From Myxococcales bacterium (GTDB lineage: Bacteria > Myxococcota > Myxococcia > Myxococcales > Myxococcaceae), in assembly GCA_016191815.1 (NCBI GenBank), contig JACPVI010000017.1, positions 1 to 32,888 of the forward strand: DNA of 32,888 bases. The letters run 5' to 3'. A program made the translations under genes and the position numbers. Of the stretch, positions 1 through 32,888 are shown in pieces. Positions within the stretch are counted from its first letter, which is position 1. Each line of letters opens with the position of its first letter. Under the pieces are notes generated by a model that ran no database searches, had not been told where the DNA came from, and worked only from the letters and a program-made list of their open reading frames with translations.

Positions 1-321
1 AGGCGCTGCAACTCGCGGCACCAGCTCGAAATCCACCATCTGAGGCCGTTTGCGCATGCTGGGGAGGCGACGCCTGACAACCTCATGCTGGCTTGCAAGC
101 GCCACAACTCTCACTGCGCGCGCCTGGACTTCGGGGAGGAGCACATGGCGCAGTTTCAGAAAACTGGATGGAGCCAGGAGGCGGGGAAAGGCCCGGCAGC
201 GCGGCGAAGCGGACGGCGGGCGGTTGAAGGGCGCCGCCTCGGGGCGCTGTACGGCGGGGCGCTGCCGCCGGCTGGGGCGCTCGCGCGCGCAGATGGGCGG
301 TGGAGCTCCCAGCCGCTTTGA
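1..321 (+). CDS. HNH endonuclease, C-terminal fragment (5' end outside window)
   Basis: The reading frame is open from base 1 to the TGA at 319-321, so the gene starts before the window. The first ~50 residues read as the end of an HNH nuclease zinc-finger fold: a Cys, then an E-I-H-H motif, then P-D-N-L followed by a C-K-R-H-N motif, ending in F-G-E-E-H-M. HNH domains cut DNA with one metal ion held by these His and Asn residues. This layout (E-I-H-H, 15-20 residues, N-L-x-x-x-C-x-x-H-N) matches the small HNH proteins common in myxobacteria. After about residue 55 the frame runs into a basic, low-complexity Arg/Gly/Ala tail that does not look like a domain, so the functional protein may end differently or the 3' end may be degraded. 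The host protein (restriction enzyme, intein or stand-alone nuclease) cannot be told from this fragment. Confidence 0.7.
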   Translation, partial: RRCNSRHQLEIHHLRPFAHAGEATPDNLMLACKRHNSHCARLDFGEEHMAQFQKTGWSQEAGKGPAARRSGRRAVEGRRLGALYGGALPPAGALARADGRWSSQPL

Positions 322-519
322 CACTACCGCGTCAGATCCCGGACCGAGCACCGGGCGCATGTCGGTAGACCTTCGCGCCCAGGCCGGCGCCGCGTGGAGC
401 GCCACATCGCCGGCGGCGCCACGGGTGCGCGGAGGAGCCACGGTCCCCGCGCTACCTGCGCATTCGCCCGATGCGCGAGGGTGATCAGCATGAGAACCAC
501 ACCCCTTTGGCCGCCTGGC

Positions 520-550
520 TTGCCTACCCTGGGCGACTTGGGGGTATATG
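520..550 (+). promoter_or_regulatory. possible promoter of the Cys-rich lipoprotein gene
   Basis: TTGCCT (520-525) and TATATG (545-550) resemble -35 and -10 boxes, but the 19-nt spacing is wide. The downstream gene starts at 601 with its own Shine-Dalgarno site. The rest of 322-519 shows no gene or clear structure. Weak call. Confidence 0.25.
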
Positions 551-600
551 CCTCGGCCGCGAGCTTCAAGCCGGGGCGCCCTGGCGACGGAGGTATGTCG

Positions 601-1812
601 ATGCGAGCTGGACTCCCTAGTTTCCTCTTGGCGCTTTTGGCCTCGCTGTGGGCAGCCGGCTGCGGCCCCACCTCGCGATGCGGACCCGGAAACTGCTTCG
701 GGTGCTGCACTGCGCAGGGAGAGTGCGTGGCCGGCACCGCCGAGGCCGCGTGCGGGAGCGGGGGAAATTCCTGCATGCTGTGCGCTCCGGGCTTCGCCTG
801 CGACGGGAAGCTCAACTTCACCTGTTCCCCGGTGAACCAGGGAGGTCCTGGCCCAACGCCGGACGCCGGCTTCGTTCCCACCGCGGGAGTGGCCTTGGCG
901 GTCATCTCCGCCAAGCAGGTGAGCCAGCTCGGGTCTTCCACTGCGGGGAGCAGCAACGTCCTCGTTCCGGTCGAGGTGAGGCTGGGAAACGGCGAGAGCC
1001 AGTCGCTCTCCCTCGCGGCGCCGCTCTTCACCTTCCGCACCACCGCGGGCCTGGACTATCCCGGCTCCCAGGCAATCACCCTGCAGGCGGCGGGGTCGTG
1101 CCCCGCGGACGCGCTCCTCGCCCCCAAGGCGGAGGTCCGCTGCACCGTGGCCTTCGACGTCCCCAGCGCCGCGGAGGCCAAGCAACTTCTCTACCGGACT
1201 CCGGACGGCGGCTCGGCGAGCGCGCCCCTCTCGGTGCCGCCCTGCACCCGCTGCAGCGGCGTCTGCGTGGACCTGAAGACGGACCCCAACAACTGCGGCA
1301 CTTGCGGCACGGTGGTGCAGACGTGCGTGGGTGGGAAGCCCCTCTGCCCATCCGGCTACACCTGGTGCAGCGGCCTCTGCGCGGACCTCATCACCGATCC
1401 CAATCACTGCGGCGCGTGCGGCCGCTCCGTCGGCTCCAGCCAGGTTTGCAAGAACGGCCAGATCGCCTGCCAAAGCTCGTACTACACTCCATGCGGGAGC
1501 GAGTGCGTGGATCTCAAGCGGGACGAGCAGCACTGCGGTGCTTGCGGCAAGGTGTGCGGCGCTGGGCAGCAGTGCGACGACGGGCAGTGCCTCCTAGAGA
1601 AGACCAGCACCTCCAGCACCACCACGTGCGGAGCGGTCTGCTCGCCGCAAGCCTGCGCGAAGGCCTACGCGGTCTACTACAACGTCAGCAGCTGCCAGTT
1701 GCACGAGATGATCAGCTGCAGCCAGACCCCGCCACCCACCAGCACCTTCTCCGGGAGCAGTTGCGGCACCTCGATGCCGTACCGATCGCTCCGCTGCCTG
1801 TGCTTGCCCTGA
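601..1812 (+). CDS. Cys-rich lipoprotein with Stig1-like repeats
   Basis: This is a 403-residue predicted exported lipoprotein of unknown function. The ATG at 601 is preceded by GGAGG (589-593) with 7 nt spacing; an in-frame ATG at 595 is too close to it. Residues 1-20 form a signal peptide ending in W-A-A-G before Cys21, a plausible lipobox. Residues 22-75 hold a first Cys-rich block. A Cys-poor stretch of ~150 residues follows, which may be a beta-sandwich. Then come three repeats of the type C-x3-C-x-D-L-x2-D-x2-x-C-G-x-C-G, around residues 215-330, which resemble the Stig1 domain first named in plants and often found in myxobacterial lipoproteins. A last Cys/Ser/Thr-rich segment ends the protein. 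The many paired Cys suggest a disulphide-stabilised surface protein. It converges on the TRAP permease gene, whose stop lies 2 nt away. Confidence 0.75.
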   Translation: MRAGLPSFLLALLASLWAAGCGPTSRCGPGNCFGCCTAQGECVAGTAEAACGSGGNSCMLCAPGFACDGKLNFTCSPVNQGGPGPTPDAGFVPTAGVALAVISAKQVSQLGSSTAGSSNVLVPVEVRLGNGESQSLSLAAPLFTFRTTAGLDYPGSQAITLQAAGSCPADALLAPKAEVRCTVAFDVPSAAEAKQLLYRTPDGGSASAPLSVPPCTRCSGVCVDLKTDPNNCGTCGTVVQTCVGGKPLCPSGYTWCSGLCADLITDPNHCGACGRSVGSSQVCKNGQIACQSSYYTPCGSECVDLKRDEQHCGACGKVCGAGQQCDDGQCLLEKTSTSSTTTCGAVCSPQACAKAYAVYYNVSSCQLHEMISCSQTPPPTSTFSGSSCGTSMPYRSLRCLCLP

Positions 1813-1813
1813 A

Positions 1814-4270
1814 TCAGGGAGCTGTCTGCGCGTTCTCCTTCGCCTCGCGCCGGCGGCGGGCCTCTTCCATCATCTGCTGGAGCGACATCACTTTTCCTCC
1901 CCCCGGTCCCGCGCCGGCGTCGGCCTCTCCGCTCGCCTCGCGCTTCTTCCGCGCCTCCCCCATCATCTCCTGCATCGAGAGCACCTTGCCGGGTTTCTCC
2001 TTGGGCTCCTCGGGAGAGGGCTCGGCCTTCTTCGGCGCAGGCCCGGAGGGGAAGGCGGCCCACACGGGGGCCTTTCGCAAGAAGAGGTTGACCGGCCCCA
2101 GAGACATGGTGGGGACGTAGGCGAGCACCAGCAGCCCTGTCGCGAGGATGCCGATGTACGGCAGCGCTCCGCGGATGACGGTGCCCAGCGGCTTCTGGAA
2201 CACCGTGGAGGCGACGAACAGGTTCATCCCCACCGGCGGGGTGAGGTAGCCGATCTCCAGGTTCACGATGAAGACGATTCCCACGTGCACCAGGTCCAGC
2301 CCGAGCGCGTAGGCGATGGGCACCAGGAGCGGCCCGAGGATGAGCAGGGCCGAGATGGAGTCCATCAGGCAGCCCACCAGCAACAAGAGCAGGTTGACCG
2401 CCAGCACGAACTGCACCGGAGTCATCCGCTTGGAGGCGATCCACGCCGCCGCCTCGTCGGGCACCCGCTGCTCGACCAGGAAATCGTTCAGCCCGAAGGA
2501 GAGGGCCATGATCATCAAGAGGGCGCCCATCGCCACTCCGCTCTCCCTGAGCGTGCGGAACAGCTCGGCCAGCTTGAGTTGCCGGTGGACGAGCAGCTCC
2601 ACCACCAAGGCGTAGGCGACCGAGACCGCGGCGGCTTCGGTGGGGGTGAACAGCCCCGAGTAGATGCCGCCCATGATCACCGCCGGCAGCCCCAGGGCCC
2701 AGAAGCCCTCGCGGAAGGCGCCCCAGGCCTCCCGCGGCGAGAACGGGGTGGTGGGGCGCTTCTCCTTCACTCCGGTCCACACCGCGTGGACGGCCATCAG
2801 CGCCGCCAGGAAGAATCCCGGCACCACCCCGGCGAGGAACATCTCCCCCACGTCCACCGGAGAGGTGTTGGACGCCACCAGGGCGTACACCAGCATCGGG
2901 ATGGACGGGGGAATGACGATCCCCAATGAGCCGGCGGCGGTGAGCAGCCCCAGGGAAAACTTCTCCCGGTAGCCCTCCTTGAGGAGCGCGGGCAGCATCA
3001 GGCTCCCGATGGCGATCACCGTCACCGGCGAGCTGCCGCTGATCGCCGCAAAGAAGACGCAGGCGAAGATGGTGGCCACCGCCAGCCCACCGGGGAGCCA
3101 CCCCACCAGCGCGCGGGCGAGGGCGATCAGCCGGGCGGCGATGCTGCCGGCGGACATGATCGCCCCCGAGACCACGAAGAAGGGGATGGCCAAGAGCACG
3201 TTCTTGGTCGACAGATTGGCGATCTTCACGACGAAGACCTGGTAGCTGTCGAAGGTGTCGTAGCCCTCGGCGACCAAAAGGAAGCACAAGGTCGCCACCA
3301 TCCCCAGCACCACGAACAGGGGCGCGCCCAGCACCACCAGCGCGATCAGCGCGGCGAGGATGGAGAGCACCGCCACTGTGCCTCCTGCCTCCGGCCCCAA
3401 GAAGGCGAACCGCCAGAGCAGCACCACCGCGATGAGAAGGAGCAGCGGCGTGGCCAGGCGAGAGGCGATGGCGGTGGGCCTCGCTCTCTCCCCGGCGGGA
3501 GGAGCCGCGGCGGCGGGGGACTCGCCCCCCTCCGGCGGTGCCTCTCCATGCGCCCGGAGGTAGGCGGCGGCGAAAAAGCGCAGCGTCATCGTTCCAAGCG
3601 CCAGCGGGAGGATGGCGAACGCGAGGAACTTCGGAATCGGCAGCCCCTCGAAAGCGCCCCCTGCGCCCTCGGTCTCTTGCCAGACGCCGTAGTGGTACCG
3701 GCAGAAAGAGAAGGCCAGCACCGCGAGGGCCAAGGAGAAGCCGGCGCCGAAGAGGTTGGCGGCGGTGCCCACCCAGTGCTTGGCGGCGCCCTTGAAGAGT
3801 CGCTCCGCCGCGTCCACCTTGAGGTGCTTCCCCTCGGCGGTGGCGATGCTCGCTCCAAGGAAGCCGACCCAGATGGTGAGCACCAGGGCGAAGGTCTGCG
3901 CCCAGATGACTCCCGCCGGGACCAGCCAGACGAATGCCGCCGCGGCGAGGGCCACTCCCGCGAGCAACAGCGCCGCCAGTCCCGCTGCCTTGCGGTGAGG
4001 CATCGCGCTCTTGGTGGCGGTCCGCACTGCGGCCCAGCACAGGCCCCACCCGGCCAGCCCCACCGCGAGGAGCTTGAGCGGCGTCTGCCAGGCCCGATCC
4101 GCGGAAACGCGGTGGAAGACGTCCGCGAACACCACCGCGGACATCACCAGAAAGCCCGCCACCACCCCGGCCCGCTCGAGCTTGAGCCAGGCTTTATCCA
4201 GCCGCCTCAGCCCCCCGCGCCAGGAGGAGGCCCGTGGCGCCGGCTCCGGCGGGTCGGTCGGGCTCACCAC
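1814..4270 (-). CDS. TRAP transporter fused DctQ-DctM permease
   Basis: TRAP transporters import organic acids and related solutes, driven by an ion gradient. This 818-residue protein joins the small (DctQ) and large (DctM) membrane subunits. Residues ~25-250 hold the DctQ-type helices, with the F-A-D-V-F-H-R motif near residue 50. A Pro/Ala-rich linker follows at ~240-265, then a DctM domain with about 12 helices (~270-700) including P-P-S-I-P-M and T-P-P-V-G-M-N, typical of the family. The start is GTG at 4270, 3 nt after the stop of the solute-binding protein gene, so translation is probably coupled. An unusual charged cytoplasmic tail (~720-818) carries the same 19-residue amphipathic segment twice (761-779 and 792-810). 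Such a tail is not part of the usual DctM domain. The substrate is unknown. Confidence 0.93.
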   Translation of the reverse strand: MVSPTDPPEPAPRASSWRGGLRRLDKAWLKLERAGVVAGFLVMSAVVFADVFHRVSADRAWQTPLKLLAVGLAGWGLCWAAVRTATKSAMPHRKAAGLAALLLAGVALAAAAFVWLVPAGVIWAQTFALVLTIWVGFLGASIATAEGKHLKVDAAERLFKGAAKHWVGTAANLFGAGFSLALAVLAFSFCRYHYGVWQETEGAGGAFEGLPIPKFLAFAILPLALGTMTLRFFAAAYLRAHGEAPPEGGESPAAAAPPAGERARPTAIASRLATPLLLLIAVVLLWRFAFLGPEAGGTVAVLSILAALIALVVLGAPLFVVLGMVATLCFLLVAEGYDTFDSYQVFVVKIANLSTKNVLLAIPFFVVSGAIMSAGSIAARLIALARALVGWLPGGLAVATIFACVFFAAISGSSPVTVIAIGSLMLPALLKEGYREKFSLGLLTAAGSLGIVIPPSIPMLVYALVASNTSPVDVGEMFLAGVVPGFFLAALMAVHAVWTGVKEKRPTTPFSPREAWGAFREGFWALGLPAVIMGGIYSGLFTPTEAAAVSVAYALVVELLVHRQLKLAELFRTLRESGVAMGALLMIMALSFGLNDFLVEQRVPDEAAAWIASKRMTPVQFVLAVNLLLLLVGCLMDSISALLILGPLLVPIAYALGLDLVHVGIVFIVNLEIGYLTPPVGMNLFVASTVFQKPLGTVIRGALPYIGILATGLLVLAYVPTMSLGPVNLFLRKAPVWAAFPSGPAPKKAEPSPEEPKEKPGKVLSMQEMMGEARKKREASGEADAGAGPGGGKVMSLQQMMEEARRRREAKENAQTAP
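1841..1990 (-). repeat. duplicated 19-residue helical segment in the TRAP permease tail
   Basis: The two copies start at residues 761 and 792, 31 residues apart. They share the pattern G-K-V-[LM]-S-[ML]-Q-[EQ]-M-M-x-E-A-R-[KR]-[KR]-R-E-A and are joined by a Gly/Ala/Asp linker. Conserved positions keep a hydrophobic face (V, M/L, M-M) and a basic C-terminal face. Confidence 0.85.
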
Positions 4271-4273
4271 GGT

Positions 4274-5281
4274 CTAGGGATTCCTCTTCCGGTACTCGGC
4301 GAGGGCGGCCTTGGCCCTCTTGAGCATCGGCGCGGCGGACTTGCCCTTGCCCTGGATCCACTTGTCGTGGCCCGGCTCGGTCAGCTTGGCGAAGGCGGCC
4401 TTGTCCTCGGGGGTGAGGGTGTGGACGGCGATGCCGGCGTTCTTGAAGTTCTCGATGAGCAGGGGCGCCAGCTCGCGCACGCCGGCCCGGCCGGTGGCGG
4501 CCTCCTGCTTGGCGTCGGCGGAGAGCAGCTTCTGGTCCTCCGGCGAGAGGCTGTCGAACCAGGCCTTGTTCGCCACCACGATGCCCGGCTGGTAGATGGC
4601 CTCGGTGAGGCTGTAGTGCTTGATGCCCTGGTGCCAGGAGGCGGCGAAGGTGAAGAGGGGGGTGTTGTCGAAGCCGTCCACCACCTTGGTCTGCAACGAG
4701 GAGAGCACCTCGGTCACCGCGATGGGCACCGGGGAGGCCCCGAGCGCCCGGTACATCTCGATGTGCACCTCGCTCTCCTGGGAGCGCATCTTCTTGCCCT
4801 TCATCGCCTCGGGCGTCTTCACCGGGCCAAAGGCGGTGCCGAAGGAGCGGTAGCCGTTCTCCGCCCAGAAAAGGACGGTGAAGCCGCGCGCGGCGAGCAC
4901 CTTCTTCATGTCCTCGAAGAGGACCTCGTCGATGACGTAGTCCGCCTCCTTCTCGCTGCGGAAGAGGTAGGGGAGCTCGAAGAGCGCCAGCTCGGGCACC
5001 ATGGTGGCGAGCGCTCCGGTGGAGCCGCCCCAGATTTGAATCGCCCCGCGCTTGGTCTCGCTGGCCGTGACGTTCTCGTCTCCCAGGGCGCCGCCCAGGT
5101 AGGGCTTCACCTTGATTCTGCCCTCGGAGCCCTTCTCCACCTTGTTCTTGTAGGCCCGCAGCTGCTCGGCCCAGGGCGTGCCGTCGGGGGCGACGGTGGC
5201 GATCTTGGCGACCGTCTCTCCGGCCTTGGCTGCCGGGGCGGTGGCGAGCAGGACGAGGGCGGCGAGCGTGTGGGGTTTCAT
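4274..5281 (-). CDS. TRAP transporter solute-binding protein (DctP family)
   Basis: This 335-residue periplasmic protein binds the solute and delivers it to the fused permease encoded just downstream. The ATG at 5281 gives a clean signal peptide (K near the N-terminus, hydrophobic core, cleavage after A-K-A-G near residue 20). The mature part follows the DctP pattern: A-T-V-A-P-D-G-T-P-W near the start, a G-A-I-Q-I-W segment, F-E-L-P-Y-L-F, and the central motif with the conserved Arg (K-K-M-R-S-Q-E, about residue 165) that in known DctP proteins contacts the substrate carboxylate. V-D-G-F-D-N-T-P follows. The start is divergent from the TatT-type gene, 127 bp away. The ligand is not predictable from sequence alone; the pairing with a TatT protein suggests a hydrophobic or lipid-like ligand is possible. 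Confidence 0.93.
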   Translation of the reverse strand: MKPHTLAALVLLATAPAAKAGETVAKIATVAPDGTPWAEQLRAYKNKVEKGSEGRIKVKPYLGGALGDENVTASETKRGAIQIWGGSTGALATMVPELALFELPYLFRSEKEADYVIDEVLFEDMKKVLAARGFTVLFWAENGYRSFGTAFGPVKTPEAMKGKKMRSQESEVHIEMYRALGASPVPIAVTEVLSSLQTKVVDGFDNTPLFTFAASWHQGIKHYSLTEAIYQPGIVVANKAWFDSLSPEDQKLLSADAKQEAATGRAGVRELAPLLIENFKNAGIAVHTLTPEDKAAFAKLTEPGHDKWIQGKGKSAAPMLKRAKAALAEYRKRNP

Positions 5282-5333
5282 GCTTCGAGCCTACGAGAGC
5301 TTCAGCGGGGCTCCTATAGGAAGTTGCACCGCG

Positions 5334-5362
5334 TTGCCCGGGCCCAAGAAGAGCCCTATAAG
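5334..5362 (+). promoter_or_regulatory. promoter of the TatT-type lipoprotein gene
   Basis: TTGCCC (5334-5339) and TATAAG (5357-5362) are separated by 17 nt, a good housekeeping-type match in otherwise GC-rich DNA. Transcription would start near 5369, giving a leader of about 40 nt before the ATG at 5409. No equally good match was found for the opposite TRAP genes. Confidence 0.45.
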
Positions 5363-5408
5363 GCGCGCCTCAACCAAGGGCCGAGCGGCCCGCCTTCCGG
5401 GGAGTCGG

Positions 5409-6296
5409 ATGAAGCGCAACGCGTGGACGATCGGACTCGTGGTGCTGTCCTTGGGGTGCAGCGCGGGGCGCAAGGCCCAGTGGGAGGCCGCTCCCGAAGG
5501 AAAGCCGGAGGCCTCCGCCACCTCCGCGGCGGACTTCCTCTCACAGGGCGACGAGGCCTGGAATAAGCGCGACGAGAAGCCCTCCTTGGAGGCCGCCATC
5601 GCCGCCTGGGAGAAGGCGGCGGTCCAGAATCCCTCCGGCGCCCCCCTTTGGGCCAAGCTCTCCCACGGCTACTACTTCCTCGCCGACGCGCACCTCCGAA
5701 AGCTGGGCACTCAGTCGGAGGAATACCTCTCCACCTTCGAGAAGGGAGTGGCCGCCGGCGAGCACTCGCTGGCCGCGGGCAACCCCAAGTTCAAAGAGCA
5801 CGTGCTCGCCGGAGGCAGCGTGGAGCAGGGCGCCAAGCTGCTCGAGGCCCCGGACATCGAGGCCGCCTATTGGTACGCCTCCAGCCTTGGCAAGTGGAGC
5901 CGCGCCAAGGGCTTTGCCACCACTTTGGGCAACAAGGACAAGATCAAGGCAGTGATGTCCCGGGTCTTGGAGCTGGATCCGGACTTCTTCCACGGCGCCC
6001 CGCACCGCTACTTCGGCGCTTTCTACGCGGTGGCGCCGGGCTTCGCCGGCGGCGACATGAACAAGAGCAAGGAGCACTTCGAGAAGAGCCTGGAGATTGC
6101 CCCCGGCTACATCGGCACCAAGGTGTTGATGGCTGACGTCTACGCGGTGAAGAAGCAGGACCGAGCGCTGTTCGACAAGCTCTTGGACGAGGCCCTGGCC
6201 GTGCCGGATGACGTCATCCCCGGGTTCGAGCCGGAAACCCGAGTGGAGAAGGAGAAGGCCGCGGAGATGAAGGCCAAGGCCGGCGAGCTTTTCTGA
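5409..6296 (+). CDS. TRAP transporter T-component (TatT-type) TPR lipoprotein
   Basis: This 295-residue lipoprotein starts at ATG 5409 behind GGGGAG (5399-5404). The signal peptide ends at L-S-L-G before Cys17, so it is predicted to be lipid-anchored facing the periplasm. The body is all-helical with TPR-like repeats (for example A-I-A-A-W-E-K-A-A-x-x-N-P, and S-K-E-H-F-E-K-S-L-E-I-A-P-G-Y). It carries the family signature around L-x-x-D-P-D-F-F-x-G-A-P-H-R-Y-F-G-A, typical of TatT proteins, first characterised as Tp0956 of Treponema pallidum. In that family the TPR protein forms a complex with the DctP protein and may help deliver hydrophobic ligands. Here it stands divergently next to dctP and the fused permease, which supports a shared function. 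The acyltransferase gene follows after 3 nt. Confidence 0.88.
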   Translation: MKRNAWTIGLVVLSLGCSAGRKAQWEAAPEGKPEASATSAADFLSQGDEAWNKRDEKPSLEAAIAAWEKAAVQNPSGAPLWAKLSHGYYFLADAHLRKLGTQSEEYLSTFEKGVAAGEHSLAAGNPKFKEHVLAGGSVEQGAKLLEAPDIEAAYWYASSLGKWSRAKGFATTLGNKDKIKAVMSRVLELDPDFFHGAPHRYFGAFYAVAPGFAGGDMNKSKEHFEKSLEIAPGYIGTKVLMADVYAVKKQDRALFDKLLDEALAVPDDVIPGFEPETRVEKEKAAEMKAKAGELF

Positions 6297-6299
6297 CGG

Positions 6300-7016
6300 T
6301 TGGGGGTCGCCGTCACCATCCTCTTCTGGCTCGCCTTCGCGCTCACCGCGCCCATCGCCTGCCTCTTGAGCGCGCTGTTGTACGCGCTCACCGCGCCGTT
6401 CGACCCGACCCGCCGCGCGGTGCACGGCTTCATCTGCCGGTGGACCTTCCGCTACCTCAGGCTGTGGCCCGGCTGGAAGGTGGAGGTGCTCGGCCGGGAG
6501 CGGCTTCCCAAAGGCCCGGCGGTGCTGGTGTCCAATCACCAGTCGATGGCCGACATCGTGGCGGCGATGGGGCTGTTCCACCCGTTCAAGTTCGTCTCCA
6601 AGGCTTCGCTCTTCTCGCTCCCGGTGGTGGGCTGGTCGATGTCGCTCGCCGGCTACGTCCGGGTGGAGCGGGGGCGTCCCCACTCCATGCGGCGGATGCT
6701 CGACTCCTGCCGGCAGTGGCTAAAGAAGGGAGTGCCGGTGCTCCTCTTTCCCGAGGGCACCTACAGCGAAGGGAAGCTCCTCCCTTTCAAGCGCGGCGCC
6801 TTCCGGCTGGCGATCGAGGAGCAGTTGCCGCTGGTCCCGGTCCTCATCGAGGGAACGCGCGGCCTCATCGTGGGCGATGGCCCTTGGCTCAGGCCGAAGT
6901 GCCACATCCGGGTGAGCGTGATGCCTCCCATCCCTCCGGAGGCGCTCGGGACGGATGACGGGGCGCTCGCCGAGAGGGTGCGAGGGCTGTACGCCCGGGC
7001 GCTGGGGCAGGCGTAG
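6300..7016 (+). CDS. plsC: 1-acyl-sn-glycerol-3-phosphate acyltransferase (PlsC family)
   Basis: This 238-residue membrane enzyme transfers an acyl chain to lysophosphatidic acid, giving phosphatidic acid for phospholipid synthesis. Residues 1-35 form an N-terminal membrane segment. The catalytic H-x4-D motif is N-H-Q-S-M-A-D (around residue 80), the F-P-E-G-T-Y-S motif (around 150) binds the glycerol phosphate, and V-P-V-L-I-E-G-T (around 180) is the last family block. No ATG fits; TTG at 6300, 3 nt after the preceding stop, is the best start and implies coupling to the TatT gene. Linking a lipid acyltransferase to a TRAP T-component is suggestive of lipid-related uptake, but that is inference from position only. 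Confidence 0.9.
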   Translation: MGVAVTILFWLAFALTAPIACLLSALLYALTAPFDPTRRAVHGFICRWTFRYLRLWPGWKVEVLGRERLPKGPAVLVSNHQSMADIVAAMGLFHPFKFVSKASLFSLPVVGWSMSLAGYVRVERGRPHSMRRMLDSCRQWLKKGVPVLLFPEGTYSEGKLLPFKRGAFRLAIEEQLPLVPVLIEGTRGLIVGDGPWLRPKCHIRVSVMPPIPPEALGTDDGALAERVRGLYARALGQA

Positions 7017-7020
7017 CGCG

Positions 7021-7389
7021 CTACAACTCGAGCAGAGAGGTCGGCTCCAGCCGCTCGAATAGCTCGCCGTCGCCGGTGGCGAGTCTAAAGCCCCGAAGGC
7101 GCGCGTGGGCGACCAGGAGACGATCGAACGGGTCCCGCGTCCAGCTCAGCGCCAGCGCCTCGGTGAACCAGCGATCGGCCGGAGGGCTGTCCAGAAGCCA
7201 CCGGTCGTCGTCCGCCAACCCGCCGGGGAAGCCCCCGCGGAATCGCAAGCGCCCCACCTCCTGGAGAAGCTGCAGCTCCAGCAGCGTGGCGGGCGACAGG
7301 TACAGCCTTCCTGCCCATCGTGCGAGAGGCCTGCTGCGGGCATGCCCCAGCTCGAGCCAAAGCAGGGCGTTGGTGTCGAGCAGGATCAC
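7021..7389 (-). CDS. PIN-domain toxin (VapC-like)
   Basis: This 122-residue protein is a likely Mg-dependent ribonuclease toxin. PIN acidic residues are visible: Asp5 in L-L-D-T-N-A, Glu38 in T-L-L-E-L-Q, Asp86/Asp89 in R-D-P-F-D-R-L-L-V-A-H-A, and Asp107 in A-T-G-D. The D-P-F-D-R motif is typical of PIN toxins paired with Phd/YefM antitoxins. The start is GTG at 7389, which overlaps the antitoxin stop by 4 nt (GTGA). The frame is open further upstream, but that stretch lies on the antitoxin gene. It converges on plsC, with 4 nt between the stops. Confidence 0.9.
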   Translation of the reverse strand: MILLDTNALLWLELGHARSRPLARWAGRLYLSPATLLELQLLQEVGRLRFRGGFPGGLADDDRWLLDSPPADRWFTEALALSWTRDPFDRLLVAHARLRGFRLATGDGELFERLEPTSLLEL

Positions 7390-7631
7390 CGCCGCCGCGG
7401 CCTGAAGCGGAGTCCTTCGGCCCCAAGGCTCCAGGTCCAAGAGCCGGCTTCGACGGCCGGGTCGATGAGCTCCACTCGCGACCTGCGGCGGCGCACCAGC
7501 CTGGCGCGCTTCTCCGCCTGCAGCCTGAACCTCACTCCGCCGCGCTCGATGACGACGGCCTCTCCCTTCGCCGCAGCGTCGAGGAGGTCGGAGAGGTGCT
7601 GGCGAGCCTGCGAGGCCGTGTATCGTTTCAT
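7386..7631 (-). CDS. Phd/YefM-family antitoxin
   Basis: This 81-residue protein neutralises the PIN toxin and represses the operon. The N-terminal half is the Phd/YefM DNA-binding fold: a K-R-Y-T-A-S-Q-A-R-Q-H-L-S-D-L-L pattern and G-E-A-V-V-I-E-R-G-G, followed by a short basic stretch and a C-terminal toxin-binding tail. The start is ATG at 7631, next to a perfect palindrome at 7639-7650. The gene lies 44 nt after the GT39 stop on the same strand but has its own operator, so it is probably a separate unit. Confidence 0.88.
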   Translation of the reverse strand: MKRYTASQARQHLSDLLDAAAKGEAVVIERGGVRFRLQAEKRARLVRRRRSRVELIDPAVEAGSWTWSLGAEGLRFRPRRR

Positions 7632-7638
7632 CGACGTA

Positions 7639-7650
7639 CAATGTACATTG
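7639..7650. promoter_or_regulatory. palindromic operator of the Phd/PIN operon
   Basis: CAATGTACATTG is a perfect 12-bp palindrome whose centre is TGTACA, the hexamer core known from YefM-YoeB operators of E. coli. It ends 8 bp upstream of the antitoxin ATG. A second TACA copy, at 7637-7640, lies beside it. Binding by the encoded antitoxin is inferred. Confidence 0.6.
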
Positions 7651-7675
7651 ACCCAGCCGGCCCGGCAAAGCGCCT

Positions 7676-9265
7676 TCAGGGAGGCGGTCCCGCCCCGCCG
7701 AGGAGCACCACCTCCTCGAGAAGGGGCGAGAGGTCCGCCGTCCTCCACGCCCGCCACGCTGTCTCCGGAGGGACCGCCCTCCGCAGGCGGCGCCAGCGGG
7801 CGAGGGGGCTCCACTGCCGCTGCCGCTCCAAAGAGAGCGCTTTCAGCTCCTCCTCGGTGAGGATGACCGCGGCCCCGGACGAGAGCGCAGAAGAGAGGTC
7901 CTCCTCCGCCCAGGCGCGGTGGACCACCTTCCCAGCCGCGAAGCGATAGACGCCGCCGTGCAGGTTGAAGAGGAACACCGGCCTCCCCGGCAGCCGCTCT
8001 TTGGCCTCCGCGGAGATGAGCGGTGGGCTCGCCAAGGGCAACGCCACCCCGATGAGCAGCATCGTGCCCAGCCCCACTGCCGCCGCCGCGGGGGCAAGCC
8101 GGGACCTAAAGAGGAGCGCCGCCGAGGTGAAGAAACCTCCCGCCGAAAGGAGGCAAGAAGCGAGCGATGCGGCCGGCAGCGGCCAACGCAGGAGCAGGAG
8201 CACCAGGACACCTCCGAGCCCCAGCGCGAGCGAGGTGACCGCCGAGGCCCAGCGCGGAGGCATTCGCCCGCTCGCCAGGAGCATCGCCGCCGGCAGAGAC
8301 GGCAACACGTAGTGGGCCTGCTTCTCCGACGGGAGCGAGTAGACCAGCAGCACCGAGCCGAGCCAGAGCAAGGGCAAGAGGAGGCCGGGTTCGCGCCAGC
8401 GCCATAGGCGCCACGAGCCGCCGACGGCGAGCAGGAGCCAGGGGGAAGAGAGGAGCGCGAGCGCGGCGAACAGCGAGGCTTCTCCCTCCACGGTCCAGGG
8501 CCCGGAGAACTTGTAGCCGTGCTCCCTGAGGAAGAAGCTCTCGAAGAAGGGCGCGCCGTGCCGTGCCCAGGAAAAGAGAAACCAGGGCAACCCCAGCGCC
8601 GCCCCCAAGGCGAACGAGGCCAAAGTCCACCTCCCCGCGAGAAGCCCGGGGAGTCGCACCGCCAGATAGCCCGCCGCGAGGAGGAGGATGATCAGCACCC
8701 CCACCGGCCCCTTGAGAAGCAGCGCGCCCCCCGCCGCGACGCCGCAGAGGAGCAGCAGAGGGGGCCTTCGCTCCTCGGCGGCCCGGAAGGCGCCATAGGC
8801 GGCGAGCGCGATGAAGAAGGCGAGCGGGACATCCATCATCGCCAGCCGGGAGAAGCGCGACACCCCGGCGCAGCTTGCGGTGAAGAGCGCCGCCGGCCAC
8901 TCGGCGCTCTCTCCGTACAGACGGCGGGCGAGGCCGCCCACGACGAGCGCGAGGGCGATGCCCGCCAGCGCCGAGGGTAGCCGCCCGGCGAAGAGGCTGG
9001 TGCCGAAGAGCAGATGGAAGAGGTGCTGGGCCCAGTAGAGCAAGGGCGGCTTGTGGAAGTCTGGCTCCCCATCCAGCGTCGCATCCAGCCAGGCGCCGCG
9101 GTCCGCCATCTGGGCGCCGATGGCGAGGTAGAGGGCTTCGTCGGGGTGGGTGCCGGCCTCCGGCGAGCCCAGCCCCGGCAGGCCGATGAGCGCCAAGAGC
9201 GAGACCAAGAGCGCCTGGCGGCGCACGCTCCAGAGGAACCGCCCGACTCGCCCAGCGGCGCTCAA
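7676..9265 (-). CDS. glycosyltransferase family 39 (ArnT/PMT-like) membrane protein
   Basis: This ~529-residue polytopic protein is of the GT39 type. Such enzymes transfer a sugar from a polyprenyl-phosphate donor to a lipid or protein acceptor on the outer face of the inner membrane. After a first membrane helix comes the acidic motif T-H-P-D-E-A-L-Y (about residue 42) that in this family holds the catalytic Asp. The F-H-K-P-P-L-L-Y-W motif (about residue 70) follows, then about ten further hydrophobic segments, and a C-terminal periplasmic region of ~80 residues. TTG at 9265 overlaps the stop of the preceding carboxypeptidase gene by 4 nt (TTGA), so translation is probably coupled; a GTG ~14 codons further in is the alternative. 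The acceptor is unknown. Confidence 0.85.
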   Translation of the reverse strand: MSAAGRVGRFLWSVRRQALLVSLLALIGLPGLGSPEAGTHPDEALYLAIGAQMADRGAWLDATLDGEPDFHKPPLLYWAQHLFHLLFGTSLFAGRLPSALAGIALALVVGGLARRLYGESAEWPAALFTASCAGVSRFSRLAMMDVPLAFFIALAAYGAFRAAEERRPPLLLLCGVAAGGALLLKGPVGVLIILLLAAGYLAVRLPGLLAGRWTLASFALGAALGLPWFLFSWARHGAPFFESFFLREHGYKFSGPWTVEGEASLFAALALLSSPWLLLAVGGSWRLWRWREPGLLLPLLWLGSVLLVYSLPSEKQAHYVLPSLPAAMLLASGRMPPRWASAVTSLALGLGGVLVLLLLRWPLPAASLASCLLSAGGFFTSAALLFRSRLAPAAAAVGLGTMLLIGVALPLASPPLISAEAKERLPGRPVFLFNLHGGVYRFAAGKVVHRAWAEEDLSSALSSGAAVILTEEELKALSLERQRQWSPLARWRRLRRAVPPETAWRAWRTADLSPLLEEVVLLGGAGPPP

Positions 9266-10992
9266 CGAGGTCGCTCGTCCACCCGATAGACGGGGTAGAG
9301 GTTCATCCGCTCGTCGAAGGACGGGTGGCGGCGATAGAAGAAGCGCAGCCGCTCCTCGGGGCTGTTGGCGAAGGCCGGCTCCTTCAGCCGCTCCTCGAAG
9401 GCGGCTTTCACCTTCGGGTCCTCCAGCATCTTCCTCGCCACATCCTCGGCGACGTAGTCCTCCATGTACTCCTTGGCCTCGAAGTGGGCGTTGAAGAAGC
9501 CCCACTGCAGGAAGGAGTCGGGCGCCTGAGGCTCGAGCAGGTGCACCAGCAGCGCGGCGCCCCGCTGCGCCACCGGCACGTAGAGCGAGCCCTTCGGCAC
9601 CGCTCGCCGCTCCTTGGACCAGTCGCCCTTCACCGAGAGCGCCTGCCGGCCCTCGTAGGGCTGGGGCCGGAAGGAGGCCTCGGTGGCGCGGAAGGCCTCC
9701 ACCTCCAAGGTCAGCTCGCGCCCCAGCACCTCGAAGGAGAAGCCGTGCAGCCTTAGCTTCTCGCCCAGCCACCCCGCGTGGGCCGCCGGCACCAGGTAGC
9801 CGCCCCTAGGCGCCTTCGCGATCAGCTTGGGGGAAAGCTCGAAGTAGTAGGGCACCCTCCACACCTCGGGCTTCGACTCGTCGTAGCGGATCCACCTCTT
9901 GCCGCTGACCTCCGAAGGCTCCACCCGGTAGGCGTAGCCCAAGAATTCCAGCTCCCGGCTCTTCGTGGTGTTCTCGTACCCGAGCGGCAATTCGACTCCC
10001 CCGCAGCGGAGGTCGGCCCGGTCCGCCTCCTCCGCCGCGGCGAGCCACTTGCCACCGTCCGCCGCGGCCGCCTCCAGCGAGGCCAACATCACCTCGCGCA
10101 TCGCCTTCACCCGGGTGGCGTAGTCCTTCCAGGAGTGGGCCTCCACCAGCATCCCGAAGCGGTTCTTTAGCATCCGGTAGCCCTCGGCGAAGCGCGGCGG
10201 CGGCACTCCATAGGCGAAGCCCGAGGACGGGTCGTCGTCCTTCTCGAAGGACGGGTAGAAGGGCACCGGGAAGTGGCCGGCGTCGCCCAGCCTCCGCAGC
10301 ACCGCCTCGCCAAGCGCCCGGCCGAGCGGTCTCAGCCGCTCTGCGCCGACTTGTGACGGCTCCAGCATCACCGCCACCTCGTGCCGGAAGCGCGCCCCGT
10401 CGGTGACGTGGAGATCGACGTGGAGGATGGGGTCGTACCGGCCGAACAGCCGCAGCATCGCCGCCATCTCCGGGGCCTCGGCCTTGGCGTAGTCCCGGTT
10501 CAAGTTCAGGTTGCCCGCGGTGACTCGCCAGCCGGTCTCCTCCGGGCCGTTCTGGTTGGGCCGCTGGTTCTTTCCGAAGCGCTCGTGGCCGTCGGCGTTG
10601 AACACCGGCACCAGCAGCAGCGCCACCTTGGAGAGCACCCCCTTGGAGGCGCGGCCCTCGAGCAGCTCGCGCAGCACCCAGAGCCCGGCGTCCTTCCCGT
10701 CCATCTCCCCGGCGTGGATGCCTCCCTGCACCATCACCACCGGGACTTTGCGCCTTCGCAGCTCGCCCGGTTCCAATGGCCCTCCGGAGTGCGAAAGCAG
10801 CGCGAGCATCGGCCGGCCCTCCGGCGTCACCCCGAAGCGCTCGCAGCGCACCCTTCCCGGGAAGGCCCGCTCGAAGCGCGAGCAGAGGGAGACCACCTCC
10901 TCGTAGCGGCCGGTGCGCGTCCACCCGCTCCGCTCGGCGGTGGTGGAGAGCGGCGCGGCGAGGAAGAGCGCGGCGGCGATCGGCAAGCTCAT
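9262..10992 (-). CDS. secreted M14-family zinc carboxypeptidase
   Basis: This 576-residue exported metallopeptidase would cleave C-terminal residues or peptidoglycan-type peptides. The ATG at 10992 follows GGAAGG and gives a signal peptide of ~19 residues. The zinc motif H-x2-E is seen at H93-A-G-E96 (G-G-I-H-A-G-E-M-D-G), the substrate-binding N-L-N-R-D-Y around 162-168, the third zinc ligand in H-V-D-L-H-V (191-196), and the catalytic Glu in L-V-E-A-H-S-W (about 290). The C-terminal ~230 residues have no recognised catalytic motif and may be an accessory beta domain. A longer frame begins upstream but would spoil the signal peptide. It is the first gene of a two-gene operon with the GT39 enzyme. 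Confidence 0.88.
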   Translation of the reverse strand: MSLPIAAALFLAAPLSTTAERSGWTRTGRYEEVVSLCSRFERAFPGRVRCERFGVTPEGRPMLALLSHSGGPLEPGELRRRKVPVVMVQGGIHAGEMDGKDAGLWVLRELLEGRASKGVLSKVALLLVPVFNADGHERFGKNQRPNQNGPEETGWRVTAGNLNLNRDYAKAEAPEMAAMLRLFGRYDPILHVDLHVTDGARFRHEVAVMLEPSQVGAERLRPLGRALGEAVLRRLGDAGHFPVPFYPSFEKDDDPSSGFAYGVPPPRFAEGYRMLKNRFGMLVEAHSWKDYATRVKAMREVMLASLEAAAADGGKWLAAAEEADRADLRCGGVELPLGYENTTKSRELEFLGYAYRVEPSEVSGKRWIRYDESKPEVWRVPYYFELSPKLIAKAPRGGYLVPAAHAGWLGEKLRLHGFSFEVLGRELTLEVEAFRATEASFRPQPYEGRQALSVKGDWSKERRAVPKGSLYVPVAQRGAALLVHLLEPQAPDSFLQWGFFNAHFEAKEYMEDYVAEDVARKMLEDPKVKAAFEERLKEPAFANSPEERLRFFYRRHPSFDERMNLYPVYRVDERPR

Positions 10993-11046
10993 GGATGGGC
11001 CTTCCCGGCGAATCGGGCCGACAGCATGCCGCAAGAGCGGGATTCG

Positions 11047-11074
11047 TTGACATCTCGATCCCTGCCGCTACCGT
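11047..11074 (+). promoter_or_regulatory. promoter of the OmpA/TSP3 gene
   Basis: A perfect TTGACA (11047-11052) is followed after 16 nt by TACCGT (11069-11074). Transcription would start near 11081, just ahead of the Shine-Dalgarno GGAGGGG at 11082-11088. The TACCGTGCGC string recurs ahead of the gene at 13477. Confidence 0.5.
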
Positions 11075-11094
11075 GCGCTCCGGAGGGGATTCTC

Positions 11095-12591
<1,497 letters not shown>

Positions 12592-12599
12592 ACAGGGTT

Positions 12600-13001
12600 C
12601 TACGGCCCGGCGCTCAAGTCCTCGGGCGCCTCCCCCCGCTCCGGCTGGAGGCGGAGGAACTGGCTCGCCCTGGAGCCGTCGGCCAGGGTGAGCTCCAACT
12701 CCACGAAGCTCGCGGCGACTCGCAGCACCCGCGCCCGCTCCCGGGCCAGCCGGTCGCCGGCTCGGACGATGTAGCCGATGCCGCTGGGCCCCTGCACCAT
12801 CGCGAGCCGCTGCGCTCCGCCGGCGATCGCCACCAGCTTCAGCTCATCGAGCGAGTAGCGGCAGCTTCCCTTCTTGCAGTCCGGCTGGGCGATGGCCCCG
12901 GCCGGCGGCTGAAACGGGTCGCGCTTGTTCGCGGGCGAGTAGGCGTACGGCGCGGACTGGCCGACCGCCACTGCACAGGCGAGGAAAAGGGGCAGTCCCA
13001 T
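12600..13001 (-). CDS. short exported PilP-like protein
   Basis: This 133-residue protein resembles the periplasmic PilP lipoprotein of type IV pilus machines. ATG 13001 is preceded by GGAGG with 6 nt spacing. A signal-like segment (1-16) precedes the K-R-D-P-F-Q-P-P motif typical of the flexible PilP N-terminus. The compact beta domain follows: Y-S-L-D-E-L-K-L-V-A-I, then A-M-V-Q-G-P-S-G-I-G-Y-I-V-R-A-G-D and V-A-A-S-F-V-E-L-E. In PilP this domain contacts PilQ. There is no lipobox Cys, and no pilM/N/O/Q gene in the window. It is also shorter than full PilP. It may serve a second, non-pilus machine or be a paralogue. It converges on the OmpA gene, with 8 nt between stops. Confidence 0.65.
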   Translation of the reverse strand: MGLPLFLACAVAVGQSAPYAYSPANKRDPFQPPAGAIAQPDCKKGSCRYSLDELKLVAIAGGAQRLAMVQGPSGIGYIVRAGDRLARERARVLRVAASFVELELTLADGSRASQFLRLQPERGEAPEDLSAGP

Positions 13002-13063
13002 CGCGCGCCTCCTTGCGGGTCGGGGAATTGTCCCACTGCGGCTCGGCCTGGGGCAAACCGCGG

Positions 13064-13342
13064 AACTGGCCGGGCCGGTGGGCCAGTTCATCGCCCTGCG
13101 CCTCGCGGATGCCGATCCTCCGAACGCCAAGTGCCCGCTCTCCCTAGGGAAACGCCACGAGCCTGGCGCAGCCGGCTGTATTTCCAAACTGGCCGACCTC
13201 CCGGGGAGGCCGGCCAGTTGCCGCGAGGCATCGCCCCCCTGCGTCTCTCTCGAGAATCCCCAGAGTTTCGCGCACTTCCGTGCTTGACCGCGCCGGCTAT
13301 CGCCGACTCCGCGACCCGACTGGCCGGCCGGCCGGACCAGTT
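13064..13342. repeat. array of three hairpins with AACTGGCC/GGCCAGTT arms, ~127-bp period
   Basis: Copy 1 is AACTGGCC (13064-13071) with GGCCAGTT (13081-13088). Copy 2 has the same arms at 13187-13194 and 13212-13219, and its stem extends to about 14 pairs with one mismatch (33 bp in all). Copy 3 (13319-13342) is degenerate. Centres are near 13076, 13203 and 13330, so both spacings are about 127 bp. The sequence between hairpins also shares short blocks (ATCGCCC..CTGCG, GCCGGCT). The surrounding 13002-13434 holds no convincing gene; a further 7-bp hairpin sits at 13361-13381. Confidence 0.75.
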
Positions 13343-13434
13343 GTGAGGTCTTTGGCGGCTTCGAGCCGACGTTGGGCTCGAGGTCATGTTGCCAGCGGGA
13401 GGCGCTCACCGCTCTGCCGAGGTGGACGCGCGGG

Positions 13435-13464
13435 TTGTGCGCTGAGCGTCGGACCGCCTACCGT
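13435..13464 (+). promoter_or_regulatory. possible promoter of the GT87 gene
   Basis: TTGTGC (13435-13440) and TACCGT (13459-13464) are 18 nt apart. Transcription would begin about 6 nt before the ATG at 13477, i.e. an almost leaderless mRNA. That fits the lack of a Shine-Dalgarno site. Confidence 0.35.
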
Positions 13465-13476
13465 GCGCCGCCTCGG

Positions 13477-14709
13477 ATGGCGACACCCTCGTCTCCCGCT
13501 CCTCCGGCGCGCGGCCCGCTTGCGCAGCTCGGCTCGATGCTTTGGCGCCGGAACCGCTGGCTGCTCCTGGGCGCCGCAGCGCTGGTGGGTCTCCACGCCG
13601 GAGTCTACCGGGGCGAGGGCGACTTCATCGTCTTCCACACCGCGGCGCTGCGCGTCTTCGAAGGAGCGCCCCTCTACCATCCCGAGGAGTCGCTCCCCTT
13701 CAAGTACTCGCCGCAGGCGGCGCTGCTCCTGGCTCCGCTGGCCCTGCTCCCGTTCGCCGCCGCTCGCGCTGTATGGGCCGCCCTCACCGTGCTGGCGGTG
13801 GCCCGCTTCATGCGCTGGTGCCGGGCCCACGCCGGCGCCTCACACCCGGCTTCGCATCCCTTCGCGCTGCTGCTCGCCTTTCCCTACCTGCTCCACCTGG
13901 TCTCTCTGGGGCAGTGCGACGGCCTCTTGGTGTGGCTGATGGCGGAGAGCGAGGAGCGCGCCGAGTCGCGGCCCTGGCTTTCCGGAGCGGCCTGGGCCGT
14001 GGCCTGCCTCTTCAAGCCGCACTTCGCGGTCTTCGCGCTGGTCGCGCTCGGCTTCCGCCAGTGGAGGAGGCTCGCCGGGCTCGCCCTCACCCTGGCGGCT
14101 TCCTCGCTGGTGGCGATCGCCTGGCGGGGCATCGAGCCATTTCGACAAGGGCTGTCTCTGCTCGGCTCCACCACCGTGCCCATGCTGTGCAGCCATGAGA
14201 ACCAGAGCGTCTTCGGGCTGGCTTGCGCTCACCTCATCCGCCCCGAGGAGGGCACCCGCTACCTCCTCGTCGCGGGAACCGCCGGCGGATTGGTGGTGCT
14301 CGGCTTGGCGGCGGTGACCATCCGCGCCTGGCGGGACCCACCCCGCGCCCGCTTCTTCGCGGCGGCCTCGGCCTTCTTCCTCACCTGCTTTCTCGCTCCC
14401 CTGGGATGGTGGAACTACCTGATTGGGCTGTTGCCATTCTTCTACCTCCTGTTCGCGGAGGCCGATTCCGAGTCGGGCCGGGCGCGCATCGCCCGAGTGG
14501 CGCTTCTCGTCGCCGGGGTGGTGAGCTTCCTCAACCACGACTTCATCAGCCGCGAGGGCATGGAGCCGCTGCTTAGGGCGCACCACTATGGGCTGTCGGC
14601 CCTGCTCACTGCGATCGCCGCGGCGCTGTGCACCTACCTCCGGCCTCCGCAGGAGCGGGCCGCGAAGGCGGAGACGCGCCGAGGCGGATGGGCGAACGGA
14701 CTCCGCTAG
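13477..14709 (+). CDS. glycosyltransferase family 87 (DUF2029) membrane protein
   Basis: This 410-residue polytopic protein has about ten hydrophobic segments. It resembles the GT87/DUF2029 family of polyprenol-dependent mannosyl- or arabinosyl-type transferases acting outside the inner membrane. The early G-E-G-D-F-I-V-F-H-T-A motif carries the Asp expected for catalysis. Y-H-P-E-E-S-L-P-F-K-Y-S-P-Q-A follows, with the F-x-Y-x-P motif typical of the family, then L-F-K-P-H-F and N-Q-S midway. The ATG at 13477 was chosen because it starts the first well-behaved segment; an upstream in-frame stretch is basic and looks non-coding. The last segment is a charged tail. The acceptor is unknown; no polysaccharide cluster is nearby. 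Confidence 0.83.
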   Translation: MATPSSPAPPARGPLAQLGSMLWRRNRWLLLGAAALVGLHAGVYRGEGDFIVFHTAALRVFEGAPLYHPEESLPFKYSPQAALLLAPLALLPFAAARAVWAALTVLAVARFMRWCRAHAGASHPASHPFALLLAFPYLLHLVSLGQCDGLLVWLMAESEERAESRPWLSGAAWAVACLFKPHFAVFALVALGFRQWRRLAGLALTLAASSLVAIAWRGIEPFRQGLSLLGSTTVPMLCSHENQSVFGLACAHLIRPEEGTRYLLVAGTAGGLVVLGLAAVTIRAWRDPPRARFFAAASAFFLTCFLAPLGWWNYLIGLLPFFYLLFAEADSESGRARIARVALLVAGVVSFLNHDFISREGMEPLLRAHHYGLSALLTAIAAALCTYLRPPQERAAKAETRRGGWANGLR

Positions 14710-14718
14710 GATGTCCCG

Positions 14719-15684
14719 GTGGCGCCTGCGCCTAGGCGATGGCCGCTTCTCCTCGCGCTCCTTGGCGCAGTGGGCCTCGCCATCTGGCTGTCGGCAAGAG
14801 GCGGCAACTCGTCGGTCCGAGTCGAGGCGCAGCGGGACCCGCTCTTCTCCGCACTCGTCCACCGGCCCCTCTCTCCGCTCCTCCTTCCCGACGGCGGCCC
14901 GCTGCCGGTCCACCTCACCCTGGGAAACCACGACGTGGGCCACGCCCGGACTTGCGCCGCGCTCCTGGGCGAGAAGGCCCCCGCCGCCGCGCGCACCAAG
15001 GCCTGCCTGGAGGTGGCGCACCGCGGGCCCAACTGGAGCCTCCCCTCGCCTCCGCAGCTCATCGGGCTCTCCGCGACCCAAAAGCCCATCGAGGAGCTGG
15101 CCTCCATACCTCGAAGAACGCCGAGGAGGTGCTCACCCAGGCCGTCCTTGAGTCGCCGCTCTTCACCACCCGCTTCCGCTGGGTGGCCACGAGGGCTTTG
15201 CAGCTCCGGCGCACCTCGGGCGGAAAGCGGGTGCCGCCCACCCTCCAGCGCGCCCGCGCCGAGGACTTGCTCGCCGAAGTCTTCCCCGCCCAGGTGGCCT
15301 GCCAGGACAACCGCGATTGGAGTTTTGCGATCGCCGGCTCCTCCGGCGCATCCACCAGCTCACCATCGGCCGGCTGAGGGCGGGGAGGTGGACCCTGCTC
15401 TCCCCCATCGAGTGGAGGGAGTCCCCACAGGCGCTGGAGCACCTGGCCCGGCTGTTTCTCTCCTGCTACGGAATCGTCCTTCGAGAGCTGCTCGGCAAAG
15501 AGGCCCTCTCTCCGCCCTGGCGCGAGCTGTCGCCGGTCTACCGGCGGCTGGAGGCGAGGGGAGAAGTCCGCGGGTGCCTTCGGTGATCGGCCAGGTGGTG
15601 GCGTACCTGGACGGAGTGCCGCTCGCTCAGCCGGAATGGCTCCGAAGCAGCGCGAAGATGAGCACTCCGGTGGCGGAGACGTAG
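14719..15684 (+). CDS. chimeric ORF: membrane-anchored N-terminus running into Lhr debris
   Basis: A single open frame of 321 residues starts at GTG 14719, 6 nt after a -10-like TAGGAT (14707-14712), so it may be leaderless. Residues 1-28 form one membrane segment with a basic start. Residues ~29-108 are a soluble stretch I do not recognise (it contains T-L-G-N-H-D-V-G-H-A-R). From about residue 111 the frame enters helicase motif III of Lhr (I-G-L-S-A-T-Q-K-P). It then becomes an Arg/Pro/Ser-rich shadow of other frames, and rejoins Lhr coding at the very end. It is unlikely to make a folded protein over its full length. The N-terminal part may be a genuine small membrane protein truncated by the lhr remnant. 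Confidence 0.3.
   Translation: MAPAPRRWPLLLALLGAVGLAIWLSARGGNSSVRVEAQRDPLFSALVHRPLSPLLLPDGGPLPVHLTLGNHDVGHARTCAALLGEKAPAAARTKACLEVAHRGPNWSLPSPPQLIGLSATQKPIEELASIPRRTPRRCSPRPSLSRRSSPPASAGWPRGLCSSGAPRAESGCRPPSSAPAPRTCSPKSSPPRWPARTTAIGVLRSPAPPAHPPAHHRPAEGGEVDPALPHRVEGVPTGAGAPGPAVSLLLRNRPSRAARQRGPLSALARAVAGLPAAGGEGRSPRVPSVIGQVVAYLDGVPLAQPEWLRSSAKMSTPVAET
15049..15633 (+). pseudogene. lhr: decayed remnant of an Lhr-type ATP-dependent helicase
   Basis: Intact Lhr proteins are ~1,400-1,500-residue SF2 helicases; here only small blocks remain, in the right order but in different frames. Block 1 (15049-15102, frame 1): P-P-Q-L-I-G-L-S-A-T-Q-K-P-I-E-E-L-A, helicase motif III. Block 2 (15117-15311, frame 3): E-E-V-L-T-Q-A-V-L-E-S-P-L-F, W-V-A-T-R-A-L, and A-E-D-L-L-A-E-V-F-P, from the Lhr core domain. 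Block 3 (about 15317-15573, frame 2): R-I-H-Q-L-T-I-G-R-L-R, G-R-W-T-L-L, Y-G-I-V-L-R-E-L-L and P-P-W-R-E-L-x-x-V-Y-R-R-L-E-A-R-G-E. Block 4 (15571-15633, frame 1): R-V-P-S-V-I-G-Q-V-V-A-Y-L-D-G-V-P-L-A, the Lhr C-terminus. Large deletions lie between blocks 1 and 2. The end overlaps the DUF420 gene on the other strand by a few bases. Confidence 0.8.
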
Positions 15685-16178
15685 AGCCAGATGGGAAGCA
15701 GCAGCTTGGCCACCTTGCGGTGCCGCTCCAGCCTCCCTCGCCAGGCGAAGTAGAGGGCGGTGAGGGCCAGCGGCACCACCGCCATCGAGAAGAGGACGTG
15801 GGTGGCGAGCACGAAGAAGTACACCGTCCGGATGGGGCCGGTGCCGGCGAAGCGGGTGTCCCCGTGCACATAGTGGTAGGTGAGGTAGCAGAAGAGGAAG
15901 AGGGCGGAGGCGGCGAAGGCGGACACCATCAGGTACTGGTGAGCCTTTCGGGCGCCGCGCCGGATCGCCAGGTAGCCGGCCACCAGGAAGGAGGCGGCGA
16001 GCGCGTTCAGGCTCGCATTCACCGCCGGGAGGAAGCGCAGGTCCACTCCTGCGCCCTCGCCGCCGCGCCGGACGAGGAGGAGGTAGCCCAGAAAGCAGAG
16101 CGCCGCCGCGGAGAGGGTCGCGTTGAAGGCGAAGAAGCGCCGGTCGGAGCGCTCCGCCAAGGCGAGGGCGGGCTGCAT
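15627..16178 (-). CDS. DUF420 (CtaM-like) membrane protein
   Basis: This 183-residue integral membrane protein has about five hydrophobic helices. It matches the DUF420 pattern: F-N-A-x-L-S-A near the start, V-N-A-S-L-N-A-L-A, then Y-L-T-Y-H-Y-V-H-G-D-T-R-F-A-G, T-H-V-L-F-S-M-A-V-V-P-L-A-L, R-H-R-K-V-A-K-x-x-L-P-I-W-L-Y-V-S-x-T-G-V. The conserved His residues in helices suggest haem or copper contact. The Bacillus relative CtaM is needed for cytochrome aa3 oxidase maturation. ATG 16178 was chosen; it has no strong Shine-Dalgarno site, and the frame continues upstream without signs of coding. No oxidase genes are nearby. Confidence 0.82.
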   Translation of the reverse strand: MQPALALAERSDRRFFAFNATLSAAALCFLGYLLLVRRGGEGAGVDLRFLPAVNASLNALAASFLVAGYLAIRRGARKAHQYLMVSAFAASALFLFCYLTYHYVHGDTRFAGTGPIRTVYFFVLATHVLFSMAVVPLALTALYFAWRGRLERHRKVAKLLLPIWLYVSATGVLIFALLRSHSG

Positions 16179-16245
16179 CGGCGCTTTGAATAGCAGAACG
16201 GCGACTCTGCCGTCGAACCGGAAAGTGCGTTCAGTGAGTGGGGGC

Positions 16246-16275
16246 TTGAGCGGACGCCCGCTTTCCTCGTAGGGT
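16246..16275 (+). promoter_or_regulatory. possible promoter of the DUF4476 gene
   Basis: TTGAGC (16246-16251) and TAGGGT (16270-16275) are 18 nt apart. Transcription would begin near 16282, giving a leader of about 70 nt that includes the hairpin at 16289-16323. Confidence 0.4.
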
Positions 16276-16288
16276 GCTTCCGATTCGG

Positions 16289-16323
16289 CACGGGCGGGCT
16301 GCACAGAGGGGGGGCCGCCCGTG
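16289..16323 (+). promoter_or_regulatory. leader hairpin upstream of the DUF4476 gene
   Basis: CACGGGCGG (16289-16297) and CCGCCCGTG (16315-16323) are perfect 9-bp arms around a 17-nt loop, ending 18 nt before the Shine-Dalgarno GGAGGAG (16342-16348). There is no T-run after it, so it is not a classical terminator. Confidence 0.55.
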
Positions 16324-16352
16324 TCTTGCATTCCGAAACCCGGAGGAGATTC

Positions 16353-17093
16353 GTGAGACGCCTCGCACTCGCCGCCGTGCTGATCGCCGTGCCCGCCTTC
16401 GCGCAGGGCATCAAGCTGGAGATGAACGTCAACACCTCGGAGTCCAGGGCGGAGTCCCGAGCCGAGTCCAGCTCCTTCTCCAACGAGGCCTACAAGCTGA
16501 GCTACGACTCCAGCTCCGACGGCCGCACCCTGATGAAGGTGCTGGAGCCGGAGGGCGCCCGCTGCGACGTCTGGGACGGCAACCGAAAGGCCACCTTCGA
16601 AGTCCCCTTCTCCTTCGACGCCGCCCCCGACCGCTTCTACAAGTTCGTGGTGTACCTCCCCAACGGCCAGGTGTTCGAGAAGAAGCTCGAGGCCAAGGCC
16701 CGCCAGGTGGGGAAGCTCTACGTGCAGGGCGGAGGCTCGGCCACGGTGATGGTGAGGGTGGACGGTCCGGCCCACGCGCCGCCGCCGCCTCCTCCTCCGG
16801 CGGGCCCGGTGCCGATGGGCGAGGGCGACTTCTCTGCGCTGGTGGGAGCGGTCCAGGCGGAGGATTTCTCCGGAGAGAAGCTGGACGTCATTCGCACCGC
16901 CTCCTCCCGCGCCTACTTCACCGTGGACCAGGTGGGCCGGCTGGTGGACCTGATGGACTTCGGCAACGACAAGGTGCAGGTGGTGGAGATTACCCGGGCG
17001 AAGATTGTCGACCGGCAGAACGCCTTCCAGCTCTACCAGCACTTCGAGTTCGCCGGCGAGAAACAACAAGTAAAGCGGCTGCTCGGCAACTGA
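16353..17093 (+). CDS. exported DUF4476 protein
   Basis: This 246-residue protein has a signal peptide (about 1-18, ending A-F-A-Q). GTG 16353 is chosen because it follows GGAGGAG with correct spacing and starts the signal peptide; no ATG fits. Residues ~20-130 form a Ser/Glu-rich stretch and a beta-rich domain with one Cys (G-A-R-C-D-V-W). A Pro-rich linker follows (P7 run, around 145-155). The C-terminal DUF4476 domain (~160-246) has F-S-G-E-K-L-D-V-I-R-T-A, F-T-V-D-Q-V-G-R-L-V-D-L-M-D-F and Y-x-H-F-E-F-A-G-E-K-Q-Q-V. The family function is unknown; it is frequent in Myxococcota and Bacteroidota. The gene converges on ligD, with 3 nt between the stops. Confidence 0.85.
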   Translation: MRRLALAAVLIAVPAFAQGIKLEMNVNTSESRAESRAESSSFSNEAYKLSYDSSSDGRTLMKVLEPEGARCDVWDGNRKATFEVPFSFDAAPDRFYKFVVYLPNGQVFEKKLEAKARQVGKLYVQGGGSATVMVRVDGPAHAPPPPPPPAGPVPMGEGDFSALVGAVQAEDFSGEKLDVIRTASSRAYFTVDQVGRLVDLMDFGNDKVQVVEITRAKIVDRQNAFQLYQHFEFAGEKQQVKRLLGN

Positions 17094-17096
17094 GGC

Positions 17097-18641
17097 TCAG
17101 CGCGCCTCGGCGGGCTCCTCACGGACGCAGTCCTCCGGCCGCTTGTCCTCGCGCAGGCCCTGCAAGGACGGCTGCCGCAGCTTCCCGTCACGCGTCCACT
17201 CGGAGAAGGCCACCTGCGCCACCAGCTTCGGCCTCACCCACACCGCGCCCCGCTGCCTGGGAGCGCCCTGCACCTCCGGCCGCTCCACCCGGTCGCGGTC
17301 CAAGAGCTCCTTGAGCAGTTCCCGCACCCTGTCGGTGAAGCCGGTGCCCACCTTCCCGGCGTAGTGGAAGGCCCGCCCCTCGCGCACCGCGAGGAGCAGG
17401 GAGCCGATCGCCGCTCCACCGGTGCGGATGGGGAGGTAGCCCACCACCGCCACTTCCTGGGTGGCCTGCACTTTCAGCTTGAGCCAGTCGCGAGAGCGGC
17501 CGCCGCGGTACTTGGAGCCGCGACGCTTGGCGACGATGCCCTCGGTGCCGCGCCGCTTGGCGGCCGACAGCGCGCCGGCGAGAGGGAGATCCACCCGTTC
17601 ACCGAGCTGGATGGGAGGAGTGGCGTTGGCGAGCACGCTCTCCAGCAAGTCCCGCCGCTCCTCCAGGGGACGGCCGCGGAGGTCCTCTCCGTCCAGCCAG
17701 AGGAGGTCGAACGCCGCGAAGCGCTCCTCGCCCTTGCTGGTCTGGAGGAGCTGAAATTTGGAGGCGCCGCGCTCGTCCAGCGCCACCACCTCGCCGTCCA
17801 GCACCGCCTCCGCCACCTCGAGGTGCGAGAGCGCCTGGGCGATGTCCGGGAAGCGCTCGGACAGGTCCAGCGCGGAGCGGGAACGGAAGGCCACCCTCCC
17901 CGCACAGATGGCCGCCAGCCCGCGGTAGCCGTCGTACTTCACCTCGAGCAGGTAGCGGCCCTCCTCCACCTCTTCCGCCCGCGAGGGAGTGGCCCTCATC
18001 GGCGGCCCCACCTTCTCGAGGAGCTGGCCCGGCTCCGGATGGATGGTGGCCATCGCCCTTCGGCTCACCGGGCCGCGGGTCCTCACCCGCCCCGACTGGA
18101 CCGACTCCGGCCGTTCGGCGAGCACGTCGTAGCCTGGGTCCTCGCTTCCGTCCTTGGCCTTGAAGAACAGCCACTGCTGCTTGCCGCCAGCCAGCCGGGT
18201 GCGCAAAAGGTGCCAGCGCCCGTGCAGCTTCTCGCCTTGCAGCTCGAGGTGGAGGTGCCCCTTCTTTCGCTGCTGGCTGCCTTCGCCGGGGGGGACGGTG
18301 TCGAAGGTTCCGCGGTCCCAGAGGATGGAGTCGCCCGCCCCGTACTCCCCTTCCGGGATGCGGCCCTCGAAGCTCGCGTAGGCGAGCGGGTGGTCCTCGG
18401 TCTGCACCGCCAGCCGCTTCTGCGAGGGGTCGTAGCTCGGCCCCTTGGGGATGGCCCAGCTCGCGAGGGCGCCGTCCAGCTCCAGGCGCAAGTCGTAGTG
18501 GAGGCGTCTGGCGTCGTGCTTGTGTACCACGAAGAGGGGCAGGCCCTCTTTGCGGCCGGCCGGCGCCGTGCCCGGCTCGGGGGTGACTTCGAAGCGGCGC
18601 TTCCTCGCGTACTCGCGGAGCTTCCCTCTGGCTTGGCCCAT
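17097..18641 (-). CDS. ligD: ATP-dependent DNA ligase LigD (phosphoesterase + ligase form)
   Basis: This 514-residue enzyme of bacterial non-homologous end joining cleans 3' ends and seals double-strand breaks, normally with Ku. Residues ~35-185 are the 3'-phosphoesterase domain: H40-K-H42-D, H48-Y-D50-L-R-L-E and T-E-D-H84-P-L supply the metal-binding His/Asp set known from Pseudomonas LigD. Residues ~210-490 are the ligase: the AMP-linked lysine is K235 in E-V-K-Y-D-G-Y-R, followed by A-V-L-D-G-E-V-V-A-L-D and E-G-I-V-A-K-R-R-G-S-K-Y, and the OB-fold end. The usual primase/polymerase domain is missing; many Proteobacteria keep it on the same chain or on another gene. No ku gene is seen within this window. 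The start is ATG 18641. Confidence 0.93.
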   Translation of the reverse strand: MGQARGKLREYARKRRFEVTPEPGTAPAGRKEGLPLFVVHKHDARRLHYDLRLELDGALASWAIPKGPSYDPSQKRLAVQTEDHPLAYASFEGRIPEGEYGAGDSILWDRGTFDTVPPGEGSQQRKKGHLHLELQGEKLHGRWHLLRTRLAGGKQQWLFFKAKDGSEDPGYDVLAERPESVQSGRVRTRGPVSRRAMATIHPEPGQLLEKVGPPMRATPSRAEEVEEGRYLLEVKYDGYRGLAAICAGRVAFRSRSALDLSERFPDIAQALSHLEVAEAVLDGEVVALDERGASKFQLLQTSKGEERFAAFDLLWLDGEDLRGRPLEERRDLLESVLANATPPIQLGERVDLPLAGALSAAKRRGTEGIVAKRRGSKYRGGRSRDWLKLKVQATQEVAVVGYLPIRTGGAAIGSLLLAVREGRAFHYAGKVGTGFTDRVRELLKELLDRDRVERPEVQGAPRQRGAVWVRPKLVAQVAFSEWTRDGKLRQPSLQGLREDKRPEDCVREEPAEAR

Positions 18642-18678
18642 CTCGCCAAAGGTTCGGCCCGACTAGCCCTGCGGCAAC

Positions 18679-18987
18679 CTACTTCCGGACCTGGCCGTCG
18701 TGCTTCTGCCGGTAGATCTTCGCGCTCATCCGGTCTTGCCGGGCCTGAGCCTTGGCGCGCTCGGAGAGGGTGAAGCGGCCGCCGTCCACCCGGTCGCGCT
18801 GGATTTGCCTGTGGAGGCGGGCCTCCTGGCGCTCGAGCGAGACCGCTTCGGCGCGGGTGAGCTGCCCGCTGCGGACGCCCCGGGCGATGCGCTGCTGCTG
18901 GCGGACTTCGCGCTTGGCGACCGAGGCGGCGAAGGAGGGGGTGGCGACGAGGACGCAGAGGGCGGCGGCGAGGGGGGCGAGCTTCAC
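18679..18987 (-). CDS. small exported basic helical protein
   Basis: This 102-residue protein starts at GTG 18987 behind AAGGAG. A signal peptide (1-20, ending S-F-A-A) is followed by a charged, Gln/Arg-rich helical region: R-Q-Q-Q-R-I-A-R-G-V-R-S-G-Q-L-T and E-A-V-S-L-E-R-Q-E-A-R-L, then R-D-R-V-D-G-G-R-F-T and I-Y-R-Q-K-H-D at the end. It looks like a common proteobacterial family of small periplasmic proteins, with two or three similar helical units, of unknown function. It sits 37 bp upstream of ligD in the same direction but has its own start signals. The upstream zinc-ribbon gene ends 81 bp away. Confidence 0.75.
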   Translation of the reverse strand: MKLAPLAAALCVLVATPSFAASVAKREVRQQQRIARGVRSGQLTRAEAVSLERQEARLHRQIQRDRVDGGRFTLSERAKAQARQDRMSAKIYRQKHDGQVRK

Positions 18988-19068
18988 GTTCAGGCTCCTT
19001 GTGGGGGGCCGGCGGGGTGCCGGCCGTCTGCCTGGGTGAACCCGCCCGGACGGAAGTGGTTGCGGGCC

Positions 19069-19302
19069 TCAGGCCCGGTCGTGCAACTCCATGATTCCGC
19101 GCACGTTTGCGCAGTGGGCGCAGCAGTACATGTGGCCGTTCTTTTCCATCCCGTGGCCGATGATGCGGTTGCCGCAGTTCTCGCACCTCGGGGCCAGAGC
19201 AGTGATGGCGCACTCGAAGCAATCGAAGGTGTGGGAGATGTCGCCCACCAGCACCTGGAACGCCTTGTCGTAGTCGTTCCCGCACACTTCACAACGTCCC
19301 AT
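19069..19302 (-). CDS. small zinc-ribbon protein
   Basis: This 77-residue protein has four metal-binding clusters: C4-x2-C7, C28-x2-C31, C40-x2-C43 and C60-C-x2-C64, enough for two zinc sites. The ATG at 19302 lies 6 nt after GGGGGAGG. It belongs to a conserved family of short proteins that begin M-G-R-C-E-V-C-G-N-D-Y-D-K and end near C-C-A-H-C-A. The role is unknown; nucleic-acid or protein contact is typical of such ribbons but is inferred. The divergent amidohydrolase gene begins 217 bp away, across a 14-bp inverted repeat. Confidence 0.85.
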   Translation of the reverse strand: MGRCEVCGNDYDKAFQVLVGDISHTFDCFECAITALAPRCENCGNRIIGHGMEKNGHMYCCAHCANVRGIMELHDRA

Positions 19303-19325
19303 GAATCGCCTCCCCCGAGTGGTTC

Positions 19326-19384
19326 GGGGCGCCCGGGAGCCACCCCACACCCCAACCGCACTCCTCCGCCCTCCCGGGCGCCCC
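19326..19384. repeat. perfect 14-bp inverted repeat between divergent genes
   Basis: GGGGCGCCCGGGAG (19326-19339) and CTCCCGGGCGCCCC (19371-19384) pair perfectly across a 31-nt C-rich loop. Each arm itself contains the small palindromes GGGCGCCC and CCCGGG. It starts 24 bp upstream of the zinc-ribbon start and so would lie in its leader or promoter. Confidence 0.7.
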
Positions 19385-19502
19385 ACGCGCCGTCGACGCG
19401 GCCGCGCTCGAAAAGCTAGGGACGCTTTGGGCCCACACGCAGCCCGCGGCGGCTTCCGGGCTGCCTGCCCGCTTGGGGGACGCTGGGGGCTTCGGCAGGC
19501 GG

Positions 19503-19508
19503 TAGGAT
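19503..19508 (+). promoter_or_regulatory. -10-like TAGGAT before the amidohydrolase gene
   Basis: TAGGAT ends 11 nt before the GTG at 19520, implying a very short or absent leader. No good -35 box is visible at the usual distance. Confidence 0.3.
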
Positions 19509-19519
19509 GCCGGCCGACC

Positions 19520-20389
19520 GTGCACGTCCGGCTCTCCACCGCGGCCATCTCGCTCTGCCTGGCCGGCTGCGCCACGACTCGGTACTCCGGGCCCATCATC
19601 GACTTCCACGTCCACCTGGAGGCGGAGGGCGAGGCGGGGCGGATCAACCCCAAGCAGCCGGCGACGGAGGCGGCACTGTCGCCGCAGATGGACACCGCGA
19701 GGGTAGGCAAGGCGGGAGTCATCACCATCGCTCTCCGGGGAAACGCCGAGCGGACGCGGAGGCAGAACGACTTCGTCCGCGCCCTGGCGGAGGCCAAGCC
19801 GGAGCGCTTCTTCGCCATCGGCTCTGTGCATCCGGAGGACGGGCTGGAGGCGCGAAGGGAGCTGGAGCGGCTCGCCCAGGCCGGGGTGAAGGTGGTGAAG
19901 CTCCACCCCAACACCCAAAGGTTCGACGTGGACTCCCCGGCGGTGGCGGAGGTGGTGGAGCGCGCCGCCGAGCTGAAGATGGTGGTGCTCTTCGACGGCT
20001 GGTCGCCCTTCGACGCCGACCAGACCGGAAAGCTGATGAAGCTGGCCATCACCAAGCCGCACGCCAGGCTGGTGATTGCCCACATGGGAGGCGCGCGCTT
20101 CGATGAGATGATGGCCTTCCACGCGCTGGAGCTCTACCCCTGGTACGCGCGCAACGTCTGGTTCGACCTCTCGGCGGTGACGCGCTTCTACGCCGATTCG
20201 CCCTACCGGGAGCAGCTCCTCTTCGTCTGCCGGAAGGTGGGGGTGGACCGGCTCTTGTTCGGCTCGGACTTCCCGATGGTGCAGCCGAGCCAGGCGGTGG
20301 CCGACGTGGAGAAGATGGGCTTCACTCCGGAGGAGCTACGGCGCATCTTCCACGACAACGCGGCGGAGCTGTTGGGCCGCTCGAGGTAG
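19520..20389 (+). CDS. lipoprotein metal-dependent amidohydrolase (amidohydrolase 2 family)
   Basis: This 289-residue enzyme is of the TIM-barrel amidohydrolase type. GTG 19520 gives a lipoprotein signal peptide with the lipobox L-A-G-C17, so the protein is probably anchored in the envelope. Catalytic features are I-I-D-F-H30-V-H32 (metal), V-K-L-H-P-N-T (third site), V-I-A-H-M-G-G (fourth) and L-F-G-S-D-F-P (catalytic Asp), in the usual order. Family members hydrolyse or decarboxylate ring or amide substrates; the substrate here is unknown. An envelope-anchored version is unusual, as most relatives are cytoplasmic. An upstream in-frame stretch is Arg-rich and lacks coding character. A -10-like TAGGAT lies 11 nt before the start. 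Confidence 0.85.
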   Translation: MHVRLSTAAISLCLAGCATTRYSGPIIDFHVHLEAEGEAGRINPKQPATEAALSPQMDTARVGKAGVITIALRGNAERTRRQNDFVRALAEAKPERFFAIGSVHPEDGLEARRELERLAQAGVKVVKLHPNTQRFDVDSPAVAEVVERAAELKMVVLFDGWSPFDADQTGKLMKLAITKPHARLVIAHMGGARFDEMMAFHALELYPWYARNVWFDLSAVTRFYADSPYREQLLFVCRKVGVDRLLFGSDFPMVQPSQAVADVEKMGFTPEELRRIFHDNAAELLGRSR

Positions 20390-20420
20390 CGAGGGTTGCG
20401 CGCCGTGGGTGGCTTGGCTA

Positions 20421-20444
20421 ATGTCAGACATGGGCGTCTGACAT
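20421..20444. promoter_or_regulatory. palindromic operator overlapping the antitoxin start codon
   Basis: ATGTCAGAC (20421-20429) and GTCTGACAT (20436-20444) are perfect 9-bp arms around a 6-nt spacer. The right arm covers the first two bases of the antitoxin ATG (20443). A weak promoter (TTGCGC 20396-20401, 17 nt, TAATGT 20419-20424) would place the -10 box on the left arm. Confidence 0.6.
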
Positions 20445-20706
20445 GGAACGGCTCACGGTGCGTCAGCTATCGCGAGAGACAGCCTCGGTCCTCGACCGGG
20501 TCGAGCGGGGAGAGACCATCGAGGTGACGCGCGGAAAGCGGGTGGTGGCGAAGGTGGTGCCGGTGCAGCCGCAGCGAGAGAGAAGGGCCGAGTGGACGGC
20601 GCACCTGCGCTGGCTCGACGCCATACGCTCGCCCGGACGCCGGCCGCGGGTTGACCCGGTCGATGAGCTGGTCGCGGAGCGGCGCAGGCGCAACGCCAGG
20701 CGATGA
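20443..20706 (+). CDS. Phd/YefM-family antitoxin
   Basis: This 87-residue protein has the N-terminal Phd-like fold: M-E-R-L-T-V-R-Q-L-S-R-E-T-A-S-V-L-D-R-V-E-R-G-E, then I-E-V-T-R-G-K-R-V-V-A-K-V-V-P. A basic helical tail (R-R-R-R-N-A-R-R end) probably binds the toxin. It is expected to repress its own operon through the palindrome over its start codon. The toxin gene overlaps its stop by 4 nt (ATGA). It is a distinct module from the pair at 7021-7631: opposite strand and a different operator. Confidence 0.87.
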   Translation: MERLTVRQLSRETASVLDRVERGETIEVTRGKRVVAKVVPVQPQRERRAEWTAHLRWLDAIRSPGRRPRVDPVDELVAERRRRNARR

Positions 20707-21161
20707 GGTTCTACGCAGACGCGAGCTTCCTGGTCGCGCTCTACCGGGAGACGCGTTTCTCCGAAGAAGCGAAGAGGCTGGTGGCGCGCCACTCGCCGCT
20801 CGTCCTGCTGTCCCCGCTGAGTCGCCTGGAAGTGGTTCGTAGCCTCGCCCGAGACCGAGACCCCCGCAGGCTCGCTCGATTCCGTGAGGACCTGGCCACC
20901 GGCTCGAAGATTCGCGTGGCGGACGTCGCCTCCTGGCCCGAGGGCCTGAGGCTTGCCGAAACCTGGGTCCAGCGCACGAGCCGGCGGCTCTCCACCGGGG
21001 CGACCGACACCCTCGTCGTCGCCCTGGCATCCCTCGCGGGGGCCACCCACTTCCTGTCCTTCGATCAGGGCAGCCACCAGCGGGTGGTGGCGTTGATGGC
21101 CGGCCTGTCGGTGCTGCCCGCGCACTCGCGCGAAGAGAAGGCCCTCGCCCTGCCGGTCTGA
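20703..21161 (+). CDS. PIN-domain toxin (VapC-like)
   Basis: This 152-residue predicted ribonuclease begins at ATG 20703, overlapping the antitoxin stop (ATGA). PIN residues are visible: Asp6 in F-Y-A-D-A-S-F-L-V-A-L, Glu43 in S-R-L-E-V-V-R, Asp102 in T-G-A-T-D-T-L-V-V-A-L-A, and Asp121 in F-L-S-F-D-Q-G. The Y-A-D-A-S-F-L-V-A-L-Y start is typical of PIN toxins that pair with Phd-type antitoxins. All acidic positions are kept, so it should be active. It converges on the DUF2259 gene, with 17 bp between stops. Confidence 0.9.
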   Translation: MRFYADASFLVALYRETRFSEEAKRLVARHSPLVLLSPLSRLEVVRSLARDRDPRRLARFREDLATGSKIRVADVASWPEGLRLAETWVQRTSRRLSTGATDTLVVALASLAGATHFLSFDQGSHQRVVALMAGLSVLPAHSREEKALALPV

Positions 21162-21178
21162 ACGATGCTGAGCGGGGG

Positions 21179-22171
21179 CTACTTTCCGGGAATCCACTTG
21201 CCCTTCTTCACCAGCTCCACTTCGCAGGAGCGCTTGGCTCGCTTCTGCCCGCCCTCCTCGAAGGGTCCGGCTCCGTAGAAGCGCTCGAGCGTCTCGCTCT
21301 GGTCACAGGTGCCGAAGAGGTTGGCGGTGGGGCAGGGCGAGCTGCTCCACGCTCCTGCGCCCTGGACGCAGGACTCCTCAAGCTTGGCCTCCGGCAGAGG
21401 GAAGCTCCGGTAGTCCGTGCAGCTGTTCTCGGTTTCCATCAGGTTGCAGCTGGCGAGGATCGGACCCGGCCCTTGCTCCCGAAGCTTAGGAGGGAGGTTC
21501 GCCTCGCGGTTCATCACTTCGAGCTTCCCGGTGACGCCCATCACGTAGGACTCGGTCCTGCCTGGGCCCTCGACTTGCTCGTAGCCCACCAGCACCAGCA
21601 GCCCTTTCCGGTGCGAGAAGGCGCCGTCCAGCTTGTAGTTGCGGGCGCACTTCCGGGAGCCGGGCAGCTTCTTGTCGTGCTGCAGCGCCACCGGCTCACC
21701 GTAGGGCGAGCTCAAGCTGGCCCGGAGCAGCTTTCCCGGCCCGGTGCGGTGGCAGTCCTCCGGCCGGCCGGGCGCAGGCGTCGAGGAAATCTCTATCTCC
21801 CAGATCGCGCCGTCGGGCCCGGAGAAGGAGCCGCCGTCGAGCTTGAGCGGCTTCCCGTGCTTCTCGGGCTCGATGCCGAGCTTCTTCAGCGCTGCGGCGC
21901 TCTTGGTGGAGGCCTCGCTGATCGCCGTCTCGATGTCGTGGCCCTCCTCGAGGCCGGGGGACAGCTGGGCCTTCATTGGCGGCGCCGCGTAATCGTTCTT
22001 CGCCACGTCGATGAAGAAGATTTTCGCCCACGCCCGGTCTCCCTCCACCCCGTTGTCCTGGAAGGCCACGTAGCGGCCGTCGGCGGAGAAGCCCACCAGG
22101 TCCGCCGCGTTCGCCCGGGACGCCAGGGAGAGCGCGGCCACAGCCAACAGGCACAGCTTCGTCCGGTTCAA
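21179..22171 (-). CDS. secreted DUF2259 protein
   Basis: This ~330-residue exported protein belongs to the DUF2259 family. The mature start A-D-L-V-G-F-S-A-D-G-R-Y-V-A-F-Q and the later K-I-F-F-I-D-V-A match its hallmark. A signal peptide (about 1-23) ends in S-R-A-N-A-A. TTG 22171 is chosen: it is preceded by AAGGGGG with proper spacing and starts the signal peptide. The C-terminal part has paired Cys (S-C-N, S-C-T, S-C-V, P-C-P, T-C-D, S-C-E), so disulphides are likely. It lies 23 nt after the ankyrin gene and probably shares its mRNA. The function is unknown. Confidence 0.8.
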   Translation of the reverse strand: MNRTKLCLLAVAALSLASRANAADLVGFSADGRYVAFQDNGVEGDRAWAKIFFIDVAKNDYAAPPMKAQLSPGLEEGHDIETAISEASTKSAAALKKLGIEPEKHGKPLKLDGGSFSGPDGAIWEIEISSTPAPGRPEDCHRTGPGKLLRASLSSPYGEPVALQHDKKLPGSRKCARNYKLDGAFSHRKGLLVLVGYEQVEGPGRTESYVMGVTGKLEVMNREANLPPKLREQGPGPILASCNLMETENSCTDYRSFPLPEAKLEESCVQGAGAWSSSPCPTANLFGTCDQSETLERFYGAGPFEEGGQKRAKRSCEVELVKKGKWIPGK

Positions 22172-22194
22172 GGTGACCCCCTTGGCGATTCTCC

Positions 22195-23469
22195 TCAACG
22201 CTTCTGCTCGAGCGCCTTCAGTACCGCGGCGACGCGGGCGTGCCCAGCTTTCGAGGCGACCTGGAGCGGGGTAGTGCCCGGCGGGAGCTCGACGTCCGCG
22301 ATGCAACTTCCGTCCTTCTCGTTCTCCTCGGCGCACAGGGTCGCCTCCTCGGTGGACGCCGCCGCCGGATCGGCTCCGCGCTCCAGAAGCAACCTGGCCA
22401 GCGCCTCGTCGCCCTTCCACGCCGCGTGGTGGAGCGGGGTCCAGCCCTCGGCATCCTTCGCGTTCGGCTCCGCGCGCCTGTCCAGGAGCCTGCGCGCGAC
22501 GGCGGCATCGCTCGCGTGGTGGAGCGCGGTCTTTCCGCCCCCGTCCTTGGCGCCGATGTCCGCCCCCTGCTGGAGCAGATAGTCGACCACCGCCCAATGT
22601 CCACCCCGGGCTGCGTCGGGCAACGCCTGGGACTCCCCGCGGACTCGCGCCCCGGCCGCCCACAACACCTTCACCGCCTCCAGCTTTCCTTCCGCCGAAG
22701 CCCACTCGAGGGGCGTCCGGCCCTCGCCTCTCTGGTTCAAGTCTAGCCCTCGCTCGAGGAGCATCGAGATGACCTCCGGATTTCCCCTGGCGGCAGCCCG
22801 GTGGAGCAAGGTCTGCCGAGTCAGCGGCACCTTCGGGTCCGCGCCCTTTTCGAGGAGCAGCCGCACCAACTCGGGGCTGCCCCGCGCCACCGCCGCCGCC
22901 AGCGGCGCAGTTCCGTGCTTTCCGCGCGCGTTCACGTCCGCTCCTTGCGCGACCAGGTACCTGGCCACCTCCAGCCGCTCTTTCTCGATGGCGAAGGTGA
23001 GCGGGGTGTTCTCCTCCAGGCTCACGCGGGCCCACAGGCCATTGATGTTGGCGCCGCGGGCGAGGAGCGCCTGGACGCGCCCTAGGTTTCCCTCCGCGGC
23101 CGCGTTGGCCAGCTCATGCGGCGCCACCGGCCCGGAGGCGAGCGCCGTCCCTGCCGCGACCACGATGTCCCCCGCGGCTTTCCAGCTCAAAGGCTCCACC
23201 GCGGCGGCCTCCAGCCCCAAGCGGCGCGCCAGCTCGAGCGCCTTTGCCTTGCAGCGGGGGGCGAAGTACACCGCCCCCTGGTCCCGCGGCTTTTGGGCGG
23301 CTCCGCGCCGCGCCTCGGTCAGACCCGCATCGGCCACCACCTTCGCTACGCGGTCCAGGTTCCCGGCACCGGCGTCGAGGATTTCCACCGCGCAGCTCGG
23401 CTCGGCGGCTCGCGCCTGAAAGGTGGCGAGCAGCGCCAAGGCCACCGTCGGCATCAATCGAGGAGTCAT
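22195..23469 (-). CDS. exported LytR_C-ankyrin repeat protein
   Basis: This 424-residue protein has a signal peptide (1-21, ending A-R-A-A). Residues ~25-105 resemble the LytR_C domain: a Cys-containing V-E-I-L-D-A-G-A-G-N start, the V-A-K-V-V-A-D-A-G-L helix, V-Y-F-A-P-R-C and A-L-E-L-A-R-R-L-G. From ~117 to the end there are about eight ankyrin repeats (for example L-L-A-R-G-A-N-I-N-G, L-V-A-Q-G-A-D-V-N-A-R-G, L-L-E-R-G-A-D-P-A-A-A, T-P-L-H-H-A-A-W-K-G), with one repeat carrying an inserted loop with two Cys near the C-terminus. ATG 23469 is the start of the signal peptide. It probably binds protein partners in the periplasm. The DUF2259 gene follows after 23 nt. Confidence 0.85.
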   Translation of the reverse strand: MTPRLMPTVALALLATFQARAAEPSCAVEILDAGAGNLDRVAKVVADAGLTEARRGAAQKPRDQGAVYFAPRCKAKALELARRLGLEAAAVEPLSWKAAGDIVVAAGTALASGPVAPHELANAAAEGNLGRVQALLARGANINGLWARVSLEENTPLTFAIEKERLEVARYLVAQGADVNARGKHGTAPLAAAVARGSPELVRLLLEKGADPKVPLTRQTLLHRAAARGNPEVISMLLERGLDLNQRGEGRTPLEWASAEGKLEAVKVLWAAGARVRGESQALPDAARGGHWAVVDYLLQQGADIGAKDGGGKTALHHASDAAVARRLLDRRAEPNAKDAEGWTPLHHAAWKGDEALARLLLERGADPAAASTEEATLCAEENEKDGSCIADVELPPGTTPLQVASKAGHARVAAVLKALEQKR

Positions 23470-23532
23470 GGCTCCCTCTTGGCACTCGGCTCGGGCGCTC
23501 GCAAGGGCGGCTCGAACTGGCCCGCCCTCTGG

Positions 23533-23538
23533 TATGAC
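23533..23538 (+). promoter_or_regulatory. extended -10 box (TGGTATGAC) before hutF
   Basis: TG at 23530-23531, one base further, then TATGAC at 23533-23538 fit an extended -10 box. Transcription would start at about the GTG at 23545, so the mRNA would be leaderless; no Shine-Dalgarno site is present. Confidence 0.35.
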
Positions 23539-23544
23539 CTCGGC

Positions 23545-24909
23545 GTGGCGAAGCTCTACCAGCCGGAGCTGGTCTTTCGCGGCGGCCGCTTCGAGGCTGC
23601 GCCGCTGTCCGTCTCCGATGAGGGGACGGTGGCGGCGGAAGCGCCGCCATCCGCCGAGGTGGTGCGGCTGCCGGGGCGCGCCTTGCTTCCCGGGCTGGTG
23701 AACGCCCACTCCCACGCCTTCCAGCGGCTATTGCGGGGGCGAACCGAGTTCGTCGCCCAGGGCCGCGCCTCCGACGACTTCTGGAGCTGGCGGGAGGCGA
23801 TGTACCTCATCGCCGAGCGGCTGGGCCCGGAGGAGCTGTACCAGGCCTCGCGCCAGGCCTTCCTGGAGATGGCGCTCTCCGGCATCACCTCGGTGGGCGA
23901 GTTCCACTACCTCCACCACGGCCCCGGGGGGCGCCCGTACCAGGACCGGCATGAGCTTTCGAAGCAAGTCATCCGCGCCGCGAGGGAGGTGGGCCTTCGG
24001 GTGGCGCTGCTGCGCGGGGGTTACCAGCGGGCCGGCTTCGGCTCACCGCCCAACCCGCGCCAGGCCCGCTTCATCGACTCCGACGTGGAGGCGTTCCTCC
24101 GCTCCGCCGAGGAGCTGCGCCAGGCGACGCGAGCAGATCCGCTGGTCACGGTGGGCCTCGCGCCCCACAGCGTGCGGGCGTTGAGCAGGAGGTGGCTGGA
24201 GCAGGTGGCGCGCTCGCCTGGATTGGTGCACCTCCACGCCGCCGAGCAGTTGGCGGAGGTGGACGCCTGCCTCACCGAGCACCGGCTGAGGCCGGTGGAG
24301 CTGCTCGACTCGGTGGGGCTCCTCCGCCATGGCACCACGCTGGTGCACGCCATCCACCTCTCGCACCGGGAGCTGTCTGCGCTGGGGCGCTCCGGGGTGT
24401 CGGTGTGCGCCTGTCCATCCACCGAGCGGAACCTGGGAGACGGCATCGTGCCGGCCGATCTCCTCGTCGCCAGCGGCGTTCACATCGCGCTCGGCACCGA
24501 CAGCCAGGTGGGGATCGACCTCTTCGAGGACGCGAGGGAGCTGGAGAGCCACCTCCGCCTCATCTGTGGAAAGCGGGGCGTGCTCGACCCCGGAGGCGGA
24601 GAGCCGGCGGGGCTCGCCGCTCGCCTTCTCGCCTTCGCCACCCGCGAGGGCGCGCATTGCCTCGCCCTCCCCACGGGCGAGCTGTCGCCCGGAGCCCCGG
24701 CGGACTTCTTCACCGTGGACCTCTCTCACCCCTCCATCGCCGGCGCCCATGGCGAGGCGCTCTTGCCGGCAATCGTCTTCTCCGCGGAGAAGGCCGCCGT
24801 GCGAGAAGTGGCGGTTCAGGGACGGCTGGTCGTCCGCGAGGGGCGGCATCCACTCCAGGAAGAGGTGGTGCGCGACTTCTCTGCGCTCGGCCGGAGAGTC
24901 TTCGCTTGA
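23545..24909 (+). CDS. hutF: formimidoylglutamate deiminase
   Basis: This 454-residue cytoplasmic enzyme of histidine breakdown converts N-formimidoyl-L-glutamate to N-formyl-L-glutamate and ammonia. It has the amidohydrolase fold: N-A-H55-S-H57-A-F-Q-R (metal), G-I-T-S-V-G-E-F-H-Y-L-H-H (family signature), V-H-L-H-A-A-E-Q (third metal His and catalytic Glu), and A-L-G-T-D-S-Q (catalytic Asp). The N- and C-terminal strands form the small beta domain. GTG 23545 begins the first strand and has a -10-like box ending 6 nt upstream. No other hut gene is in the window, so the partners (hutH, hutU, hutG) are elsewhere, or a different deiminase substrate is possible. Confidence 0.9.
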   Translation: MAKLYQPELVFRGGRFEAAPLSVSDEGTVAAEAPPSAEVVRLPGRALLPGLVNAHSHAFQRLLRGRTEFVAQGRASDDFWSWREAMYLIAERLGPEELYQASRQAFLEMALSGITSVGEFHYLHHGPGGRPYQDRHELSKQVIRAAREVGLRVALLRGGYQRAGFGSPPNPRQARFIDSDVEAFLRSAEELRQATRADPLVTVGLAPHSVRALSRRWLEQVARSPGLVHLHAAEQLAEVDACLTEHRLRPVELLDSVGLLRHGTTLVHAIHLSHRELSALGRSGVSVCACPSTERNLGDGIVPADLLVASGVHIALGTDSQVGIDLFEDARELESHLRLICGKRGVLDPGGGEPAGLAARLLAFATREGAHCLALPTGELSPGAPADFFTVDLSHPSIAGAHGEALLPAIVFSAEKAAVREVAVQGRLVVREGRHPLQEEVVRDFSALGRRVFA

Positions 24910-24990
24910 GCGGAGGACTCCCCGCGCTCCGCGCATCGCCGCCACCGGGGATTCGTGTTGCGCTAAGGTCACCGCCCCGGGAGGCCTTCC

Positions 24991-26226
24991 ATGACAGCTC
25001 CACGCAGACCCATGCTCGCCGTCTTCCTCGCGCTCATCCTCTTGCCCACCCTGGCCGGCGCCGCCGACTGGTACGTCTCCGCGGCAAAGGGTTCCAACGA
25101 GAACGACGGCACCCAGGGGGCCCCCTTCGGCGAGCTGGACAAGGCAGTCCAGAAAGCGAAGTCCGGGGACACGATTCACCTCGCCGCCGGCAGGTACTAC
25201 GGCATCGGCAAGGTGGCGGCTACCCGGACCGCGGAGGCGATCAACATCCTGGGCGGCTACGACGACGCCTTCGCAGCGCGGGACTACAAGAAGAACCTGG
25301 CGGTCCTGACCGGCGCGAACGTCGGCACGCCGCTCAACTCCTCGCAGCCGCGCCTGGACCTGCTGGCCAACAAGGGCGACGTGCTGGTCGACGGGCTGGT
25401 CTTCGAGATCGGCGAGCGCAACCAGTACCACGGAGGCAAGGCGGTGGCGCGAAAGTTCAGGCCCCAGACCGCCGCCAACGCCTCGCTCGATGCGCCCACC
25501 CTCCAGATCGGCACCAAGAACGGGAAGATCACCGTGCAGAACTGCCTGTTCCTCAACAGCACCCACACCGGCATCCGCGTCAAGGCGGGTCAAGGTTCGC
25601 AGGCGCTCGTCCGCAACAACTGGATCATCAACACCGCGGGGCTCGGAATGGATCTGCAGACGGTGTTCCACGGCAACCCGCCGCCCCCCATCATTGTGGA
25701 GAACAACACCATCCTGTTCACCTGGAAGTACGACGCCTATGGCTCGCGCGGCGGCGCTGGGATCGAGGTGATGTCTAACGCGGACGTCAAGATCCGCAAC
25801 AACGTCATCGGCTTCTCCGACCGCAACGGCCTGGTGAACACGCGCGGGGCCAAAGGCGTGGAGGTGACCGGCAACATCTTCTTCCGGGCCCTGGAGTCCG
25901 ACTACTGGGGCAAGCTGCCGCTTTCGGCCAAGGAATTGGGAGACGCGGCAGAGCTGGTGGCGAAGGGAAACCAACAGAAGGAGCTGCCCTTCCAGGTGAA
26001 CCAGGAGTGGGCGGCGGTGTACGCGTCGCGCAAGCTCATCGATCGCAACCAGGTCGAGGCCGGCGTGGCGGCGGATTCCACCGCCGCGAACGCGCTACGG
26101 GGAATGCTCGGCCTGCCCGCTCAGGCCGGCACCGTCAAGGTGGACGCCGAGGTGCATGCTCACCCGATGCCCCTCGAGGGCGCCTTCCTCGTTTCGGCGG
26201 ACGCCGGCGAGGCGGGGGCGAAGTAG
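24991..26226 (+). CDS. secreted right-handed beta-helix protein
   Basis: This 411-residue exported protein resembles parallel beta-helix (pectate-lyase-like) proteins. ATG 24991 has GGGAGG 6 nt upstream; a -10-like TAAGGT sits at 24964-24969. The signal peptide ends at L-A-G-A-A-D (about 25). D-W-Y-V-S-A-A-K-G-S-N-E-N-D-G-T and G-D-T-I-H-L-A-A-G-R-Y-Y start the helix. Then come many N-N and N-x-x-x coils (F-L-N-S-T-H-T-G-I-R-V, L-V-R-N-N-W-I-I-N-T, I-V-E-N-N-T-I-L-F, I-R-N-N-V-I-G-F-S). This is typical of DUF1565/NosD-like helices. No catalytic triad of known lyases is obvious; a structural or carbohydrate-binding role fits equally. The C-terminal ~100 residues are a separate helical part. 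Confidence 0.8.
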   Translation: MTAPRRPMLAVFLALILLPTLAGAADWYVSAAKGSNENDGTQGAPFGELDKAVQKAKSGDTIHLAAGRYYGIGKVAATRTAEAINILGGYDDAFAARDYKKNLAVLTGANVGTPLNSSQPRLDLLANKGDVLVDGLVFEIGERNQYHGGKAVARKFRPQTAANASLDAPTLQIGTKNGKITVQNCLFLNSTHTGIRVKAGQGSQALVRNNWIINTAGLGMDLQTVFHGNPPPPIIVENNTILFTWKYDAYGSRGGAGIEVMSNADVKIRNNVIGFSDRNGLVNTRGAKGVEVTGNIFFRALESDYWGKLPLSAKELGDAAELVAKGNQQKELPFQVNQEWAAVYASRKLIDRNQVEAGVAADSTAANALRGMLGLPAQAGTVKVDAEVHAHPMPLEGAFLVSADAGEAGAK

Positions 26227-26239
26227 ACCGCGGAGCGCC

Positions 26240-27442
26240 ATGATGTCCGAGCCAGCAAAGCCCGCGCGGCGAATCGCCAACGTTCGCTACGCCATCCGGA
26301 ACATCGTCGCCGAGGCGGCCAAGCTGGAGGCGGCGGGGCGGCGCATCCTCTACTGCAACATCGGGGACCCGCTGAAGTTCGACTTTCGGACTCCTCCCCA
26401 CCTCATCGAGGCGGTGGAGCGGGCGATGCGCGAAGGACGAAACGGCTACGCGCCCTCGGGCGGAATCCCCCAGGCCAGGGCGGCGGTGGCCAGGGACGCG
26501 GCACGGCGCGGCATCAAGGGAGTGGCGCCGGAGGACGTGCTCATCACCTCCGGGGCCAGCGAGGCCATCGAGATGGCCCTCACCGCCTTGCTCGAGCCGG
26601 GGGAGACGGTGCTCCTGCCCAGCCCGGGCTATCCGCTCTACAGCGCGGTGACCGCCAAGCTGGGCATCGAGCCGACCTTCTATCAGCTGGACGAGGCGCG
26701 GGGCTGGTCCATGGACCTGGAGGAGATCGACTCCAAGGCCCAAAGTCGCACCCGGGCCATCGTCCTCTGCAATCCGAACAACCCCACCGGCGGGCAGTAC
26801 GACACCCGCACCCTGGAGGGGCTCTTGGAGATAGCGCGGAGAAAGCGCCTGGTGGTGTTCTCCGACGAGATTTACGAGCGGCTCTCCTACGGGGAGATGC
26901 CGACTTCCTCCGCGGCGCTGGCGGACGATGTGCCCATCCTCGCCTTCAGCGGGCTGTCCAAGGCCTACCTGGCCTGCGGCTGGCGGGTGGGCTGGGTCAT
27001 CTTCTGCAACGGCCGGCTCACTCGGGAGCTCCGGGCGGCGGCGCAGCGGCTGGCCGACGCCAGGCTTTGCAGTGCCGCGCCTCCGCAAGAGGCGGTTCAG
27101 CCGGCGCTGGAGGGCCCGCAGGAGCACATCCGGGAGATGATGGGTCGGCTCCGAGAGCGGAGGGACCTCACCGTGCGCAGGCTGAGCTCCATCCGGGGCA
27201 TCTCGGTGGTGGAGCCCAGGGGCACCTTCTACGCCATGCCCCGCCTCGAGCTTCCCGGGGTGAGCTCCGACGAGCAGTTCATCCTCGAGCTGTTGAAGGA
27301 AACCGGCGTCCTCTTCGTGCATGGCAGCGGCTTCGGGCAGCAGGAGGGGACCCAGCACTTCCGGGTGGTGTTCCTCCCGCCGGTGGAGGTGCTCTCCGAC
27401 GCCTTCGACCGGCTGGAGGCGTTCGTCCGCGCGCGGTACTGA
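26240..27442 (+). CDS. PLP-dependent aminotransferase (AlaA-like)
   Basis: This 400-residue fold-type I aminotransferase is of the kind used for alanine or aromatic amino acids. Markers are the start R-I-A-N-V-R-Y-A-I-R, I-G-D-P-L-K-F-D-F, N-P-N-N-P-T-G-G (about 178-185), S-D-E-I-Y-E-R-L (208-215), the PLP-linked Lys241 in S-G-L-S-K-A-Y-L and Arg249 in G-W-R-V-G-W, and a C-terminal H-F-R-V-V-F-L carrying the carboxylate-binding Arg. ATG 26240 or 26243 both fit; GGAG at 26232-26235 favours the second. It lies 13 nt after the beta-helix gene and 4 nt before the next, so an operon is likely. The I-G-D-P motif is close to AlaA and related alanine-pyruvate transaminases; specificity is inferred. 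Confidence 0.88.
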   Translation: MMSEPAKPARRIANVRYAIRNIVAEAAKLEAAGRRILYCNIGDPLKFDFRTPPHLIEAVERAMREGRNGYAPSGGIPQARAAVARDAARRGIKGVAPEDVLITSGASEAIEMALTALLEPGETVLLPSPGYPLYSAVTAKLGIEPTFYQLDEARGWSMDLEEIDSKAQSRTRAIVLCNPNNPTGGQYDTRTLEGLLEIARRKRLVVFSDEIYERLSYGEMPTSSAALADDVPILAFSGLSKAYLACGWRVGWVIFCNGRLTRELRAAAQRLADARLCSAAPPQEAVQPALEGPQEHIREMMGRLRERRDLTVRRLSSIRGISVVEPRGTFYAMPRLELPGVSSDEQFILELLKETGVLFVHGSGFGQQEGTQHFRVVFLPPVEVLSDAFDRLEAFVRARY

Positions 27443-27446
27443 GCCG

Positions 27447-28733
27447 ATGCGCGGCGTCTGGCCCCTGCTCGGTCTGGCTCTCGCCTGCGGCTCTCGCCCG
27501 GAGCGAGCAGCGCCCTTCGAGCTTCGAGTGGGGGAGAAGCGGGAGCTGAGCCTCTCGCTCGCCGCGGAGGGCGAGGCGGTGCTCTCGCTCACCGGCTCCG
27601 TCTTGGGGGCGAGCTGGAAGCAGGCCGGCGCGGAGTCGCTCACCTTGCGGGTGGTGACCGGCACCGCGGTGCAGCGGCATCTGGTGTGGGCTACCGGCTC
27701 GGAGCCGCTCACCCACCGGGTGGCGGTGGGAAGGCTTGCCGCCGGGCAGCACCTGTTGAAGCTGGAGGCGCTCCAGGCGCTCTCGCCCGCCGCGGAGGCC
27801 GCCCTCGCAGTTTCCTCCGCCGAGCTGGCGCCGCACGAGGACCAACTGCTTGCCAGGCACGCCCCCATCCTCCTCGGCCGCGACGACGCCGCGGTGAACG
27901 ACCTGCCGCTGCTCCTCTACGGAGGCCGCGCCGCCGAGCGCACCCTGCGCTACAGCGTCGTCTACAGCAACGAGGACGGCGGGACTGGGGTGGAGCCGAG
28001 GCTCCTCCTCGCGCGCTGGGGACGGCTCACCGACATCGAGTGGGTGGTGGAGGTGGACCTCGACGACTCCGGCGCCGCCCTGGCCACCCGCTTTCAGGGG
28101 TTGGGCCACGGCTCCTTCGACTTCTTCGGGCCGCGCGAGGGCGAGCACCCCATCCTTCGGGTGGCCACCAAGAACGGCACCTTCGCCGACGACGCCAAGC
28201 CAAGCCGGTTCAAGCTGGCGCCCGCGGTGGTGTCGTTCGATGAGTCGAAGGAGCCCCGCGAGCGGGTGATGGACCTCCACCCCTGGCTGCACCGGCTTGC
28301 GGACGAGGAGGGAGAGCGCGAGGGGAAGTTGGACCCTTCCTGCGCGGACGCCCAGAAGGCCTGGGCCACTCGCTGCCTGCTCCTCGTGGATGTGGACATC
28401 TCGACCCAGCCCTCCTCGCTCGAGGGGCGGCGGGTGTGGGGTTTGGAGGTTGAGACTCCCTCCGGCCGCGTGCGCTCGGAGATGGACCTCGGGGCAGAGG
28501 CTAGGTTGGACCGTTCCGGGCAGGTGCGCGTCGCGGTGCCGGTGGGGCCGTCAGGCGAGCTTTCCGCGGTACGGCTGTACGCGGCGCCGGACGGGAGCGG
28601 GCCGTTCCAGGTCAGCGCCTCGGGCCTGCGCGCCTTTCGGGTGGTGGACTACTCGCCGGAGCTGGCGCTCAGCCGGCCCGAGGCCAAGGCGACCCTGACC
28701 GAGGCCGGCGGCACGGCGGCACTCTTCCCATAG
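27447..28733 (+). CDS. lipoprotein of unknown function
   Basis: This 428-residue protein has lipobox A-L-A-C14 after a short hydrophobic start. ATG 27447 lies 4 nt after the aminotransferase stop. The first ~120 residues form a beta-sandwich-like region (F-E-L-R-V-G-E-K-R-E-L-S-L-S-L); the next part holds H-E-D-Q-L-L-A-R-H-A-P-I-L-L-G-R-D-D, a Y-S-N-E-D-G-G-T-G motif, and E-W-V-V-E-V-D-L-D-D. The later segment has a pair of Cys (S-C-A-D, T-R-C-L-L) likely to be disulphide-bonded. The H-A-P...Y-S-V-V-Y-S-N-E-D-G-G-T pattern resembles large secreted Myxococcota proteins without a named domain. I do not recognise a function. Confidence 0.75.
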   Translation: MRGVWPLLGLALACGSRPERAAPFELRVGEKRELSLSLAAEGEAVLSLTGSVLGASWKQAGAESLTLRVVTGTAVQRHLVWATGSEPLTHRVAVGRLAAGQHLLKLEALQALSPAAEAALAVSSAELAPHEDQLLARHAPILLGRDDAAVNDLPLLLYGGRAAERTLRYSVVYSNEDGGTGVEPRLLLARWGRLTDIEWVVEVDLDDSGAALATRFQGLGHGSFDFFGPREGEHPILRVATKNGTFADDAKPSRFKLAPAVVSFDESKEPRERVMDLHPWLHRLADEEGEREGKLDPSCADAQKAWATRCLLLVDVDISTQPSSLEGRRVWGLEVETPSGRVRSEMDLGAEARLDRSGQVRVAVPVGPSGELSAVRLYAAPDGSGPFQVSASGLRAFRVVDYSPELALSRPEAKATLTEAGGTAALFP

Positions 28734-28769
28734 CCGGGATCGATCACGTCACCAGGCCGGCCAGCGGTT

Positions 28770-29036
28770 TCACCCCTCTCGCTGCCGAAGCCGCGCGCCA
28801 GGCTTCGCTCGACAGTTGCCCGAATCGGTTCCAGCAGCCTCCGTGGGCTCGAAGCAGACCTCGCGCTGACCCACCCTGACGGCCTCGCTCTCCCACTCAT
28901 GCGCGTCGACGCTCCCAAAATACCGAAATACAGTTCGATCTTCCCACGCGCGAGCGCCACGCCCCCGTGCTACGGGCCAGTAGGCAGATACCCGCCCGCT
29001 CGCGCAACACGTGCGAGTGCGCCGCCCAGGAATCAT
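28770..29036 (-). CDS. possible small ORF coupled to the helicase gene
   Basis: This 88-residue frame starts at ATG 29036, overlapping the helicase TGA by 4 nt (ATGA). That arrangement suggests translational coupling. The first 30 residues are Arg-rich; the middle (W-E-D-R-T-V-F-R-Y-F, D-A-H-E-W-E-S-E-A-V-R-V) looks more protein-like. No family is recognised and long frames are common by chance in such GC-rich DNA. It may be a real third gene, a decayed 3' fragment, or non-coding. The rest of 28734-29032 shows no other structure. Confidence 0.25.
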   Translation of the reverse strand: MIPGRRTRTCCASGRVSAYWPVARGRGARAWEDRTVFRYFGSVDAHEWESEAVRVGQREVCFEPTEAAGTDSGNCRAKPGARLRQREG

Positions 29037-31243
29037 GAGGATCGTGGCGTCAAGTCGAGCTGCAGGCGCCTGAGATCCGTCGTCGCCACCTTGCGGTAGG
29101 CCGTTGCGCCGTCATCCTTCGCGAGATCGGCGCTGCTCTTGCCGAGCAGGACCCCGTGCCAGCGCATGCGCACGACAAGTTGGTGGAGGATACGTTCTTC
29201 GTACGTCGAGGCAACGAGCGGGAAGTACACGCGCAATGCACCATGAAGGACCCGTCCCGTCCGGTCGCCGCGACCCTCGCGCTGCTCGAGCTTTGCGGGG
29301 TTCCATTCGAGTTCGTAGTGAACGAGGTGCCGCGTGTAGGTCTGCAGGTCGATCCCCTCGGCACCGACGTTGCTGGCGATGAGGAGCCAAGGAAAGAGCG
29401 GACTCCGGAAGCGATCTGCATTCCCGTCCCGATCCGCGTCGCCGCCCGTGTACCCCGCGACAATCTCGGACGAAAACAAGTCGCGAATCCGCTCCCCAGC
29501 CAGGCGGAGCGCGCGCTTCCGGGCGCTGATCGAGTATTCGTCATCGTCATCGACGCTTTGAAACTTCTTGACCTCGCGGGCGTAGGCATCGAGGGTCTTC
29601 TTGACATGGGCCCTCACCCGGTCGGCATACGCACGACGCGGGTTGCCGAGCATCGCGACGAGGTGTGGGTGGGCCGCGACCTTCTTTGCGAGATCGTCGA
29701 GCCTATTCGCTAGCGCGGCGTGGTGCAGCCTCCTCGTCCCCTTCCCCTGGACATCGTCGGCCTTGGCGCGAACGAGTTTGGCCAGTTGCTTGAGCGTCTC
29801 CTTGGAGCGGCGGACGAAGGCCTCCCGATCGCCGATCTGCTGGGTGAAGACGGCAGCGGCGACGTCTGCCAGGGTCTCTTCGAGGACGTGCTGCGTCGCG
29901 CTGCGATGGAACAGGAAGACGATCGTCTTCCTGGGAAGGCCGAGATCACATTCAGCGTCGAGCATGGAGTCGATATCGGCGGACAGCGTCCTTTCGAACC
30001 ACGCGCGCAGTGCGGCCAGCTTCGGATGCTGACCTTTCGGGATGGCCAGCTCAAGCAGACGACCTGCCTTCGATGCCGCGAACTGCTCGAACGTGCTCAG
30101 GAACTGCCGAAGGGCACCCGGCGCGAAGAAATCCTCGGCAGCCCTCTCCGCGAGCGCGAGGCGCATCTCGAGGTAGTGGTTGAGGAACTCCGGTGAGGCC
30201 TTGATAGTCGAGGGCCGCACGCTGTCGAACTGAGCATCGGTCCACGCCCAGGGGCTCGGAATCGGCTCGGGGGTCCCGTCGGCAGCGAGCGAAAAGTAGC
30301 AGCGCCTTCCCCGACCTGTCTTGCTGCGAGCGACGAGTTTTGAAAGCAGACGCTCGGCGTCTCGCCGCTCTCGTGCGGACGGCATGGCAGCATCGCTCTT
30401 GCGGCAGGCGTCCGCCACCCGCTGGAGGAACCCTTCGAGCGTGGGGCAACGGAGGAGCTGCGCTCCAACGCTCTCGGCCTCCTGGCTTGCGACGACGTGG
30501 TCGAAGAGATGCCTCATGTCCGAGAGGCTGAGCTGGAACGGCGTCGCGGACAGGAGGAGCAACGGGGACGGGCTCTTCCGCCTCCTGACGCCATCCAAGT
30601 GCTTCAGCGCTTCCAACGCAGAGCGGTGATGGGCCTCGTCCACGATCACGGTGTCCCAGTGTGTGGTGAAGAGCCGGCGCGCCCGGTGGTTTCCGTGGAT
30701 TCGGCCGGGGCCGGCGGCGATGAGGTTCACGTTGACGATGTAGACGCCGGGCGCGAGATCCTTGCGTGTCCACTTCTTTGTCGTGCGGACCTTCCCACCG
30801 ACGAGCTGGGCCCGGGTCTGGATGTCGACGATGCGCTCGAAAGTCCTCTGGACGAAGGCCGCGCGCTTGCGGCGCGCCCACGCCGAGAGGTACTGGCGGA
30901 CGCCCTTCTCCTCGCTCCCCAACTCGTCCCGCCACTTCGAGACGAGGCCAGGAGGCACGAGGATGAGGATGTGCCGGGGCAGGCGGACCTTTCGCTGTCG
31001 GCGGCCGCCCTGTCGCGTGAGCTTTCCGCGCGCCAGGAGCAGCTCGGCTGTCCCAGCCAGGGCCTCCCAGGTCTTCCCCTTGCCTACTCCGTCGGCAAAG
31101 ACGGCCCCCACCTGTGTGTGGGCGGCTCGTTTCCCTGCCCGCGTGGTGAAGCGCACGAGGCGTCTTCGCGATCCGGTGAGTCGGCGAAGGGACCACTGTA
31201 CGGCGCGCCGTTGGTGCGTTTGGAGCTTCGCCCCCTTTCTCAC
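29033..31243 (-). CDS. SF2 (SNF2/RapA-like) helicase, partner of the PLD protein
   Basis: This 736-residue helicase has all the core motifs. Motif I is D-G-V-G-K-G-K-T (51-58), preceded by a Q-like motif L-Q-T-H-Q (7-11). L-V-P-P-G-L-V follows at ~95-101 (Ia), D-E-A-H (202-205, II), S-A-T-P-F (232-236, III), S-N-V-G-A-E-G-I-D-L-Q (624-634, V) and Q-R-E-G-R-G-D-R-T-G (654-663, VI). Between the two RecA lobes lie ~390 residues with long helical inserts. GTG 31243 overlaps the PLD stop (GTGA), so the pair is co-translated. Similar helicase-PLD pairs occur in defence islands (for example DISARM, where DrmD and DrmC play these parts), but the present PLD is larger, so an exact system is not assigned. 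No methylase gene lies within the window. Confidence 0.9.
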   Translation of the reverse strand: MRKGAKLQTHQRRAVQWSLRRLTGSRRRLVRFTTRAGKRAAHTQVGAVFADGVGKGKTWEALAGTAELLLARGKLTRQGGRRQRKVRLPRHILILVPPGLVSKWRDELGSEEKGVRQYLSAWARRKRAAFVQRTFERIVDIQTRAQLVGGKVRTTKKWTRKDLAPGVYIVNVNLIAAGPGRIHGNHRARRLFTTHWDTVIVDEAHHRSALEALKHLDGVRRRKSPSPLLLLSATPFQLSLSDMRHLFDHVVASQEAESVGAQLLRCPTLEGFLQRVADACRKSDAAMPSARERRDAERLLSKLVARSKTGRGRRCYFSLAADGTPEPIPSPWAWTDAQFDSVRPSTIKASPEFLNHYLEMRLALAERAAEDFFAPGALRQFLSTFEQFAASKAGRLLELAIPKGQHPKLAALRAWFERTLSADIDSMLDAECDLGLPRKTIVFLFHRSATQHVLEETLADVAAAVFTQQIGDREAFVRRSKETLKQLAKLVRAKADDVQGKGTRRLHHAALANRLDDLAKKVAAHPHLVAMLGNPRRAYADRVRAHVKKTLDAYAREVKKFQSVDDDDEYSISARKRALRLAGERIRDLFSSEIVAGYTGGDADRDGNADRFRSPLFPWLLIASNVGAEGIDLQTYTRHLVHYELEWNPAKLEQREGRGDRTGRVLHGALRVYFPLVASTYEERILHQLVVRMRWHGVLLGKSSADLAKDDGATAYRKVATTDLRRLQLDLTPRSS

Positions 31244-32888
31244 CGCCGGCCCCCCAGGAAGCGTCGGATCGTGGGGTACCAGTCCCACCTCGTCGCGAGC
31301 GCCGGCCACAGTTCCTCGAGCGACGCTCCTTCGGGCAGGCCGCGACGTAGCCGCACGACTAGCGCGGCGATGACGTCCAGCTCGGCCTGAAAGTCGGTCC
31401 GCGTCAGGTGCGCGAGCGGATCTTCTTCATCATCTTCCCGATCGCTGTTCTCGTCTGCTTCGCCCGACGGGGGTGTGGGCGAGGCCTTCGCAGGAGTACG
31501 CCCTTCGAGCTCGCCGAGGAGCGCCGCGAGCTCGCCGAGAGCGCCGGAGGCTCCCAGCACCGGCGCGACTACCGACGGGTTGACGAGAAAGGGCACCTGC
31601 GTTCTGCCAACGGTTTCCCAGAGCAAGAAAGGCCGTTCCAAGGGCAGCGCGATGCCGAGCGCTTCGGCCACGTCACGCGGCACCGTCACCTCCGTCTTGC
31701 CGTGCGTCGGGACGACGTACTTCTCGGACGACTTCCTGCCGACCCGGAGTCTGGCCGGCACAGGCCGCAGGACTTCAAGGACGATCTTACCGGCGCGCTC
31801 CCAGGCGTCCGAGATGTGGCCGGCCCCGACCGGGGGAGGACGCCGCTGCTTGGGTACTTCCTTCGGCTTGCCGTTCACGGGGCGAAACATGGTTGGCGTC
31901 AGGCTTCCGATTAGGGAGTCGGTCTGCTTCCTGTCGAGCGAATGCTCGAGCAGCACTTCGACGTTCCCGGACGCGGGCGTGCGGCTGAGCGCGGGCTCGG
32001 TGAGGTTCGCGCTGCCCACGTACAGCCGCCCCACGCCGGTCGAGTTCACGAAGAGGAGTGCCTTGGCATGGAGGTTGCCCGGCTTTTGCGCGCGGCTCAC
32101 GGCCTCCTCGGCGTCGTCGGTTGAGTCGTCGGTTTCAGGCGTCGGCGCGTAGTCGAATGTCTCAGCGCCTGCGAGCTTGCCGGCGGTACCCTTCGGGAAA
32201 TGCGTGTACACCCGAACCGAGTCCCTCGCCGTAGGCCAGAGGGCTCGAAGCTTGCTGATCAAGCGCAGATCGAGGCCGTCCTCTTCCTCCCGCACGCCAG
32301 CGTACAGCGGCGAGACGCAGTGAAGGTCCGCGACGGCGAATCCGCGCAACCGCTCCTTGAGTTGTGGGAGCAGCGGTCGTCGCATCGACGTCAGGAATGT
32401 GGCGTTCTCTCGTTCTCCCTTGGCGACGACACGCATCACCGAACGCGCCCGAGCGCTCATCTGTATCGACTTGCTAAGGACGAGGTCGGCCAGAAAGCTC
32501 CGGACGGCTTGAGGGAGCGGATCATCCACGTTGCCGCGATAGAACGACACGATCTCGAGGTTGGCGCCCAGTCCGCCCCGGGTGAGATTGCTCGAGCCGA
32601 CGCCCACGAGCACTCGCTGTCCTGCTGACAGCATGCAAACCTTCGGGTGAAAGGCGCCCACGACGCGGATGGAATGGATTTCGTAGGAGCCGGCGAACGG
32701 CACGCCTTCGTGCTCGGCGAGCCGTTCGGTGAACGCGCGCCCATCCACGACTTTGGCGGCGGTGTTTTCGGATCCACTTTCGGCGGCGAGAGAGATCCAG
32801 TTGCCGCGCGGCAACGCAGTCCTCTGGCCTCCGTAAGTCCGCCTGCGTCGTGGCGAAGGCGTCCTTCCGGAGGGCCAGAGGACTGGTG
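31240..32888 (-). CDS. PLD-like nuclease-type protein, N-terminus possibly outside window
   Basis: This phospholipase D-superfamily protein has two HKD-type half-sites. Counting from a possible TTG at 32814, they are F-H56-P-K58 with V-G-S-S-N76, and L-H249-A-K251 with V-G-S-A-N270. In nucleases of this fold (BfiI-type or NgoFVII-type) the two halves make one active site that cuts or binds DNA. The first site lacks the Asp of classical HKD enzymes, as in many nuclease members. A middle region and a C-terminal ~130-residue acidic-to-basic tail (E-D-D-E-E-D-P-L-A-H) follow. The frame stays open to the end of the window, so the real start may lie further upstream. The downstream helicase gene overlaps by 4 nt. 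The gene context supports a defence or DNA-processing role; this is inference. Confidence 0.85.
   Translation of the reverse strand, partial: PVLWPSGRTPSPRRRRTYGGQRTALPRGNWISLAAESGSENTAAKVVDGRAFTERLAEHEGVPFAGSYEIHSIRVVGAFHPKVCMLSAGQRVLVGVGSSNLTRGGLGANLEIVSFYRGNVDDPLPQAVRSFLADLVLSKSIQMSARARSVMRVVAKGERENATFLTSMRRPLLPQLKERLRGFAVADLHCVSPLYAGVREEEDGLDLRLISKLRALWPTARDSVRVYTHFPKGTAGKLAGAETFDYAPTPETDDSTDDAEEAVSRAQKPGNLHAKALLFVNSTGVGRLYVGSANLTEPALSRTPASGNVEVLLEHSLDRKQTDSLIGSLTPTMFRPVNGKPKEVPKQRRPPPVGAGHISDAWERAGKIVLEVLRPVPARLRVGRKSSEKYVVPTHGKTEVTVPRDVAEALGIALPLERPFLLWETVGRTQVPFLVNPSVVAPVLGASGALGELAALLGELEGRTPAKASPTPPSGEADENSDREDDEEDPLAHLTRTDFQAELDVIAALVVRLRRGLPEGASLEELWPALATRWDWYPTIRRFLGGRR

Follow-up and report, generated by a model that had tools for sequence, protein, structure and literature searches.

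A truncated PLD nuclease gene and a short SNF2 helicase gene at a contig end: probable remnant of a divergent Azaca-like module

The window analyzed here is an entire contig (C50, 32,888 nucleotides) of a Myxococcales bacterium whose assembly comprises 89 contigs, measures 6.77 Mb and is 98.8% complete. At its left edge, positions 1-190 appear, by eye, to contain the last part of a reading frame resembling an HNH endonuclease (IHHLRPFAHAGEATPDNLMLACKRHN). Its right end, which stops at position 32888, carries two overlapping minus-strand genes, one for a helicase and one for a PLD protein, followed by a repeat. The features of this region are as follows.

28734..29032, no strand: stretch 3' of zacC; the open reading frame list shows no further co-directional gene, the next gene being on the plus strand
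29033..31243, minus: zacC-like SNF2/SF2 helicase gene, 736 aa, a ZacC of the short clade that closes the operon
29261..29386, minus: helicase motifs V and VI, NVGAEGIDLQ ... QREGRGDR, residues ~620-661
30629..30640, minus: helicase motif II, DEAH, residues 202-205
31070..31093, minus: helicase motif I, DGVGKGKT, residues 51-58; key positions invariant across five relatives
31240..31243, minus: zacB/zacC start/stop overlap, GTGA, read from the sequence and resembling the overlaps in relatives L035, L036 and L037
31240..32751, minus: zacB-like PLD nuclease gene lacking its 5' end and retaining the codons from VVDGRAF on
31240..32814 and on to the edge, minus: PLD open reading frame, 524 aa from a TTG, open at the contig edge
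32005..32070, minus: HKD motif 2 (HAKALLFVNSTGVGRLYVGSAN), from a motif scan; core residues invariant in four relatives
32587..32649, minus: HKD motif 1 (HPKVCMLSAGQRVLVGVGSSN), from a motif scan; conserved in L035 and L036
32751..32888, no strand: terminus of a mobile element or repeat present in several copies (CTTYGGCGGYGGT...GATCCACTTTCGGCGG...), including a ~70-bp hairpin, where zacB and the assembly both break off

An earlier note, made from the sequence alone, had described a full-motif SF2/SNF2 helicase gene overlapping a PLD gene by 4 nt. Both points were confirmed: motifs I, II, III (SATP), V and VI are all present, and the GTGA overlap lies at 31243-31240 of the minus strand. Pfam likewise recognized SNF2-rel_dom (4.2e-10) and Helicase_C (1.7e-9) in the helicase, which spans 736 aa if counted from the overlapping GTG or 758 aa from an in-frame upstream GTG at 31309. 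The insert of ~390 residues that the same note had remarked upon corresponds to the interval between motifs III and V, which is long in the relatives as well. Its description of a two-HKD PLD protein of more than 520 residues holds for the two motifs, both of which read H-x-K...GS-x-N in a motif scan (Pfam PLDc_2, 3.6e-8), and for the 524-aa frame, but the upstream part of that frame is translated repeat. An AlphaFold2 model of this protein, built from four rows, reached a mean pLDDT of 35, too low to be informative. A locally lower GC content had been argued from two 60-mers; the counts given (33/60 and 46/60) are exact, but the 60-mers were hand-picked from a distribution with a mean of 41.5 and an sd of 3.4. 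We therefore used GC3, the better measure, in their place. GC3 is ~0.80-0.81 in both genes, whereas most other clear genes in the window reach 0.87-0.92, a difference that fits a horizontal origin of the pair. Elsewhere in the same genome (L015, contig C57, position 45229), an SNF2 helicase is fused to a C-terminal NO VEIN domain (PF13020); it is likely a separate defence gene.

Library scanning alone does not name the system to which these genes belong, since the PADLOC and NCBIfam matches are weak. For the window PLD protein the top PADLOC family was ZacB (58 bits, E 1.9e-16), followed by PDC-M27B and DrmC; canonical ZacB members score 332-572 bits. The helicase matched the DrmD, PDC-M27C and ZacC families of PADLOC at 56-67 bits, mostly through the motif V-VI region, and this stretch drives nearly all of its PADLOC and NCBIfam matches. 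The ZacC score was 56 bits, with the C-lobe alone matching well, compared to 814-1162 bits for canonical ZacC. Assignments to Dpd, BrxH and Hma were rejected as their scores were confined to the generic helicase C-lobe, with DpdE reaching 48 of the 500 bits needed and DpdK an E-value of 0.0098. Sequence searches of the PDB returned only the RapA, Rad26 and SMARCA helicase cores for the helicase, and nothing meaningful for the PLD protein. Viral contigs held no relative of the window helicase, an alignment query returning SF2-core matches only, and tblastn against plasmids gave only short PLD matches (Roseibium, Sinorhizobium, Sphingomonas, Miltoncostaea) with no adjoining annotated SNF2 gene.

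Relatives were sought in 195 genomes of the phylum and then, using a two-sequence alignment, in 85,000 species genomes. A full-length relative of the helicase was present in one of the 195 (genome G193, locus L034), and the larger scan recovered two close loci of full length, L035 from Planctomycetia and L036 from a deltaproteobacterium (genome G195), together with the remoter L037 (Goldiibacteriota); known relatives are thus three close and one remote. The helicases of L034, L035 and L036 share 33-35% identity with that of the window over their full length (E 1e-84 to 1e-95), the search of the phylum having given 37% for that of G193. In a ZacC tree these four helicases group with 100/100 support, separate from the canonical clade (also 100/100), and L037 is too distant to be placed firmly. 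The PLD proteins of the window and L035 are 33% identical over 475 aligned columns, and ZacB was also the top PADLOC family for the PLD proteins of L035 (73 bits), L036 (96 bits) and L037 (53 bits).

The earlier note had set conserved linkage of the two genes as a test, and such linkage was found, with a further gene in front. In L035, L036 and L037, three touching or overlapping genes encode proteins of ~400-437 aa, 550-671 aa (PLD) and 690-812 aa (helicase), and the order in intact operons is zacA (DUF6361-like), zacB (PLD) and zacC (SNF2), adjacent and with short overlaps. The first gene of L035 and L036 matches PADLOC ZacA (50 and 40 bits) and DUF6361, and in L037 a gene occupies the zacA position directly upstream of zacB. 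In G193, a zacA (41% identity to that of L036) is cut off by the start of contig C827, while contig C158 ends 84 bp upstream of the helicase; we infer that one missing zacB could join the two contig ends. Directly upstream of this zacA lies a gene for a SIR2-like protein (L057:1077-2381), a probable defence gene. These arrangements bear on whether the window pair is a PLD-helicase system of two genes only, like Mokosh or the PLD_Helicase type of PADLOC. Weak matches to PLD_Helicase and phospholipD_antiphage (32.6 and 63.9 bits) point that way, but they come from the generic helicase C-lobe alone, and a gene at the zacA position stands directly upstream in L035, L036 and L037, with the zacA contig end of G193 able to join zacC; we regard a two-gene system as very improbable. 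The window holds not a free-standing, compact two-gene system but two thirds of a divergent, Azaca-like three-gene module. The earlier note was right in proposing a PLD-helicase defence operon.

Azaca (ZacA-ZacB-ZacC; Millman et al. 2022, as cited in PMC10952713) is described as carrying a PLD domain (PMC10952713), with ZacC listed as an SF1/SF2 helicase (PMC12278908) and the mechanism listed as unknown (PMC12926258). The phylum of the window also has canonical Azaca, at L059 (ZacA 450, ZacB 572 and ZacC 1162 bits) and at L061 and L062. In profile-profile comparisons, the short clade was linked to canonical Azaca at 96% for ZacA (85 columns), 98% for ZacB (283 columns) and 98% for ZacC (85 columns). 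For the helicase, the C-lobe alone aligns with canonical ZacC, and that of the short clade is nearer to DrmD than to canonical ZacC (E 4.5e-27 versus 7e-13). Because the ZacC tie reflects general SF2 motifs V-VI and the C-lobe lies nearer to DrmD, the name Azaca derives from the gene set and from ZacA and ZacB, whose profiles link the two branches, and not from the helicase; we accordingly use the label Azaca-like. By homology, the window PLD protein classes as an Azaca ZacB, weakly in score. Taken together, these findings indicate that the pair quite probably represents zacB and zacC of a very divergent, well-supported short-helicase clade of Azaca-like zacA-zacB-zacC anti-phage modules, horizontally acquired and, in the window, probably broken.

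The break lies at the 5' end of zacB. The PLD gene had been thought merely cut by the window edge; instead, the sequence from 32751 onward is a repeat common to other contig ends. The 32751-32888 segment recurs at the ends of contigs C72, C63, C67 and C77, always oriented alike with respect to the end and with unrelated flanks, and a decayed internal copy lies within C68. Copies at contig ends with unrelated flanks typify a mobile element at which assemblers halt. The element end contains repeats (CTTCGGCGG...GATCCACTTTCGGCGG) next to the ~70-bp hairpin, which has opposite orientations in C50 and C72; multiple terminal repeats of the GATCCACTTT type are seen in IS21-family elements. A single end of the element was observed, with no transposase found and no plasmid match, and relatives share just short stretches of its sequence. 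Homology to ZacB starts exactly at boundary 32751, with VVDGRAF, whose first codon adjoins the repeat on its left. Since zacB stops precisely where the shared repeat begins, ~58 N-terminal codons are missing, as judged by comparison with L036. Translation of the truncated ZacB from the TTG inside the repeat could nevertheless occur, since the frame is open to the contig edge.

A zacA profile found no zacA, either in the window or elsewhere in the genome, and a DUF6361 search of that genome likewise gave no match. The same profile detected zacA in G193 (3e-54) and in the canonical Azaca genomes G077 (3e-8) and G123. Given the truncation of zacB by a mobile-element end together with the absence of zacA from the assembly, the window copy is probably a dead or dying, non-functional remnant, and since zacA is absent we file it as an incomplete Azaca-like remnant and not as an Azaca system. 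A gap in the assembly could nevertheless hide this gene. A broader version of this idea holds that the truncation itself is an assembly artefact and that the living genome has an intact zacB, a zacA in a contig gap and a functional system; contigs do end at repeats, and the position of zacA and zacC on two contig ends in G193 indicates that assemblers split such operons easily. The repeat, however, begins inside the zacB frame at the very point where homology ends, within a single contiguous contig, and zacA escaped a control-proven model in a nearly complete assembly. We therefore consider an artefact unlikely and retain the reading of a probable remnant.

We also considered that the window pair could belong to a DISARM locus, as drmC-drmD or a variant of it, whose drmA, drmB and methylase genes lie beyond the contig edge. 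The helicase matches DrmD at 67-70 bits, the short ZacC C-lobe is nearest to DrmD, and the module of G195 is located between drmMI and drmA-drmB. That locus (L036:28-22013 with L072 and L073; G195:C384:37210-63760) is class-1 DISARM, in the order drmD (531 bits), an MmeI-like drmMI (547 bits, split over several frames), zacA, zacB and zacC, followed 3' of zacC by an rve-integrase ORF, an ATPase-like ORF (by eye), drmA (965 bits), drmB (117 bits) and GmrSD; among the part of its ORFs that was scanned, no drmC was recognized. The presence of a genuine DrmD (531 bits) beside the module indicates that ZacC is not simply the DrmD of G195. Scores for the window proteins also fall far below the curated NCBIfam equivalog cut-offs (69.7 versus 610 for DrmD and 20.3 versus 133 for DrmC), no DISARM gene lies 3' of zacC in the window, and the operons of L035 and G193 stand without DISARM genes in the available bases. 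Neither DrmA nor DrmB (DUF1998) was found in the window, and the sole MZB/DUF1998 match of the genome is on contig C56, unlinked. Membership in DISARM is hence distinctly improbable and we reject it, and the doubt that the earlier note had voiced about it was justified; the connection it drew survives in an indirect form, through the intact module inside the DISARM locus of G195.

In G193 (L034:1187-6337), zacC is followed by a 270-aa gene, by PglW (1128 bits; NERD and two kinases) and by a PglX-like methylase (436 bits). Since no PglZ was found in this assembly (86% complete), the locus may be a PglW-PglX-Zac hybrid and not BREX type 2. On the short contig of L035, no other defence gene was recognized, its flanking ORFs lying outside the library scan. 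The association of the module with MmeI-like methylases in two of the three readable neighborhoods, a bare count, is suggestive. Tentatively, the short-helicase Azaca lineage may be a mobile effector cassette in methylation-based loci (class-1 DISARM in G195, PglW-PglX in G193) that shares an MmeI-like methylase for self-recognition and may do the work of DrmC in G195; we hold this to be possible but well short of probable. Literature term searches, in the portions of text they cover, returned no description of this lineage in DISARM and PglW/PglX neighborhoods.

In PLD/HKD proteins of this type, two HKD motifs together make up a nuclease, and proteins of the SNF2 family act as translocases on duplex DNA. 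On this basis, ZacC of an intact module would be expected to translocate on duplex DNA, with ZacA, the small subunit, acting alongside it as a recognition or regulatory part, and the paired HKD motifs of ZacB, forming one composite active site, would be brought onto invading DNA to cut it, conferring protection against phage. Self-DNA would presumably be marked by methylation where an MmeI-like methylase (DrmMI, PglX) adjoins the module. In the window, replacement of the first ~58 zacB codons by the mobile-element end, together with the lack of zacA, would leave the module dead or dying.

The window copy itself, most likely a remnant damaged by a transposon, carries little weight; it illustrates that a two-gene system at an edge may be a fragment. 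The wider short-helicase variant is of more interest. If the module recurs in DISARM and PglW/PglX loci, this would show exchange between nuclease-helicase cassettes of the Azaca type and systems guided by methylation, and the compact relatives (~1,700 aa in all) would be suited to working out Azaca function.

Among known systems, BREX type 2 (PglW, PglX) resembles the G193 locus, where zacC precedes the 270-aa gene, PglW and the PglX-like methylase, but PglZ was not detected there and nothing comparable stands beside the window pair. The PADLOC phage-defence candidate PDC-M27 likewise combines a PLD protein (M27B, 40 bits) with an SNF2 helicase (M27C, 57 bits), although these matches are partial and no better than those to ZacB and ZacC; in a literature term search, PDC-M27 and DUF6361 returned no paper, and the names ZacB and ZacC one unrelated paper only. 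Class-1 DISARM (DrmD, DrmMI, DrmA, DrmB, DrmC) shares the SNF2 helicase and PLD combination, has the helicase with the nearest C-lobe (DrmD) and has one relative embedded in it, but the DUF6361 subunit is no DISARM gene, the window lacks DrmA, DrmB and DrmM, and scores are far below cut-offs. In comparison with Azaca, the window copy lacks zacA and the 5' end of zacB, identity is very low (~25-30% in patches of ZacB, and the SF2 core only in ZacC), and the helicase measures 680-736 aa in the short clade versus 1070-1154 aa in canonical systems of the same phylum. The three gene types (DUF6361-like, PLD and SNF2/SF2 helicase), their order and their overlaps are nonetheless the same in the relatives as in Azaca.
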